64,000 bases of DNA, taken from positions 6,200,001-6,264,000 of the forward strand of contig NZ_CP107785.1 in assembly GCF_036345915.1 (NCBI RefSeq), in the 5' to 3' direction. Below the pieces are notes generated by a model. That model searched no databases, was not told the DNA's origin, and saw only the letters and a program-made list of their open reading frames with translations. Every line of letters starts with the position of its first letter. The first letter of the stretch is position 1. This DNA comes from Nocardia sp. NBC_00565 (GTDB taxonomy: Bacteria; Actinomycetota; Actinomycetes; Mycobacteriales; Mycobacteriaceae). Shown here piece by piece: positions 1 to 64,000 of this stretch. Made by a program: the position numbers and the translations under genes.

Positions 1-1
1 T

Positions 2-91
2 GAACCTTCGTTCGGTTCCGATGAAGCCGACGCCCCACCCTCATTCGACGCACCCAGCCCGCAGCAAGCGGCACTTCCGCCACGCTGACCG
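2..91 (+). CDS. Possible 3' end of a gene entering from upstream
   Basis: From base 2 a plus-strand frame stays open for 29 codons and ends at a TGA at 89-91. The predicted tail is rich in Pro, Ser, Ala and Asp (it ends AALPPR), as in disordered C-termini. No domain can be recognised, so this may be the end of a gene lying mostly outside the window or chance. The stretch 92-235 before the LysR gene shows no convincing gene. Confidence 0.3.
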
Positions 92-235
92 ATCGCCACG
101 GACGTTACGCGGAAGCGCTCGTGTCGGCGCACCGCCGCAGCCACGGCACCGATACCGCCATCGCCCGCATCTTCGACACCTACGGCTGGCTGATGACGCC
201 CACAGACGGTCGCGCGGGAACGATATCGTCGCAGC

Positions 236-1183
236 GTGGACTCCTTGCGGCAGCTGCGGTACTTCGTCGCCGTGGCCGAAGAACTGCATTTCGGCCGGGC
301 CGCCGAACGGCTCGGCATCGCGCAGCCGCCGCTGAGCCAGCGCATCCGCAAGCTCGAGCAGGATCTCGGCGCTCGGCTCTTCGATCGCGACAGCAGGCGC
401 GTCGAACTCACCGAGGCGGGCCAGATCCTGCTGGCCGAAGCCCGCGATCTGCTCGCCCGGTGGGATCGGGCGCAACGGCTGGTCGGTAAGGCGCATCGGG
501 GTGAGATCGATGCGCTACGAGTCGGGGTTCCGCCCGAGCTGGCGGGGCGGATGCTCGCGGCGATCCTCACCGCGTTCGAAAGTCGTGATATCCGTGTCGA
601 TCTGCAGGAACTGACCACCGCCGAGCAGATCCGGCTGCTCGCCGACGGTCAGCTCGATGCCGGACTGCTCCAGCATCCGGTCGATGTGGTCGGTCTCGAG
701 CTGGGACCCGAGGTGCACACGCCGCTCGGTGTGGTGCTGCCGCGCGATTCGCCGCTGGCGACGCGCTCCGCGCTCGCCCTCGCCGACCTGGCCGGGCTGG
801 GTCTGGTGATCTTTCCGCGGGCCGCCGCGCCCGGGCTCTATGACGCGACGCTGCGCACCTGCTGGGAGCACGGCTTCCGGCCGACCCGCGTCCAGCACGC
901 GCGCAATCCCGAATTCGTGCTCGGCATGGTGCTTTCCGGCCGTGGCGTCGCCTTCGACCAGGGCATGGTGGCGCAGAAGGAACCGCGCGTCGTCTGGCGC
1001 CCGCTGACCGACGCGTTGAGCTGGCGGCTCTCGCTGGCCTGGCCCGCGGCGGCACCACATCCACTGGTGCGCGAGCTCGCCGAGCTGATCGTGACGGTGA
1101 TCCAGGGCGACGGCGCGTCGCGGCCCGCGCCCGCTCAGGAGGTGGCGCAGCGACCGTGGAATGTCGTCTTCGGCAGATCGTGA
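236..1183 (+). CDS. LysR family transcriptional regulator
   Basis: A 315-residue protein of typical LysR length. Residues 1-60 form the winged helix-turn-helix (RQLRYFVAVAEELHFGRAA, then PPLSQRIRKLEQDLGARLF), followed by a linker helix and a periplasmic-binding-protein-like effector domain from about residue 90. It starts with GTG at 236. LysR proteins normally bind a small-molecule inducer and control a divergent or adjacent gene; the target here is not evident because the upstream neighbour is outside the window. Its last 49 bases overlap the 3' end of the convergent serine hydrolase gene, so the two transcripts would be antisense at their ends. Confidence 0.93.
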   Translation: MDSLRQLRYFVAVAEELHFGRAAERLGIAQPPLSQRIRKLEQDLGARLFDRDSRRVELTEAGQILLAEARDLLARWDRAQRLVGKAHRGEIDALRVGVPPELAGRMLAAILTAFESRDIRVDLQELTTAEQIRLLADGQLDAGLLQHPVDVVGLELGPEVHTPLGVVLPRDSPLATRSALALADLAGLGLVIFPRAAAPGLYDATLRTCWEHGFRPTRVQHARNPEFVLGMVLSGRGVAFDQGMVAQKEPRVVWRPLTDALSWRLSLAWPAAAPHPLVRELAELIVTVIQGDGASRPAPAQEVAQRPWNVVFGRS

Positions 1184-2046
1184 TCGATGCGGTGGATCGC
1201 CTGCCGCGCGGCCTCGCCGATCGCGTGATCCACTTCGGGCAGCCGCTGGACGAGCGTATCGGCCCTGGTGAAAACCGCGACGGCATAACGACTTCCGCCG
1301 GGGTACTCGACAACGCCGATCTCGTTGCGGATCGAGGGCAGTGATCCGGTCTTCCCCCACACCGTCACCTCCGGCGCGAAGGCGGCGGCGAGCCGGTGCC
1401 AATTGACCTGCTGCGCCATGAGTTCACGCACCCAGCGACAGGCCTCGGCGGCACCCGCGCGATCCTGGCCGAGCAGGGTGAGCAGAAGGGTCATATCGCG
1501 CGCCGTGCTGCCGGTCGTGCGCAGCGGATCCATGGCGCGGGTGCCGAGCACCTCCGATACGCTCGAAGTCGGGAAGCGGCGCGCGAATTCGGCCGTATCG
1601 GATGCGCCGATATCCTCGGCCATCGTCTGGACGATGTAGCTGGGCGATCCGACGATCCGAGTATCGACGAGGCCCAATTCACGGACCAGCGAGCGCACAT
1701 TGTCCAGGCCGACGCGATCGAACAGCAGGTCGGCGGCGGTGTTATCGCTCAACGACAGTGCGAAGAACGCGGCATCGCGCAGGCTGAATTCGACATCGTC
1801 CAGACAGCCCGCCGTCCCGACGCCGCCGAGCCGGTCCGGCGCAGTGGCCCGCACCCGATCCGTCGGGTCGAGCTGGCCCGCGACGACCTGACGGGCGAAT
1901 TCCAGCACCAGCGGCACCTTCACCACCGAGGCCAGCACCACCGGTTCGTCCGCGCCCGACCCCGCGTCACCGGCACAGTCGAAACATCGAGCGTGCACCC
2001 AACCGCGCACGCCGACCTTACCGAAGATCTCCTCCACGACTGCCAA
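1135..2046 (-). CDS. Serine hydrolase of the class A beta-lactamase fold
   Basis: A 303-residue protein with the three classical motifs of the penicillin-recognising family: SxxK (SVVK, residues 40-43), SDN (100-102) and KTG (232-234). No signal peptide is visible, and the glutamate of the omega loop (ExxLN in true class A enzymes) is not recognisable between the SDN motif and the residues near TTGSTARDM. A cytoplasmic or DD-peptidase-like serine hydrolase is therefore as likely as a working beta-lactamase. The frame opens with TTG at 2046; a slightly later GTG is possible. It converges on and overlaps the LysR gene. Confidence 0.85.
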   Translation of the reverse strand: MAVVEEIFGKVGVRGWVHARCFDCAGDAGSGADEPVVLASVVKVPLVLEFARQVVAGQLDPTDRVRATAPDRLGGVGTAGCLDDVEFSLRDAAFFALSLSDNTAADLLFDRVGLDNVRSLVRELGLVDTRIVGSPSYIVQTMAEDIGASDTAEFARRFPTSSVSEVLGTRAMDPLRTTGSTARDMTLLLTLLGQDRAGAAEACRWVRELMAQQVNWHRLAAAFAPEVTVWGKTGSLPSIRNEIGVVEYPGGSRYAVAVFTRADTLVQRLPEVDHAIGEAARQAIHRIDHDLPKTTFHGRCATS

Positions 2047-2074
2047 ACTTCCACACGGGATCGTTCACCGTCAC

Positions 2075-2106
2075 CTTGACTCTCCCGCCGATGGAGGGTT
2101 CACGCT
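2075..2106 (+). promoter_or_regulatory. MerR-type promoter/operator upstream of GyrI-like gene
   Basis: A TTGACT -35 element (2076-2081) overlaps an imperfect dyad ACTCTCCC (2079-2086) and GGAGGGTT (2093-2100). This is the arrangement of MerR-family activated promoters, in which the regulator binds a dyad inside an overlong spacer. The -10 hexamer at about 2101-2106 is poor (CACGCT), as expected of an activator-dependent promoter. No merR gene is adjacent, so the regulator would be encoded elsewhere. Confidence 0.45.
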
Positions 2107-2142
2107 CGTCACGGTCCGATACTTCGACCGGAAGGACAGGCG

Positions 2143-2697
2143 ATGAAAATCGATTTGGCCAAGAGCGACAAGCACTACTACGACGCCACCCCGCACCCGG
2201 AACTGCGCATCTTCGACGCCTACGACTACCTGACCGCCACCGGCTCCGGCGCGCCCGGCGGCGAGGCGTACACGGATGCGGTGCAGACGCTGTATCGCAC
2301 CGCCTACGGCGCGAAGAAGCTCGCCGAGGCGGACGGACACGATTTCGTGGTACCGAAGCTGGAGGGCCTGTGGTGGGTGAATTCCGACGCGCCGCCGCTG
2401 ACGGTGCCGCGTGAGCAGTGGCACTGGAAACTGATGATCCGGATGCCGGAGGTGGTCACCGCGGAGATGGTGTCCGGCGCGCAGTTCGAGCGACTGACCG
2501 AGGGCGCGGCGATCCAGGTCATGCACATCGGACCGTATGCGACCGAACCGGAGACACTGGCCCGCATGGACGCGTTCATGTCCGCCGAGGGGTTGGCCAT
2601 GAACGGCCGCCATCACGAGATCTATCTCTCGGATCCGCGCAAATCCCCCGCCGCGAACACCCGCACCATCCTGCGCCATCCAGTAACCCGGACATAG
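2143..2697 (+). CDS. GyrI-like small-molecule-binding protein
   Basis: A 184-residue cytoplasmic protein that reads as a stand-alone GyrI-like (AraC/BmrR effector-binding SOUL-like) domain. Typical features are the central hydrophobic strands, the aromatic WWVNSD and EQWHWKLMIRMP segments, and the IQVMHIGPYATEP signature near residue 125. Such proteins bind hydrophobic drugs or act as hydrolases of reactive toxins. The start at 2143 follows AGGACAGGCG. The MerR-like promoter just upstream fits the frequent link between GyrI-like domains and MerR multidrug regulators. Confidence 0.8.
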   Translation: MKIDLAKSDKHYYDATPHPELRIFDAYDYLTATGSGAPGGEAYTDAVQTLYRTAYGAKKLAEADGHDFVVPKLEGLWWVNSDAPPLTVPREQWHWKLMIRMPEVVTAEMVSGAQFERLTEGAAIQVMHIGPYATEPETLARMDAFMSAEGLAMNGRHHEIYLSDPRKSPAANTRTILRHPVTRT

Positions 2698-2724
2698 TCG
2701 CGAAAGCGGCTGTGCGGCAAGCGA

Positions 2725-3304
2725 TCAGCAGGATCGTCCAAGATAGCCGAGCAGCCGACGGTGCGCAGGCGCGTCGGCGGGCACGGCGACTTCCTCGTCG
2801 AAGACGCCCGGCTTGCGGAAACTGGCGAGCCCGCCCTGTGCGTGCATGGTGGTCAATAGTTCGGCACAGAGCTCATCGTCGGCGAGGTCGGGGCGGTCGA
2901 TGGCCACCGCGATATCGACCGCGTGCGCCACCACCTCGGTGAGATGAACCATGGCGGCCGCCGGGCCGGGTAGATCGCCGATCGGAAAATGCAGGGTCGC
3001 GTCCACGACCTCGCTCCGCCGAGCCTTGACGGCATCGGCCAGATGCGGCAGTCCGAGGCCGAGCACGTAGAGCAGGTACGGCTCGGTGGCCGGTCGGCTG
3101 TGCGACCACCGGCACCCCGGCACGACGCGCGTAGGCCACGACCGCGGCGACGTCATCTGCGTCACCCGCCCGCACTACCGCCGCAACCGGCTGGGTGACC
3201 GCCGTGGACCACGGCCGCGCCGCCGCATCGAATTCCTCATCGCCCGGCACCAGCACCCGGCCCGGGAGTTCAGCGCGCAGATCCTCGAATGTGATATCCC
3301 TCAC
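2725..3304 (-). pseudogene. Chimeric scar: FAD-oxidoreductase N-terminus joined to TIGR03086-type C-terminus
   Basis: From a GTG at 3304 one minus-strand frame encodes about 70 residues of a BBE-type FAD-linked oxidoreductase N-terminus (AAVVRAGDADDVAAVVAYAR, then VAQPTGH, the start of the FAD-binding loop). Around 3085-3100 homology jumps to another minus frame. That frame encodes the last 110 or so residues of a mycothiol-dependent maleylpyruvate-isomerase-like TIGR03086 protein (DATLHFPIGDLPGPAAAMVH, APAHRRLLGYLGR) ending at 2725. Neither half is complete and the frames disagree, so this is best read as a deletion that joined two unrelated neighbours. Family names rest on recognised sequence only. 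Confidence 0.65.
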
Positions 3305-3384
3305 GTCGCGACAGTGCCCGAAAGCACCTGCGGCCCGTGGATCGTGCCGCAACTACCCAATGACGAAATAGCGCCCGCAAATGT

Positions 3385-3420
3385 AACAACGGCCGCCCGG
3401 AAACTCGGGCGGCCGTTGTT
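3385..3420. terminator. Strong bidirectional hairpin terminator
   Basis: A 15-bp perfect stem (AACAACGGCCGCCCG at 3385-3399 pairing with CGGGCGGCCGTTGTT at 3406-3420) with a 6-nt loop. It lies just after the end of the small membrane protein gene transcribed toward it. It has no long T tract, as is usual in actinomycetes. Confidence 0.75.
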
Positions 3421-3434
3421 CGAAGCAGGTGCGA

Positions 3435-3704
3435 TCAGGTCTTATCGGGCCGATCGTCGGACTCGGTGTCGGGCTCGTCGAGTCGGGCGATACCGGGTTC
3501 GGTGCCCTCGTCGGCCGCCTGGTCCGGCTCCGGATGCTCGGGCTCGAAGGTCGCAGGCAGACCCTTGATATGCCGGTTCATCGACCGCACCAGCAGCACG
3601 GTCCCGGCGAGCAGCACCAGGATGATCACCAGACCGAGCGGCGATGCCTTGCCGAACTCGGGTCCGGTGGGCGTACCCGGTGTCTGGGCGAGCAGAGCCA
3701 GCAT
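3435..3704 (-). CDS. Small single-pass membrane protein coupled to mca
   Basis: An 89-residue protein with one transmembrane segment (about residues 22-40, LGLVIILVLLAGTVLLV) and a long acidic, proline-rich C-terminal tail. The ATG at 3704 shares its A with the mca stop codon (TGATG), so translation is coupled to mca. A small membrane protein in the same place next to mca is conserved in mycobacteria (Rv1083 in M. tuberculosis). Function unknown; no catalytic motif is visible. Confidence 0.8.
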   Translation of the reverse strand: MLALLAQTPGTPTGPEFGKASPLGLVIILVLLAGTVLLVRSMNRHIKGLPATFEPEHPEPDQAADEGTEPGIARLDEPDTESDDRPDKT

Positions 3705-4588
3705 CACCGGTGCTCTTCCCCGATACCGGCGAACAGGTCGGTCTCCGGGAGCGTGGTCTCGACCCTGGACTCGGCCAGTTCGAACTCCTCGGTCGGCCAC
3801 AGCCGCTGCTGCAGCTCCATCGGAATCGCGAAGAACACGCCGTTCGGATCGATCTGCGTGGCGTGCGCGCGCAGGGCGTCGTCACGCTGCGGGAAGTACT
3901 TGGCGCAGTCGATCTGTGTGGTCACCCGGCTTATCCCGTCGGCGCGGCCCTGGCGGTAGCTCCGCATCCGGTCGAGCCACTCCTTGAGCGGGAACGGCTC
4001 GCCGAGCCGCTCGTATTCCGCGCTGAAGACATCCAGGCGGGCCATGGTGAAACCGTGGTCGTAATAGATCTTCAGGGGCTGCCACGGCTCGCCCGCGTCC
4101 GGGAAGCGCTCCGGATCGCCCGCCGCCTCGAACGCGGCCATCGATACCTCGTGGCAGCGGATATGGTCGGGATGCGGGTAGCCGCCGTTCTCGTCGTAGG
4201 TGGTCATCACGTGCGGCTTGAATTCGCGCACCACGCGGACCAGCGCCTCGACGGCCTCATCCAACGGGACCAACGCGAAGCAGCCCTCGGGTAGCGGCGG
4301 CGGCGGATCGCCCTCGGGTAGGCCGGAATCGACGAAACCGAGCCAGGTCTGTCGCACACCGAGCGCGGCGGCCGCGGCGTCCATCTCCTCGCGGCGGATC
4401 TCCTCGATCCGCTCCAGCACCCCGGGGGTGTCCATCGCGGGATTGAGGATGCTGCCGCGTTCGCCGCCGGTCAGCGTCACGACGAGGACGTCGTGGCCCT
4501 CGTCGGCATAGCGTGCGGCTGTCGCGGCACCCTTGCTGGATTCGTCGTCGGGGTGCGCATGAACCGCCATGAGCCGAAACCCGCTCAC
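3704..4588 (-). CDS. mca: Mycothiol S-conjugate amidase
   Basis: A 294-residue zinc amidase of the PIG-L/MshB fold. The metal-binding motif AHPDDE is at residues 11-16 and the second motif HPDH at 139-142; [10 protein letters not shown] is characteristic of Mca. The enzyme cleaves mycothiol S-conjugates of electrophiles and antibiotics into glucosaminyl-inositol and a mercapturic acid that is exported, a cytoplasmic detoxification step. Length and flanking genes (small membrane protein downstream, divergent DUF4307 gene upstream) match M. tuberculosis Rv1081c-Rv1083. Confidence 0.96.
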
Positions 4589-4713
4589 GTCTCGTTCACC
4601 TCATCAACCACCGTGATACCTCGTACTCTCCGCCGCGGGGGTCCGATCTGCCAGTCCCTATAGTTCCATTCGACAGACTTTTGTTCCGACGTACCCCCCG
4701 GGAGCGATACCGC

Positions 4714-5154
4714 ATGACCGAAACCCCCGGTACCGCGCCCGTCGACCGACGTGCCGACCGGTACGGGACCACGCCACGCCCGACACGCCGCTGGATTCCG
4801 CTGGCACTCGGCGCGGTCGTGCTGGCGGCGGGACTCGGGGTCGCCTACATCGGCTTCCAGAAGTACGGCCCGCACGATATCGACGCCGAACAGCTCGGCT
4901 ATACCGTCGTCGACGACTCCACGATGTCGGTCCACCTCAAGGTCACCCGCAAAGATCCCCAGCACCCGGTGGTGTGTTTCGTGCGCGCCATGGCCAGGGA
5001 TGGATCCGAATTGGGCCGCCGCGAGGTGCTGATCGAACCGTCCAACAGCGGCACCATCGAGCTGACCACCACCGTCCGTGCCTCCGCCCGCCCCGTCTCC
5101 AGCAGCATTTACGGCTGCAGTGCCGACGTCCCGAAGTACCTGCGGGCGGGCTGA
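4714..5154 (+). CDS. DUF4307 membrane-anchored protein
   Basis: A 146-residue protein with a hydrophilic N-terminus, one transmembrane helix (about residues 28-49, IPLALGAVVLAAGLGVAYIG) and an extracytoplasmic domain with two cysteines, one in CFVRA and one in YGCSAD. The ATG at 4714 follows GGAG (4701-4704). This is the DUF4307 family, conserved beside greA and mca in mycobacteria (Rv1081c). No enzymatic function is known. Confidence 0.85.
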   Translation: MTETPGTAPVDRRADRYGTTPRPTRRWIPLALGAVVLAAGLGVAYIGFQKYGPHDIDAEQLGYTVVDDSTMSVHLKVTRKDPQHPVVCFVRAMARDGSELGRREVLIEPSNSGTIELTTTVRASARPVSSSIYGCSADVPKYLRAG

Positions 5155-5217
5155 TTCCGGGCAATACACCATCGCGGCGTCGGCAAAACAAACTCCGACC
5201 TGCATGTTTGTGATTCA

Positions 5218-5262
5218 TGCTAAAATAGCGTGATACACGGTTCCGGGGCTCGGAGCCGTGTT
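5218..5262 (+). promoter_or_regulatory. Extended -10 promoter and 5' leader hairpin of greA
   Basis: TGC followed by TAAAAT (5218-5226) makes an extended -10 element. About ten bases further an inverted repeat, ACACGGTTCC with GGAGCCGTGT (5236-5262; one G-U pair, 7-nt loop), would form at the very 5' end of the transcript. The greA start is about 190 nt further on, so the mRNA has a long leader. No known riboswitch is recognised in the rest of 5155-5450. Confidence 0.5.
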
Positions 5263-5450
5263 TGCTGCATTGGCGGCCAGCGCTGTCAGTTCCGGGTATG
5301 TGAGTTTGCCGGACCTGAAGCCTGTCGGGGTTCGATGAACTTCCCCAGGATGGCACTAGCCGTCGGCTGGTGCGTGCCCGCCCCCTGTGGGCACTGCAGC
5401 GGATCAGGGAACCCGGCCTGGCCGGGAACAACTACTAGGGAGTGATCGAG

Positions 5451-5945
5451 ATGACTGAGACGCAAGTGACTTGGCTGACCCCGGAGTCGCACGACAGGCT
5501 CAAGGGTGAACTCGACGCGCTCATCGCCAATCGTCCGGTCATCGCTGCCGAGATCAACGAACGCCGCGAAGAGGGCGACCTCAAGGAAAACGGCGGATAC
5601 CACGCCGCGCGTGAAGAGCAGGGTCAGCAGGAGGCGCGCATCCGGCAACTCCAGGAGCTGCTGAACAACGCCAAGGTCGGCGTCGCACCCACCAAGTCCG
5701 GCGTCGCACTGCCGGGTTCGGTCGTCAAGGTCTACTACGACGGCGACGAGTCCGATACCGAGACCTTCCTTATCGCGACCCGCGAAGAAGGCCTGAGTGA
5801 TTCGAAGCTCGAGACCTACTCGCCCGCGTCCCCACTGGGTCGCGCGCTGATCGACGCCAAGGTCGGCGACACCCGTGAGTACACGCTGCCCAACGGCAAG
5901 ACCATGAAGGTCACGCTGGTCAGCGCGGAGCCCTACCACAGCTGA
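5451..5945 (+). CDS. greA: Transcription elongation factor GreA
   Basis: A 164-residue protein, the same length as M. tuberculosis GreA. An N-terminal coiled coil carries the acidic tip ([14 protein letters not shown], about residues 43-56), and the C-terminal FKBP-like domain ends in [17 protein letters not shown]. GreA enters the RNA polymerase secondary channel and stimulates cleavage of backtracked RNA. ATG 5451 is chosen over GTG 5442 because AGGGAG (5437-5442) is well spaced from it. It is convergent with metB, with a perfect terminator palindrome between them, as in mycobacteria. Confidence 0.97.
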
Positions 5946-6002
5946 GCGCCGCGGCCGAGGCGTTCTGCTCGCGGAGCCCGGCCGGTATCCCCCCAAGACA
6001 CC

Positions 6003-6034
6003 AGCGGCCGCACCCGGTACCGGGTGCGGCCGCT
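6003..6034. terminator. Perfect 32-bp palindromic terminator between greA and metB
   Basis: A perfect inverted repeat without a spacer: AGCGGCCGCACCCGGT followed by its exact complement, centred on GGTACC. Because it is symmetrical it can serve both convergent genes. Confidence 0.85.
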
Positions 6035-6052
6035 TCGTCATGCCTTCTCCTA

Positions 6053-7198
6053 CTACTCGGCGAGTGCTTGCTCGACGTCGGTGAGCAGGTCGCTGACATC
6101 CTCGATGCCGACCGAGAGCCGGACCAGATCGTCGGGTACCTCCAGCTGCGAACCCGCGGTGGAGGCGTGTGTCATCGCGGCCGGATGCTCGATCAGCGAT
6201 TCCACGCCGCCGAGCGATTCGGCGAGGGTGAAGATCTTGGTGCGCGAGCAGAAGTCGTGCGCAGCGGCCCGACCGCCGTGCAGGCGCACCGAGATCATGC
6301 CGCCGAAGCGCTTCATCTGCTTGTCGGCGATGAGGTGACCCGGATGTTCGGCGAGGCCGGGGTAGATGACCTGCGAGATCGCCGGATGCCTGGTCAGGAA
6401 TTCGGCGATGGTCTCGGCATTGTCGCAGTGCCGGTCCATCCGCACCGCGAGGGTTTTGGTGCCGCGCAGGGTGAGGAAGGCGTCGAACGGGCCGGGGACC
6501 GCGCCCGCACCGTTCTGCAGGAAGGCGAACGCGGCGTCGAGTTCCGGATCGTTGGTGATCAACGCGCCGCCGACGACATCGGAATGCCCGCCCAGATACT
6601 TGGTGGTCGAATGCGTGACGATATCGGCGCCGAGCAGCAGCGGCTGCTGCAGGTACGGCGTAGCAAAGGTGTTATCCACCACCAGCTTCGCGCCGACGCT
6701 GTGCGCCACTTCGGCGAGCGCCGGAATGTCGCCGATGCTCAGCAGCGGGTTGGTCGGGGTTTCGATCCAGATCAGCTTGGTGTTGGGCCGGATCGCGGCA
6801 CGCATCTCGTCGACGTTGAACACATGTGCGGGCGAGTGTTCGATGCCCCACTGGCTGAAGACCTTGTCGATCAGCCGGAAGGTGCCGCCGTAGGCGTCGT
6901 CCGGGATGACGATGTGGTCACCCGGGCGCAGCGTCGCACGCAGCGCACAGTCGGTGGCGGCCATGCCGGAGGCGAATGCCCGTCCGTAGCGGCCCGATTC
7001 GAGCGCGGCGAGGTTCGCTTCCAGCGCGGTCCTGGTCGGGTTGCCGGTGCGGCCGTATTCGTAGCCGTCGCGCAACCCGCCCACTCCGTCCTGGGCGAAC
7101 GTCGAACTCGCGTAGATGGGCACGTTCACCGCACCGGTCCGTGCTTCGGGGTCATATCCGGCGTGCACGGCTCTGGTGGAGAATCCCAGCTCACTCAT
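6053..7198 (-). CDS. metB: Cystathionine gamma-synthase
   Basis: A 381-residue PLP enzyme of the Cys/Met metabolism family. The PLP lysine is K200 in HSTTKYLGGHSD; other family features are YGRTGNPT (48-55), ETPTNP and the C-terminal SLGGVESLIEHPA. It joins cysteine to an activated homoserine to give cystathionine in methionine synthesis. Family members also act as cystathionine gamma-lyases, so direction cannot be fixed from sequence. With cbs nearby the locus can interconvert cysteine and homocysteine. M. tuberculosis has the same gene beside greA (Rv1079). Confidence 0.94.
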   Translation of the reverse strand: MSELGFSTRAVHAGYDPEARTGAVNVPIYASSTFAQDGVGGLRDGYEYGRTGNPTRTALEANLAALESGRYGRAFASGMAATDCALRATLRPGDHIVIPDDAYGGTFRLIDKVFSQWGIEHSPAHVFNVDEMRAAIRPNTKLIWIETPTNPLLSIGDIPALAEVAHSVGAKLVVDNTFATPYLQQPLLLGADIVTHSTTKYLGGHSDVVGGALITNDPELDAAFAFLQNGAGAVPGPFDAFLTLRGTKTLAVRMDRHCDNAETIAEFLTRHPAISQVIYPGLAEHPGHLIADKQMKRFGGMISVRLHGGRAAAHDFCSRTKIFTLAESLGGVESLIEHPAAMTHASTAGSQLEVPDDLVRLSVGIEDVSDLLTDVEQALAE

Positions 7199-7295
7199 TG
7201 GGCCAGCCTAAACCCGGCGATCGGCGGGCTATCGGCCGGTGCACGTTGTACCGGATCGTCGCTTTCGTCGCGACGGCGGCGGTAGGTTGAGGTCC

Positions 7296-8471
7296 ATGCT
7301 CAGCGTTGATGAACTGTTCGGGATCGATGCCCTGCTGACCGAGGACGAGCGCGAGATCCGCGACACCGTCCGCACGTTCGCGAACCAACGGTTGCGGCCG
7401 CATATCGCGGATTGGTTCGAGGCGGGCACCTTCCCGGCGCGCGAGATCGCCCCGGAGCTCGGCAAGGTCGGACTGCTCGGAATGCATCTGGAGGGCTACG
7501 GATGCGCGGGCATGTCGGCGACCGCCTACGGCCTGGCCTGCCAGGAGCTCGAGGCGGTCGATTCGGGGGTGCGCAGCATGGTCTCGGTGCAGGGCTCGCT
7601 CGCCATGACCGCGATCCACAAATACGGCTCCGAGGAGCAGAAGCAGCGGTGGCTGCCCGAGATGGCGGCGGGCCGCGCGCTCGGCTGTTTCGGACTCACC
7701 GAACCGGACTTCGGCTCCAACCCCGGCGGTATGCGGACCCGCGCCAAGCGCGACGGCACGGACTGGGTGCTCAACGGTTCGAAGATGTGGATCACCAATG
7801 GGTCGGTGGCCGATATCGCCGTGGTGTGGGCCCAGACCGAGGACGAGGGCAAGCAGGTGGTGCGCGGCTTCCTGGTGCCCGCGGGTACGCCTGGTTTCAC
7901 CGCCCGTGAGATGCATCGCAAGCTCTCGTTGCGGGCGTCGGTGACCGCGGAGCTGGACTTCGACGATGTGCGGCTGCCCGCCGACGCCGTGCTACCGGAG
8001 TCGCGCGGGCTGAAGTCGCCGCTGGCCTGCCTGAGCGAGGCGCGCTTCGGCATCATCTTCGGCGCGCTCGGCGCGGCGCGTGACTGTCTGGTCGCGACCA
8101 TCGAATACGCGCGGACCAGGGAGGTCTTCGACAAGCCGCTGGCCGCCTACCAGCTGACCCAGGCGAAATTGGCCGATATGGCGCTCGAATACGGCAAGGG
8201 CGAGCTGCTCGCGCTGCGGATCGGCCGGCTGAAGGATAGCGGTGAGGTGCTCGCGGAGCAGATCAGCGCGGGCAAGCTGAACAGCACCAGGGAGGCGATT
8301 GCGATCGCCCGGGAGTGCCGGACCATCCTCGGCGCGAACGGCATCACCCTGGACTACCCGGTGCTGCGGCATGCGAACAATCTCGAGTCGGTGCTCACGT
8401 ATGAGGGCACGGCGGAGGTGCATCAGCTGGTGCTCGGAAAGGCGCTCACCGACGCGAACGCATTTCGTTGA
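7296..8471 (+). CDS. Acyl-CoA dehydrogenase, probably glutaryl-CoA dehydrogenase
   Basis: A 391-residue flavoenzyme. It shows the FAD-binding GCFGLTEPDFGSNP segment (about 131-144), WITNGS, RxFDKPLAAYQLTQ, and the catalytic glutamate in the near-C-terminal LTYEGTAEVHQLVLG. The TYEGT context and overall length are like GcdH, which oxidatively decarboxylates glutaryl-CoA to crotonyl-CoA; a general FadE role remains possible. ATG 7296 is used. The final arginine codon and the TGA stop (8469-8471) lie at or across the boundary of the downstream insertion sequence, so the native C-terminus has been replaced, apparently without loss of the core domain. Confidence 0.85.
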   Translation: MLSVDELFGIDALLTEDEREIRDTVRTFANQRLRPHIADWFEAGTFPAREIAPELGKVGLLGMHLEGYGCAGMSATAYGLACQELEAVDSGVRSMVSVQGSLAMTAIHKYGSEEQKQRWLPEMAAGRALGCFGLTEPDFGSNPGGMRTRAKRDGTDWVLNGSKMWITNGSVADIAVVWAQTEDEGKQVVRGFLVPAGTPGFTAREMHRKLSLRASVTAELDFDDVRLPADAVLPESRGLKSPLACLSEARFGIIFGALGAARDCLVATIEYARTREVFDKPLAAYQLTQAKLADMALEYGKGELLALRIGRLKDSGEVLAEQISAGKLNSTREAIAIARECRTILGANGITLDYPVLRHANNLESVLTYEGTAEVHQLVLGKALTDANAFR

Positions 8472-9750
8472 CGTCCTCCCTAAAGGTCAGGGATTCCTAC
8501 CAGCGCCTTGCGGCGCTCTGGGTGGGTTCCTGCTTCAACGCGCTGCGCCCGGCCGGAGCCCGGTCTTACCTGCACTCCACAAGCGTTTAATCTCTCCGCC
8601 CGTCCGGCGGCGAGAATGTTGTTGGCGGCGTTCACGTCCCGGTCATGGACCGCGCCGCAACCACAGGTCCAGGCACGCACGTGGAGTGGCTTCTTCCCGT
8701 CGACAGCGCCGCACACCGAGCACAACTGTGATGACGGGAAGAACCGGTCCACCTTCCCGAAATACCTGCCATACCGGTTCGCCTTCTCCTGCAGAAGGCG
8801 CGTGAACAGCCCCCAACCAGCGTCGTGCACCGACTTCGCCAGCCGGGTCCGCGCCAAGCCTTTGACACACAGGTCCTCGACGTACACCGCTTGGTTCTCG
8901 CCGATGATCGCCGTGGAATGCTTGTGCGCCCAATCAGCGCGGGTGTCACGTACTTTCGCGTGGGCCTTCGCGACCCGGACCCGAGCCTTCGCTCGGTTAC
9001 TGCTGCCCTTCTGTTTCCTCGACAGCGCGCGTTGCGCCTTCTTCAGTCGGCGTTCGGCGTGACGCAGGAACCTCGGGTTACTGACCGTTTTACCGTTGCT
9101 CAGGACAGCGAACGTGTCGAGGCCGAGGTCGATGCCGACCTCGGTGTCGCACTCCGGCAGCGGCACCGCCTCGACCTCGACGACGAAGCTTGCGTAGTAC
9201 CGGCCGCTAACATCCTTTATGACGGTGACCGACGACGGCTCCGACGGAAGTTCCCGCGACCAGGCAACATTCACGTCTCCGATCTTCGGAAGTCGCAGTT
9301 TCCCGCCGCCGGTGATACTCCACCGCGCGTTCGCCGTGAACCGGATCGATTGACGGTTGTCGCGGCGAGACCGGTACCGGGGCGGGTGGATCTTCGCCCC
9401 TTTCCGCTTCCCGGTCACCGAGGCGAAAAAGTTCCGGTACGCGGTCGCCAGGTCGGCGAGCGCCTGCTGGAGCACAACCGCCGACACCGTATTGAGCCAC
9501 ACTCGTTCGGGGGTTCTCTTCGCCTCTGTCAGCGCTTTCGACAGTTGCGCGTCGGTGACGCGCACGCCTTCCGCGCGTGCTTGTTCACGCGCGGTGAGGG
9601 CGTCGTTGTAGACGACTCGAGCGCAACCGAACGCTTGCGCCAGTGCCGAGGTCTGCCCGGATGTCGGGTAGAGGCGGTACCGGTAACGGAGCTGCACACC
9701 AGCGACATTAGCCTCTCGGTTTGTGGGTGGCAGCCTTTAGGTACGCACAG
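8468..9750 (-). mobile_element. IS605-type tnpB-only insertion sequence
   Basis: The right end is recognisable on the minus strand: after the tnpB stop the sequence reads CCCTGACCTTTAGGGAGGACGTCAA, here described as a short hairpin followed by AGGACGTCAA, as at IS605/IS1341-type ends. The last base is taken as 8468. The left end is not exact; upstream of tnpB a CCTAAAGG motif at about 9736-9743 suggests it lies near 9750. No tnpA transposase is present, so mobility would need an enzyme in trans. Confidence 0.7.
8480..9697 (-). CDS. tnpB: TnpB RNA-guided nuclease of an IS605-type element
   Basis: A 405-residue protein with an N-terminal helix-turn-helix/wedge region and a split RuvC nuclease. 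The RuvC residues are D190 in GIDLGLDT, E274 in VYVEDL and D354 in HDRDVNAANN. The zinc finger (C326, C329, C345, C347) lies between the second and third RuvC motifs. All three catalytic acids are intact, so the protein may still be active. TnpB is guided by an omega RNA made from its own 3' end and the right end of the element. It starts with GTG at 9697. Confidence 0.93.
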   Translation of the reverse strand: MQLRYRYRLYPTSGQTSALAQAFGCARVVYNDALTAREQARAEGVRVTDAQLSKALTEAKRTPERVWLNTVSAVVLQQALADLATAYRNFFASVTGKRKGAKIHPPRYRSRRDNRQSIRFTANARWSITGGGKLRLPKIGDVNVAWSRELPSEPSSVTVIKDVSGRYYASFVVEVEAVPLPECDTEVGIDLGLDTFAVLSNGKTVSNPRFLRHAERRLKKAQRALSRKQKGSSNRAKARVRVAKAHAKVRDTRADWAHKHSTAIIGENQAVYVEDLCVKGLARTRLAKSVHDAGWGLFTRLLQEKANRYGRYFGKVDRFFPSSQLCSVCGAVDGKKPLHVRAWTCGCGAVHDRDVNAANNILAAGRAERLNACGVQVRPGSGRAQRVEAGTHPERRKALVGIPDL

Positions 9751-9782
9751 GCAGGCATTGTGTTTTCGCGCTGCATGCGCAT

Positions 9783-10010
9783 TTGGTCTTCGTCACACTC
9801 GTGGATCCCGAAAAATATTCGGCCACAGTCGATCCGATCCGGAAGCTCGATCCGTCCGGTATCTTCAGCACGCACCTTCCTCCGGCGGTCGATATGAACG
9901 ATCGCATGTTCGAGATGATCTCGGCGGCGCCGACCGCACCCGCCTTCGTCGGACCGGATCAGCGGGCGCTGGAATCCACGTTGGCCGCGTTCGAGCCCTG
10001 GTCCGCCGAA
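9783..10010 (+). pseudogene. C-terminal fragment of an MBL-fold metallo-hydrolase
   Basis: A plus-strand frame encodes about 70 residues (VTLVDPEKYSATVDPIRKLD, then STHLPPA and LESTLAAFEPW) typical of the C-terminal part of actinobacterial MBL-fold hydrolases. The zinc-binding N-terminal half is absent. The frame loses family character after about 10000. The remaining sequence to 10297 contains no gene I can support, only a short coding-like patch near 10180-10245 (LTVWEAFSARINAANPS). The scar lies directly beyond the insertion sequence, suggesting a deletion linked to its arrival. Confidence 0.55.
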
Positions 10011-10297
10011 TCATGCTGGGCAACTGGCATATTCGGCGTCATCCGTACTGGTCGGCCCGCTTCACAGCGCCGCTCGCACGAGGTGGAGAACATTGTTACT
10101 ACCGGTCATCGCTGTGCCATCTACATGTCACTGATTCGCCAAGACAGGTGGCGAAGCTGAATCGGCACTCGGTTTCGGGAAGGCCTCACGGTATGGGAGG
10201 CGTTTAGCGCCCGGATCAACGCGGCGAATCCGAGTGCACCGACCGCTAATTCGGAGGTGCACCATGTCCACGCCGTCGTTCGATCTGGGGGCCCATC

Positions 10298-10771
10298 ATG
10301 TTCGTGCGTAACCGCGCGCCGATTATCGAGGGCGTCACAATCCTGCCCGACCAGCGCGAGTTGGTCAGTACGTTCGGTGGGCAACCACCCGACCCGGACC
10401 AGGACCATCCCCTGCTGCCCTTGGCGCGCGAACTCGCCGAACTGCACCGGCAACGCCATCGGGACCCTTTGGCGACCGCCGGAATCGATTGCCGCCGAGC
10501 CGAACTCGTCACAGCCATCGACAACTGGGTGAGCACCCGGGTGCCGCGTCGGCAATCCACCGCGCACATCCGCGACGAATCGATCGGCGCGACCGTGGAT
10601 CGCATGGCCGCCGCCCACGCGCACGCCAGTCACCTGCTGCACACCGCCGAAAAGGTCGCCGACGACCGGGTGCACGCGGCCTGGTATCGCCTCGCCCTAC
10701 TCGTCGACCATTGGACCGACCTGATAACCGGTTCCGCGCACAACGATTCGCGAGCCCGGCAGTCGGCGTAG
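10298..10771 (+). CDS. DUF4254 domain protein
   Basis: A 157-residue cytoplasmic protein. The segment from about residue 40 (LPLARELAELHRQRH) to 145 (AWYRLALLVDHWTDLI) is all-helical and matches my recollection of the DUF4254 family, which is common in Nocardia and in some bacteria near glycosyltransferases. No catalytic motif is evident. It sits between the insertion-sequence scar and cbs. The function is unknown. Confidence 0.7.
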   Translation: MFVRNRAPIIEGVTILPDQRELVSTFGGQPPDPDQDHPLLPLARELAELHRQRHRDPLATAGIDCRRAELVTAIDNWVSTRVPRRQSTAHIRDESIGATVDRMAAAHAHASHLLHTAEKVADDRVHAAWYRLALLVDHWTDLITGSAHNDSRARQSA

Positions 10772-10795
10772 GCCGCAGCAGGTCCGCTGGTGGAC

Positions 10796-12181
10796 TCAGA
10801 TACTGCCGGTGCTCAGGAAGCCGAGGAGATCGTGGCGGGTGATGACGCCGACCGGCTTGCCGTCCTCGACCACCATCAACGCGTCGGTGTCCGACAGTGC
10901 CTTGGTCGCCGATGAGATGGGTTCACCCGAACCGATCAGCGGGAACGACGGGCTCATGTGCTGGGCCACCGAATCCGTCAGATGCGCACGTCCTTCGAAG
11001 ACGGCCGACAGCAGATCGCGTTCGGTGACGCTGCCCGCGACCTCGCCAGCCATCACCGGCGGTTCGGCGCCGACGACCGGCATCTGCGAAACCCCGTACT
11101 CGCGCAGGATCTCGATCGCATCGCGCAGAGTCTCCGACGGATGGGTGTGCACCAGATCGGGCAGCGCACCCGACTTGCCGCGCAACACGTCACCGACCAG
11201 TGGCTCCGCGGTACTGCCGTCGAGGCGTTCGCGCAGGAAGCCGTAGGAGCTCATCCACTGGTCGTTGAAGATCTTGGACAGGTAGCCGCGGCCGCCGTCG
11301 GGTAGCAGCACGACCACGAGCGCGTCGGGATCGCGGCGCGCGACCTCGATCGCCGCGACGACCGCCATACCGCACGAGCCGCCGACCAGCAGGCCCTCCT
11401 CGCGCGCGAGCCTGCGGGTCATATCGAAGGAGTCGGCGTCGGAGACGGCGATGATCTCGTCCGGAACGGCCGGGTCATAGGCGGAGGGCCAGAAGTCCTC
11501 GCCGACGCCCTCGACCAGATACGGCCGACCGGTGCCGCCGGAGTAGACCGAACCCTCGGGATCGGCGCCGACGATCTTGACCTTGCCGCCGGAAACCTCT
11601 TTCAGGTACCGGCCGGTGCCGGTGATGGTGCCGCCGGTGCCGACGCCCGCCACGAAGTGGGTGACCTTGCCGTCGGTATCGCGCCAGATCTCCGGGCCGG
11701 TGGTCTCATAGTGGCTGTCCGGGCCGCCGGGGTTGGAGTACTGGTCCGGCTTCCACGCGCCGTTGATCTCGCGGACCAGGCGGTCGGAGACGCTGTAGTA
11801 GCTGTCCGGATGATCCGGGGGCACCGCGGTCGGGCACACCACGACCTCGGCGCCGTACGCGCGCAGCACGTTGCGCTTGTCCTCGCTGACCTTGTCCGGG
11901 CAGACGAACACGCATTTGTAGCCGCGCTGCTGCGCGACGAGCGCGAGCCCGACACCGGTATTACCGGAGGTCGGCTCGACGATGGTGCCGCCGGGCCGCA
12001 ACTCGCCGGAGACCTCCGCCGCGTCGATCATCTTCACGGCAATGCGATCCTTCGAGCTACCGCCCGGATTCAGGTACTCGATCTTGGCCGCAACGACGCC
12101 GGCGTTGGGCCCCACCACCGAGTTCAACCGAACCAGCGGCGTATTGCCGATGAGGTCAACGACGTGATCCGCGATGCGCAT
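10796..12181 (-). CDS. cbs: Cystathionine beta-synthase with C-terminal CBS pair
   Basis: A 461-residue protein, closely resembling M. tuberculosis Rv1077. Residues 1-310 form the fold-type II PLP domain with K44 in NPGGSSKDRIA, the substrate loop TSGNTG (about 71-76) and GTGGTITG. Residues 330-461 hold two CBS motifs. It condenses serine and homocysteine to cystathionine, the first reverse-transsulfuration step. The start at 12181 (MRIADH) matches the family; the frame is open far upstream but that part is not coding. Two codons further upstream is another ATG. Confidence 0.95.
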   Translation of the reverse strand: MRIADHVVDLIGNTPLVRLNSVVGPNAGVVAAKIEYLNPGGSSKDRIAVKMIDAAEVSGELRPGGTIVEPTSGNTGVGLALVAQQRGYKCVFVCPDKVSEDKRNVLRAYGAEVVVCPTAVPPDHPDSYYSVSDRLVREINGAWKPDQYSNPGGPDSHYETTGPEIWRDTDGKVTHFVAGVGTGGTITGTGRYLKEVSGGKVKIVGADPEGSVYSGGTGRPYLVEGVGEDFWPSAYDPAVPDEIIAVSDADSFDMTRRLAREEGLLVGGSCGMAVVAAIEVARRDPDALVVVLLPDGGRGYLSKIFNDQWMSSYGFLRERLDGSTAEPLVGDVLRGKSGALPDLVHTHPSETLRDAIEILREYGVSQMPVVGAEPPVMAGEVAGSVTERDLLSAVFEGRAHLTDSVAQHMSPSFPLIGSGEPISSATKALSDTDALMVVEDGKPVGVITRHDLLGFLSTGSI

Positions 12182-12367
12182 GCCCCCCATCGTTGCAGAA
12201 GGGGTGCCGCGGCGTTCGCGACGGGCCCGGAGGCGGTAGCGACAGCGTAACCACGGAGGGCACCGTGAATGTCGCAGATCAGACAACTGTGAGTTCGCGC
12301 ACGTCGCGTCGGAGCGTCTTACCGCGACTGTCCGCAGCGCGTCGATCACCCGCTTAAGATCGCCGAC

Positions 12368-12829
12368 ATGAGGCAGCCGAACAGCGCTCGAGCCGCGACA
12401 GTTCTGGCCGGAGCGGCAGTAGCCGCGGGACTCGTCGGGGCGGCGCCCGCGCAGGCCGCGACCGTGCAATTCCCGCAGGTGCCCACGCTCGCGCACGGCG
12501 GACTGTGCTGGACCACCATCCGCACCTGGGCCGACACCAGTCCGGACTGGCCGGGCCGGGCCGTCCTCAATGTGCGCGCGGATCCGGTCTCCGGGCTCGG
12601 TCCCGGCAACTACCCGCTGGCCCCGCTGTGCGAGGTCCGCACCTCCGTCGCGTGGCGCAATCTGAACACCGGCGCGACGGGCACCTACGACAACAACGTG
12701 GTCACCGGCCTGTACGGCAGCATCCAGTACGCCCTGTTCCAGGACACCGGCCCCGGCCGGATCGAGGTCACCGTCACCACGGACACCGCGAACGTTCCGG
12801 CGCGCGGAACCTTCGACGTGCCCGCCTGA
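12368..12829 (+). CDS. Secreted protein of unknown function
   Basis: A 153-residue protein. Residues 1-30 form a clear Sec signal peptide ending APAQA-ATV. The mature part is beta-rich with two cysteines (LCWTT and PLCEVR) that could form a disulfide. Similar small secreted proteins occur widely in Nocardia, but I recognise no named domain. The preceding 186 bases (12182-12367) hold the divergent cbs/secreted-protein promoters; nothing specific is seen there. Confidence 0.75.
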   Translation: MRQPNSARAATVLAGAAVAAGLVGAAPAQAATVQFPQVPTLAHGGLCWTTIRTWADTSPDWPGRAVLNVRADPVSGLGPGNYPLAPLCEVRTSVAWRNLNTGATGTYDNNVVTGLYGSIQYALFQDTGPGRIEVTVTTDTANVPARGTFDVPA

Positions 12830-12872
12830 GAGCCCAGCACATCCCGGCGAACAAGCCGTACCATTTGTTCTT

Positions 12873-13838
12873 GTGGCACCTCGGATCAGCTGGCGAACAG
12901 CGGCCATGACCGGTGCAGCGACCGTGCTGGCCGGGTCCAGTGCGGGCACCGCGTCGTGGGCGGCATATCGAATTCTCATGGCACAGGCGGGCATCGCGCG
13001 CGGCGTCATCGGTCGCGATACCGCCAAACCGCCGGAGGCGGACGGCATTTACACAGCGGGCTGCGTCGCGCCCGAACCCTGGCGATCCGGCAAGCCGGTC
13101 GATGTGCACCTGATGATCTTCGGCGACTCCACCGCCGCCGGCGTGGGCTGCGTGAGCGCTGAGGAGGTGCCGGGCGTGCGTATCGCGCGCGGGCTGGCCG
13201 AAACCACGGGTATGCGGATCAGGTTGAGCACCAAGGCGATTTCCGGCGCGACCTCCAAGGGCCTGGCCGGTCAGGTGGACGCGATGTTCGTCGCGGGACC
13301 GCCGCCGGACGCCGCGGTGATCTTCGTCGGGGCCAATGACATCACCAAGAAGCATTCCGTCACCGCGTCGGCGCGCAGGTTGGGCGCCACGGTGGCCCGG
13401 CTGCAGTTGGCCGGCAGTGTTGTCGTGGTCGGCACCTGCCCGGATCTGGGCACTGTCGCCGTGATTCCGCAGCCGCTGCGCACCATCGTGCACAACTGGA
13501 GCGTACGACTGGCCAAGGCGCAACTCGGGGTGACCGCGGCGGCGGGCGGAAATCCGGTGCCGCTCGGCGATCTCGGCCCGGAATTCCTCACCGCGCCCGG
13601 TCGCATGTTCGCCGACGACGGCTTCCATCCCTCCGCCGACGGCTATGCGTTGGCGGCGGGGAAAATCCTGCCCGTCCTGGTTACCGCACTCGCAGAGCGG
13701 CGTTCCGAAACGCCGCAAGCCCGCTCGGCCGAACGTCGCGGTATTACCGCTCGGCTGCGCGGACTCATCGAATCACCGGGGTGGCGACCGCGCCGCCCGG
13801 CGGATTCGGTACACATAGAAGTGCCAGTACAAAACTGA
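12873..13838 (+). CDS. SGNH/GDSL hydrolase
   Basis: A 321-residue protein with an N-terminal hydrophobic segment (residues 10-40) that is a signal peptide or anchor. The GDSL-family blocks are FGDSTAAG (Ser nucleophile, block I, about residue 85), FVGANDITK (block III) and DGFHPSADGY (block V Asp-His). It corresponds in position to M. tuberculosis Rv1075c, a cell-envelope esterase adjacent to fadA3. It starts with GTG at 12873 and is followed by fadA3 after 24 bases, suggesting co-transcription. Confidence 0.88.
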   Translation: MAPRISWRTAAMTGAATVLAGSSAGTASWAAYRILMAQAGIARGVIGRDTAKPPEADGIYTAGCVAPEPWRSGKPVDVHLMIFGDSTAAGVGCVSAEEVPGVRIARGLAETTGMRIRLSTKAISGATSKGLAGQVDAMFVAGPPPDAAVIFVGANDITKKHSVTASARRLGATVARLQLAGSVVVVGTCPDLGTVAVIPQPLRTIVHNWSVRLAKAQLGVTAAAGGNPVPLGDLGPEFLTAPGRMFADDGFHPSADGYALAAGKILPVLVTALAERRSETPQARSAERRGITARLRGLIESPGWRPRRPADSVHIEVPVQN

Positions 13839-13862
13839 GCAGCGAGTACATAAGGAGCCCTC

Positions 13863-15083
13863 ATGCCTGAGGCAGTTATCGTTTCGACCGCCCGCTCGCC
13901 CATCGGCCGGGCCGTCAAGGGTTCGCTGGCCGATATTCGGCCCGACGATCTGACCACCCAGATCGTGCGTGCGGCGCTCGACAAGGTGCCTGCCCTGGAC
14001 CCGGCGCAGATCGACGACCTGGTCCTGGGCTGCGGCTCGCCCGGCGGCGAGCAGGGCTTCAATATCGCCCGCATTGTCGCGGTGCAGCTGGGCTACGACT
14101 TCGTGCCCGGTACCACCGTGCACCGCTACTGCGCTTCATCGCTGCAGTCCACCCGGATGGCCTTCCACGCGATCAAGGCCGGTGAGGGTGATGTGTTCAT
14201 CTCCGCCGGTGTCGAGACCGTGTCGCGCTACAAGAACGGCTCCGCCGACAGCTGGCCCAATACCAAGAACCCGCTCTTCGCCGAGGCCGAGGCCCGGACC
14301 GCGAAGAGCGCCGAGGGCGGCGCGGGCATCTGGCACGACCCGCGCGAAGACGGCCTGATCCCGGACGCCTACATCGCGATGGGCCAGACCGCCGAGAACG
14401 TCGCCTCCTCCACCGGCATCACCCGCGAGGAGCAGGACCGCTGGGGCGTGCGCTCGCAGAACCGCGCCGAGCAGGCCATCAAGGCGGGCTTCTTCGAGCG
14501 CGAGATCACCCCGATCACGCTGCCCGACGGCACCGTCGTCGCCAAGGATGACGGCCCGCGCGCCGGCGTGACCTACGAGGCGGTCAGCCAGCTGAAGCCG
14601 GTCTTCCGTCCGGACGGCACCGTCACCGCGGCCAACTGCTGTCCGCTCAACGACGGCGCGGCCGCGCTGGTCATCATGAGCGACACCAAGGCCAAGGAGC
14701 TCGGCCTGACCCCGCTGGCGCGCATCGTGTCCACCGGTGTCTCCGGCCTTTCCCCGGAGATAATGGGCCTCGGCCCGATCGAGGCCGTCAAGCGCGCGCT
14801 GGCGCTGGCGGGCAAGTCGGTCGACGATATCGACCTGTTCGAGATCAACGAGGCCTTCGCGGTGCAGGTGCTCGGCTCGGCTCGCGCGCTGAAGATCGAC
14901 GAGGACAAGCTGAACGTGTCCGGTGGCGCGATCGCCCTCGGCCACCCCTTCGGCATGACCGGCGCTCGCATCACCACCACGCTGCTCAACAACCTGCAGA
15001 CCTACGACAAGCAGTTCGGTGTGGAGACGATGTGCGTCGGCGGCGGCCAGGGTATGGCGATGGTCATCGAGCGCCTGAGCTGA
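13863..15083 (+). CDS. fadA3: Acetyl-CoA C-acetyltransferase (thiolase)
   Basis: A 406-residue thiolase with all family motifs: the acyl-accepting C90 in HRYCASSLQ, NEAFAVQ, the histidine in GGAIALGHPFGMTGAR, and the second cysteine in CVGGGQG. It catalyses the last step of beta-oxidation (thiolysis of 3-ketoacyl-CoA) or the reverse condensation. Position next to the GDSL hydrolase matches fadA3 (Rv1074c) of M. tuberculosis. ATG 13863 follows AAGGAGCCCTC. Confidence 0.94.
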   Translation: MPEAVIVSTARSPIGRAVKGSLADIRPDDLTTQIVRAALDKVPALDPAQIDDLVLGCGSPGGEQGFNIARIVAVQLGYDFVPGTTVHRYCASSLQSTRMAFHAIKAGEGDVFISAGVETVSRYKNGSADSWPNTKNPLFAEAEARTAKSAEGGAGIWHDPREDGLIPDAYIAMGQTAENVASSTGITREEQDRWGVRSQNRAEQAIKAGFFEREITPITLPDGTVVAKDDGPRAGVTYEAVSQLKPVFRPDGTVTAANCCPLNDGAAALVIMSDTKAKELGLTPLARIVSTGVSGLSPEIMGLGPIEAVKRALALAGKSVDDIDLFEINEAFAVQVLGSARALKIDEDKLNVSGGAIALGHPFGMTGARITTTLLNNLQTYDKQFGVETMCVGGGQGMAMVIERLS

Positions 15084-15112
15084 TTTCGCGCCCCTCGGGG
15101 TGATTCGTCGAG

Positions 15113-15142
15113 CGGCTTCCTATCTCGCGGGATAGGGAGCCG
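15113..15142 (+). terminator. Hairpin terminator after the thiolase gene
   Basis: A 12-bp stem (CGGCTTCCTATC with GATAGGGAGCCG, one G-U pair) and a 6-nt loop, 30 bases after the thiolase stop. The rest of 15084-15249 has nothing else recognisable. Confidence 0.65.
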
Positions 15143-15249
15143 TTCGGCGTATCGGGGCTGCTATCGCCCTGATTTCTAGTCCGCCGACACCGTTCATCTC
15201 GAATTCTCCTTTGTATCAACAACACTCGGGCATCTGATATCTGGGCGGG

Positions 15250-16218
15250 TCAGTCGAGGGTGGCGATCCAGTCGATCACGGTTTCGACGTAACGTTTCGG
15301 GTCGGGGTCGTGCATGGTGTGCGGCGCGTCGGGCAGCGACACATAGGTGACGGGCCGGCCGGTGGCCTCGAGAATTCGGCACACCTGCTGGGCTTGCAGG
15401 TCGGTGAGGGCGCCGATCAAGTGTCCGGTTTCGGGGTCGGTCATGCGGAAATGGTGAGTGAGCAGGATCGGGACCCGGACCTGGGCGAGCATGGACTGGT
15501 GATCGCAGGCGGTGTTGGCCAGATCGGTCGCCCAGGACCGCGCCCACTCCGGGTCGTATTCCTTCAGATGCTGTGGCGGTTTCGCCGCCGCGCCATCGCT
15601 GGTGCCGTCACCGAGCATGAATCCGATACCCGGCAGCAGCGGCGCGGGCAGTTCGTGCGGGAGAGCTTGCACGAGTCCGTCCCAGTCGCCGATCTCCCAT
15701 TGGTCGCCCAACCATTTGGCCCACGCGGCGAACATCGGCCCCAGGGTTTGCATCATGCCCGGCCCGTAGGGCGGCGCGGCTTGGGCGGAGAACAGCGGCG
15801 GATCCTCGAGCACCGCCGCCCGGATCTGCCCGGGTTTGGCGAAGGCGGCCAGCCAGGCCGCGATGACACCGCCCGAAGAATTCCCGGCTGCCAAGGTGGG
15901 CCGCCCGATCACCCGGTCGATGAACCGCACCAGATCGTTGCCGACGTTATCCAGGGTGTAGCGCCCGGGCGTCCAGGTAGACCGGCCCTGCCCGCGCAGG
16001 TCGACGGCGAACACCTGGAAGTGCGGCATCAGCAACGGAATGGCTTTTTCGTAGCCCCACCACGACTCACCTTGCGCCGGGATGAGCAGCAGCGCCGGTG
16101 CGCACGGGTCACCTTCGACGACGTAATTCATCCGTATTTCGCCGAGATCAACTGTGTACTCAGCGAATTCGTGTGGTACGAAGGTTTCGGCGCGGTCGGC
16201 CGCTTCGGACTTACCCAT
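15250..16218 (-). CDS. Alpha/beta fold hydrolase
   Basis: A 322-residue soluble alpha/beta hydrolase. The oxyanion region is LLLIPAQGESWWGY (about residues 43-56), the nucleophile elbow GNSSGG (about residue 113), and the catalytic histidine lies in LPDAPHTMHDPDPKRY near the C-terminus. The elbow GNSSGG is like carboxylesterases and C-C hydrolases; the substrate cannot be told. ATG 16218 is preceded by AGAAAGGAT. It is transcribed away from the palindrome-rich gap at 16219-16574. Confidence 0.85.
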   Translation of the reverse strand: MGKSEAADRAETFVPHEFAEYTVDLGEIRMNYVVEGDPCAPALLLIPAQGESWWGYEKAIPLLMPHFQVFAVDLRGQGRSTWTPGRYTLDNVGNDLVRFIDRVIGRPTLAAGNSSGGVIAAWLAAFAKPGQIRAAVLEDPPLFSAQAAPPYGPGMMQTLGPMFAAWAKWLGDQWEIGDWDGLVQALPHELPAPLLPGIGFMLGDGTSDGAAAKPPQHLKEYDPEWARSWATDLANTACDHQSMLAQVRVPILLTHHFRMTDPETGHLIGALTDLQAQQVCRILEATGRPVTYVSLPDAPHTMHDPDPKRYVETVIDWIATLD

Positions 16219-16375
16219 GATCGTCGATCCTTTCTACGAGGATGGACTGACAGGTGACCAGCCCTCAACATAACCGACCAGCTAATTCCTGGTGATCTCT
16301 TGACGCATGAACCACCGTAGGAAGTAGCTAGGACAGTCTCCGGCCTAGGTCGGAGGCAGGGTCCAGGTTGCGAAT

Positions 16376-16397
16376 CGCTACGCGGATCCGCGTAGCG
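16376..16397. promoter_or_regulatory. Perfect 22-bp palindrome, candidate operator
   Basis: CGCTACGCGGA and its exact complement TCCGCGTAGCG abut without a spacer. About 20 bases upstream, at 16338-16355, lies a second near-palindrome (CTCCGGCCT / AGGTCGGAG, one mismatch). Both sit in the 356-base gap between two minus-strand genes, about 160 bases upstream of the hydrolase start. They could be regulator sites or RNA structures. No dedicated regulator gene is adjacent. Confidence 0.45.
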
Positions 16398-16518
16398 GGG
16401 GCTACATGACGGCAGCAAGGGGTGTGATCGGTTATGGTCCGCGACTCCGACCGAGGACGAGGCACGAACCATCACACGGGTTCCCGACCCGATATGGGAT
16501 AGAACCCCGAAAACGGCA

Positions 16519-16559
16519 GCGGCCCCAGTCACCTGGATTACCAAGGGAACTGGGGCCGC
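16519..16559 (-). terminator. Terminator of the Bax-inhibitor-1 gene
   Basis: An 11-bp perfect stem (GCGGCCCCAGT at 16519-16529 and ACTGGGGCCGC at 16549-16559) with a 19-nt loop lies 16 bases beyond the stop of the minus-strand gene. Confidence 0.7.
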
Positions 16560-16574
16560 GGACGGCTTGGGGGA

Positions 16575-17426
16575 TCAGTCGTTGTTGAAATAGCTGAGTA
16601 GGCGCAGGATCTCGATGTAGAGCCAGACCAGGGTGACGGTGAGGCCGAGGGCTACGCCCCAGGCGGCTTTTTCGGGGGCCTGGGCGCGGATCAGTTGGTC
16701 GGCGGCGTCGAAGTCGAGCAGGAAGCTGAAGGCGGCTACCGCGATGACGACCAGGCTGAAGATGATGGCGAGGGGGCCGCCGTCACGCAGGCCGAGGCCG
16801 CCGTCGATGAAGAAGCTGGCGATCAGGTTGCCGACGATGAGTACCAGAATGCCGATCATCGCGCCGAAGATCATGCGGGTGAAGCGCGGGGTGACGCGGA
16901 TCGCGCCGGTTTTGTAGACCACGAGCATGCCAGCGAAGACACCGAAGGTGCCGAGGACGGCCTGCGCGATCATCGCACTGCCGCCGACGCCGCCGAATTC
17001 GATGTTGGTGAACATGAACGACAGCGCACCGACGAACAGACCCTCGAAGACCGCGTACGAGAGCACGATGATCGGGTTGTCCATCTTCCTGGCGAACGTC
17101 GCGACCAGCACCAGGACGAACCCGATCAGACCGCCGCCGATGACGAACAGCGGGGCCAGCGAGGTGTTGGCGTTGGTGAGGCCGTAGGAGATGATCGCCG
17201 AGAGGGCCAGCACACCGAGGGTGATGGCGGTCTTGGTCACCACATCGTCGATGGTCATGGCCCGGGTGGCCGGGGCCTGCTGGTACGGCTGTTGGTACTG
17301 GGGGTACTGCTGGCCGTATTGCTGGCTCATCTGGCCCGCGCCCGCCACCCCTGACCCGAAGTTGGCATAGCCACCGCCCTCTTGCCGAGGGAGCTGTCTG
17401 AAAACCGGATTGCTAGTGGTGCGCAC
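16575..17426 (-). CDS. Bax inhibitor-1/YccA family membrane protein
   Basis: A 283-residue protein with a Gln/Tyr/Pro-rich cytoplasmic N-terminus (residues 30-52) followed by seven predicted transmembrane helices from about residue 65. The conserved acidic residues lie in LDFDAADQLI near the C-terminus. BI-1 proteins are pH-sensitive calcium leak channels in the cytoplasmic membrane; the bacterial role is unclear. It starts with GTG at 17426. It has its own terminator, so it is probably monocistronic. Confidence 0.92.
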   Translation of the reverse strand: MRTTSNPVFRQLPRQEGGGYANFGSGVAGAGQMSQQYGQQYPQYQQPYQQAPATRAMTIDDVVTKTAITLGVLALSAIISYGLTNANTSLAPLFVIGGGLIGFVLVLVATFARKMDNPIIVLSYAVFEGLFVGALSFMFTNIEFGGVGGSAMIAQAVLGTFGVFAGMLVVYKTGAIRVTPRFTRMIFGAMIGILVLIVGNLIASFFIDGGLGLRDGGPLAIIFSLVVIAVAAFSFLLDFDAADQLIRAQAPEKAAWGVALGLTVTLVWLYIEILRLLSYFNND

Positions 17427-17558
17427 CGTTGATGCCTTTCTGGAGTCGTAGGGCCACGTCGCCGTGGCCGTCTCGCTCGATGTCCAACTAGGTGTCCAAC
17501 GTGTATCTGCCCGTTCGAGTTCCCGAGCAACCTTTAGGTACGGACAAATCGGACTCTA

Positions 17559-18707
17559 CTACCGCTGGACGTCGCGCAGTCCACGCACGGACCGCGTGAC
17601 CGTGAATTTCCGATTGCGACCGACCACCTCGGTCTGCCCGACCATCCGCTGGACCACGCCGCGATAGTTCAAATGTGAGTTGTACACCGTCCACAGCTCA
17701 CCGCCGGGCCGCAGCACCCGACCGGTCTCGGCGAACATCTTGATCGCCGACCCGGTGTGCACGGCCGCGCCGACGTGGAACGGCGGATTACAGAGCACCA
17801 GATCGGCGCTGTTGTCGGCAGCCGAGGACATGGCGTCGTCGCGCACCACCGTCACCCGATCGGCGACCTCGTTGACCTCGGCGGTCGCCCGCGCCGATGC
17901 CACCGCCGCCGCCGACTGATCGGTGCCGACCACCCGGATGCCGGGCCGCGCCTTGGCCAGCGCGACGGCCAGAATGCCGGTGCCGCAACCGAGATCGATG
18001 GCGTCGCGGGCATCGGGCTTCATCCACTTGAAGTGCTGCAACAGGAATCGGGTGCCGATATCGAGTTTGGCGCCGGAGAACGCGGCACCGTGCGCGACCA
18101 CATCGATATCGATATCGTCGATCCGCTCGCACACCGGAAACGGCGGCTCCGCAACGGGTTTCGGACCGGTCACCAGAAGTGTGCGGGACTTCTGCCTGCC
18201 CCGGCTCGCGCGCACTTCCGAGAAGGATTCGGCGAGTACGTCGTTCATGGATTTGGTCAGATATTTATCGCGGCCACCGGCGAATACCGCCACCTCGGGA
18301 TCGGCGTAGCGGGCGATGGCATCGGCGACCTCGGTCAGTCCGGCGAGCATGCGTGGTAGTCGCAGCAATACGACCTCGGCCCCGGTGAGCAACTGTTCGC
18401 AGAGCGGGTGCGCGGCATAGCGATCCGCGAGACCGAGCGCGCGAGCATTGTTGGCCAGCGCGAGTTCACCGGTGAGCAGGTCCTGGTGCACCCGCACCTC
18501 GCGCAGGTCGTGTCCGGCGATCGCGCCGAGGGTGAGCGCGCCGTAGGCGTCGCCGATCACGACGATCCGGCCACTGCCCGCGGCATCGATCGCCTCTGCC
18601 GCCACCTCGAGAATCAGCCGGTCGGCGGCATCGACGGCATAGAGGTTCAGTGCCTCCACATCCGGATACCGCCGGAGTCGGCCAAGTACGTCCTCGACAT
18701 CTCCCAC
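17559..18707 (-). CDS. RsmC/RlmG-like class I methyltransferase
   Basis: A 382-residue protein with two tandem Rossmann-like halves. The degenerate N-terminal half is residues 1-190. The catalytic half from about residue 200 has SAM motif I DLGCGTGILAVALA and the base-methylating motif NPPFHVGAAVH. This layout and length are those of RsmC/RlmG enzymes, which methylate the N2 of guanosines in 16S or 23S rRNA. Which rRNA is modified cannot be decided. Confidence 0.88.
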   Translation of the reverse strand: MGDVEDVLGRLRRYPDVEALNLYAVDAADRLILEVAAEAIDAAGSGRIVVIGDAYGALTLGAIAGHDLREVRVHQDLLTGELALANNARALGLADRYAAHPLCEQLLTGAEVVLLRLPRMLAGLTEVADAIARYADPEVAVFAGGRDKYLTKSMNDVLAESFSEVRASRGRQKSRTLLVTGPKPVAEPPFPVCERIDDIDIDVVAHGAAFSGAKLDIGTRFLLQHFKWMKPDARDAIDLGCGTGILAVALAKARPGIRVVGTDQSAAAVASARATAEVNEVADRVTVVRDDAMSSAADNSADLVLCNPPFHVGAAVHTGSAIKMFAETGRVLRPGGELWTVYNSHLNYRGVVQRMVGQTEVVGRNRKFTVTRSVRGLRDVQR

Positions 18708-18800
18708 AGCTCAAGTGTGCTAGATCGTTGCCGTAACCTCGCGCCCGCCCCGGCATGTCGGGGATACCCCAGCGGCAAGTCGACCAATACCATCAGCCAC

Positions 18801-19379
18801 ATGCGTAACAGGATGGTGCTGATGGTCGCCGCCGCGGCGATGGTGCTCGGTGGCTGCGGCGACGACGGCGGATCCAGCTCGAACACCACGACCGCGCCGA
18901 CCACGACCGGCACATTCACCGATGCGCCCGACACCGCGCCGCGCGATGCCATGCCCAAGCGCGGCACCCCGTCCAATGACGCGGGCCTCACCGTGACCGG
19001 CATCCGAATCGGACACCACCCCGGATTCGATCGCGTGGTCTACGAACTGGGCGGCGCGGGCACGCCCGGCTGGATCGTGCAGTACACCGGGGAGGCCATT
19101 CAGGACGGCAGCGGCAAGGTCATCGATGTCGCGGGCGGCTCGATTCTGGAGGTCCAGATCACCGGTTCGGCCTATCCGTTCGACAACGGCGTGACGCCGT
19201 ACTCCGGGCCGGACCCCGCCACCGACCCCAGCGCGCCGGTGATCGCGGGCGTCTACCGGTCCGGCGTTTTCGAGGGCACCACCCAATCGTTCATCGGGGT
19301 GAATGCCGAGCGCCCGGCCTTCGATGTCAGCATGCTGGCCAATCCCGCTCGACTGGTCATCGATATCGCCACCGCATAG
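18801..19379 (+). CDS. AMIN-like domain lipoprotein
   Basis: A 192-residue lipoprotein. The signal peptide ends in the lipobox VLGGC (Cys at about residue 18), then a Ser/Thr-rich linker (residues 24-50), then a beta-rich domain (GLTVTGIRIGHHPGFDRVVY, FEGTTQSFIGV, RPAFDVSML) that resembles the AMIN-like domain of actinobacterial lipoproteins. It probably sits on the outer face of the membrane and binds envelope polymers. ATG 18801 was chosen because the lipoprotein signal begins there. Confidence 0.82.
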   Translation: MRNRMVLMVAAAAMVLGGCGDDGGSSSNTTTAPTTTGTFTDAPDTAPRDAMPKRGTPSNDAGLTVTGIRIGHHPGFDRVVYELGGAGTPGWIVQYTGEAIQDGSGKVIDVAGGSILEVQITGSAYPFDNGVTPYSGPDPATDPSAPVIAGVYRSGVFEGTTQSFIGVNAERPAFDVSMLANPARLVIDIATA

Positions 19380-19438
19380 TCCGCATACGGTCAGGGGGTA
19401 TTTAAAGTCGACATCGGGGCGCTCCCTAGAATGACGAT

Positions 19439-19837
19439 GTGGTCGAACAGCAACTGCCTGCGCGCGCCACCGGACTCGTCCGGTTGCTCGGTGTGCTGGC
19501 GCTGCTCGCGGGCATCGTGGCCATGCACGCCGGGGTTTTCGCGGTCGCGCCCGCGCATGCCGATGACCACAGCATGGCGTCGGCTGCCGACCACCACGCG
19601 ACCGCCGGATCGGACTGCACCGACGACGGTTGCGGCACCGGCCACGGCAGCATGCACGCCTGCGTGTTCATCTTGACGGCCGTGGCCTTGGCCCTGATGC
19701 TCGTCCTGCTCTACCGGATCACCCTCGATCGACCGGGTGACGGTGTGTCGAAACCGCGCCAGCGGCGGCGGACGCGCGAACGCGCACCGCCGTGGACCGT
19801 GCTCTCCCTGGACGAATTGTCGATTCTGCGGATCTGA
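19439..19837 (+). CDS. DUF6153-type membrane protein with His/Cys/Met-rich loop
   Basis: A 132-residue protein with two transmembrane segments (about residues 13-33 and 77-94). Between them is an exported loop packed with His, Asp, Met and Cys (DDHSMASAADHHA, CTDDGCGTGHGSMHAC). The layout matches DUF6153 proteins. The loop could bind copper or another soft metal; this is inference. GTG 19439 is the start. The DUF305 gene follows 85 bases later, and the pairing supports a shared metal-related task. Confidence 0.72.
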   Translation: MVEQQLPARATGLVRLLGVLALLAGIVAMHAGVFAVAPAHADDHSMASAADHHATAGSDCTDDGCGTGHGSMHACVFILTAVALALMLVLLYRITLDRPGDGVSKPRQRRRTRERAPPWTVLSLDELSILRI

Positions 19838-19922
19838 CCGGCCCACCGCGCCCGTAGCCAGCACGGTCGCGGCTCTTGCCTGTCCGAAACCCAGTCTTTC
19901 GCAATCCCCCAGGAGCACAGAC

Positions 19923-20579
19923 ATGTTCAGCACCCGTAACCGAATCACCGTGGCCATTGCGGTAACCACCACCACCGCAGCGCTTTTCGCCGCAGGCTGT
20001 AGCGACGACGACAGTTCCATGCCCGGTATGGATCACGGCTCGTCGTCGAGCAGTCCGGCGACGTCCGGAAAACCCGCCGCCCGAAGCGATTTCAACGACG
20101 CCGATGTGACCTTCCTGCAGATGATGTACCCGCATCACGCGCAGGCCGTGGAGATGGCGCGACTGGTGCCGAGCCGCACCCAGAACGAGCAGTTGCGCGC
20201 ACTCGCGGGCGACGTGGAGCAGGCGCAGGCCCCGGAGATGGAGCAGATCACCACCTTGCTCCAGAGCTTCGGCAAGCCCGCGCCGAGCGCCGGCGGGCAC
20301 AACATGGAGATGCCGGGCATGACCACAACACCGAGCACCGCGAATATGCCGGGCATGATGTCGAACGATCAGATGAACGCACTGGCTGCGGCATCCGGCG
20401 CCGATTTCGATCGGCAGTGGATGGAAATGATGATCGAGCACCACACCGGCGCGATCGCGATGGCGAATACCGAACTCGCCAACGGCGCGAACCCCGACGC
20501 GCGGGCACTTGCCACCGCCATCATCGCCGCCCAGCAGGCCGAAATCGCCACCATGCGCGGGCTACTCGGCCAGCGCTGA
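19923..20579 (+). CDS. DUF305 lipoprotein, probably copper-related
   Basis: A 218-residue lipoprotein with lipobox LFAAGC (Cys about residue 26). It has two copies of the DUF305 four-helix ferritin-like repeat: DVTFLQMMYPHHAQAVEMA and QWMEMMIEHHTGAIAMA. It also carries the Met-rich motifs MPGMDHG, MEMPGM and MPGMM, typical of periplasmic copper-binding proteins. DUF305 genes often accompany copper-resistance genes, which fits the neighbouring Met/His-rich protein. ATG 19923 follows AGGAGCAC. Confidence 0.9.
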   Translation: MFSTRNRITVAIAVTTTTAALFAAGCSDDDSSMPGMDHGSSSSSPATSGKPAARSDFNDADVTFLQMMYPHHAQAVEMARLVPSRTQNEQLRALAGDVEQAQAPEMEQITTLLQSFGKPAPSAGGHNMEMPGMTTTPSTANMPGMMSNDQMNALAAASGADFDRQWMEMMIEHHTGAIAMANTELANGANPDARALATAIIAAQQAEIATMRGLLGQR

Positions 20580-20812
20580 CACCGCGGTGTGAGCACACCG
20601 GTGCCATCGCGGTCCCGGTGTGCTCGCACCCACCCCTCCATGCCGCCCACCCGGTTCTGACCAGCGCCTTTCCGTTCGATGGATATCGGTTGGTCATCGA
20701 TATGGCTTCGGTCGGCTGACGTCGACGGTCGCGAACAAGTACGGTCTTTACGTCCGGCCTCCTTCGCGCCTCCAGCGGCCGGGTGTTCGGAGGGGAGAGA
20801 GGGGAAATCGAC

Positions 20813-21355
20813 ATGCGACGACTAGAACGTGCGGGCCTCGTCGCCGCGGCGGCGGCCACCGCGGCGGGCGTGCTGACCATCGGCGCCTGCGCGAAACAGA
20901 TCAATGGCAACGCGCAGGTCGACCAGACCGAGCTCGCCGCATACACCTCCGAGGTCACGGCGTCGTCGGTGGCCGCATCCTCCTCGCGAGCGGCCGCGGC
21001 CGAACGCGCGACCGGCACCGCCTGCGACACCTTCAGCACGGCCAACAGCAGCTCGATCCACAGCTTCAACGACTACATCGACGCGAGCAACAGCAAGGGC
21101 ATCAACGACCCGGAGACCAACACCAAGGCCAATGACGCCGTCACCACGCTGCGCAACAACGCACGCACCATCGATGGCAAGGTGACCTCCGAAGTGCCGT
21201 TGACCGTGGCCACCCCGCTGCGCAGCTACCGCGACGACACCAATGCCCTTGCCGACACCCTCGATCGGCGGGCACCCACCGATACCCTCAATGCCGCGAT
21301 CGATAAGTTCAACGCCACCAAGAACATTGCCGAGGATGCCTGTAAAGGCCACTGA
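20813..21355 (+). CDS. Lipoprotein of unknown function
   Basis: A 180-residue protein with a lipoprotein signal (LTIGAC, Cys about residue 26), an Ala/Ser-rich linker, and a helical domain containing a conserved-looking cysteine pair (GTACDTF and EDACKGH). The family is common among Nocardia lipoproteins, but I know no function. ATG 20813 is preceded by GGGGAGAGAGGGG. Confidence 0.72.
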   Translation: MRRLERAGLVAAAAATAAGVLTIGACAKQINGNAQVDQTELAAYTSEVTASSVAASSSRAAAAERATGTACDTFSTANSSSIHSFNDYIDASNSKGINDPETNTKANDAVTTLRNNARTIDGKVTSEVPLTVATPLRSYRDDTNALADTLDRRAPTDTLNAAIDKFNATKNIAEDACKGH

Positions 21356-21410
21356 CACAGCTCATTTCGCGCTGCGCTCGGTTGCCAAGGAGTTGGTGGT
21401 CGAATACGGG

Positions 21411-21743
21411 TCATGAACCGGGCGGAACGATCGGCTGCCATGGCTCCGGCTGCTCGTGTCCGTTGGGCCGCGGCCGGAGGCCGCGCCGCTCGAAGAGGAC
21501 CAGGGCAACACCGCTCAGCGATGCGACGATGGCGACGAGGGCGAAGATGAACGCCGCCTCCGGGTAACCGACCGCGCCGATCGCGGCGGCGACGATCGCG
21601 ACGAGTCCACCGATGATCAGCAGGACGAATCCGGGCCAATTTCTGGCGTCCGCCAACGTAACACCCGGCTGCGGCTGGTTCGCGCGGGCGATATCCGGTG
21701 CGTCGTCGAGCGGGGGAATCTCCCACGGCCCTTCCGCTGTCAT
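21411..21743 (-). CDS. Small two-helix membrane protein
   Basis: A 110-residue protein with a hydrophilic N-terminus (residues 1-35), two adjacent transmembrane helices (about 37-57 and 63-82) and a short proline-rich tail. I recognise no family with confidence. It is convergent with the lipoprotein gene. Confidence 0.65.
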   Translation of the reverse strand: MTAEGPWEIPPLDDAPDIARANQPQPGVTLADARNWPGFVLLIIGGLVAIVAAAIGAVGYPEAAFIFALVAIVASLSGVALVLFERRGLRPRPNGHEQPEPWQPIVPPGS

Positions 21744-21837
21744 TGTCGTACCTCACATTTCGGTGTCAGACAAGGGTGCTCGATGCCTGATGCCTATGGG
21801 ATGCCCCCATCGCCGCGATCCAAAACAGCCAGGTGAG

Positions 21838-22189
21838 CTAGTGGGCGAGGACCCGCGCCAAGGCGCGAGCGAGATCGTCGGCCGGATTCGGCGGCGCGAT
21901 GGGCGAGCGCCAGGCGATGATCTGATCGGGTCGTACGAGCAGAGCCCTTGGTCGGTCAGTCCGACCCTATGCGGCAGTCCGGAGCGTCGATCACTTCGAC
22001 CGCCAACGGGACGAGCAGACGGTCGGCAACCCTCCCATCGACAGTGGTGCCGATCAGCGCTTCGACTTCCGTCGTCCGGGCCTTTCCGGTCCTGGGCGCT
22101 CGGCTCGACCGGTCGAGGACGGTTATCTGCTGATGGCCCGCATCCGGCTGACCCGGGCGGCGACGGCGGCCCTCGTCGAACTCGGCCAC
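21838..22189 (-). pseudogene. Decayed C-terminus of an FAD-dependent monooxygenase
   Basis: On the minus strand the stretch 21935-21838 encodes ALLVRPDQIIAWRSPIAPP and then a helix ending at a stop. This is the typical thioredoxin-like C-terminus of RdmE/PgaE-type aromatic flavin monooxygenases. Upstream, 22189-21956 is a second minus frame reading RLLVPLAVEVIDAPDCRIG, also in family style, but it is separated by a frameshift and a TGA. No FAD-binding N-terminus is present. Confidence 0.5.
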
Positions 22190-22285
22190 CGCGCGGGGTG
22201 ACGATCAATGGGCTGGTATCCGCGGCATTCCTGACGGTGGCGGCGCACGGCTGGAATCGTCAGCGCGCGAGCAGAACCACGCCGG

Positions 22286-23230
22286 TCAGCGCGTCTGGAA
22301 GGCGGTGCGGTAGGCGTGCGGACTGGTGCCGACCACTCGTTTGAAGCGATCCCGAAAGGCGGTCGGGGAACCGAATCCGACCTGGGTGGCAATGCGGTCC
22401 ACCGGATGGTCGGTGGCTTCGAGCAGATACTGGGCCTGGCGGATGCGGGCGCGGTGCAGCCACTGCAGCGGAGTGGTGCCGGTCTGTTCGCGGAAGCGGC
22501 GGTTGAGGGTGCGCGGGCTCATACCGGCCCGGGTGGCGACCTCCTCCAGGGTGAGGCTCTGCGCCGCGTTGTCCTCCATCCAGCGCAGCAGCGGCTCCAG
22601 CTGCGTGCCCTGCGGCGTCGGCGGCTGGTCGTGCACGATGAACTGCGCCTGTCCCCCTTCACGTTCCAGCGGCATGACGGCGAGGCGGGCGGCGTCGGCG
22701 GCCACCGCGGAACCGTGATCACGGCGAATCATGTGCAGGCACAGGTCGATTCCGGCCGCGGCACCGGCGGAGGTCAGAAACTGACCGTTGTCGACGTAGA
22801 GCACATCGGGGTCGACATCGATCGCGGGATAGTGGGCGGCGAGGGTCGGCGCGGCCAGCCAGTGGGTGGTGGCACGTAGCCCGTCGAGCAGTCCGGTGGC
22901 GGCAAGGATGAACGCGCCGACGCAGATCGAGGCGATGCGGGTGCCGTTCGCGGCGGCCGCACGCAGGGCGTCGAGCACATCGGCGGGGACCGCGACGGTG
23001 GGATCCGCGCAGCCGGGCAGGACGATGGTGTCGGCCTCGGCCAGCGCCGCCAGTCCCCAGTGTGCCCGGATCGTGAACAATTCGGTCTCGACGATCGGGG
23101 TCGCGGCACAGACGCGGACCCGGTAGGCCGGGCGGCCGTCGGGCAACCGGCAGCGGGTGAAGGACTCGATCGGTGTGGCGAGATCGAAGGGCAGGACCTG
23201 GTTCAGCGCCAGGACGGCCACGGTGTGCAT
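22286..23230 (-). CDS. GlxA-type regulator (DJ-1/PfpI plus AraC HTH)
   Basis: A 314-residue protein. Residues 1-170 form a DJ-1/PfpI-like domain with the nucleophile-elbow cysteine in ASICVGAFILA (about residue 103). Residues 215-312 are an AraC/XylS double helix-turn-helix (LEEVATRAGMSPRTLNRRFR, DRIATQVGFGSPTAFRDRFK). Such regulators usually act on amine or amino-acid catabolism genes. It is divergent from a truncated DJ-1/PfpI gene at 23410. Confidence 0.92.
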   Translation of the reverse strand: MHTVAVLALNQVLPFDLATPIESFTRCRLPDGRPAYRVRVCAATPIVETELFTIRAHWGLAALAEADTIVLPGCADPTVAVPADVLDALRAAAANGTRIASICVGAFILAATGLLDGLRATTHWLAAPTLAAHYPAIDVDPDVLYVDNGQFLTSAGAAAGIDLCLHMIRRDHGSAVAADAARLAVMPLEREGGQAQFIVHDQPPTPQGTQLEPLLRWMEDNAAQSLTLEEVATRAGMSPRTLNRRFREQTGTTPLQWLHRARIRQAQYLLEATDHPVDRIATQVGFGSPTAFRDRFKRVVGTSPHAYRTAFQTR

Positions 23231-23409
23231 GCCGATACCATAGGTGATGAGCTGATTCCTGCCAATGCCTCTGACCTGCTGTATTGTATATTTGTGCAGT
23301 TCAGCCCCATTGGCGATAATCCGTTGACATATGGCAATTCCGCCAGTTCCGATGGCGGTTCCTGATCACTACTGTCGGCAGCACCGACAACGAGAAGGAG
23401 CTGATCCGG

Positions 23410-23721
23410 GTGCTCGCGCAGTTCGTATTATTCGACGGATTCGACCCACTGGACGTCATCGCACCGTTCGAGGTCCTCGACGCCGGACGTCTGATGACCG
23501 ACGGCGCCGTGACGGTCGAACTCGTCTCCGCCGAGGGCGCGCGCCGCGTGCCGAGCGGCATCCCCGCGATCACCCTCGAGGCCACGGCTCGGCTCGATCC
23601 GAACCGCGCGGACCTGATCGTCGTTCCCGGCGCGGTCGGGCAGCTGCCCGAAGGTCCGAATGACCAACGGCCGCAGACCATTCCGATGATCCTCGCGCGC
23701 AGTCTCGGCACCGCCATCTGA
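23410..23721 (+). pseudogene. Truncated DJ-1/PfpI family protein
   Basis: A 103-residue frame from GTG 23410 matches the first half of DJ-1/PfpI proteins (QFVLFDGFDPLDVIAPFEVL and LIVVPGAV) and then stops at 23721. The second half with the catalytic cysteine is missing; full members are about 200 residues. It could be a remnant after deletion, or a short protein still made from the operon with the next gene, which starts five bases later. Confidence 0.65.
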
Positions 23722-23725
23722 GCCC

Positions 23726-24190
23726 GTGACGAAACTTCTACTCTCCCTGCATGTCCTGGCGGCCATCATCGCCATCGGACCGGTAACGGTGGCCGCCAGC
23801 ATGTTTCCGGCCACCGCCCGCCGCGCCTTCGCCACTCCCACCGACACACACCACCTGGCCACCGCCCGCACCCTGCACCGAATCTGCCGCGTCTACGCCA
23901 TGATCGGCCTGGCCGTCCCCGTCTTCGGCCTGGCCACCGCCGCCGGTCTCGGTGTGCTGACCGATATGTGGCTCACCATCTCCATCGCGCTCACCGGTGT
24001 GGCCGCCGGGATCCTCGCCCTCGTCATCCTCCCCGGCCAATCCCGCATCCTCGCCGCGATGCCCCGACCCGCCGCCCAGTCCCTGCCCTCCACCGCCCAA
24101 CTCGCCATGTTCACCGGCACCTTCAACCTCCTGTGGGCCGTGGTCACCGTGCTGATGATCGTCCGCCCCGGCTCCACGACGGGCGCCTGA
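23726..24190 (+). CDS. DUF2269-like four-helix membrane protein
   Basis: A 154-residue protein with four predicted transmembrane segments (about residues 4-26, 55-76, 83-103, 128-147). An early segment, LHVLAAIIAIGPVTVAASMF, resembles DUF2269/CopD-like membrane proteins whose first helix carries a potential haem or metal histidine. GTG 23726 starts five bases after the preceding truncated gene. The function is unknown. Confidence 0.72.
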   Translation: MTKLLLSLHVLAAIIAIGPVTVAASMFPATARRAFATPTDTHHLATARTLHRICRVYAMIGLAVPVFGLATAAGLGVLTDMWLTISIALTGVAAGILALVILPGQSRILAAMPRPAAQSLPSTAQLAMFTGTFNLLWAVVTVLMIVRPGSTTGA

Positions 24191-24214
24191 TCAGCGGTTG
24201 TGCCACAAGGGTTT

Positions 24215-25237
24215 TCAGGGGACCAGGACGACCTTGCCGGTGACGGTGCCGGATTCGGCCAGTTCCATGGCACGGGCGGCCTCGGTCAGCGGAATGCGGG
24301 CAGCCACCTGCGCCCGCAACGCTCCCGCCGCGGCCAGATCGAACACCGCGGTGAGGTCCGCACTGATGGCGGCACGGAATCGGGTGCGGTTGCGCCGGCC
24401 CGCCCAGATGTTGAAGAATTGCGCGTTGCGCTTGTTGGGCAACAGATTCCACCGGGTCAGGCGGCCCACCAGTGCGAGTACGGGCAGGCGCGAGTTGCCC
24501 GGATCGTTCTTGGTGGCCGCGGTGCCGTAGGAGACGAGCGTGCCGTGTGGGGCGAGCAGGCGGAACGAGTCGACGATGCCGGCACCGCCGATATGGTCGA
24601 AGACCGCGTCGACTCCGGTGGGCGCCAGCGCGCGCACCTGCGCGGCCACATCGCCGCGATAGTCGACGGGGGTCGCACCCAACGCCGCCACCGCGTCGGC
24701 ATGTCGCGCGGATGCGGTACCGATGACACGGATTCCGGCGTGGCGGGCGAGTTGGACCAGGGTCGAGCCGACGCCGCCATTGGCACCGTGCACCAGAATG
24801 GTCTGGCCGTTGCGCACCTTCGCGATGCGATGCAGCATTTGCCATGCCGTGATGCCGTTGACGACGAAGGTCTCGGCGTCGGCGGGATCCAGGCCGGCGG
24901 GCACCGGAACCAGGTCGGCCGCGTCCACCACGATATGGCTGGACCAGCCGCCGGTCTTGGTCAGCGCGGCGACGCGGCGGCCGAGCAAGGTCGGATCGAC
25001 ACCCGTTCCGATAGCTGTCACGGTCCCGACCAGGTCGTAGCCGGGGACGAACGGGAACGGCGGCTGGTCGTAGTACTTTGCCCGCCGCATCTGCTGTTCG
25101 GCGAATGAGATGCCGCTCGCCTCGACCGCCACCAGCGCTTGGCCGTCAGCCGGTCCGAGCAGTTCGCGCTGGGTGATCCGGAGGCCCGTGGGTTCGACGG
25201 GGCCGGGCAGGACGATCTGAGTAGCCAGGATGTTCAT
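24215..25237 (-). CDS. MDR-family NADPH:quinone reductase/zinc-type alcohol dehydrogenase homologue
   Basis: A 340-residue medium-chain dehydrogenase. The N-terminal GroES-like domain contains PGYDLVGTVTAIG (about residue 65), and the NADPH-binding Rossmann motif is VHGANGGVGSTLVQLARHAG (about residues 145-164). No zinc-ligand cysteines are seen, so a quinone-reductase-like role is likely. ATG 25237 follows GAAAGGCA. It is probably repressed by the TetR protein encoded upstream: a palindrome 46-67 bases upstream matches one at the tetR gene. Confidence 0.88.
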   Translation of the reverse strand: MNILATQIVLPGPVEPTGLRITQRELLGPADGQALVAVEASGISFAEQQMRRAKYYDQPPFPFVPGYDLVGTVTAIGTGVDPTLLGRRVAALTKTGGWSSHIVVDAADLVPVPAGLDPADAETFVVNGITAWQMLHRIAKVRNGQTILVHGANGGVGSTLVQLARHAGIRVIGTASARHADAVAALGATPVDYRGDVAAQVRALAPTGVDAVFDHIGGAGIVDSFRLLAPHGTLVSYGTAATKNDPGNSRLPVLALVGRLTRWNLLPNKRNAQFFNIWAGRRNRTRFRAAISADLTAVFDLAAAGALRAQVAARIPLTEAARAMELAESGTVTGKVVLVP

Positions 25238-25283
25238 GGGGGTTGCCTTTCGTTTGGTGTTCATCGGTTTATCTTCGGTTAGT

Positions 25284-25303
25284 GAGTGACTGAACAGTCA
25301 CTC
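25284..25303. promoter_or_regulatory. Probable TetR operator at the dehydrogenase promoter
   Basis: GAGTGACTG and CAGTCACTC flank a 2-base centre, a 9-2-9 perfect palindrome. It sits upstream of the dehydrogenase gene and just past the 3' end of the tetR gene. The half site GAGTGA recurs at 25919-25938. Confidence 0.65.
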
Positions 25304-25346
25304 CGTGGCTAAAAAGAGTGCCCCACGAAGGGGCGGGTTCGATTCA

Positions 25347-25916
25347 CTAAGCCGGATCGACGTGACGGATCCCGTTGCTCAGAATGCGCGCCCAGTCACC
25401 GTCCAAACTCTCGAGTCCGAGCGTGGTGATCAGATGGCACAGTTGGCCATAGGCCATGAAACGCTGCACCGCGTCATCGGCGGCACCGGATCGCGTTTTC
25501 GCGAAGGTCGTCACGCGCTCGAGCCCGCGCCGCACCGCGTCGGAAACCTCCGGAATATCGGCCGCCGATTGCGCATGCACCTGCAGCAGCAACAGATTTC
25601 GATCGGCGATCAACTCCGCGTATGCCGCGCCCATCTCGTGCAGGATCGCCTCCGGAGCGCTGCCATCGACGCGCGCGGCGCCCGCCGACAATGCCCGCTC
25701 CACCAGTTCGTAGCACCGATCGAGTGCCGCGACGAACAGCGCGACCTTGCCGGGAAACAGCTTGAACACGTAGGCGGGCGAGATATTCGCCCGCGCCGCA
25801 ACAGTATTGATCGGCGTGCCGTGGTATCCCGACTGTGCGAATTCGGCGATCGCGGCATCGACGACCGCCTCGCGCCGGATCTCCGACGTAGAAAGTACGA
25901 CACCTCGCCTGGTCAT
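25347..25916 (-). CDS. TetR/AcrR family regulator
   Basis: A 189-residue protein. The N-terminal TetR HTH is VVDAAIAEFAQSGYHGTPIN, then ANISPAYVFKLFPGK (residues 17-60). The remainder is a helical ligand-binding domain with two plausible dimer helices at the end. It lies immediately upstream of, and in the same direction as, the dehydrogenase, with operators before each gene, so it probably represses both. Confidence 0.92.
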   Translation of the reverse strand: MTRRGVVLSTSEIRREAVVDAAIAEFAQSGYHGTPINTVAARANISPAYVFKLFPGKVALFVAALDRCYELVERALSAGAARVDGSAPEAILHEMGAAYAELIADRNLLLLQVHAQSAADIPEVSDAVRRGLERVTTFAKTRSGAADDAVQRFMAYGQLCHLITTLGLESLDGDWARILSNGIRHVDPA

Positions 25917-25918
25917 GT

Positions 25919-25938
25919 GAGTGACTATACACTCACTC
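25919..25938. promoter_or_regulatory. Probable TetR autoregulatory operator
   Basis: An imperfect palindrome (GAGTGACTAT / ACACTCACTC, 8 of 10 pairs) lies directly at the start codon of the tetR gene. It shares the GAGTGA/TCACTC half sites with 25284-25303. Its closeness to the start fits a leaderless or very short-leader transcript blocked by the repressor. Confidence 0.6.
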
Positions 25939-25992
25939 TCCAGCTCGCTGTCAAGGCCGAAGTTTGTCGGACCCGACCTCTACCGTGTCGGC

Positions 25993-27750
25993 ATGACGGA
26001 CACCGACCGCGCGGCCAGGCACGGCCGGTTGCTCACGGGTCTGCTGCGCGTGGACGCGCGACCATCCGAAATCCGCTGGCGGCTGGTCGAACTCAGCGAA
26101 TTGAACGCCAGCGTCACCGAATGTGCCGGGCGGGTGGAGTTCTACTCGCGCATGCTGGTCGAGGGGCGCTCTACGGCCGCGGGGCATGCGCAGAGCGTTC
26201 TCGCCGAGTTGCACGCGGCGGGGTTGTTCGCGAGCGACGAGGTGGTATCGCTCTCGCGTGAGGTGCTGGCACGCACCGAAAAGAAGCTACTGCGTGCGCA
26301 ATTGAGCTGGTTGGATCGCACGGTGCGCAGCGAACCGGGATGCGCTTCGGCGGCGGTGCGGGCGCTTGCGGAGGCCGTCGAGACTACGGCGGATATCGCG
26401 CTGCGCGAGCGGATGGAGCGGATGATCACCAGACATCTGCGCTCGACGGACGAGCAGACGCGGACGGATCTGGCCGCGGCCGCGACTGCGTGGCAGATCG
26501 AGGACGAGCCTCCCCTACCGCCGCCGGCTGCACCCGCGCCATTCGGTGTGCCGACCACGGTTGCGGAGACGGCGGAGCTGTACCGCTGGGTGACAGCATC
26601 GCATCACGACAATTGGTTGATGGATGAGCGGTTCCTCGACGGTGTCATCCGTTTCGCATATCTGGATCGTGCCGGGTTGTCGGCGGCTCTCGGACCGCTC
26701 GCCGACGACGAAATCCCTGCGGCACAACAGATGTCGTCGTGGTGGCAGCGCCAGCGCCAGCGCCGGTGGTGCGGCAAGCAACCGTGGTCGATGGGCACGC
26801 TGGCAGCGATCGCCACCGGCGCACTGCGCAGTCCGCCGCGTGGGTTCACCCGCTCCAACCCACTGCTCGATCGGATGGCCGAGTGGGGCAGCCTGGTCCT
26901 GGAAGGTGCTGTGCTGCCGCCATTTTCACTGGCCACGCCAACCTTCGACACCGGGCAGATCGATGCCGCCGAACTCGTCGAGCGGCTGCGCGAGTATGCG
27001 GAGTTGGGACTGCGGCCCGGTGCGGTCGACTTCGCCCAAGCGCTGGTACGGGTGACGCCGACCGCGCGACCCGAGGTGTTGTTGATGGCCGACGCGCTGC
27101 CGTCGCCCGAGGGCGAGCGCCTGGCCGCGTGGCTGCGCAACGAACACTCCGGTGCGCAGACGCTTCCGGACTACTTCAGCGCGGCGTTCCGTGGCCCGCC
27201 CCCGAGCGCACGCCGGTACTCCAGCCCGATGACCGAACACCTGCTGCCCATTCCCGAGGTGCAGGCCGCATGGATGTCCTGGACGAACCGCGACAAACTC
27301 CTACGAATCGTGGCGCTATCGGGCACGAAGGGTGAGCAAGTGCATCGGGCGGTCATGAACGCACTCGTGAGCGAGGACAACCGCGACCGCACCGCTGGTG
27401 TCGAGGCGCTGCTCGTGCTCGCCGCCGCGGATGAACTCCGCCCGCACCTGCTGGCGGAGGCGCTACCGGTTCGCGCACCCGCCAACCGTCTCGCGAGTTC
27501 GCTGCGCGACGCCCGGCACGTGCTCGGCGCACACCGCACCTGGCCAGTGCTCGCCGCCATCCTGCCGGTGCTGTTCGCGAACAATCCAACGCCCGGCCTG
27601 CCCGAGGTGGTGACGCTGGCGGCCGACTGCGCCCGGCGATCGGGCACGCGAGGTCACCTGCCGGGACTCGACGCGATCCTGCGGCGCGGTGGTTCCAGCC
27701 GACTGGCGAAGCAGGCCCGCGCCCTGTCGGTCGCCCTGTCGAGCCCTTGA
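25993..27750 (+). CDS. DUF6493-like helical repeat protein
   Basis: A 585-residue cytoplasmic protein built almost wholly of helices. The C-terminal third (VEALLVLAAADELRPHLLAE, then LADCARRSGTRGHLPGL and RGGSSRLAKQARAL) resembles the C-terminus of DUF6493 proteins. In other actinomycetes these are encoded with a SWIM zinc-finger protein, a MoxR-type AAA ATPase and a VWA protein. None of those partners is present here. ATG 25993 is the probable start; the frame is open earlier but non-coding in style. Confidence 0.6.
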   Translation: MTDTDRAARHGRLLTGLLRVDARPSEIRWRLVELSELNASVTECAGRVEFYSRMLVEGRSTAAGHAQSVLAELHAAGLFASDEVVSLSREVLARTEKKLLRAQLSWLDRTVRSEPGCASAAVRALAEAVETTADIALRERMERMITRHLRSTDEQTRTDLAAAATAWQIEDEPPLPPPAAPAPFGVPTTVAETAELYRWVTASHHDNWLMDERFLDGVIRFAYLDRAGLSAALGPLADDEIPAAQQMSSWWQRQRQRRWCGKQPWSMGTLAAIATGALRSPPRGFTRSNPLLDRMAEWGSLVLEGAVLPPFSLATPTFDTGQIDAAELVERLREYAELGLRPGAVDFAQALVRVTPTARPEVLLMADALPSPEGERLAAWLRNEHSGAQTLPDYFSAAFRGPPPSARRYSSPMTEHLLPIPEVQAAWMSWTNRDKLLRIVALSGTKGEQVHRAVMNALVSEDNRDRTAGVEALLVLAAADELRPHLLAEALPVRAPANRLASSLRDARHVLGAHRTWPVLAAILPVLFANNPTPGLPEVVTLAADCARRSGTRGHLPGLDAILRRGGSSRLAKQARALSVALSSP

Positions 27751-27893
27751 CCGCACACCTCGTCTAGGCCTCATCGGACCAGCCGATCATCATCGCGGGC
27801 TGGTACCGCTTGCTCAGCACCGTGATCAATAGCGCCCGAGTCGAACTCGAACCCTGGGCCCGGCGCTTTCCGGCACGAACCTGACGCGTGAGC

Positions 27894-29888
27894 TCAGTGC
27901 GGCGCTGCCGTCAGGTCGTACACGGCGACATTGCCGACCTGGACTGCCGAGTAGTGCGCGGCTACCCAGTCGCCGATGTCCCGGTGCCCGATCGGGCGCC
28001 ACAGTTCGTCTTCCGGCGTTGTGGGGGCCGGTGCATCGGACTGATCGCGCACTCGCCAGGAATCGGGCAGCTGCATCTCCTGGGCCAGATAGTAGGTGAC
28101 CTGATGGGCACGGACGAGGTCCTGGAACTGGCCGAGGGTGGGCACCGGGTCCTCGGAGGTGAAGCCGCCGATCGCGATAATCGGTGTGCGGCTGGCCAAT
28201 TCGAGGGTGGCCGCGGTCGAGGACCGGTCCACCGCAGCCGACCACCGCGTGGTCGTATCGCCGAGCAGGGTCACCAGTCGCGGCTCGTCGAAATCGCCGC
28301 CCATAACCCGGCGCATCTCGGATTGGACTTCGTTCGCGGGACCGGGCTTTTTCGCCCGCGCCGGGCCGACCGTCGGGCCGCCACCGGTATGCGACTGCGG
28401 CAGGGTCGCCACCGCATACGCCGTCGACCCGCCGAGACCGGCCAGCACACCCGCGATTACGAGCACCGAGGTCACCCGGTCGCGCGCGCGGCGGCGTCCG
28501 GCCGCTGGGACCGACGCGAGGAGCAGACCGAGCGCCGCGAGCACCGATATCACGACGATCGTCCAGCGCAGCCAGGGCTGCCAATCCGAATTACGCTGCA
28601 GGACAACGAATCCCCAAACGCCAGCGGTGAGAATGAGCGCGGCGGCGCCGATTCGACCGAATGCCGTGGTGCGCGAACGCCACACTTCGTGCACGCCCAG
28701 CGCGAACATCCCGGCAACGGCGGGTCCGATCGCCAAGGTGTAGTAGGCGTGCATGCCGCCCTTCATGGTGGAGAAGGCGACGCCGTCGATGATCAGCCAC
28801 AGCCCGAAAGTCAGTGCCGCACCGCGCACCAGATCGGTGCGCGGCGCACGCCACCGGGATACCAGCACCACCACGAACGCGAGGATCGCCGCAGGCAGCA
28901 GCCAGGAGATCTCGTAGCCGATCTCACCGGTGAACAACCGGTCCGGTCCCGAGCCGAACCCGCCGAAACCCTGCCCTTGGCCGCCGATGTGCGGCATCTC
29001 GTAGCCGGGCGGAAGCTCGAAGCGGTTGCCGCCCTTGTGATTGCGGCCGAGGAAGCGCGCGAAGCCGTTGTACCCGAGCACCAGATCCATGAACGTATTG
29101 TTGGTCGACCCGGCCAGATACGGCCGCGAGGACTCCGGCCACAGCATCGTCAGCACCACGAACCAGCCGGACGATACGATCAGCGCCGCCGCTGCGGCGA
29201 GCAGGTGCAGCAGCCGCGTCCGCAATGCGGTGGGCGCGATGATCAGATACGCAATGCCCAACGCGGGCAGTACCATCAGCCCCTCGAGCATCTTCGCCAG
29301 GAACGCGAATCCGAGCGCGACCCCGGCCAGCATCAGCCAGCGCACGTTCGCGTGTCGCAGCGACCGGATCGTGCAGTAGGCACCCGCGGTCATCAACAAC
29401 ACCATCACCGCGTCCGGGTTATTGAACCGGAACATCAACGCCACCACCGGTGTCACCGCGAATACGGCACCGGCGAGCAGCCCCGCGCCGCGGCTCACGG
29501 TCGCCGTGGTCACGGCGGCGTACATCAGCGCGACCGTCGCGACCGCCATCAGCGCCTGCGGAATCAGCATGCTGGCACTGCTGAACCCGAACAGCTGACC
29601 CGAAAGGCCCATCACCCACTGCGATACCGGCGGCTTGTCGACGGTGATGAAATTCCCCGGATCCAGCGAACCGAACAGCAGCGCCTTCCAGTCCCGCGAC
29701 CCCGACCACGCCGCCGCGGCATAAAAGCCATTGCCCATGGCATTGACGGTGATGTTCCAGAGATAGGCCACCGCCGTACCGATCAATAGCACCGCGAGTC
29801 CGATGCGTTCCCAGCGCCGTATCGGCGGCAGCGCGGGTGCGGGCAGGGTTGTGTCGGGCAGGGTCTCCAGAGCACTGGTCACTGTCAC
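27894..29888 (-). CDS. GT39/ArnT-like integral membrane glycosyltransferase
   Basis: A membrane protein of about 664 residues with some 12 transmembrane helices and a C-terminal extracytoplasmic domain (from about residue 490). Near the N-terminus the exported loop has DPGNFITVDKPPVSQW with the conserved Asp residues of GT-C enzymes, and RFNNPDAVM follows. Relatives use polyprenyl-phosphate sugars to glycosylate proteins or envelope polymers. The start is GTG 29888 or 29882; an ATG much further upstream has no supporting signal. The 143 bases after the stop hold nothing recognisable. Confidence 0.88.
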   Translation of the reverse strand: MTVTSALETLPDTTLPAPALPPIRRWERIGLAVLLIGTAVAYLWNITVNAMGNGFYAAAAWSGSRDWKALLFGSLDPGNFITVDKPPVSQWVMGLSGQLFGFSSASMLIPQALMAVATVALMYAAVTTATVSRGAGLLAGAVFAVTPVVALMFRFNNPDAVMVLLMTAGAYCTIRSLRHANVRWLMLAGVALGFAFLAKMLEGLMVLPALGIAYLIIAPTALRTRLLHLLAAAAALIVSSGWFVVLTMLWPESSRPYLAGSTNNTFMDLVLGYNGFARFLGRNHKGGNRFELPPGYEMPHIGGQGQGFGGFGSGPDRLFTGEIGYEISWLLPAAILAFVVVLVSRWRAPRTDLVRGAALTFGLWLIIDGVAFSTMKGGMHAYYTLAIGPAVAGMFALGVHEVWRSRTTAFGRIGAAALILTAGVWGFVVLQRNSDWQPWLRWTIVVISVLAALGLLLASVPAAGRRRARDRVTSVLVIAGVLAGLGGSTAYAVATLPQSHTGGGPTVGPARAKKPGPANEVQSEMRRVMGGDFDEPRLVTLLGDTTTRWSAAVDRSSTAATLELASRTPIIAIGGFTSEDPVPTLGQFQDLVRAHQVTYYLAQEMQLPDSWRVRDQSDAPAPTTPEDELWRPIGHRDIGDWVAAHYSAVQVGNVAVYDLTAAPH

Positions 29889-30022
29889 CTGGGGAGTATC
29901 ACAACCCTCGCGGTGGATCCCCTGGGCGTTTCCTGGCAGTCCGCTGTGAGCCTGCTCCAACCCGTTTGACCAGGGCATGATCCGCCGGGACAGCTATCAG
30001 CTGCCGAGCCTGGATCCGGTGG

Positions 30023-31231
30023 TCAGGTGGCCGGGATTTCGCGTTGGAACCAGTCCAGGATCTGCGGGAGGGCGATGCGGGCGGTGGCGGAGTGGTCGAT
30101 ATCGCCGAGGTCGGTGAGGGTCGCTTTGTCGGTGCGCAGGGCTTGCAGACAGTGTTCGGCGTTGGCGTAGAGCACGTTTCGGTCACCGGTGGCGGCGTAG
30201 AGATGGACGGGGACACGTGGGGTCCAGTCGCAGGTGCCGTCGCTGGCGGCGACCGCCCGCTGCGATGCTCCGGTCGGATTCTGCGCCAGCGCAAGGAATT
30301 TCGGCGTCAATAGGAGTTCGGGGCGCACGGGCAGTGCGGTGCCGATGGCGATCTCGTTGTGCTGTCCGTCGAAGAGTTGCTCGATGCGGTCGGCGATGGG
30401 TTCCTGGAATGCCTCGGCGGGGTGGTCGTAAAGGCGGTAGACGCGGTTCATCGAGGTGATCCAGTAGGCGAGGTAGAAGACCGCGACCGCCGGGGTGACC
30501 CGTCCCGCGAGCGCCCCGGGTGTCTCGACGTTCTGCACGGCATAAGGGCCGCTGATCGGGGCGAGCGCGGCCAGGCCGAAGCCGGTGGCCTCGCCGCCCT
30601 GTAGCGCCTTGCCCAGTGCCGTCGCGGCCTCGCCGCCCTGGGAGAAGCCGGTGACCAGGATGTCCGGGTCGAGATCGCGCCGCTGCTCGGCGGCCATGGT
30701 CTGGGCGGCGCGCAGCAGGTCGACCGAGGCACTGACCTCCGAGGGTGCGTGCGTGTAGGGATGCAAGCCCGGGCCTTCGCCGAGGCCGAGGTAGTCCGGT
30801 GCGACGGCCGTATAACCCGCCGCCGCGAACATGATCGTGCGGGCTCGATCGGCGCGGGTGTCGTTGACCGAGGGCGCGTCGCTCTTCGATACCAGCGTGC
30901 CGTGCTCGTAGGTGACGACGCGCAGCCGCCGGGAATCGGTGCGCGGCAAGACGACCAGTCCGCTCGCCGTTGTCGGGCCGCCCTCCGGGGTGATGGTTCG
31001 ATAGTTGACGCGGTAGGCGTCGACGCCATTGCGCACCGGGGTGCCGATATTCGCATCGGCCAGATAGGCCGAAGTCTGTTCGGTCGACAACTGCGCGACC
31101 GGTGTCGTGGCGACTATTTCGCCGCGCGGGACCGCCGGGGCGGGCGCGTTGTCCGACCCGCACGCGGTCACCACTGCGAGCAGCAGTGCCGCGACGAAAA
31201 TCGCGATGACCGAACGCGGTGTGCTGAGCAT
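30023..31231 (-). CDS. Lipoprotein lipase of the secretory LIP family
   Basis: A 402-residue exported protein. The signal peptide ends in a lipobox-like VVTAC (Cys about residue 24). The alpha/beta hydrolase domain has the nucleophile elbow GFSQGGEAAT (about residue 200) and the C-terminal histidine in DIDHSATARIALP. LIP-family enzymes hydrolyse acylglycerols outside the cell. ATG 31231 is preceded by GAGAGGA about 11 bases upstream. It is divergent from a second secreted lipase gene at 31460. Confidence 0.88.
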   Translation of the reverse strand: MLSTPRSVIAIFVAALLLAVVTACGSDNAPAPAVPRGEIVATTPVAQLSTEQTSAYLADANIGTPVRNGVDAYRVNYRTITPEGGPTTASGLVVLPRTDSRRLRVVTYEHGTLVSKSDAPSVNDTRADRARTIMFAAAGYTAVAPDYLGLGEGPGLHPYTHAPSEVSASVDLLRAAQTMAAEQRRDLDPDILVTGFSQGGEAATALGKALQGGEATGFGLAALAPISGPYAVQNVETPGALAGRVTPAVAVFYLAYWITSMNRVYRLYDHPAEAFQEPIADRIEQLFDGQHNEIAIGTALPVRPELLLTPKFLALAQNPTGASQRAVAASDGTCDWTPRVPVHLYAATGDRNVLYANAEHCLQALRTDKATLTDLGDIDHSATARIALPQILDWFQREIPAT

Positions 31232-31459
31232 GAATTCGGATTCCTCTCGAACGACCACGCGGACCGACGGGCAAGTGCCCGACTCCATCGTCTCCTGCTC
31301 CATCGTGACACCGCGGCGCGCGTCATTGGATTCCGCGACTCGCCGGGATGTCGAACATGTTTGCCCTGAATTCGCTGCCATGCTATGAACCAGGCGGTTG
31401 AAACACTTTCGCCCGCGATCGTCGGGCTGGTTGCGTGATTCGTTTGCAGGTCCTGATTT

Positions 31460-32407
31460 GTGAGCGAGAGGGTCGCTACGGTGTTTGCGAAAAGTTCGCG
31501 TGTTCGTCGACCGACCGGCATCGTCGTGTCCGCTCTACTCATCGGCACGGTGTTCGGCGCGATTCCCGCCGCGAGCGCCGACGATAGCTACGGCGACGGG
31601 AGCACCCCACCGGCTGGGGCCAATGATTGGGAATGCCGACCGTCGGCGGCGCATCCGGAACCCGTTGTCCTGATCCACGGCACGTGGGGTAACCAGAATT
31701 CCTGGGATGTGCTCGCACCGCAGCTGAAAGCGCAGGGCTACTGCGTGTTCTCACTCAGTTACGGGCGAGCGGCCAGCAGTGTCCGAGGCGCCGAACCCGG
31801 CGTCTACGGCACGGCGGACATTCGCAGCTCGGCCAAGGAAGTCGCGCGATTCGTCGACCAGGTACGCGAGGCGACCGGAACACCCAGGGTCGATATTGTC
31901 GCGCATTCCCAAGGCGGCCCGCTGGTCCGGCAATTTCTCCGCTTCGAGGGCGGGGCGAATCGCCGCGATCCCGCGGACAACAAGGTGGATCACTTGATCA
32001 CCATCGCGGCGACCAATCACGGCACCACCGCGGAAGGGCTCGGCTTTCTACTGCCGACCGGAAGTGCGCAGGCTCCCATACTCGGCCTCGTGGCGAAATA
32101 TCTGGGCACTGCCGCATTGCAGCAACTGATCGATAGCGAATTCCTGCGCAGCCTCAATGCCGCGGGCGATACCGAGCCCGGTATCGAATACACCGTCATC
32201 GCCAGCCGTGTCGATCGCGTTGTCACCCCGCCGGAAGCCACCTTTCTCGCCGCCGGTTTCGGGGCCACCGTGGACAATGTCTGGGTGCAGGACCTGTGCG
32301 CGGACGACGACTTCGACCACGGCGCGCTCCCGGCATCACCGACCGTCGGCTACGTCGTGCAGAAAGCGCTCGATCCGTCCTATATCGGCCAGTCCTGCCA
32401 TAGCTGA
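31460..32407 (+). CDS. Secreted triacylglycerol lipase
   Basis: A 315-residue protein with a Sec signal (residues 1-41, ending PAASA-DDS). The lipase oxyanion motif VLIHGTWGN is near residue 72 and the nucleophile elbow AHSQGGPLV near 145. The Asp in IASRVDRVV and the His in DDFDHGALPASP complete the triad. It resembles the lipase/esterase family of Streptomyces and mycobacteria. GTG 31460 starts the frame. Two differently built secreted lipases transcribed divergently suggest a lipid-foraging locus. Confidence 0.9.
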   Translation: MSERVATVFAKSSRVRRPTGIVVSALLIGTVFGAIPAASADDSYGDGSTPPAGANDWECRPSAAHPEPVVLIHGTWGNQNSWDVLAPQLKAQGYCVFSLSYGRAASSVRGAEPGVYGTADIRSSAKEVARFVDQVREATGTPRVDIVAHSQGGPLVRQFLRFEGGANRRDPADNKVDHLITIAATNHGTTAEGLGFLLPTGSAQAPILGLVAKYLGTAALQQLIDSEFLRSLNAAGDTEPGIEYTVIASRVDRVVTPPEATFLAAGFGATVDNVWVQDLCADDDFDHGALPASPTVGYVVQKALDPSYIGQSCHS

Positions 32408-32522
32408 CCAGCGCGAATGGTCGTCGCCGACGCAGTTGCGTCAGCGCTGTTATCGTCGAGAGCGCCCATGGTGCCGGGTGGTGGACCGTGCGCCGCACCG
32501 CACCCCGCGAGGAATGACTTTC

Positions 32523-33647
32523 GTGAAATACGTTCCACGTATCGCCCTGTTTCTGGCGATTCCCGCCCTGCTGTTCCTGCTGCCGTGGTGGACGCTGATC
32601 GGCGCGACGACCGAGGGAGCACTGTTCTGGCTCGGCTCGGCGGTTTTCCTGCTCGGGTTCGCATGTTTGCCCGCGTCGATGTTTCTCGGTCATGGACCGG
32701 CGCAGTCGGATGCCGCGTCCATTGTCGGCGACACCTTGCTCGGCACGATGTGGGTGCTGTTCAGCTGGTCGGTGCTCGGCAATATCGTCGGGCTCGGATT
32801 GGCCGTGGCCGGGGTGGACGATCCGACTCGCTCCCGCATCGTCGCCGTCGGCGTATTCGTCATTGCCGCCGCGCTGACGGTCTGGGGTGTATTCGAGGCA
32901 CGACGGGTGCCGCGCGTCCGCACGCTCGATATCGGGATCCGCGGCCTCGGATCCGGACTCGACGGACTGCGCATGGTGGTCATCACCGACACCCACTACG
33001 CCGCGCTCGACCGGTTGCGCTGGTCGGAGAAGGTCGTCGATGTGGTGAACGGCTTGCGACCGGATATCGCCTGCCACGCGGGCGATCTCGCGGACGGCTC
33101 GGTCGCGAAGCGGCATGCGCAGGTCGATCCGCTCGGCAAGATCGAGGCCCCGCTCGGCCGGTTCTACATCACCGGCAACCACGAATATTTCGGCGACGCG
33201 CCGGGCTGGATCGAGCATATGACCTCGATCGGCTGGCAGCCGCTGCACAACCAGCACGAGACGCTCATCCGCGGCGGTGACCAGCTGGTGCTGGCGGGTA
33301 TCGACGACCCCACCGGCGTCGGCCTCCCCGGTCACGGCCCCGACCTGCCCGCCGCGCTCGCGGGCGCGGATCCCGATGTCCCGGTGGTCCTGCTGGCCCA
33401 CCAGCCCAGGCAGGTCACCGAGGCCGCTGCCGCGGGCGTCGCCCTGCAGATCTCCGGCCACACCCACGGCGGCCAGATCTGGCCCTTCCACTACCTGGTC
33501 CGCCTCGAACAACCCGTCGTCGCCGGTCTGAGCCGCCACGGCGAGCACACCCAGCTCTACACCAGCCGCGGCACCGGTTTCTGGGGACCGCAATTCCGCG
33601 TTTTCGCGCCCAGTGAGATCACCGTTCTGGTACTTCGCAGCGCCTGA
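32523..33647 (+). CDS. Membrane-anchored metallophosphoesterase
   Basis: A 374-residue protein with four transmembrane helices (about residues 5-25, 32-52, 66-88, 98-118) followed by a calcineurin-like phosphoesterase domain. The metal-binding motifs are ITDTHYA, HAGDLADG, GNHEYF, LLAHQP and SGHTHGGQ, all intact. GTG 32523 is preferred over ATG 32514 because GAGGA at 32509-32513 is 9 bases from the GTG but would abut the ATG. The topology resembles YkuE-type proteins; the substrate is unknown. Confidence 0.88.
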   Translation: MKYVPRIALFLAIPALLFLLPWWTLIGATTEGALFWLGSAVFLLGFACLPASMFLGHGPAQSDAASIVGDTLLGTMWVLFSWSVLGNIVGLGLAVAGVDDPTRSRIVAVGVFVIAAALTVWGVFEARRVPRVRTLDIGIRGLGSGLDGLRMVVITDTHYAALDRLRWSEKVVDVVNGLRPDIACHAGDLADGSVAKRHAQVDPLGKIEAPLGRFYITGNHEYFGDAPGWIEHMTSIGWQPLHNQHETLIRGGDQLVLAGIDDPTGVGLPGHGPDLPAALAGADPDVPVVLLAHQPRQVTEAAAAGVALQISGHTHGGQIWPFHYLVRLEQPVVAGLSRHGEHTQLYTSRGTGFWGPQFRVFAPSEITVLVLRSA

Positions 33648-33801
33648 CCGGCATTGCGTCACGGCTCGCGTTCGGCCGCCGATTTCGCGACGCACCGCCC
33701 TCGATGATGGCGGCACGGCGGCCGCGGTCGGCGCTGGTCGGGACCCGAGCGGTTTCGCGCGTGGTCAGCAGACCTGGTCCGCGGACCGCCCGAGTGGCGG
33801 C

Positions 33802-33830
33802 TTGACGCTTACCCGGTAGGGGTATAGTTT
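33802..33830 (+). promoter_or_regulatory. Promoter with CsoR-like operator before the permease gene
   Basis: TTGACG (33802-33807) and TATAGT (33823-33828) could be -35 and -10 with a short 15-base spacer. Between and over them lies TACCC (33810-33814) mirrored by GGGGTA (33819-33824), the G/C-tract dyad flanked by TA seen in CsoR/RcnR-type metal-sensor operators. No such sensor gene is adjacent. The remainder of the 33648-33881 gap shows nothing else. Confidence 0.5.
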
Positions 33831-33881
33831 CGCCCGCAGGGCGGTCGCGGCGGCTGCCCGTGGCCGCACCGAGATGAGGTC

Positions 33882-35093
33882 GTGGTGAACGCAATCGGGC
33901 ATGCGCTGGCGCTGGCCGGGTCGATGACCTGGGAGATCCTCTGGGCGCTGATCCTCGGCTTCGCACTGTCGGCCGTGGTGCAGGCGGTGGTGCGCAAATC
34001 GACGATTCTGCGGCTGATGGGCGATGACCGCCCACGCACCCTGGCCATCGCCGCCGGGCTCGGCGCGGCCTCCTCCTCGTGCTCCTACGCGGCCGTGGCG
34101 CTGGCGCGTTCACTGTTCCGCAAGGGCGCGAACTTCACCGCGGCGATGGCCTTCGAAATCGGCTCCACCAATCTCGTCATCGAACTCGGCGTAATCCTCG
34201 CGCTGCTCATGGGCTGGCAGTTCACCGCGGCCGAATTCGTCGGCGGCCCCATCATGATCGTGCTGCTCGCGGTGCTGTTCCGTCTTTTCGTGCGGTCGAA
34301 ACTTGTCGATGCGGCCCGTCGCCAAGCCGATCGCGGCCTCGCCGGATCGATGGAAGGCCATGCCGCGATGGATATGGCGGTGGCCACCGAGGGCTCCTTC
34401 GCGCGGCGGCTGCTGTCGCGGCAGGGCCTGACCGCCGTCTCGCATGTGTTCGTCATGGAGTGGGCCGCGATTCTGCGCGACCTCGTCATCGGCCTGCTCA
34501 TCGCGGGCGCGATCGGCGCGTGGGTGCCGGAAACGTTCTGGCAGAGCTTCTTCCTCACCGATCATCCACTGCTGTCGGCGATTTGGGGTCCGATCGTCGG
34601 ACCGCTGGTGGCGATCCTGTCCTTCGTCTGCTCGATCGGCAATGTGCCGCTGGCCGCGGTGCTGTGGAACGGCGGCATCAGCTTCGGCGGCGTCATCGCC
34701 TTCATCTACGCCGACCTGCTGATCCTGCCGATCCTGAACATCTACCGCAGGTACTACGGCACCCGAATGATGCTCACCCTGCTCGGCACCTTCTACATCG
34801 CCATGGTCGGCGCCGGCTATCTCGTCGAAATCCTCTTCGGCGCAACGAATCTCATCCCGACCGAACGCAATGCCATGGTGATGAAGGAAGGGATCAGCTG
34901 GAACTACACCACCTGGCTGAATATCGTCTTCCTCACCCTGGCGGCACTTTTCGTCACCCTGTTCGTGCGAACAGGTGGAATTCCCATGCTGCGCATGATG
35001 GGTGGCGCGCCCGACACCGAGCACAGTGCGCACGACCACACGATGCCGGACCACACGGACCACGGTGGGCGATCACCGCACACCGGAACGTAA
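33882..35093 (+). CDS. Permease, DUF318/SO_0444-like, with His-rich tail
   Basis: A 403-residue integral membrane protein with about eight transmembrane helices. The family signature GLGAASSSCSYAAVALARSLF (about residues 58-78) and the mirrored FVCSIGNVPLAAVLW (about 247-261) carry the paired cysteines typical of this permease family, linked to export of thiol-seeking metals or arsenic. The C-terminus HSAHDHTMPDHTDHGG is a probable metal-binding tail. GTG 33882 follows GAGGTC. The CsoR-like operator supports metal control. Confidence 0.87.
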   Translation: MVNAIGHALALAGSMTWEILWALILGFALSAVVQAVVRKSTILRLMGDDRPRTLAIAAGLGAASSSCSYAAVALARSLFRKGANFTAAMAFEIGSTNLVIELGVILALLMGWQFTAAEFVGGPIMIVLLAVLFRLFVRSKLVDAARRQADRGLAGSMEGHAAMDMAVATEGSFARRLLSRQGLTAVSHVFVMEWAAILRDLVIGLLIAGAIGAWVPETFWQSFFLTDHPLLSAIWGPIVGPLVAILSFVCSIGNVPLAAVLWNGGISFGGVIAFIYADLLILPILNIYRRYYGTRMMLTLLGTFYIAMVGAGYLVEILFGATNLIPTERNAMVMKEGISWNYTTWLNIVFLTLAALFVTLFVRTGGIPMLRMMGGAPDTEHSAHDHTMPDHTDHGGRSPHTGT

Positions 35094-35163
35094 TCCGTTC
35101 GCGGTCACCGAAACCAGCCTGATTCAGCGACTGCCAGGCCCGCTGACCCGGCGAGCCGTTCAT

Positions 35164-35640
35164 TCACGATTGTTCGAGTCGAATGCGTCGTGCGAGTGCT
35201 CGGCCGGTAGGCAGTTCGCCGACGAAGGCGCGCAGGTAGTCGTTCACGTGCTGGAGGTCGCCGCCCTGCGCACTGTCTCGGATGCGTTGGTAGAAGCGCT
35301 GCTCGATATCGGCGATACGCTCGGCGACTTCGCGCCCCTCGGGGGTGAGGGTGAGTTCGATGTGACGGCGGTCGAGCACCCCCGGTTGCCGGTTGACCAG
35401 TCCGGCCGCGCAGAGTCGGTCCACCAAGCGACTGGGACTCGTGCCGGTTTCGCAGACCAGCAATTCGCCGAGCCCGTTGAGGGTGAGCGGTTGATGGTCT
35501 TGCAGTACTCGCAGTACCTCGCCCTGGGCAGTGGTGACACCGAGCGGTTTGAGTTCGAGGCCGATGAGCCGGGCACCTTCGCGTTGGGCCGCCAGGACGA
35601 GGTACCGGAATTCTTCAGCGTCGTGCACCGGCGACCTCAC
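35164..35640 (-). CDS. MarR family regulator
   Basis: A 158-residue MarR protein. The winged helix-turn-helix spans about residues 30-105 (TTAQGEVLRVL, LGELLVCETGTSPSRLVDRL, wing VLDRRHIELTLTPEG). Its start overlaps the end of the upstream hydrolase gene by 26 bases, so the two are translated from one mRNA. The perfect palindrome upstream of the hydrolase is the likely autoregulatory site. Confidence 0.93.
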   Translation of the reverse strand: MRSPVHDAEEFRYLVLAAQREGARLIGLELKPLGVTTAQGEVLRVLQDHQPLTLNGLGELLVCETGTSPSRLVDRLCAAGLVNRQPGVLDRRHIELTLTPEGREVAERIADIEQRFYQRIRDSAQGGDLQHVNDYLRAFVGELPTGRALARRIRLEQS

Positions 35641-36376
35641 GGTGCTCGACGCGATCGGCCAGGAATTTCGCCACTGCGGCAGCGTACGTGCCCGGATGCG
35701 AGAAGCGGAACATGTGCCCGGTCCGCGCCAGCACGACCTCGGTCGCGTCGGGAATACCTGTACGCATCACCTCGGCCGGGGCTGCACCGACGATGACGTC
35801 GTGTTCAGGGGTCAGGATCAGGGTCGGGACAGCGACCTGGTCGAGTTTGTCGACGTAGTAGGCCGACAGGGCCGCAGTGATGCGGGCACCATAGGACTCC
35901 GCAGGAGTGTTCTCCCGGAACACGCGGCGGCTTTCAGCCGTACTCCAGGCAACCTGGCCCTCGCCGTCGAAGGGAGACGCCAGCCGGTGGGCGTGCGCCC
36001 GCAGGACGATGTGCCGGTAGGCGCCGCCGCGCATCTTGCCCATGGTCCGCATCGCGGTGTTCCAGAACGGCGAGGTGACCGGGTTTGCGGCGAATCCTCC
36101 CGACATCACCAGCCCGCGCAAACCTTTCGGTCGGCGAACCGCCAGGGCCAGCGCGATCTGCGCGCCGAAGGAGTCGCCGACCAGAACATAGTCGTCGAGA
36201 TCGGCGACAGCTTCGGCGACGAAGTCGGCATAGACCTCCATATCGTCCACGGCCTCGGGGAGTTTCAGCAGCCGTGCGGGCCGCTCGCTCAACGAGTCGA
36301 ACCTGCTGATGTCCCACGGAGCGCCGGACATGCAGGGGATGAATACCAGGGTTGAGTTCTTCGTTGAGTTCGTCAT
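35615..36376 (-). CDS. Alpha/beta hydrolase in operon with MarR
   Basis: A 253-residue soluble alpha/beta hydrolase. The nucleophile elbow is VGDSFGAQIAL (about residue 77) and the catalytic histidine is in ARTGHMFRFSHPGT near the C-terminus. The acid is probably D in TPEHDVIVG. ATG 36376 begins only 11 bases from the edge of the 36387-36410 palindrome and has no ribosome binding site, suggesting a leaderless transcript. An upstream in-frame ATG would read through the operator and is less likely. Confidence 0.85.
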   Translation of the reverse strand: MTNSTKNSTLVFIPCMSGAPWDISRFDSLSERPARLLKLPEAVDDMEVYADFVAEAVADLDDYVLVGDSFGAQIALALAVRRPKGLRGLVMSGGFAANPVTSPFWNTAMRTMGKMRGGAYRHIVLRAHAHRLASPFDGEGQVAWSTAESRRVFRENTPAESYGARITAALSAYYVDKLDQVAVPTLILTPEHDVIVGAAPAEVMRTGIPDATEVVLARTGHMFRFSHPGTYAAAVAKFLADRVEHREVAGARR

Positions 36377-36386
36377 AGCAAATACG

Positions 36387-36410
36387 TTACACGACATGTA
36401 TGTCGTGTAA
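36387..36410. promoter_or_regulatory. Perfect 11-2-11 palindrome, probable MarR operator
   Basis: TTACACGACAT, then GT, then ATGTCGTGTAA. It overlaps the expected promoter of the hydrolase-marR operon. It is AT-richer than its surroundings and matches the size of MarR operators. Confidence 0.75.
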
Positions 36411-36490
36411 TATGTTATCTGGATCACAGATCCGAGTGATGCCGTTACCGGAATATGCGCAGTCCCCGTGCACTTCAGAGGGGTAGGGCA

Positions 36491-36589
36491 ACCTTCGAGA
36501 ACATATTGACCATCGCTCGCTCGATAGCCGACGTCTTCAACTACCTGGCGGAGTTCGAGAACGTTCCGCGACGGCTACTCGAGGGGTAG
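36491..36589 (+). pseudogene. Short SRPBCC (polyketide cyclase-like) N-terminal fragment
   Basis: A plus-strand frame reads LTIARSIADVFNYLAEFENV and stops at 36587-36589. This is the N-terminal strand-helix of SRPBCC proteins; the remaining 110 or so residues are missing. No start codon with a ribosome binding site is present. Confidence 0.6.
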
Positions 36590-36603
36590 TCGACTGCCCG
36601 ATG

Positions 36604-37542
36604 TCAACTGGCGTGCTCGCTCGAAAAGCGGGTTTTGATCATGGCGGTGGTGGCGGCGCTGTAGGCATGGCTGGCTTCGAGGGGGCGCAGGGTCGGGTAG
36701 TTCGAGCGGTGGGTGACGATTACGCCGTTCGAGAGGGTTACCGTGCGGTCCGGGATGGTGGCGGTGCAGTTGCCGCCAGCTTTGGCGACAAGGTCGACGA
36801 TTACGGTGCCGGGGCGCAGCGCATCGAGTGCCGCGGCGTCGAGTAGCAGGGGGCCGTGGGTGCCGCGGTGGACGGCGGCGCAGATGATGAGGGCAGGTGG
36901 GGTGGCGGTGAGGTGAGCGAGTAGGCCCGCCGGGTTCGGCAGAAATGTGTTGGCGCCGTGTCGGATTGCGGCGGCCTGCTGCTCTGGTCGGTTGCCGATC
37001 GCGGTGGGTTCGTCGCCGTGGGCGACGGCGGCGGCGATGGCGGAAAGGCCGGCTTGGCCGCAGCCGAGGATCAAAGCGCGCAGCGGGGGTTTCGGTTCCG
37101 AAAGGAGTTGTCGTCCTTGGTCATAGGCGATTTCACCCGCTATTCGGCTCATCGCGGAGAGGGCGTCGATGTCGGGGCGCGAGTGCGGGACGGTTTCGTA
37201 GCCGACGGATTCGATACCGCGGGCGCGTAGGTCATCGATTATCTGGCGGCGATGGAGCGGGTCCTGAAATCCGATGGTAGTCATGCCGCAGCGCATCGAA
37301 TTCAGCTCGTACACAGGTGGTTTCACCCACACCACAAGGTCCGACCCGGCGAAGACCTCCGCCCGCTCGGCCATCTGCGCTCCGGACTCGGCATAGTCCA
37401 CGTCGGCAAAGCCGATGGCCCGGCCGGCATCGCGCTCAACGACAACCCGCAGGCCCTCGGCCACAAGCCCACGCACATCGTCGGGGATGAGCGCGACGCG
37501 CAGCTCATCGGCGGCTGTCTCCCGCAGAACTCCGATAATCAT
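36604..37542 (-). CDS. Stand-alone PntA/alanine-dehydrogenase-like protein
   Basis: A 312-residue protein of the AlaDH/PNT family. The N-terminal domain is GVLRETAADELRVALIPDDV, with WVKPP at about residue 75. The NAD-binding domain has the motif LGCGQAGLSAIAAAVAHG near residue 158. The tail NGVIVTHRSNYPTLRPLEAS resembles transhydrogenase alpha subunits. It lacks the membrane domain and no pntB follows, so it is probably a soluble dehydrogenase. ATG 37542 overlaps the aminotransferase stop (ATGA). It is the third gene of an XRE-aminotransferase-PntA-like operon of unknown purpose. Confidence 0.8.
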   Translation of the reverse strand: MIIGVLRETAADELRVALIPDDVRGLVAEGLRVVVERDAGRAIGFADVDYAESGAQMAERAEVFAGSDLVVWVKPPVYELNSMRCGMTTIGFQDPLHRRQIIDDLRARGIESVGYETVPHSRPDIDALSAMSRIAGEIAYDQGRQLLSEPKPPLRALILGCGQAGLSAIAAAVAHGDEPTAIGNRPEQQAAAIRHGANTFLPNPAGLLAHLTATPPALIICAAVHRGTHGPLLLDAAALDALRPGTVIVDLVAKAGGNCTATIPDRTVTLSNGVIVTHRSNYPTLRPLEASHAYSAATTAMIKTRFSSEHAS

Positions 37543-38981
37543 TGTGCGGCAGTGCATTCCGACAAGCCGCACTCGGCCAAGACCTTCGCGTAGGTCAGTC
37601 CACCCCGGATCTCCAGAATCAACTGCTCGAGCCGGTCGAACAGCTCATCGACCAGATCCGCCGACTCGCGACCCGGGGCTTTGCGCGGCGCGAGCACATT
37701 GAATCGCACGCCGAGTCGCGCCGATCCGGTTCGGTCCAGCGCGACACTATCGATTCCGGCCGCCGCGAGCAGCAGATCTTCGATCTGCGCGCTGGCACCG
37801 ACGCCGGCCTGGTCGAGCAGCGCATCGTCGAAGACGACGGTCAGGAACATCCCTTGCCGACTACCCAGCGGCCGTATCACTGTCGCACCCAACCGATCGT
37901 TGATCGCGTCGATATGGCCGTGCGCGCGATCGAGCTGCTCGAGCATGCGCACGCGGTTGCGATCGAAGTAGCTCTCCGGCGTGTGCTCGATGATCGCCCG
38001 CGCCAGATGCGTCGACTCCCGCTGGAACGAAATGGTGAGCCGCTCCCGAATCGCGGCCAGCCACACGGCATCACCCGAACACGCCGCACCCAGCTTGCAC
38101 GGCCCGAAAGCGTTGTAGCCCTTCGAGTTCCCGGTAATGGTGAGGACCTGATCGTACAGGCGGCGCACCCCATCAGCGGTCGGAATCTCTAGCGAGGCGA
38201 TCGGAATATGCCGCGCCACCATGCAATCGAAGGCCATATCGCAGATGACCGGGACCCCGCGCGCCAGCAGCACCCGCCCGATGGCCAGCAGCTCCTCGGC
38301 CGAGTAATCGGTGAACACCGGATTTCCGGGCAGCGTGAGCAGCACCCCGCACAGCTCGCCACGCTCGGCGAAATAGTCGAGGCACGCCGCCAGCAGCTCC
38401 GGGTCGATCTTGAAGGAGTCGTCCGCCGCGACCGGGCACGCCTGCATCCGCAGCCCGTACTTCTCCACGTGGATACCCGAACTCTTGTACGCGCCTTCCG
38501 GATACACGATCACACCGCCGGGCCGGGCGAGCGTCGCGACCGCCTCCTCGAGCAGCATCGTGCTCGAATACGGGCAGACGATGACCTCCTCGGGCGACAC
38601 CCGAACTCCGGGCACCCCGTCGACCGGCTCCGACAATCGCCCGAACAGCTTGTGCGCCGCCAACTCTCGCAGCACCAGCGGTTGCCGCTTGTGATATAGC
38701 GTGCCGTCCGCGTACTCGTCCGGCGGCTGGGTGTGCAGCAGCTCGCGCCAGGCCAGATCCAGTGCGGTAACGGCACTCTCGGCCAGCGGCAGCCCCGTCT
38801 CGCCGTGATAGGCGTCGATGACCCCCACGTACATCCGCTGGTCCGTCCCCGCGAATCGCGGATCCGCGCCCAGGTTGCGACGCACCTCCCGCTTGCGCGC
38901 CTCGGAGCGGTTGGTGCGGGCGGCCAGGCTGGGCCCCGGGTTCCGCCATGGCAGCGGATCCATGACAGCCTGCCTGCTCAC
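37539..38981 (-). CDS. PLP-dependent class I/II aminotransferase
   Basis: A 480-residue fold-type I aminotransferase. The substrate/PLP Tyr-Asp region is VICDMAFDCMVAR (about residue 247), and the Schiff-base lysine is in TITGNSKGYNAFG (about residue 283). The C-terminal domain has SRQGMFLTVVFDD and SARLGVRFNVLAP. It is longer than typical aspartate aminotransferases, with an extra N-terminus of about 50 residues. GTG 38981 overlaps the XRE stop (GTGA) and its own stop overlaps the next gene, so the three are tightly coupled. The substrate is unknown, plausibly an unusual amino acid. Confidence 0.85.
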   Translation of the reverse strand: MSRQAVMDPLPWRNPGPSLAARTNRSEARKREVRRNLGADPRFAGTDQRMYVGVIDAYHGETGLPLAESAVTALDLAWRELLHTQPPDEYADGTLYHKRQPLVLRELAAHKLFGRLSEPVDGVPGVRVSPEEVIVCPYSSTMLLEEAVATLARPGGVIVYPEGAYKSSGIHVEKYGLRMQACPVAADDSFKIDPELLAACLDYFAERGELCGVLLTLPGNPVFTDYSAEELLAIGRVLLARGVPVICDMAFDCMVARHIPIASLEIPTADGVRRLYDQVLTITGNSKGYNAFGPCKLGAACSGDAVWLAAIRERLTISFQRESTHLARAIIEHTPESYFDRNRVRMLEQLDRAHGHIDAINDRLGATVIRPLGSRQGMFLTVVFDDALLDQAGVGASAQIEDLLLAAAGIDSVALDRTGSARLGVRFNVLAPRKAPGRESADLVDELFDRLEQLILEIRGGLTYAKVLAECGLSECTAAQ

Positions 38982-40027
38982 GACACCTCACCTTCGACGG
39001 GCGGCTCCCCCGGCGCGGTCATCTCACGCCAACTCTGTTCCAGCGCCGCACGGAACAGGTCGCGGCAGTCGCTCTCGGTGAGGCGATCGAAACCGGCCAG
39101 CGCCGGTGTCGCGACGATATCGTTGACGACGATGCCCGAACCGGCGAGCTTGAGTTCGTAGAGTCGCTCGAACCGGCGCGCGGCGAACGCGACATCGTGC
39201 TTCAAGGCCGAGAACCTGGTCGCGACGCGCGCCTGCCGGGAGTAGTCGTATTCACCGACGGCGACATAGCGTTCGTCGACGATGAGCATGCTCTGCGCGT
39301 TGCGCGCATGCTCACGCTTGACCAGCACGCTCTCCACACCGGAGCGCGCCTGTTTCCACAACTTGTCGTCATAGGGCCACACATCCTCAATCGTGTCGAG
39401 GACATACATTCGTCGCACATCGATACGGGGCGGCAGGGCCTTATCGGCCAGCCGCAGGATCGCGGCGTGGTAGTCGTCGCCCACATCGCCGCCGATGGTA
39501 CCGAGGTCGGCGGTGTGGATCGCGCGGACCGACCGCGTGGCCTGCTCGAGAATCATCAGCCAGTCGCTGACGGTATTCCATTCCCAGACCGTCGCGCTGC
39601 GGGACGGGATCTGCGCGAGGATCTCCTCGGCGCGCTCGAGTTGCCGATCCGCGATCATGCGCAGCGGTTCGATCTCCTCGCGCGCGCCGGTCGCGTCGAT
39701 CAGGCTCCCCGCGATGCCGAGCGCGCGCTCGACGAGTTCAGGGTCCTTGCCGAGCAGGACATTGAAGCGCATGCGGAGCTCGTGGTACGCACCGCCCGCG
39801 AGATCACCGGCGGCGCCGTCGGCCATCGGCAATCCCTGTCCCAGTGCCAGACTGAGACGTTCACGCAACGGTAGCGGTGGCACCCGGGTGCCGTTCTCGA
39901 TCTGCTGGATCAGACTGCGCGAGCAGCCCGCCTTGGCCGCGAGCGCCGCCTGGGTGAATCCGCGTTCCGTGCGGAGCCGACGGACCAGATCCCCGACCTG
40001 CTCACCATCTGGCCCTGAGCCAGCCAT
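38978..40027 (-). CDS. XRE family regulator with a large C-terminal sensor domain
   Basis: A 349-residue protein. Residues 12-65 are a Cro/C1 helix-turn-helix (LRTERGFTQAALAAKAGCSRSL, then IENGTRVPPLPLRERLSLAL). A roughly 280-residue C-terminal region contains DVRRMYVLDTIEDVW and MLIVDERYVAVGEYDYSRQ, reminiscent of the PLD-like effector domains seen in some TrmB-type or DUF5919-type regulators. It heads the operon and presumably senses the substrate or product of the aminotransferase and dehydrogenase. Confidence 0.82.
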   Translation of the reverse strand: MAGSGPDGEQVGDLVRRLRTERGFTQAALAAKAGCSRSLIQQIENGTRVPPLPLRERLSLALGQGLPMADGAAGDLAGGAYHELRMRFNVLLGKDPELVERALGIAGSLIDATGAREEIEPLRMIADRQLERAEEILAQIPSRSATVWEWNTVSDWLMILEQATRSVRAIHTADLGTIGGDVGDDYHAAILRLADKALPPRIDVRRMYVLDTIEDVWPYDDKLWKQARSGVESVLVKREHARNAQSMLIVDERYVAVGEYDYSRQARVATRFSALKHDVAFAARRFERLYELKLAGSGIVVNDIVATPALAGFDRLTESDCRDLFRAALEQSWREMTAPGEPPVEGEVS

Positions 40028-40274
40028 GCCGCGCCTCCATCCTGCGCTCGGATCCTAATGCTCACGATGTGTCATCCGAAGTCATCATAGTCACGTTACG
40101 GCGCCGGGCGACGATCACGACGTCCGGAGTTTTCTGGGCGATCGCTGGAACCCACAGGCGGACGCGGTATTTGCGCGCCGCGAGCGCGATATTGTCAGCG
40201 CAACTCCACCTCTCCGGAGCCTCGAGTCGCTCAATCCCGCCCTGGCTGAACATATTCTAGATATCCATGTCTGA

Positions 40275-40296
40275 ATCTGCTTTATGTAAAGCAGAT
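40275..40296. promoter_or_regulatory. AT-rich perfect 10-2-10 palindrome
   Basis: ATCTGCTTTA, TG, TAAAGCAGAT. It lies in an unusually AT-rich patch (about 40240-40330) inside the 408-base gap (40028-40435) between the XRE operon and a divergent small gene. It is a good operator candidate, for example for the XRE protein. Nothing else is seen in the gap except the promoter below. Confidence 0.6.
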
Positions 40297-40334
40297 CTGA
40301 TTTAAATATATCCAAAGATAGCAGTGATGCTTAG

Positions 40335-40364
40335 TTGACAGCTCGAAGTGGCGATCCATAGCAT
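40335..40364 (+). promoter_or_regulatory. SigA-type promoter for the small gene at 40436
   Basis: A consensus -35 TTGACA (40335-40340) is followed after 18 bases by TAGCAT (40359-40364). Transcription would start near 40371, giving a leader of about 65 nt. Confidence 0.5.
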
Positions 40365-40435
40365 TGTTGTCAACGCCACATCGTTTCGGAGCCAGCTTCC
40401 GGAACATGTGGCTCCGATTGACCAAGGGAGGGGTC

Positions 40436-40780
40436 ATGACGCTCGAACTGACCAACTGGTTGATCACCAGTGACATCACCCCCGAGACTGCCCGCTACAT
40501 CCCCACCGTCGACGGCGACAGCTGGCTGCTCAGCTGGCTGCCGGGCCGCATACTCAGTCGGGACCAAGCCATCAGCGCCATGGTCCTCGACGAGACCCTG
40601 AGCGATCCGAATCCCGAAGATTACGTAATCGCACTGGAACTCGCCGCCATCCGAGCCGAAGACCTCGGCCTCGACCTGGCCGAGGCCATCGTGCTGCTGT
40701 ACGCCCGCATCCTCGAACGCGACCGGCAGCTTGCCGGCACCGATAACCGCATGGCGGTACCGACCACACCGGCCGCGTAA
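40436..40780 (+). CDS. Small acidic protein of unknown function
   Basis: A 114-residue soluble acidic protein with predicted alpha-helices (DEDPEDYVIALELAAIRAED-like region about residues 60-95) and aromatic motifs TVDGDSWLLSWLPGR near the start. I recognise no domain. ATG 40436 has an excellent ribosome binding site (GGGAGGGG). It has its own promoter and a canonical terminator, so it is expressed alone. Confidence 0.7.
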   Translation: MTLELTNWLITSDITPETARYIPTVDGDSWLLSWLPGRILSRDQAISAMVLDETLSDPNPEDYVIALELAAIRAEDLGLDLAEAIVLLYARILERDRQLAGTDNRMAVPTTPAA

Positions 40781-40832
40781 CGATAGTTGGCGCCGCGGAG
40801 GGGTCGGCGCCACCTGACGTCACGCCCGAACG

Positions 40833-40867
40833 GGGTCCGGCGAATATCATTCGCCGGACCCTGTTTT
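40833..40867 (+). terminator. Canonical rho-independent terminator
   Basis: A 12-bp perfect stem (GGGTCCGGCGAA / TTCGCCGGACCC), a 5-nt loop (TATCA), then TGTTTT. It lies 52 bases past the stop of the small acidic protein gene and is the only one in the window with a real T tract. Confidence 0.85.
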
Positions 40868-40993
40868 CGTCGATTCACCCGTGCCGAAACGCCGAAACCA
40901 CTTGGCGGAGCCCGATTTTAGCGCGGTGTGCTCGATCCGCGGATCGTCGGCGACGTCGTAGCGGCGCACGTACAGACCGAGGAAGGCCTGCAC
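40847..40993 (-). CDS. Possible small protein or gene remnant
   Basis: A minus-strand frame has codon usage like real genes here and reads FLGLYVRRYDVADDPRIEH, then HTALKSGSAKWFRRFGTG, ending at 40847. A GTG at 40993 could start a 48-residue protein but has no ribosome binding site, and coding character continues a little upstream (GNSLIWPVQ). It may be the end of a lost gene. Its 3' end overlaps the terminator described above. Confidence 0.35.
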   Translation of the reverse strand: MQAFLGLYVRRYDVADDPRIEHTALKSGSAKWFRRFGTGESTKTGSGE

Positions 40994-41016
40994 GGGCCAG
41001 ATTAGCGAATTACCGG

Positions 41017-41412
41017 TTATGCCCCACGGCGATCCGCAGTGCCGAAGGTCTGCTTGAAGTCCGGGCACTCGACCAGCGGTTGATGGGTGCAGGTGGCGGC
41101 GTGGCGCAGGCTGTCGCGCATGCGGGTGAGCCGGGCGATGTCCTCGTCCAACTGTGCCGCCTTCGCCGCCAGGTGCCCACGGAGTTCGGTGTCCGCCGGC
41201 GAGGCGACCAGGAACCGCGCGATCTGCGCGAGCGTGAAACCTGCTGCGCGAGCACAGGATACGAGCGTCAAACGGTCGAGCACCTCGGGGCGGTAGGTAC
41301 GACGCAAACCGTTGCGGCCCGTGGACTCGATCAGCCCACGCTGCTCGTAGTACCGCAGCGCCGAGGGTGCCAACCCGGACCGCGCGGCCACTTCGCCGAT
41401 ATCGAGCGCCAC
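41017..41412 (-). CDS. MerR family regulator
   Basis: A 131-residue MerR protein. The HTH is LDIGEVAARSGLAPSALRYYEQRGLI (residues 3-28) with wing GRNGLRRTYRPEVLDRL, followed by a dimer helix. The C-terminus carries two cysteines eight residues apart (CTHQPLVEC), resembling redox- or metal-sensing members. It is divergent from an esterase whose promoter contains a MerR-type dyad, so it probably activates that gene. Confidence 0.9.
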   Translation of the reverse strand: MALDIGEVAARSGLAPSALRYYEQRGLIESTGRNGLRRTYRPEVLDRLTLVSCARAAGFTLAQIARFLVASPADTELRGHLAAKAAQLDEDIARLTRMRDSLRHAATCTHQPLVECPDFKQTFGTADRRGA

Positions 41413-41422
41413 AATTTACTCC

Positions 41423-41453
41423 TTGACTTGAAGCGTGCTTGAAGTCAGACGAT
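41423..41453 (+). promoter_or_regulatory. MerR-type promoter between merR and esterase
   Basis: TTGACT (-35, 41423-41428) overlaps the dyad ACTTGAAGCG/TGCTTGAAGT (41426-41445, 8 of 10 pairs). The -10 would lie at about 41448-41453 (GACGAT), giving the 19-base spacer of MerR-activated promoters. Transcription would begin at or next to the ATG at 41461. Confidence 0.65.
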
Positions 41454-41460
41454 AGGCGGC

Positions 41461-41541
41461 ATGAGTGAGCAAAGCGAACGAATCATGAAACAGCGCGCAT
41501 CGCGCATGCCGGAGCCGAGCGCCAGCGAGGTGCAGGCATGA
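41461..41541 (+). CDS. 26-codon leader ORF coupled to the esterase
   Basis: A short frame beginning ATGAGTGAGCAAAGCGAACG ends in ATGA, its TGA overlapping the esterase ATG at 41538. It could be translated leaderlessly from the MerR-type promoter and then feed ribosomes to the esterase. The 5' segment (AGTGAGC-AAAGCGAACGAATCATG) looks like an intergenic motif I associate with Nocardia-type genomes; it may therefore be a repeat rather than a gene. Confidence 0.4.
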   Translation: MSEQSERIMKQRASRMPEPSASEVQA

Positions 41542-42482
41542 GCGATAGAAAAGAAGAGCTGCACCCGCAGGTTCAGGCGTACCTGGACCGTCTCGCCCGC
41601 GCCGATTTCGGTGACCTGCACACCTTTACCCCCGAGCAGGCCCGCGCAGGCTGGCGGCGGCAGATCGCCCTACTCGGCGAACCGGAACCCGTTGCCCACG
41701 TCGAAGACCGCACCATCCCGGGCGTGGATGGACCGCTGCCGATCCGGATCTACACCCCGCACGGCGACGGTCCCTTTCCGGCTTTGGTGTTCTTCCACGG
41801 CGGCGGCTTCATGCTCGGCGATCTGGACACCCACGACGGCCTGTGCCGCAGTCTGGCGAACGGGGCCGAATGCGTCGTCATCTCCGTCGACTATCCACGC
41901 GCACCGGAACACAAATTTCCGGCCGCGCCGGATGCCTGCTTCACCGCGACGCGGTGGGTCGCCGAGCAGGCCACGAGCATCGGCGTCGATGCCGGTCGAA
42001 TCGCCGTCGGCGGTGACAGCGCGGGCGGCAATCTGGCGGCCGTCGTCGCGCGAATGGCCAGGGACCAAGCCGGTCCGGCGCTGGTGTTCCAACTGCTGAT
42101 CTACCCCGACCTCGATTTCCGCAGAACGAATTTCAGCATCCGGGAGTACGCGGGCGAATACGGCAATATCACTCGCGACGGCCAGCACTGGTTCATGGAC
42201 AACTACCTCAACAGCGCCGCGGAGAAACTCGACCCGAGGGTCTCACCGCTGCTCGCCCCCGACCTCGCGGACCTCCCGGCGGCACTGATCATCACCGCCG
42301 AGTTCGACGCGCTACGCGACGAGGGCGAACAGTACGGTGCCCGACTCGACGAGGCCGGTGTCCCGGTCACCGTCACCCGCTATCCGGGGATGATCCACGA
42401 ATTCGTCCGCCACCCCTTCGACGACAGCGAACGCGCACGACTCGATTCCGCGACCGCGTTGCGAAAGGCCTTCACCCGCTAG
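41538..42482 (+). CDS. Alpha/beta hydrolase of the hormone-sensitive lipase family
   Basis: A 314-residue esterase. The oxyanion-hole motif is FFHGGGFMLG (about residue 86), the nucleophile elbow GGDSAGGN (about residue 158), and the acid and His lie in ITAEFDALRDEG and GMIHEFVRHP. HSL-type esterases hydrolyse short acyl esters of varied alcohols. It is controlled by the divergent MerR gene and begins in an ATGA overlap with a leader ORF. The enzyme appears complete. Confidence 0.92.
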   Translation: MSDRKEELHPQVQAYLDRLARADFGDLHTFTPEQARAGWRRQIALLGEPEPVAHVEDRTIPGVDGPLPIRIYTPHGDGPFPALVFFHGGGFMLGDLDTHDGLCRSLANGAECVVISVDYPRAPEHKFPAAPDACFTATRWVAEQATSIGVDAGRIAVGGDSAGGNLAAVVARMARDQAGPALVFQLLIYPDLDFRRTNFSIREYAGEYGNITRDGQHWFMDNYLNSAAEKLDPRVSPLLAPDLADLPAALIITAEFDALRDEGEQYGARLDEAGVPVTVTRYPGMIHEFVRHPFDDSERARLDSATALRKAFTR

Positions 42483-42494
42483 GGCTTTGCGACG

Positions 42495-43280
42495 TCAAGC
42501 GGTGGTGTCAGGATCCGCGGGTGCTCTGGAAACGACAATCGGGAGCCGCCACGACAGGCGGAGCGGGTTGGCCGCGCGTCGAACGCGCAACCACTGGGCG
42601 ACCGCGGCCATGGCCGAACCGAGCGAGGTCACGACAGCGAGCATCCCCCAGTTCGTGAGATCGGCGGTCGTGTATGTGGCCGTACTGGTTCCCGGCACGA
42701 GGAGTTTGCCCCTACCGGTAGCCCAATTCAAGATCTGTCCGACCTGGCCGCCCAGGTCGTATGTACGACCGGTCATGCCTTTCAAGGCGGCGCCCTTGGA
42801 GTTGAGGTAGATCAACGCGAGGATCACGAAGAAAGCGGCACTGACCAGGGAAAACGTCGTCAAGCGGGCGAGCAACTCGGTGCGCTGCCGGATGTTCAGC
42901 ACTATCGCGCAGACAGCGATGACAATGGCGGCGCTGGCCAGGATCGCCCAGATGCCGGTGATCGTCGGGGTTTGGGGCTTCGATTGCGACCAGGCATTCA
43001 TGGAGTTGGTCGTTACTTCGAGCCGGCCGAAGGCGTCGGCGGCGACGTCGCCGTCGGGCCCCTTTGCGGTGATCCACGGCTGAAACAGCAAGATGAGTGT
43101 CACCACGCTGCCAACTGCGGCCAACACGTAACCCCAGTTCCCTCGGAGCTGGGTCCCTCGGAGCTGGGACAGGCGCACCCGGAGTTCGCCTGCCTGCTCT
43201 GCGCCGCTTTCCGTTCGCCGCGCCGGTGTGTTCGGGTCGCGTCGAGTTACACTCGCTCGCCAGGGGGTCGGCTGCGCCAT
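42495..43280 (-). CDS. Four-helix membrane protein
   Basis: A 261-residue protein. A basic cytoplasmic N-terminus (residues 1-45) precedes four transmembrane segments (about 48-68, 107-127, 139-158, 203-225), with an extracytoplasmic loop between the first two. I recognise no family beyond the general type found in Nocardia and Mycobacterium. ATG 43280 is used. Near residue 40 a tandem 15-base duplication adds five residues (see findings). Confidence 0.7.
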   Translation of the reverse strand: MAQPTPWRASVTRRDPNTPARRTESGAEQAGELRVRLSQLRGTQLRGNWGYVLAAVGSVVTLILLFQPWITAKGPDGDVAADAFGRLEVTTNSMNAWSQSKPQTPTITGIWAILASAAIVIAVCAIVLNIRQRTELLARLTTFSLVSAAFFVILALIYLNSKGAALKGMTGRTYDLGGQVGQILNWATGRGKLLVPGTSTATYTTADLTNWGMLAVVTSLGSAMAAVAQWLRVRRAANPLRLSWRLPIVVSRAPADPDTTA

Positions 43281-43427
43281 GCTCGTCAGCTTATGTGATG
43301 GGCAGCACCGAAATCCGGATGAAACCCACCCCCAGTGGGAAGTGCACAATGCCTGGCCGAACAGGACAGGCCGCTGATCCGGAACACATGGTGTCGTGCG
43401 GTTGTTGGCACACCTTGGGGGTTAGTG

Positions 43428-44159
43428 ATGAGAGCGAGGATGCCCGTGCGGGTCGAGATCTGGACCGATATCAACTGTCCCTTTTGCTACCTGGGCAAGA
43501 AGCGGTTCGAGCAGGCGCTGACCGAATTCCCGCACCGCGGCGACGTCGAGGTGGTGCACCGCTCGTTCGAGTTGGATCCGACCCTGTCCGCCGATGAATC
43601 CGGTCCGGTGATCGCGAAGATCGCCCGCAAGTACGGCATCAGCGAGGCGCAGGCCGCGGCCAACGAACGCGGTATCGGCACGCAGGCCGCCGCGATCGGC
43701 CTGCCGTATCTGACCGAAGGCCGCGACTACGGCAACTCCTTCGATATGCACCGCCTCTTGCATTTCGCGCTCGCCGAGGGCAGGCAGGACACACTGCTCG
43801 ATGCGCTCTACCGTGCGAATTTCGCCGAGGAGCGGTCCCTGTTCGCCGATTATGAGCGGCTGGTCGGGCTTGCGGTCGCCGCTGGATTCGACGAGTCGAA
43901 GGTGCGCGGCGTGCTCGCGGACCCGGCTGCCTACGCCGACGCGGTGCGCGCCGACGAACAGGAAGCCGCGCGACTCGGTGCGACCGGTGTCCCGTTCTTC
44001 GTCTTCGATCGCAAGTACGGTGTCTCCGGCGCGCAGCCGTCCGAGGTCTTCGCCCAAGCGCTGGATCAGGCCTGGGCCGAGCGCGAACCCGCCCTGCAAA
44101 CGATCGGTGGCGGCGCGGCCTGCGGTCCGGACGGATGCGAGCTGCCCGCGCGCGATTGA
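43428..44159 (+). CDS. DsbA-family oxidoreductase (FrnE-like)
   Basis: A 243-residue cytoplasmic protein with a thioredoxin-fold DsbA domain. The active-site CxxC is TDINCPFCYLGKKRFEQ (about residues 13-29), with a helical insertion and the cis-Pro loop GATGVPFFVFDRKYGVSG near residue 190. A second cysteine pair lies at the C-terminus (ACGPDGCELP), as in FrnE proteins of oxidative-stress resistance. Starts at 43428 or 43440; the former has better upstream purines (GGGGG). Confidence 0.9.
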   Translation: MRARMPVRVEIWTDINCPFCYLGKKRFEQALTEFPHRGDVEVVHRSFELDPTLSADESGPVIAKIARKYGISEAQAAANERGIGTQAAAIGLPYLTEGRDYGNSFDMHRLLHFALAEGRQDTLLDALYRANFAEERSLFADYERLVGLAVAAGFDESKVRGVLADPAAYADAVRADEQEAARLGATGVPFFVFDRKYGVSGAQPSEVFAQALDQAWAEREPALQTIGGGAACGPDGCELPARD

Positions 44160-44173
44160 GCTGCGGGACAGTC

Positions 44174-44392
44174 TTATTCGCGGGACGTTTCGTCAGCGGA
44201 TGCGGGCGCGCCGATGCCGGACAGGCGCACGACGCCCGCGTCCAGATCGATCTCGACGCGCGGCCGGTGCTGCTGACCATCGCTGTCCTCGCTACCCTCG
44301 TCGCCCAGCTTCTGCCCCGGGAACAGCTCGCCCATAACGCCCACGACTCCACCGTAGTCCGAACCGCTGTGCAGCGGCGGGACCACAGTCAT
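44174..44392 (-). CDS. DUF6191-like small protein
   Basis: A protein of about 72 residues with the block VMGELFPGQKLGDEGSE, then RPRVEIDLDAGVVRL, which resembles DUF6191 proteins (a short helix followed by a lone beta-hairpin). Usual members have a membrane helix further N-terminal that is not visible here, so the gene may be truncated. The codon pattern is coding-like. It converges on the DsbA gene. Confidence 0.5.
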   Translation of the reverse strand: MTVVPPLHSGSDYGGVVGVMGELFPGQKLGDEGSEDSDGQQHRPRVEIDLDAGVVRLSGIGAPASADETSRE

Positions 44393-44465
44393 CAGGCCGG
44401 CGCGGGTGTGGCGAGCCGCAGTCCATCCCGCAGGGCTCCGGCTTGTTCGACGGTCTTGATAATCG

Positions 44466-44567
44466 ATCAACTACCCGATCCTGAAGCAGGAACACGGCGG
44501 CATCATCCGGGACGGCGCGAAGCTGTTGTACGCGTACTGGGTCACCGCTACCCGAGCCGGGACCTGA
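44466..44567 (+). pseudogene. Fragment of an acyl-CoA carboxylase beta subunit
   Basis: A plus frame encodes KQEHGGIIRDGAKLLYAYW and ends at TGA 44565-44567. It closely matches AQEHEGIIRHGAKLLYAYC within the intact carboxylase at 48718-48774 of this same window, but with several synonymous and non-synonymous changes, so it derives from a paralogue rather than a recent copy. Only about 25 codons remain. Confidence 0.7.
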
Positions 44568-44596
44568 TCGATGCGGCCGCGCATACACTGGGCCGC

Positions 44597-44932
44597 ATGT
44601 CTGTACCACGGATGCTCGCCCTGTCCGCGTTCGCCCTGCTCACGCCCCTCGGAGCGGCAGCATGCTCGTCCGAGGGGACCGGGTACAAGTCCGAGTGCGA
44701 GGTCAGTGGTTGCACCGTCACCTTCACCCGTGGCGTGAACGCGAAGGCCAGTGTCCTCGGCATCGATGCGGAACTCGTCGCGGTGAAAGGTAATACGGTC
44801 ACGCTGAAGGTGGGCGGTCAGCAGGTCGATATCCCGGTCGGGCAGAGCCAGCCCGCCAACGGCCTGAATGCCACCGTGCAGGAGGTCACCGACGACAAGG
44901 TCGTGATCAAGTTCGCCACCGGCGTCAACTGA
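44597..44932 (+). CDS. Lipoprotein of unknown function
   Basis: A 111-residue lipoprotein: lipobox LGAAAC (Cys about residue 23), then a compact beta domain with a second cysteine pair (SECEVSGCTVTF) and a repeated hydrophobic pattern (VTLKVGGQQVDIPVG). I recognise no named family. The stop is followed after 4 bases by the end of the convergent dialkylglycine decarboxylase gene. ATG 44597. Confidence 0.7.
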   Translation: MSVPRMLALSAFALLTPLGAAACSSEGTGYKSECEVSGCTVTFTRGVNAKASVLGIDAELVAVKGNTVTLKVGGQQVDIPVGQSQPANGLNATVQEVTDDKVVIKFATGVN

Positions 44933-44936
44933 CCGA

Positions 44937-46310
<1,374 letters not shown>

Positions 46311-46358
46311 TCACAATTCCGGCTGTGCTGTTCGGCTCAGCCGTACAACAATGGGCCC

Positions 46359-47291
46359 ATGCTGAACCCGTGGCGACTGCGTCTACTCAGCCAGCTCGAC
46401 TCGCTCGGCACGGTTCGGGCGGTCGCGATCGCGGCCAATCTGAGTGCGTCCAGCGTGTCCCAGCAACTCGCGGTGCTCGAGGCGGAAACCCACACGCAGC
46501 TGCTGGAACGTACCGGCCGCCGGGTCCGGCTCACCCCGGCCGGGCTGATGCTGGCCCGCCGCGCCCGCGCGATCCTGGATCAGATGGACAGCGTCGAAGC
46601 GGAGTTGCGCAGCCTCGGTGACGAACCGGTCGGACTGGTCCGGCTCGGCGCGTTCCAGAGCGCCATCCACTCACTGTGCGTGCCCGCGGTGACCCACCTC
46701 GCGCAGACGCACCCGCACCTGGATATCGAACTGCTCGAACTGGAACCGCACCAGAGCATGCCGGCCCTGCGCGTCGGCGACGCCGACATCATCATCACGA
46801 CAACAGATTTCGTCGAACACCCGCTCGGCCCGGATGTCGATATCGTGCCGCTGGCCACCGACCCGATCGTGGTCGTGCTGCCGCCAGGACGCGGCGCGCG
46901 CGGACCAGCCGACCTCGCCGCCTACGCCGACGAGCCATGGGCCTTCGATATGCCCAAGTCCTATATGGCGAATCTCGCCACCCGGCTGTGCCGTGAATCG
47001 GGCTTCGAGCCGCGCGTGGTCTGCCGCTTCAGCAACTACATGATGACGCTGCAGCACGTCGAAGCCGGACTCTCGATCGCGCTGCTGCCCGGCCTGGCCG
47101 TCGACCCGCGCTACCGCGTCGCGACCCGGGAACTCACCAATCCGGTCACCCGCACGATCACCGCGGTCATCCGGCGCGGTGCGCCACCGCGCGCCGCGGT
47201 GCACTTGGTCCTCGATGCCTTGCGGCGGTACCGGGACCTGCCGATCGTCGACCCGCGGCTCGGCAGCCGCATCGAAAATCATCCCGGGTAG
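46359..47291 (+). CDS. LysR regulator divergent from dgdA
   Basis: A 310-residue LysR protein. The HTH is LLSQLDSLGTVRAVAIAANL, then SSVSQQLAVLEAETHTQLLE (residues 7-50); the effector domain follows from about residue 90. In Burkholderia the dialkylglycine decarboxylase gene is repressed by the divergent LysR-type DgdR, and the arrangement here (87-base shared promoter region) is the same. ATG 46359; the frame is open far upstream on the strand opposite dgdA but is non-coding there. Confidence 0.92.
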   Translation: MLNPWRLRLLSQLDSLGTVRAVAIAANLSASSVSQQLAVLEAETHTQLLERTGRRVRLTPAGLMLARRARAILDQMDSVEAELRSLGDEPVGLVRLGAFQSAIHSLCVPAVTHLAQTHPHLDIELLELEPHQSMPALRVGDADIIITTTDFVEHPLGPDVDIVPLATDPIVVVLPPGRGARGPADLAAYADEPWAFDMPKSYMANLATRLCRESGFEPRVVCRFSNYMMTLQHVEAGLSIALLPGLAVDPRYRVATRELTNPVTRTITAVIRRGAPPRAAVHLVLDALRRYRDLPIVDPRLGSRIENHPG

Positions 47292-47452
47292 TCGCCGAAT
47301 CCTTGCTCCAGCACCGCGATCGCGCGGCGCGCCTGAGTGAGCACATCGTCGGCGGACGCGCCTGGTTCGGCATCGGCGCCGGCTACCAGGACGACGAGGC
47401 CCGAGCGATGGGCCTGCCGCTGCCCGCGGCAACCGAAGTTGCCCAGCCGTAG
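47291..47452 (+). pseudogene. Fragment of an F420-dependent LLM-class oxidoreductase
   Basis: A plus frame reads SEHIVGGRAWFGIGAGYQDD, then EARAMGLPLP, and stops at TAG 47450-47452. The motif GGRxxFGIGAGY is diagnostic of luciferase-like flavin/F420 monooxygenases. Only about 50 of some 300 residues remain. It abuts the end of the LysR gene. Confidence 0.75.
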
Positions 47453-47536
47453 CGGGCCCGATCGAAAAACTAAAACGTTTCGGCGCCCGATCGCGATTAT
47501 CGATGTATAGGCCACACCGACCAGGCGAAAGCACCG

Positions 47537-49159
47537 ATGATCACCGAACCACCGAATGCCGCCGACGCATCCGACGACGACCCCGTCGCCGCCCGAACGC
47601 CGAGCATCGATGCGATGCGCGGTCACGTCGCCGAGCTCCGCGAGCGCAAACGTGCCGCCGCGGCCGGACCCGATCCGGCGGCCACCGAACGCCAGCACGC
47701 CCGCGGTAAGCAGACCGCCCACGAGCGCATCGAGACCATGCTCGATCCGGGATCCTTCGTCGAGATCGAGGGGCTGCGCACGCATCAGGCGACCGGCTTC
47801 GGCATGGATCGCAAGCACCCGGCCGGGGACGGCGTGGTCACCGGGTGGGGCACCGTCGAAGGTCGCCGCGTCTTCGTCTACGCGCACGACTTTCGGATCT
47901 TCGGCGGATCACTCGGCGAAGCGCACGCGCACAAGATCCACAAGGTGATGGATCTGGCGCAGGCCGCGGGCGCGCCGCTGGTCAGCCTCAACGACGGCGC
48001 GGGCGCGCGCATCCAGGAGGGGGTGACCGCGCTGGCCGGATACGGCGGCATCTTCCGGCGCAATACCCGGGCGTCCGGGGTCATCCCGCAGATCAGCGTG
48101 ATGCTCGGACCGTGCGCGGGCGGCGCGTCCTACAGTCCGGCGCTGACGGATTTCGTCTTCATGGTGCGCGGTACCGCCCAGATGTTCATCACCGGGCCCG
48201 AGGTGGTGGCCGCGGTGACCGGCGAGACGATCACCATGGAGGGGCTCGGCGGCGCGGATGTGCACGCGCAGACCTCCGGGGTGGCGCACTTCCTGTACGA
48301 CGACGAGGCGAGTTGCCTGCACGACGTGCGGTTCCTACTGTCGCTGCTGCCGTCGAACAATCGCGAAGAGCCCCCGATGGTCGCGAGTAAGGATCCGGCC
48401 GACCGGCGCAGTGAATCGCTCTACGATCTGGTGCCGGCCGACAGCAACCGGCCCTATGACATTCGCGTGGTAGTCGAGGAGATCGTCGATGACGGTGTGC
48501 TCTTCGAGGTGCACGAGCACTGGGCGGCCAATATCGTCTGCGCGCTGGCCCGGTTGGGCGGGCGGGTGGTCGGCATCGTCGCCAATCAGCCCAGTGTCTT
48601 CGCGGGCGTGATCGATATCGCCGCGTCGGAGAAGGCGGCCCGGTTCGTGCAGCTGTGCGACGCGTTCAACATCCCGCTCGTCACCCTGGTGGACGTGCCG
48701 GGATTCCTGCCCGGCGTCGCACAGGAGCACGAGGGCATCATCCGGCACGGCGCGAAACTGCTGTACGCGTACTGCAATGCGACCGTCCCGCGGATTTCGG
48801 TGGTGCTGCGCAAGGCCTACGGCGGCGCCTACATCGTCATGGACTCGCTCTCGATCGGCGCGGACCTCGCGCTGGCCTGGCCGACCAATGAGATCGCGGT
48901 GATGGGTGCCGCGGGCGCGGCCAATGTCATCTTCCGGCGCGAGATCGCCGCCGCCGACGATCCGGACGCCGCCCGCGTGCAGAAGATCAAGGAGTACCGC
49001 ACCGAACTGATCCACCCGTACTACGCCGCCGAACGCGGCCTCGTCGACGACGTCATCGATCCCGCCGACACCCGCCCGGCCCTGATCGCCGCACTGGCCA
49101 TGCTCGCGACCAAACACGCCGACCTCCCGATGCGCAAGCACGGCAACCCACCCCAGTAG
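47537..49159 (+). CDS. Acyl-CoA carboxylase beta (carboxyltransferase) subunit
   Basis: A 540-residue AccD/PccB-type carboxyltransferase. The N-terminal half has GKQTAHERIETMLDPGSFVE and the CoA-binding GGASYSPALTDF; the C-terminal half has DVPGFLPGVAQEHEGIIRHG and RKAYGGAYIVM. It transfers carboxybiotin to acetyl-, propionyl- or longer acyl-CoA, feeding fatty-acid and mycolic-acid synthesis. It has no biotin domain, so an alpha subunit elsewhere is needed. The epsilon gene follows 11 bases later. Confidence 0.94.
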   Translation: MITEPPNAADASDDDPVAARTPSIDAMRGHVAELRERKRAAAAGPDPAATERQHARGKQTAHERIETMLDPGSFVEIEGLRTHQATGFGMDRKHPAGDGVVTGWGTVEGRRVFVYAHDFRIFGGSLGEAHAHKIHKVMDLAQAAGAPLVSLNDGAGARIQEGVTALAGYGGIFRRNTRASGVIPQISVMLGPCAGGASYSPALTDFVFMVRGTAQMFITGPEVVAAVTGETITMEGLGGADVHAQTSGVAHFLYDDEASCLHDVRFLLSLLPSNNREEPPMVASKDPADRRSESLYDLVPADSNRPYDIRVVVEEIVDDGVLFEVHEHWAANIVCALARLGGRVVGIVANQPSVFAGVIDIAASEKAARFVQLCDAFNIPLVTLVDVPGFLPGVAQEHEGIIRHGAKLLYAYCNATVPRISVVLRKAYGGAYIVMDSLSIGADLALAWPTNEIAVMGAAGAANVIFRREIAAADDPDAARVQKIKEYRTELIHPYYAAERGLVDDVIDPADTRPALIAALAMLATKHADLPMRKHGNPPQ

Positions 49160-49170
49160 GAGCAGCGCCG

Positions 49171-49356
49171 ATGACCCCCGTCCTGAGAATCGAACGCGGC
49201 AACCCCACCGACGAAGAGCTGGCTGCCCTCACCGTGGTCCTGCTGGCGGCCCTGGCCGGCGCCACCCCGAGCGACCAGCGTCGCCCCGCTACCGTGCGCT
49301 GGCTGCGCCCCGAGCGCCGTCCCGCCTTCATCGCCCCGCACAGCTGGGTCGCGTGA
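49171..49356 (+). CDS. Acyl-CoA carboxylase epsilon subunit
   Basis: A 61-residue protein of the AccE/PccE type: RIERGNPTDEELAALTVVLLA at the N-terminus and a short basic tail with the terminal tryptophan (PHSWVA). Actinobacterial carboxylases need such an epsilon subunit for full activity of the alpha-beta complex. It is co-transcribed with the beta subunit. ATG 49171 follows AGGAGCAGC. Confidence 0.9.
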   Translation: MTPVLRIERGNPTDEELAALTVVLLAALAGATPSDQRRPATVRWLRPERRPAFIAPHSWVA

Positions 49357-49359
49357 CCG

Positions 49360-50097
49360 TCAGTCTTGGCAATACCGGATGACGAAGCGACGCAATATCC
49401 GGCTGGGGGCCGTGACCGCTTCGCGGTGGCCGAGTGCGATGAGGTAATCGGCCTCGTCCGGGTCGAAATAGCCCGCATGCCGGTAGACCTCGATGCGCAG
49501 CGCGAGTCCGTTGCCATCGAGTTCGGGGTGGAACTGGGTCGCGTACACGCGTTGGCCGACTCGGATCATCTGCACCGGGCAGTCGGCGGATCCGGCAAGT
49601 AATACCGCGCCGGGCGGAACATCTTGGCAGGCTTCCTTATGCCCGACGAATGCCCGAAACGACTGGGGAATGCCTCGAAGGAGGGCGTCTTCGCGGGCCT
49701 CGTCGGTCAATTCGATGGTCTGTGCGCCAGCCGTTTCGCCGTATCGTTCATCGGTCACCTTCGCACCGAGCACGTCCGCCAGAATGCTCAATCCGTAGCA
49801 GGCGCCCAGATATGGAAAGTCTCGGTCGACGATCTCGGTGATCAACGTCTTCAGTCCGGGCTCGAAGCGCTTCTGATAGTCGTATTTCTCCCCGTCTGGA
49901 CTGCTGACATTGCTCGGCCCGCCGCCAACGACGACCGCCGAGAAATCATCGAGGTCGATATCGGGCATTCTCTGATCCATCTGCACGCGCACCACGTCGC
50001 GAGCCTCGAGTTCGCCCGCGCGCAGGATGGCGTAGTACTCGTCGTCCGCGGCGGCGCGCTCGGGCCGCAGCTGAAGCAGCAGACAGGGCTTGGCCAT
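49360..50097 (-). CDS. Class I glutamine amidotransferase
   Basis: A 245-residue protein with the GATase triad: Cys in LGACYGLSILADVLG (about residue 99) and His/Glu in ATQFHPELDG (about residues 189-195). The oxyanion strand is VVVGGGPSNV. The family includes GuaA-like stand-alone proteins that hydrolyse gamma-glutamyl bonds; no synthetase partner is adjacent. ATG 50097; an upstream ATG (50112) is also possible. It converges on the carboxylase operon with a 3-base gap. Confidence 0.85.
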   Translation of the reverse strand: MAKPCLLLQLRPERAAADDEYYAILRAGELEARDVVRVQMDQRMPDIDLDDFSAVVVGGGPSNVSSPDGEKYDYQKRFEPGLKTLITEIVDRDFPYLGACYGLSILADVLGAKVTDERYGETAGAQTIELTDEAREDALLRGIPQSFRAFVGHKEACQDVPPGAVLLAGSADCPVQMIRVGQRVYATQFHPELDGNGLALRIEVYRHAGYFDPDEADYLIALGHREAVTAPSRILRRFVIRYCQD

Positions 50098-50154
50098 GCA
50101 CCGATTGTGCAAGATCAGTCGATCGATCGGTCCACTATCGCGTGTCAGCGTGTG

Positions 50155-50781
50155 TCACGGTTCCAGACCGTGGCGCAGATATCCGGTCAGCAGAATGACG
50201 ATCTCGTCCTCGACTCGTCGTGGATCGATCGCGGTCGGCGCCGTGAGGAGTCGGTGCACCAGCGATTCGATGGTGGCCACCACGATTCGGGCGCTGATAT
50301 CACTGTCGACAACCCGCACTTCGGGGTGAGTTGCGAGCAGACGCGCGGTCATCTCGACCGCAGTTCGCTCCAACTCATGTAGTCGCGCGAGGAATTCCGG
50401 AGCACGCGGAGCCTGCTCGAAGAGCACCCGATGCAGTCCCGGATCATCGCGATGGTTATCGATGGTCGCACGCACGAACATTCGCACGACCTCATCGAGC
50501 CGCTGCGGCAAACCGTCCGACAGACGCTGACCCAATAGTCGGGTGCCGGAATCCACATGCGCGTCCATCAGTGCGCGCAGGATCGCGTCCTTGTTCGGGA
50601 AGTACTGATACAGCGAGCCGATTGACAGGCCCGCATGCTCGGCGATGCGGTTGGTCGTGCCCGCCGCATAGCCGTATTCGGCGAAAATGTGAGCCGCCGC
50701 GTCCAGGATCCGCTGTCTGGTCTCCGCGGCGCGCGGCTGTTTCGGCTGCTTGCGGGCCCGATACCGGTTCGGTGGCGCGAT
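50155..50781 (-). CDS. TetR regulator with apparent ATC start
   Basis: A 208-residue TetR protein: HTH LDAAAHIFAEYGYAAGTTNR, then IGSLYQYFPNKDAIL (residues 27-67), and a normal C-terminal ligand domain. Between an in-frame TGA (at about 50810) and the HTH there is no ATG, GTG or TTG. ATC at 50779-50781 stands 5 bases after a perfect GGGGAGG ribosome binding site and gives the typical length. Either AUC is used as start, or a former ATG has been mutated and the gene is crippled; the next ATG (50568) would remove the whole HTH. Divergent from the SRPBCC gene. Confidence 0.72.
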   Translation of the reverse strand: MAPPNRYRARKQPKQPRAAETRQRILDAAAHIFAEYGYAAGTTNRIAEHAGLSIGSLYQYFPNKDAILRALMDAHVDSGTRLLGQRLSDGLPQRLDEVVRMFVRATIDNHRDDPGLHRVLFEQAPRAPEFLARLHELERTAVEMTARLLATHPEVRVVDSDISARIVVATIESLVHRLLTAPTAIDPRRVEDEIVILLTGYLRHGLEP

Positions 50782-50833
50782 GGTCGCCTCCCCTCGAAAA
50801 GCGAGTAGTCAACGATGTTCCCACTCCGCAGAA

Positions 50834-50847
50834 TTAGGTGACCCTAA
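50834..50847. promoter_or_regulatory. Candidate TetR operator before the SRPBCC operon
   Basis: TTAGG and CCTAA flank four bases, a short inverted repeat in the 84-base gap between the TetR gene and the divergent SRPBCC gene. Confidence 0.4.
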
Positions 50848-50865
50848 CACTTATAGGAGCCGACA

Positions 50866-51303
50866 ATGCGGACAATCCACGTCGCGACCACACTGCCCAC
50901 CAGCGCCGACCGAGCCTGGCAGGCCATGCAGTCACCAGCGACCTTTCGCTACGTGTGCCGGGGCTTGATCGGCATTCCGGCGCTGACCGGCCGGACCGAA
51001 CCGCTGCGGGTCGGCGAACGCGGTACGGCCTGGTTGTTCGCCTTCCACGTCATACCCGCCTACCGGCACACCATCGAAGTCATCGAGGTAAATGAGAAAA
51101 CCAAGACCATCCGCACAAACGAGCACGGTGGCATCATCACTACTTGGAACCACACATTGCACACCGAACTAATCGATGAGAAAACCTGCCATTACAGCGA
51201 CACCGTCGAGATCGACGCCGGTCCCGCCACCGCCGCCGTTGCGGCACTCGCGATCAGGATCTACCGATACCGCCAGCGGCGCTGGCACCAGCTCGTCCAA
51301 TAA
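50866..51303 (+). CDS. SRPBCC family protein
   Basis: A 145-residue START/SRPBCC-fold protein. The N-terminus HVATTLPTSADRAWQAMQSP and the GTAWLFAFHVIPAYRHTIEV strands fit the helix-grip fold that binds hydrophobic ligands or catalyses cyclisation of polyketides. The ligand cannot be predicted. ATG 50866 follows AGGAG. The HadAB-like gene follows after 16 bases, so lipid-related chemistry is plausible. Confidence 0.8.
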   Translation: MRTIHVATTLPTSADRAWQAMQSPATFRYVCRGLIGIPALTGRTEPLRVGERGTAWLFAFHVIPAYRHTIEVIEVNEKTKTIRTNEHGGIITTWNHTLHTELIDEKTCHYSDTVEIDAGPATAAVAALAIRIYRYRQRRWHQLVQ

Positions 51304-51319
51304 ACGAGAGGAATCGATC

Positions 51320-52354
51320 TTGGAGGTCATCGCGAGCCTAAGTGGCCCAGTCGATCCGGTAGCCCATCTACGATCGCTCGTCGGCAAGCACTATCGGGTG
51401 AACGACACCTACGAGGTCGGCCGGGAGAAGATTCGGGAATACGCCCGTGCCGTACAGGATTTCCATCCGGTCTATTGGGACGAGGATTCGGCCGCGGAGT
51501 ACGGCTACCCGACTTTGCTCGCCCCGCCGACATTCACATCGCTACTCGCCACCACGGTCCAGAAGGCCCTCAGCGAAATCCTCATCGGCATCAACCTGAC
51601 GACCACGGTGCAGACCGATCAGGTCTTGGACTTCCATCAACCCGCACTGGTCGGCGACCAGTTCATCAGCAATATCTCGCTGCAGTCGTTCCGCCAGGCC
51701 TTCGGCGGCGACCTGATCGTCATCGAGAACGCGGTGACGAATCAGCGCGAGGAGAGCGTGGTCACCTCGCAAACCAGCCTGATCGCGCGGTCGGAGCAGG
51801 CGCCGAACACCGAGGAGATCGCCGCCAAGATGGCGGGGATCATGCGCCAGGACCTGACCCCACCCGCCAAGTTCGCACTCCACGCGCTGCATTTACGCAA
51901 GCCGGAATCCGCACCGCCGCAACATCTTCGAGCACGGAAATTCGACTCGGTGACGGTCGGCGCGGAACTGCCGCCGCGAACCGTCGGCCTTACCGTCGGC
52001 GATCTGGTCAACTACGCCGGTGTTTCGGGCGATCCGAATCCGATCCACTGGCATCCAGCGGCGGCCGAACTCGTCGGTCTGGATCGCACGGTGGTCGCGC
52101 ACGGCATGCTGACCATGGCCCTGGGCGCGGGCTTCGTCACCTCCTGGCTCGACGACCCGGGCGCGCTGCGCCAGTTCCGCGCCCGCATGACGAGCCCGGT
52201 CTACGTCGACGCGGACGGCCACAGCGTGATCGAATACGGCGGCAAGATCAAGTCCCTCGACCCCGAACACAACACCGCGATAGTCGCTCTCACCGCCACC
52301 CACGGCGGGCGCAAGATCTTCGGCCGCGCCACCGCCACGGTCCAGTTGTCCTGA
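51320..52354 (+). CDS. Fused HadA/HadB-type (3R)-hydroxyacyl dehydratase
   Basis: A 344-residue protein with two hotdog domains. Residues 1-160 form a MaoC-like N-terminal half with YWDEDSAAEYGYPTLLAPPTF. Residues 195-344 form the catalytic half with the hydratase motif YAGVSGDPNPIHWHPAAAELVGL and GMLTMAL. This is the fusion of HadA- and HadB-like subunits that dehydrates 3-hydroxyacyl-ACP or -CoA. TTG 51320 is chosen because GAGAGGA lies 8 bases upstream. Confidence 0.88.
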   Translation: MEVIASLSGPVDPVAHLRSLVGKHYRVNDTYEVGREKIREYARAVQDFHPVYWDEDSAAEYGYPTLLAPPTFTSLLATTVQKALSEILIGINLTTTVQTDQVLDFHQPALVGDQFISNISLQSFRQAFGGDLIVIENAVTNQREESVVTSQTSLIARSEQAPNTEEIAAKMAGIMRQDLTPPAKFALHALHLRKPESAPPQHLRARKFDSVTVGAELPPRTVGLTVGDLVNYAGVSGDPNPIHWHPAAAELVGLDRTVVAHGMLTMALGAGFVTSWLDDPGALRQFRARMTSPVYVDADGHSVIEYGGKIKSLDPEHNTAIVALTATHGGRKIFGRATATVQLS

Positions 52355-52417
52355 CGTGCTCACCCGCCCGCCCGGCGTCGGCTCGATGGCGGCTCCGACA
52401 CTAGGTATTCTGCGACG

Positions 52418-53068
52418 GTGAAGTCACGGTCACTGACGCTGATCCGCGACGAGCTCGTCGACTACGACAAGGCGATGAGTCGGATGACCGATCTGGTCGG
52501 CCGGCGACAGCGGGACGAACTCGACGACACTGTCTGGCTGCTCAGTCATCCGCAGGTGTACACCATCGGCCGACGGACCCCGCGCACGCACCTGCCCGAC
52601 CCGGCCCACGACATCCCCGTCGTGGAAACCACTCGCGGCGGCCAACTCACCTATCACGGTCCCGGTCAGCTGGTCGGCTACCTGATCGTGCGACTCGGCT
52701 CCGACGAAGGCGTCGTCGACTACATTCGCGAGGTCGAGCATCGGCTCATCGGGGCGCTCACCACGCTGGGCGTCCCCGCCGAGCGCCGCGACACCCCGCC
52801 CGGTTCGGAACTGCTCACCGGCGTGTGGACCAGCCACACCAACCGCAAGATCGCCTCCATCGGCATGCGCCAGAGCCGCGGTGTCACCAGCCACGGTTTC
52901 GCCCTCAACGTCGACGGCGATCTGCGCCCGTGGACCTGGGCGATAGCATGCGGCCTACCCGAGGTGGACATGACCTCGGTCGCCCGCGAGCTGGGCGCGA
53001 ACACGAGCATGGACCAGGTCTGCCCGATCGTCGCCGAAGCCTTCGAAGCAACCGTTCAGATCCGCTAG
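52418..53068 (+). CDS. lipB: Octanoyltransferase LipB (divergent)
   Basis: A 216-residue LipB. It shows the substrate motif RGGQLTYHGPGQLVGY (about residues 73-88), the catalytic lysine in RKIASIGMRQSR and the catalytic cysteine in AIACGLPEVDMTS. LipB moves octanoyl from ACP to lipoyl domains. The block before the cysteine (DGDLRPWTWAIACGL) differs from M. tuberculosis LipB (FTAIVPCGI), so this may be a second paralogue. It starts with GTG at 52418 and is not next to lipA. Confidence 0.85.
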   Translation: MKSRSLTLIRDELVDYDKAMSRMTDLVGRRQRDELDDTVWLLSHPQVYTIGRRTPRTHLPDPAHDIPVVETTRGGQLTYHGPGQLVGYLIVRLGSDEGVVDYIREVEHRLIGALTTLGVPAERRDTPPGSELLTGVWTSHTNRKIASIGMRQSRGVTSHGFALNVDGDLRPWTWAIACGLPEVDMTSVARELGANTSMDQVCPIVAEAFEATVQIR

Positions 53069-53282
53069 CGTAGGTCGGACAACTACAGCATCATCTGACC
53101 ATGACTCCGGGGGCCGAACAGATGCGCTACCGACCGCGAACAGTCCACGCTGCCAACGTCTCTGAACGGCCGGGCGCGCAATGGCATCGGACGATCGCTG
53201 ACCTCGCATCGCGGTCGCCGAATTCTCTGATGGAATCCCTCGGCGTGTGCCGCTGGCTTCTCGAACTCGGCAGACCTCAGGG

Positions 53283-54176
53283 CTAGTCCTGGATTTCGCG
53301 GCGGGGCCACTCGCGGCCGCTTCGGGGCAGGTCGGCGGGGCTGGTTGCCAGGGTGCCGGACTTGAACCGCGCGGGTCTGCGCCGGGGGGCTTCGGGCCGA
53401 GCGGGTGCGGGTCGCTCGGGTACGGGCACGGGCACCGCATCGGATATGTTGCGTTCATCGAGTTCGGCCAACCCGACCACGATGATCAGCACCATGATGA
53501 CCGCGACGACGCTCATGATCAGCGGTGTCAGCAACTGCACCGGCTCGGCGCCGTCCGGCATCGCATGGCCGCCGGCATGTTCGGCATGCATCGCCGCCAT
53601 TCCGGTGTAGTGCATGCCGCATACCGCGACACCCATGATCAACGCCGCGCCGATGGTCGCGCGAAATCCGTGCACGTGCAGCATGAACCACAGCGCCGCG
53701 GTCGCCGCGACCACCGCGATCACCAGCGACAGCGCGACGGGCACGGGCCGGTATCCCACGGCCACATTGGTGTGCATCGCATACATGCCCAGGTAGTGCA
53801 TGGCGGCCACGCCGAGTCCGGTGATGGTGCCGCCGACCGGCAATGCCAGGACTTCCCGCCGCCAGCGCACGACGACCGACAGTCCGATCCACACCACCAG
53901 AATGGCCACGACCGCACTGAGCAGCGTCATCGGCACATCGAAGCGAATAGTGCCACCGTTGATGGAGAAGCCGAGCATCGCGGTGAAATGCATAACCCAG
54001 ATACCCGCGCCCCCAAGGGATACGGCCGCGGCGATTAGCCAGCCTCCTGGCCAGCGCGCCGATCGGGCATGCACCGCACACCGCAGGCCGAGCATCGATC
54101 CGATGACAGACATGACATAGGCCAGGACGGGGGTCACCCATCCATAACTGAAGTGGTCGAGATCCAGCACGCACAC
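53283..54176 (-). CDS. MHYT-domain membrane sensor
   Basis: A 297-residue protein with seven transmembrane helices. Three MHYT-type motifs are WVMHFTAML (about residue 60), AMHYLGMYAMHT (about 125) and GMHYTGMAAMHAEHAGGHAM (about 187). MHYT domains are proposed to bind copper and sense oxygen, CO or NO. The C-terminal cytoplasmic tail is a proline/arginine-rich stretch without a GGDEF or kinase domain, so the output is not obvious. ATG 54176. The gap 53069-53282 holds no supportable gene. Confidence 0.92.
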   Translation of the reverse strand: MCVLDLDHFSYGWVTPVLAYVMSVIGSMLGLRCAVHARSARWPGGWLIAAAVSLGGAGIWVMHFTAMLGFSINGGTIRFDVPMTLLSAVVAILVVWIGLSVVVRWRREVLALPVGGTITGLGVAAMHYLGMYAMHTNVAVGYRPVPVALSLVIAVVAATAALWFMLHVHGFRATIGAALIMGVAVCGMHYTGMAAMHAEHAGGHAMPDGAEPVQLLTPLIMSVVAVIMVLIIVVGLAELDERNISDAVPVPVPERPAPARPEAPRRRPARFKSGTLATSPADLPRSGREWPRREIQD

Positions 54177-54556
54177 GCTCCGTAGCTACTAACCGGCTTC
54201 GCACCGGCAAATCGTGATGCAAACGTAACGCAACCTGCCGAGTGTTGCATAACTCATGTTTCAGAGCGAGTGTTTCGCCGCACACACCCTCCTCTTACCG
54301 ACAGCCCAAGACCCGGTGGCCACAGCGATCCCCCTGGACCAGCCTCCGGTCCGCCATGTTTCGCCAAGCTTTGCAGGCCCCTAGGTTGAAGCGGCAACCT
54401 CCCAGAAACCCATGAGCACCACTCCAGCTTCCCACGCGACACAACCCCACCGAATCGATCGAGTCTCCGATCCGATCCCCGGCCGAGGTTCGCCGCGGGC
54501 ACCATGACCGCCGATGCGGCGAAGAGTTGCTCGGTATCCGACCGCGGTGATGTCGC

Positions 54557-55368
54557 GTGCGATCCCCGAAGCCGACTCAGCAGATGTCCATGCACGGCTT
54601 CGGATTCAGCGCCGACGGCACAATCATGTACCTGGCCAACAACTTCGGCGGCCTCATGGTCATGGATATCAGCGCCGTGCAACGCCGCGACCCCAACCCA
54701 CAGGTGCGCCAACTCGCGCACATCACCTGGACCGACGGCTGGGCCACGCAACACAACATCCCCGTCACCTACGACGGCACACCCTATGTCTTCGCGACCA
54801 ACGAGGCCGGATCGGGCGGCGTGAAGATCATCGATGTCGCCGAGCCGACCAACCCGCGCATCGTCAACACCATCAAACTCGAAATCAACCTGCCCCAAAA
54901 CCAGGACGCCGCAATGGCTTCCACATCCGGCGGCTCGCTGTTCTCCTACGATGCGCACCACTGCGCCGCCGATCGCCCCACCGATCCGACCGCATTGGCG
55001 TGCAGCTGGACCTCCTCGGGGATTCGCGTCTTCGATATCCGAGATCCCTTGGACGTGCGCGAAATCGCCTACTACAACCCGCCCGCACGCACCGGAGACA
55101 ACACCGAACTGCCGAACTCACCGCACGCCCTCGCATCCATCATCGGTGTCCCGCTGCTCGCCTCCCCCACCGTCGCTCAGGTAATGCTGCAAGGTCAGTT
55201 CGATCTCACACAGGCCGGCAGTCCCCGAACCGGCATGCTCGCATTCGGTGACCTCTCCACCGACTGGTGCTTCTCGGCACCCGAATGGCGCGGCACTCAA
55301 TTGTGGACCACCTGCGCCGACAACGGATTCCTCGCCCTCGCACTCGACCGGAACGGCTATACACCCCC
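54557..55368 (+). pseudogene. LVIVD-repeat protein missing its N-terminus
   Basis: A plus frame of about 270 residues (MHGFGFSADGTIMYLANNFG, then GVKIIDVAEPTNPRIVNTI and SGIRVFDIRDPLDVREIAYY) has the beta-propeller-like LVIVD pattern of secreted actinobacterial proteins of about 430 residues. The signal peptide and first blades are absent. The frame loses its family pattern after ALDRNGYTPPG and runs on into the next gene without a stop. The 380 bases before it (54177-54556) contain no gene I can support. Confidence 0.6.
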
Positions 55369-55505
55369 CGGCCGATCAGCACTCGACCATGGGCTCATAA
55401 CACCCCGGGCCTTCTCGCTGAACGGGAGGATCGGGCCCCGTCGCCGCCCCCGCCGGATACCGTTCCCGCGTCCGCTCCGATGCGACGAAACGATGAGGCA
55501 CGCAG

Positions 55506-56396
55506 GTGAATTCTCCGCTCGTATCACTGGCTCTGCCACTGGCTTTGGCCGTGATCATGTTCGGGCTGGGACTTTCGCTCAGCGTCGACGATTTCACCCG
55601 CATCGCGCGCCAACCCAGGACGGTCGCTATCGCGCTGGCTTGTCAGCTGCTCGTGCTGCCGGTAGCCGCGTTCGGTCTGGTCCTGCTCTTCGACCTTCCG
55701 CCGACCCTTGCTGTCGGCGTGCTGCTGCTCGCGTCATCGCCGGGCGGTACCACGGCTAACCTGCTCAGTCACCTGTTCGGCGGCGATGTCGCACTCAACG
55801 TATCCCTCACGGCGGTCAATTCGATCATCGCGGTCATCACCGCACCCGTGATCACGAACTTCGCGATCGACTACTTCGAACCCGTTGCCGGCGCGAGCGG
55901 ACTGGGCCTGCAGTTCGGCAAAGTCGTCCAAGTGTTCGCGATGATCCTGATCCCGGTCATCGTCGGCATGCTGGTGCGGCGGCTGGCCGCCGATTTCGCC
56001 GACCGGATGGACCGCCCGGTGCGCATCGGCTCGGCGCTGACCCTGGTACTCGTCATAGCCGCAAGCATGATCGGCGGTGCCGCCGACCTGCCGGGATACC
56101 TCCTCGACGTCGGCGCCGTCACCTTTGTCTTCTGCTTGCTCAGCTTGACCGTGGGCTACTTCGTCCCGCGATGGCTCGGCGTCGACATCCGCCAGGCGAT
56201 AGCCTGCTCGATGGAGATCGGCATCCACAACAGCGCCATCGCCATTACGATCGCGATCAGCGTTCTCGACAGCACCGAAATAGCCGTGCCCGCAGGGGTT
56301 TACGGCGGAATTATGCTCCCGGTCGCGGGCGCTGTCGGTTGGCTCATCACGCGACGACACGTCCCGGTGGCGACCGAAGCGGTTGACCGAGGATGA
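55506..56396 (+). CDS. Bile acid:sodium symporter family protein
   Basis: A 296-residue integral membrane protein with about nine or ten transmembrane helices. The BASS-family motif SSPGGTTANLLSHLFGGDVALNV (about residues 78-100) marks the crossover helix region, and the second half has ACSMEIGIHNSAIAITIA. Members carry organic anions with sodium. GTG 55506 starts the frame. The substrate is unknown. Confidence 0.88.
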   Translation: MNSPLVSLALPLALAVIMFGLGLSLSVDDFTRIARQPRTVAIALACQLLVLPVAAFGLVLLFDLPPTLAVGVLLLASSPGGTTANLLSHLFGGDVALNVSLTAVNSIIAVITAPVITNFAIDYFEPVAGASGLGLQFGKVVQVFAMILIPVIVGMLVRRLAADFADRMDRPVRIGSALTLVLVIAASMIGGAADLPGYLLDVGAVTFVFCLLSLTVGYFVPRWLGVDIRQAIACSMEIGIHNSAIAITIAISVLDSTEIAVPAGVYGGIMLPVAGAVGWLITRRHVPVATEAVDRG

Positions 56397-56432
56397 CCGT
56401 CGACGTTCCGGCGCAGATGTCGTTGCCCGGCC

Positions 56433-56661
56433 TCAGTCGCCGAACTCGGCGTTGAGGCGGTGCAGGAGTTCGGCGAGTGTTGCGAGGTCGGATTCGGGCC
56501 AGCTCGACAGTCGTTCGTGCAGCGCTCGGCGTCGGATGGCGCGGGTCGCGTCGAGACGCTGCTTGCCGAGTGTGGTCAGTGCGAGCAGCTGGGCGCGACC
56601 GTCGTCCGGGTCGGGTTGCCGGTCGATGAGTCCGAGTTCCTCGAGTGCGGAAAGTTGGCGT
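56433..56661 (-). pseudogene. C-terminal fragment of a MarR regulator
   Basis: The minus strand reads LSALEELGLIDRQPDPDDGR, then ALTTLGKQRLDATRAIRRRA, ending at a stop at 56433-56435. This is the recognition-helix end, wing and C-terminal helices of a MarR protein. A TAA lies directly upstream in frame and no N-terminal half is found. Confidence 0.75.
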
Positions 56662-56696
56662 TAGTTGCCCGAAGCAACTAATCGAGAGCGAGGCCG

Positions 56697-57581
56697 TCAC
56701 CGGTCGATTGCGGCGACGGGGACTTCGATCCTGGTGTCGTGCTTGTCCTGGGTCCAGCGTTGTGCGTCGTAGAGCCACCACCAGTCGATGTCGAGGCGAT
56801 AGAAGCGGCGTGGACCGTCGGTGCGGAATTCGTCGAGCGGCAGCAGCCACTCGGCACGGACCGCGGGGTCGGGGAAGTTCGATTCGTAGTAGCGGTCGTA
56901 GTAGGCGGGCAGCTCGTCGGCGGTGACTTCACGACACTCACCGATGAACTGGGCGCCGTCGATCGGGATGCCCGACGGCGCGTCGGCGCCGGTCAGCCCG
57001 GTCCGGAAGATCGAGCCCGCCACCTGCGACCGGCCGGCGATATTCACCGAGTGCCGCGCATCACGCAGCGAATACCACACCAGCCGCAGCGGCCGGTACA
57101 GCACGACGTAGTTGACGGTGGACGACCAAGGTCCGGCAGGCCCGCTGGTGGCGAGGGTGACGAACCGAGCCCGGTCGAGCAGGCCACGACTGCGCAGCGC
57201 CAGCGCCGCCGTATCCGACGCGCGTCCGGGTTGTTCGGACACCGGTAGCGGGATGGGAATCGGTGGGTCGGTCAGGATTCGGGCGTCGAGGATCGTGTAC
57301 CACTCGTCCTGACCGGTTCGCCGCTTCTCCCATTTCGGATCCTGCGACCGAACACTGACTGCGCGACGGTAACGACCCCATTCGGCTTCGTCGGCGAAGA
57401 TGACGTGATGCTCGAGGCAGTGCACATCGTCACCGATGGTCACCGTGTACCACCGGGTGCCGAGCACCATGTCCAGGTCGGCGTAGAACCAGAGCTGACG
57501 GTCCGCGATCCATCGCCAGAACTCCGCCAGATCTGCTCGTGCCTTTTCGGTCGGCCGAAATCGGTAGACCAGGTGCAGCAT
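56697..57581 (-). CDS. FMN-binding split-barrel protein with extra N-terminal domain
   Basis: A 294-residue protein. The C-terminal half (from about residue 125) is a pyridoxamine-5'-phosphate-oxidase-like split barrel (GLLDRARFVTLATSGPAGPW, then VWYSLRDARHSVNI and AQFIGECREVTADELPAYY). The N-terminal half (residues 1-115) is a Trp/Tyr-rich domain resembling small dimeric alpha+beta proteins that I cannot name. It lies 21 bases after the GNAT gene and is probably translated with it. The function is unknown, perhaps a flavin-dependent reductase. Confidence 0.75.
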   Translation of the reverse strand: MLHLVYRFRPTEKARADLAEFWRWIADRQLWFYADLDMVLGTRWYTVTIGDDVHCLEHHVIFADEAEWGRYRRAVSVRSQDPKWEKRRTGQDEWYTILDARILTDPPIPIPLPVSEQPGRASDTAALALRSRGLLDRARFVTLATSGPAGPWSSTVNYVVLYRPLRLVWYSLRDARHSVNIAGRSQVAGSIFRTGLTGADAPSGIPIDGAQFIGECREVTADELPAYYDRYYESNFPDPAVRAEWLLPLDEFRTDGPRRFYRLDIDWWWLYDAQRWTQDKHDTRIEVPVAAIDR

Positions 57582-57602
57582 TTCGCGGGCCTTTCGTTCG
57601 GA

Positions 57603-58748
57603 TCAGGGCAGGAAATCGAGCCAGTCACGGCTCAACGAGGACTCATATTTGGTAAATCGGTCCCAGTAGCCGCGCGCAAGGTCCGTGTTGTGTGCCCGCA
57701 CGCTGTCGATGTCGAGTTCCGCATCGTCGAGCAGCACCACAGCCGCGAGCGGTTCCACCGTCGCACCACGGCGGATCTTCGCTTCCAATGACGACGTCGC
57801 CAGCAAGAGCCGAGGTGCTCCGATATGTGCGGCGTAATCGATGGGCGCATAACAGGTGGTGACGAAATACGCGTAGCCGTCTTTGCCCAACGCCTCATCC
57901 GCGCCGAAATACCGGCCGTGCAGACTGTCGCCATGCCGATAGCAGACGGCGACAGTGGCCGGCCTGCCCGCTCGATGGCACAGCAAGACTTTTGTGTGAT
58001 CGAGCAGGCCCACTCGGCGCTGGGCGGCGAATACCCGACGCATCCAGTCGACGCCTTGGCCGTTGCCGAATCGGTGGCGGGTGGCCGCGATCAACGGCGC
58101 GATCGCGGCCTCGATATCGGGCGTGAGATCGACCCACTCCGCTGTGAAACCTGCGGCGGTGAAGTCCCGCAGCTCTCTGCGGCGCCGCTTGCGGTTGTGC
58201 CCACTGGCCTGCGCGACAACGTCCGACGTTCCATGTGCGGGCACCGCGACGATGGCCTCGGCCGAATGCAGTAGCACGTGCGCGTCGGGATGTGCGCGCC
58301 CGAATTCTCTTGCGGCACTGAGCGGAAGATACGGCATCACCACCCCGGCCCGCCGGTGCTCGCGGGCGTAATCCAGAGCACCAGTGAGCAGGTGGGACAA
58401 CACCACCGACCGTTGCGACCCAGCCACGCCGATCAGGCCGTTGCGCACCGACCGCCGAGCGCCGAGCCAGACGAACGGGCGCCGCCAGGGACCCGAAACC
58501 TTCGGGAAGAAATCCGGCAGATGGAACAGGCCGGGCGTTTGCTCGCCATCCCACAGCACCGTCGCAGCAGCGATCCGGTTACCGACGCTGATCGTCAGGA
58601 CCGGATGCGGCCCCGACGCCAGATCGAGGTGGCGCAGCCAAGCATGACTACAGAACAGGTCTCCCGGCCGAACAAGGGCGTCCCATTCGACTGCGCTGAT
58701 CGCGTCGACAGCTTCGACCAGCCGCATGTCGATAGAGGTACCGAGCAT
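57603..58748 (-). CDS. GNAT family acetyltransferase (FemAB-like)
   Basis: A protein of about 381 residues of the Acetyltransf_6/FemAB-like type. Landmarks are the basic HNRKRRRRELRDF (about residue 190), GRYFGADEALGKDGYAYF (about 296) and PRLLLATSSLEAKIRRGATV (about 325), where the acyl-CoA/acyl-acceptor site lies. Relatives act on envelope or exopolysaccharide amines. ATG 58748 is preceded by GGAAGAA. The frame is open further upstream but not in coding style. It is the first gene of a two-gene unit. Confidence 0.78.
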   Translation of the reverse strand: MLGTSIDMRLVEAVDAISAVEWDALVRPGDLFCSHAWLRHLDLASGPHPVLTISVGNRIAAATVLWDGEQTPGLFHLPDFFPKVSGPWRRPFVWLGARRSVRNGLIGVAGSQRSVVLSHLLTGALDYAREHRRAGVVMPYLPLSAAREFGRAHPDAHVLLHSAEAIVAVPAHGTSDVVAQASGHNRKRRRRELRDFTAAGFTAEWVDLTPDIEAAIAPLIAATRHRFGNGQGVDWMRRVFAAQRRVGLLDHTKVLLCHRAGRPATVAVCYRHGDSLHGRYFGADEALGKDGYAYFVTTCYAPIDYAAHIGAPRLLLATSSLEAKIRRGATVEPLAAVVLLDDAELDIDSVRAHNTDLARGYWDRFTKYESSLSRDWLDFLP

Positions 58749-59060
58749 TACTTCTTCCACGCCACTAGCAGGTAGCGCGATAGTAGAATAATCAACCAGT
58801 TGCCGCCGGGTACGACCGACCGAACTTCGTCCCGGCCTACCAATCGTCCGCGCCACCGAATCCGGCTTCCAAGACGTGATATCGACGTTAGCCAGCGAAT
58901 ATCGGGCATACGAGCCGCGACTTCCGCGATACCGTTGGTCGACACTGTGAGTACAAACACAGTCACCTCGGCACCTGCGCACCAGCCACCGCCGGGTTGT
59001 GCTGCCCGCCCCGGCGGGTTGGCTTTTCGGTATCGTCCTGGCTCGTGAGGAGGGTGTGCC

Positions 59061-60921
<1,861 letters not shown>

Positions 60922-61030
60922 CGCCCACGTCAACCCTGATCAGGTCGGCCCCGGGATTCCAGAGAGCTTGTCCGGGTTGGTGGTCGAGTAGATATCCTCC
61001 CAAAGTCATTGCCATAAAGTACGAAATCTG

Positions 61031-61052
61031 TATGATATGGGAATCATATAAT
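61031..61052 (+). promoter_or_regulatory. AT-rich operator overlapping a TATAAT -10
   Basis: TATGAT (61031-61036) and ATCATA (61043-61048) form an 18-base palindrome whose end overlaps TATAAT (61047-61052). It is the promoter region of the methyltransferase-reductase-His-rich protein genes. The AT content contrasts strongly with the surroundings and recalls ArsR/SmtB-type operators. Confidence 0.5.
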
Positions 61053-61179
61053 ATTGTTAGCGTATCTAGCGATGTTCCGGCGGCATCCGGCGGGCGCGCG
61101 CAACGAGTTCGGCGGGCAGGTGTGACGGCCGAACCTCCAGCAACGAACAAGTAGATGGACACGAAAGGCAAAGGCGCAC

Positions 61180-61896
61180 ATGACCAACCATGAGGACACA
61201 CCGCCGCCCGCCCCGCCCGCCGTCGACTACGAACGGCTGTATCGCGGGGAGGAGGTCTTTCCGGGTGTTGTCATCGACCGTGCACCCTGGGACATCGGTC
61301 GGCCGCAACCGCTACTGCTGGATTTCGAGCGCACCGGCCGCATCGTCGGCGAGGTCCTCGACCTCGGCTGCGGACCAGGAGACACCGCCGTCCACCTCGC
61401 CGGACTCGGATACCGAGTGGCCGGCCTCGACATCGCCCCCACCGCTATCGAGCAGGCCCGCGCCCGCGCCGCCGAACGCGGGGTATCGGCGACCTTCGAC
61501 GTCGCCGATGCCACGGTCCTGGACGGCTACGACGCGTGTTTCGACACCGTGGTGAGCAGTGCGCTGCTGCACTGTCTCGATCCGGAACAGCGTGTCAGGC
61601 ACGTGCATGCGCTGGCGCGCGTGCTCAAACCCGGCGGCCGGTTGATCCAGTTCTGTTTCCTGCGAACCGATCACGCCGAGTTGTATGCCCCGTATCCGAT
61701 CACCGAGCAGCAGTTGCGCAGCACATTCGAGCCGCCGACCTGGTCGGTCACCACCCTGCGCACCGACCGACTGGAGGTGGCCGAGCCGGTCGGCCGGATG
61801 CTCAGTGGCTTCGCGCAGAACGGATTCGAACCCGAATTCACCGAGGCCGGGGCGATACTGCTGCCGGTCCTGGTACTAGAGGCGCAGCGCATCTGA
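61180..61896 (+). CDS. Class I SAM-dependent methyltransferase
   Basis: A 238-residue soluble methyltransferase. SAM motif I is VLDLGCGPGDTAVHLAGLGY (about residues 60-79), the acidic ribose binder is in GLDIAP, and HALARVLKPGGRLI is motif post-III. It has the methyltransferase-11/25 type fold, often acting on small molecules or thiols; the substrate is unknown. It starts at ATG 61180, 13 bases after AAAGGCAAAGG. It is followed by the deazaflavin reductase after 34 bases. Confidence 0.88.
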   Translation: MTNHEDTPPPAPPAVDYERLYRGEEVFPGVVIDRAPWDIGRPQPLLLDFERTGRIVGEVLDLGCGPGDTAVHLAGLGYRVAGLDIAPTAIEQARARAAERGVSATFDVADATVLDGYDACFDTVVSSALLHCLDPEQRVRHVHALARVLKPGGRLIQFCFLRTDHAELYAPYPITEQQLRSTFEPPTWSVTTLRTDRLEVAEPVGRMLSGFAQNGFEPEFTEAGAILLPVLVLEAQRI

Positions 61897-61930
61897 GGCG
61901 CCAGTTCCTATTTCACGAAAGGACCATGAC

Positions 61931-62374
61931 ATGGACGAGAGCAGCTACCGCAGTCGGACCAACAGCATCAACAAGGTCATCGTCGGGCTGCAGCGCATGG
62001 GTATCGCCTTCGGCCCGATGCAGCTACTTACGGTCACCGGGCGCCGAACCGGACGGGTGCTCACCTTCCCGATCGCGGTCAACAAGCTGAACGGCGGCCG
62101 ATACATCTTCCAGGCGTTCCCCAAGGCCGCCTGGGTGGCCAATGTTCGTGCGGCGGAGGCGGTCACGCTGACCCGCGGTCGGCGGAGTTCGACCGCCCGG
62201 CTGACCGAGATTCCGGTGGAAGAGCGTCGGCCGCTGCTGCGCGAGCTGGTGGCCGGGAGTCCGGCCAGTGTCGGCAAACGTTTCGTCACAACGGGACTGG
62301 CCGAGGCGGCGACACCGGACGGCGTCGCCGCGGCGGCGCACCAGATCGCGGTCTTCCGCGTCGACCCGGCCTGA
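61931..62374 (+). CDS. Deazaflavin (F420)-dependent nitroreductase-family protein
   Basis: A 147-residue DDN-type protein. It has the typical LLTVTGRRTGRVLTFPIAV (about residues 32-50) and RYIFQAFPKAAWVANVRAA segments. This family binds F420H2 and reduces nitro compounds, quinones or lipids (as in M. tuberculosis Ddn and Fgd-coupled enzymes). It belongs to a possible unit with the methyltransferase and is followed by a terminator. ATG 61931 follows GAAAGGACC. Confidence 0.88.
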   Translation: MDESSYRSRTNSINKVIVGLQRMGIAFGPMQLLTVTGRRTGRVLTFPIAVNKLNGGRYIFQAFPKAAWVANVRAAEAVTLTRGRRSSTARLTEIPVEERRPLLRELVAGSPASVGKRFVTTGLAEAATPDGVAAAAHQIAVFRVDPA

Positions 62375-62379
62375 CAGCG

Positions 62380-62414
62380 CTCGACCGCAGCCGCTTCACG
62401 CGGCCGCGGTCGAG
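62380..62414. terminator. Hairpin terminator after the deazaflavin reductase
   Basis: CTCGACCGC-A-GCCGC pairs with GCGGC-C-GCGGTCGAG around a 5-nt loop: 14 pairs with one mismatch. It separates the reductase from the His-rich gene. Confidence 0.75.
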
Positions 62415-62510
62415 ACTCCATTCCGGCTATGAGTTCGGCGGCGGTCGGGACTTCGGTGCGGATGGGTGCATTGCCGTAGAACCCACTCGATACAGAAAAG
62501 GAACCGGGAT

Positions 62511-62717
62511 ATGACCGACGAACACTCCCACGTCGAGCCCCATGCCCACGCACACCGTCACGGCACACTGACCCATACCCACGCTCACAGCGCACACGAG
62601 CACGACCACCTCGAACACGAGCACACCCATACCCATACCCATGACGGAGTCGAGCATTCGCATCGCCATGTGCATCAAAGCGATCTGTCCAACGATCACT
62701 CACACACCCACGACTGA
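62511..62717 (+). CDS. Small His-rich metal-binding protein
   Basis: A 68-residue protein in which more than a third of residues are His, in dense HxH and HTHTH arrays (HSHVEPHAHAHRHGTLTHTH, then HEHTHTHTHDGVEHSH), ending HSHTHD. There is no signal peptide or membrane segment, so it is cytoplasmic. Such proteins store or buffer nickel, zinc, copper or cobalt, as Hpn and HypB tails do; which metal cannot be told. ATG 62511 has a good ribosome binding site (AAAGGAACCGGG) and follows a terminator, so it has its own promoter. Confidence 0.8.
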   Translation: MTDEHSHVEPHAHAHRHGTLTHTHAHSAHEHDHLEHEHTHTHTHDGVEHSHRHVHQSDLSNDHSHTHD

Positions 62718-62765
62718 GCCGGACCGGGCGGGCGCCCGGACTCCGGAAACATCCATTTTCGCTGG

Positions 62766-63806
62766 TCAGCTGCGCTGATCTGTCGGTGTATACGGAATGT
62801 TGAGGGCGCTGTTCTCGTCCACACGGATGGGTCTGCCGAGTTGCGGAAACGCACGCTGGGCGCAATTCGTGCGTTCACACACTTTGCAACCCGGTCCGAT
62901 CGGAACGGCGGTACTCGGGTCATCGATCGGCAAGCCGTGAGAGTAGACGAGTTTGTGCGCATAGGTGAGGTCACAGCCGAGACCGATCGCGAAGTCCCGC
63001 TTGGGTGAAAGGTAGCCCGGTGTGCTCTCGTCGGTGGTGCGCGCCAGCCACAGGTATCGACGGCCGTCGGGCATTTGCGCGATCTGGGTGCGGATCCGCC
63101 CCGGTGTCGCGAAGGCTTCGTGAACGACCCACAGCGGGCAGCTGCCGCCTACGCGCGAGAAGTGAAATGCGGTGGCGGACTGACGTTTCGAGATGTTTCC
63201 CGCGCGGTCGGTGCGGACGAACAGGAATGGAACACCGCGCTTGCCGGGGCGTTGCAGTGTCGACAGGCGGTGGCAGACGGTCTCGAAGCCGACCTCGAAT
63301 TTGGTCGAGAGCAAGTCGATGTCGTAGCGCAGCGCTTCTGCGGCCCCGTGGAACGCGGTGTAGGGCAAGATCAGCGCCCCGGCGAAGTAGTTGGCCAGCC
63401 CGACCCGCAGCAGGCCACGCGACTGCGCGGCCAGCGAATCCGCCTGTGCGATAACCGCATTGACGGTTTCGGCTCGGGTCAGGAACGCCAGCTGGGTCGC
63501 CAGCTGGAAGGCGCGGACATCCTCATAAGGCATGGCGGTGGCCGAATCGTGTGCGGGACTGTCGATGTCGGCCGAGACGCGTTCGAGTTGGTCGGTGGCG
63601 CCGCGTAGTCGGCGGTGCATGCCGACCAGGACCCGCGCCGCGGCGGGGATACGGGAGACGAGTTCATCGATCTCGGTGGTCGAGATGGACGCGCCCTCGG
63701 GGTCTTCGGCGAACACCTCCTGCAGGTCGGCCAGCAGGCGCGCGTCGGTGTCGGCGGCAAAGAATGCCCCAGCGTTCGGTCGTCGCCTGATCCGAAACCC
63801 TGACAT
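62766..63806 (-). pseudogene. RamB/ScfR-like regulator without its HTH
   Basis: A frame of about 346 residues has the C-terminal regions of RamB-type regulators of acetate and propionate metabolism: FAADTDARLLADLQEVFAED, then a roughly 200-residue domain ending in the Cys-containing GPGCKVCERTNCAQRAFPQL, in which four cysteines could bind metal or an Fe-S cluster. RamB proteins are about 470 residues and begin with a Cro/C1 HTH. Here the HTH is replaced by unrelated sequence in front of MSGFRIRRRPNAGA. It is N-terminally truncated. The last 190 bases of the window hold no gene I can support. Confidence 0.72.
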
Positions 63807-64000
63807 CGGGTGAAGGCCGATGAGTCCTATCAGATCGGTGCGATCGGCCATCCAGTCCGCGCATACCTGTCCATCGGCGCGTGGCGCAGCCGATCCACGG
63901 TGTCGTCCTGGCCGTCGAGTTGCGCACCGCCGTCGTAAGGGACACGATGGCGCGGTCGTCTGCACGGGGCCAGCCGTAGGGATCTATCGGAGGTGCATAT

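Follow-up and report, generated by a model that had tools for sequence, protein, structure and literature searches.

A TetR-family regulator gene of Nocardia and mycobacteria that very probably starts at AUC

AUC is permitted as a start codon by the bacterial code table, and infC of E. coli, the gene for initiation factor IF3, starts at AUU. The gene described here resembles infC in that a near-cognate AUH start sits on a gene whose product presumably must be dosed. It differs in that its codon is AUC rather than AUU, and in its product: IF3 itself checks start codons, whereas the protein considered here is a predicted DNA-binding regulator and is not known to act in initiation.

In general terms AUC is already in print as a rare bacterial start, being named among such codons in the available text of two papers (PMC9094748, PMC9845219). 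Reporter values come from two further papers, as far as their available text goes. In Mycobacterium smegmatis, ATC served as a presumed negative control yet gave low, above-background activity with a Shine-Dalgarno sequence, and ATC persisted at 0.2% after selection of the reporter, compared with 20.5% for ATG, 22.2% for GTG, 28.7% for TTG and 9.8% for ATT (PMC4633059). In Bacillus subtilis, an rny-lacZ fusion with an engineered AUC start had much lower expression, not zero (PMC10303841). Our gene would share leadered initiation with a Shine-Dalgarno with the mycobacterial ATT/ATC reporter, and with rny-lacZ a start that strongly lowers expression without bringing it to nothing; unlike the synthetic reporter with its presumed negative control and the made mutation of the fusion, its AUC is natural and conserved. 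Among the matches listed, and within the open-licence literature covered, we saw no individual bacterial gene described as having an AUC start that is both natural and conserved. With its AUC retained in many species, a natural regulator gene would let one test why evolution holds on to an inefficient start codon, and how the dose of a repressor is set by weak initiation.

The DNA analysed, referred to here as the window, is a 64,000-nucleotide stretch of the Nocardia sp. NBC_00565 chromosome, and all positions are given within it. From comparison of orthologous sequences, we put at roughly 0.88 the joint probability that an intact TetR-family regulator is translated from AUC by way of a well-placed Shine-Dalgarno, presumably with the ordinary initiator tRNA, and that AUC has been retained at this one codon across many mycobacterial species and some Nocardia.

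The TetR gene and its start region

The start region is made up of the following features.

50155..50781, minus strand: TetR/AcrR-family regulator, 208 codons when read from ATC (translation; TetR_N and TetR_C_15 domains)
50157-50155, minus strand: TGA stop codon of the TetR gene (sequence)
50779..50781, minus strand: ATC, very probable start codon (in 64 close orthologues: ATC 32, ATG 24, GTG 8, other 0)
50787..50793, minus strand: Shine-Dalgarno GGGGAGG, 5 nt upstream of ATC (sequence)
50797..50811, minus strand: conserved leader element TGACTACTCGCTTTT (TACTCG[CT] within 60 nt upstream in orthologues)
50809..50811, minus strand: TGA in frame upstream of ATC (sequence)

By both domain tests the gene encodes a TetR/AcrR family regulator, with Pfam TetR_N (PF00440) at residues 25-71 (64.1 bits, cut-off 24) and TetR_C_15 (PF17918) at residues 95-202 (81.3 bits, cut-off 26.8). 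Against the ScbR family autoregulator-binding factor model (NF041196) it scores 68.8 bits, below the cut-off of 150, and so falls outside that family as the model defines it. The protein is a putative operator-binding repressor, a role suggested by the operator-like palindrome and leader element beside its gene. Its best relative of solved structure, 2oer (E 2e-20), is uninformative on the start codon, and the plasmid-borne relatives (4 records, every one below 60% identity) were of no help.

On the minus strand, the sequence after the upstream TGA (50811-50809) reads CTA CTC GCT TTT CGA GGG GAG GCG ACC ATC GCG CCA CCG. The window has no ATG, GTG or TTG in the TetR frame from this TGA to codon 25, and close to the ATC (-9 to +12) it is free of them in every frame; its earliest in-frame standard codon is the ATG at 50568 (residue 72), past the DNA-binding domain. 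The sequence thus bears out the initial annotation, which had noticed that no standard start lies between the upstream TGA and the helix-turn-helix (HTH) and that GGGGAGG points to ATC, giving 208 codons. As a same-genome control, we took 48 TetR loci out of 139 TetR matches in the source genome (9.7 Mb, one contig); among the 40 of the 48 that were alignable (8 were not), the window's gene was the sole locus (1 of 40) in which no standard start follows the in-frame stop ahead of residue 22.

Initiation here would be 30S initiation of the ordinary type at the strong Shine-Dalgarno of the TetR gene, with the normal initiator tRNA reading AUC through a third-base mismatch. With AUC, initiation would be weak and repressor output small, a low dose that may be useful to the cell. 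Because ATC is a weak start in the M. smegmatis reporters, as far as the available text describes them, synthesis of the repressor is probably low, and AUC is probably what keeps it so.

A special initiator tRNA that reads AUC was considered and set aside: the 56 tRNA places read with ARAGORN (30 as loci and 26 in 20 stretches) include no second GAU tRNA, the one tRNA-Ile(GAU) gene of the genome adjoining tRNA-Ala. CAU tRNAs were called six times, in one case (L216) by ARAGORN only. A folded start region was likewise set aside, as it showed no excess stability over shuffles (z 0.15 in the window, z 0.42 in the Nocardia aurea orthologue). Since the leader folds no better than its shuffles, structure lends no support to special control.

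Codon 1 in orthologues and the descent of ATC

Relatives were drawn from named genomes (the scan kept its best 80 of 521, which leaves the list of names incomplete), from the window's genus (98, then 150 genomes), from the family (15 of 401 genomes with a match at 1e-45) and from the mycobacterial genus (60 of 396 with a match at 1e-60). Once copies were removed, 143 distinct loci had a match. Identity of at least 58%, an alignment starting at residue 6 or earlier and the lack of an early gap were found in 74 of them, and 65 of these carry an N-terminal signature (codon 3 encoding P, codon 6 encoding R) that is independent of codon 1. L183, with ATC at the aligned place and ATG at the next codon, was removed by hand, which left 64 close orthologues, the window's gene included. 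Nine close loci without the signature were left out: L174, L176, L181, L182 (aligned codon ACC), L184, L076 (CAC), L082 (ACG), L075 (ACA) and L074 (GTG). In most of the nine an adjacent codon is ATG or GTG. A standard start lies between codons -10 and 12 in 77 of the 79 loci outside the 64.

Codon 1 is ATC in half of the 64 and a standard start in the other half. Species with ATC include N. aurea, Mycobacterium angelicum, szulgai, asiaticum and gordonae, Mycolicibacterium sphagni and vinylchloridicum, and Mycolicibacter heraklionensis and arupensis; the ATG and GTG orthologues include Mycolicibacterium peregrinum, Mycolicibacterium septicum and Nocardia sp. AG03. ATT, ATA, CTG and TTG occur at codon 1 in none of the 64, so that ATC is exchanged only with the standard start codons ATG and GTG. 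Because ATC is the usual isoleucine codon of these genes (240 of 269 inner isoleucine codons in the ATC orthologues and L183, and one of the two other invariant isoleucine columns of the ATC orthologues is also entirely ATC), finding it in place of ATT or ATA says little on its own, and the absence of those two codons at codon 1 is suggestive only.

In a tree from which codon 1 was left out, at least two changes are required to account for ATC, while a single clade of all ATC sequences is not rejected (p-AU 0.106); the ATC sequences are related by descent, and a single origin is compatible with the tree. N. aurea is placed among Nocardia sequences bearing ATG and GTG, and the window's gene groups, on a long branch that makes its placement unsure, with a mycobacterial ATC group of 27. 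The two larger ATC groups, of 27 and 4, have ATC throughout, and over the 32 ATC sequences silent positions have moved: one third base is kept in just 4 of 44 invariant two- or four-fold columns. The comparison supports both the place of the start and its age, and AUC appears to be long established, not the product of a mutation or of a sequencing error.

Why it has lasted can be read in two ways, both of which take AUC as the start. One is that its weakness is unselected, the codon being a relic that works well enough and is kept by chance and shared descent; this concerns the why only and is compatible with an AUC start, and we give it appreciable weight, short of an even chance. Two changes on the tree suffice for it, and other lines bear ATG (24) or GTG (8). 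As the sequences were chosen by their ATC, the fair test is the purity of the tree groups, and here the unbroken ATC of the groups of 27 and 4, held while silent positions changed, speaks against it, as does the count of zero for ATT, ATA, CTG and TTG. The other way is more tentative, and we think it rather unlikely: AUC would be a conserved control element, weak on purpose, for a self-regulated repressor present at very few copies per cell, whose synthesis depends on initiation fidelity, for instance on the level of IF3. The low rate of repressor synthesis might then be under selection, or respond to IF3, and an altered state of the translation machinery would shift transcription of the divergent genes.

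Alternative starts and frames

We turn to readings in which AUC is not the start, or is one only by accident. In the first of them, translation begins upstream, at a TTG, GTG or ATG or else at a non-standard codon, and the isoleucine is an ordinary inner residue. Indeed, 20 of the 32 ATC orthologues have some in-frame ATG, GTG or TTG upstream or before codon 25, and for 72 of 120 listed database relatives the annotation places the start upstream. No such codon, however, lies between the in-frame stop and codon 25 in the window's gene or in 11 other ATC sequences, and the Shine-Dalgarno serves ATC: its match ends 5-7 nt before ATC in 30 of the 32 (the script's rule yielded none for L146 and L140). 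G stands at -10 in all 32 and at -11 in 30 of them, and 29 of 32 have no ATG, GTG or TTG in any frame from -9 to +12.

The leader also lacks the signature of coding sequence. Among the ATC orthologues, the entropy of the columns, averaged for each codon position, comes to 0.34/0.25/1.07 bits over codons 2-17 and flat upstream of codon 1 (1.41/1.49/1.48 bits); the ATG and GTG orthologues give 0.30/0.17/1.12 against 1.26/1.30/1.28 upstream. Columns were anchored at codon 1 and ungapped, so that leader indels add to the upstream blur. Coding periodicity starts directly after codon 1. TACTCGC of the leader element precedes ATC by 25, 26, 27, 28 or 37 nt, so that all three frames occur. From one species to another this conserved element changes its frame with respect to the start, which places the leader outside the protein, and because the distance spans all three frames, no upstream frame is common to the species. 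Nor is codon 1 likely to be an inner valine where it reads GTG, since GTG is used there in 8 of 8 sequences compared with only 400 of 927 inner valines (65 sequences). An upstream start is on these grounds improbable, and AUC is very probably the real start codon of the TetR gene.

Less probable still is a recent ATG-to-ATC mutation, or a base-calling error, that nearly silenced the window's copy and derepressed the divergent genes. The initial annotation had offered two outcomes, a genuine AUC start or such a one-base mutation, and had taken ATG in relatives as a sign against its reading. ATG does stand at codon 1 in 24 of the 64, so that this sign is half borne out, and AUC is a poor start in M. 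smegmatis, as the available text has it (PMC4633059). Since 32 of 64 close orthologues have ATC, 31 of them distinct from the window's and in other genomes before an intact gene, AUC is no private mutation or read error, and the window's gene is itself intact with a full Shine-Dalgarno. Of the two outcomes the genuine start is well supported by the orthologues, and silencing with derepression of the divergent operon is unsupported.

Equally improbable is entry into the TetR frame by frameshift or reinitiation from an overlapping upstream frame, for which the window does offer a GTG-started candidate (start 50824, 110 aa), but the Shine-Dalgarno serves ATC directly. Upstream start, frameshift and reinitiation alike were rejected because the leader element varies in frame, periodicity upstream of codon 1 is flat and standard codons are lacking around the Shine-Dalgarno.

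Database annotation of the relatives is uneven, their N-termini often being set at upstream (72 of 120) or downstream (5 of 120) codons. The 120 listed comprise the 72 annotated from upstream, which have I (70) or V (2) at the place of codon 1, 41 that start at codon 1 and 7 without the motif, five of which begin downstream (P0002, P0086, P0096, P0108 and P0113). P0002, the apparent entry for the window's own protein, has 157 aa (window 50155-50628, minus strand) and starts inside the HTH, at a codon that is CTG in the window. Two proteins are annotated from the ATC codon, so that AUC already appears as a start in some public annotation: P0010 (Mycobacterium sp. IS-836), which matches an ATC genome (locus L038), and P0084, a Nocardia entry that past its first residue agrees with the gene of N. 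aurea (L010, L052).

Leader element, palindrome and divergent genes

Beyond the leader element, the region between the TetR gene and its divergent neighbours holds the following features.

50834..50847, no strand assigned: palindrome TTAGGTGACCCTAA between the divergent genes (sequence; pattern kept in orthologues)
50866..51303, plus strand: divergent small gene, named SRPBCC by the initial annotation (28 of 32 ATC orthologues have a homologue next to the TetR gene)
51302..52354, plus strand, start approximate: fused HadA/HadB dehydratase gene (NCBIfam NF040620, 437.4 bits, cut-off 350)

TACTCG[CT] stands within 60 nt upstream in 32 of 32 ATC, 21 of 24 ATG and 8 of 8 GTG orthologues, and the leader element TGACTACTCGCTTTT is possibly a candidate operator. 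The ATG and GTG orthologues are thus like the window's gene in protein family and, in 29 of 32, in the leader element; they differ in their standard start codon and, for 21 of the 24 with ATG, in having no good copy of the intergenic palindrome. A palindrome with at least 9 of the 11 pattern letters is found in 26 of 32 ATC, 3 of 24 ATG and 6 of 8 GTG orthologues. Only 3 of the 24 with ATG keep it, and in the ATG lines a change of promoter layout may have gone along with that of the start codon. In three ATG orthologues (L060, L062 and L152) neither the leader element nor the divergent neighbour is present, and the TetR gene is thus in another setting there.

The consensus for -10 elements is TANNNT. 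The palindrome at 50834-50847 contains a hexamer of this kind on the strand of the TetR gene, and some relatives have one on both strands, which is what overlapping divergent -10 elements would give. We infer that the palindrome TTAGGTGACCCTAA is likely to be a putative operator, overlapping -10 elements or both.

The conserved partner of the TetR gene is the divergent small gene (28 of 32 ATC orthologues), for which no Pfam or NCBIfam family match was obtained. A HadAB gene beside it occurs, among the compared loci (flanks of 1 to 5 kb), in the window only.

The leader element at 50797-50811, as CTACTCGCTTT, lies 5' of the Shine-Dalgarno also in far relatives (L076, L077, L082, L108 and L109) from the genera Pseudonocardia, Amycolatopsis, Actinomadura and Streptomyces, where its recurrence perhaps marks a candidate operator. 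One of these, L109 of Streptomyces, has no ATG, GTG or TTG between codons -10 and 12, and reads CTG where its near twin L108 has ATG. A TetR relative of another subfamily (L021, genome G093; 44% identity) likewise has no standard start between codons -10 and 12; by eye, it has ATC where its relatives start with ATG or GTG, and it is a possible second case of an ATC start.
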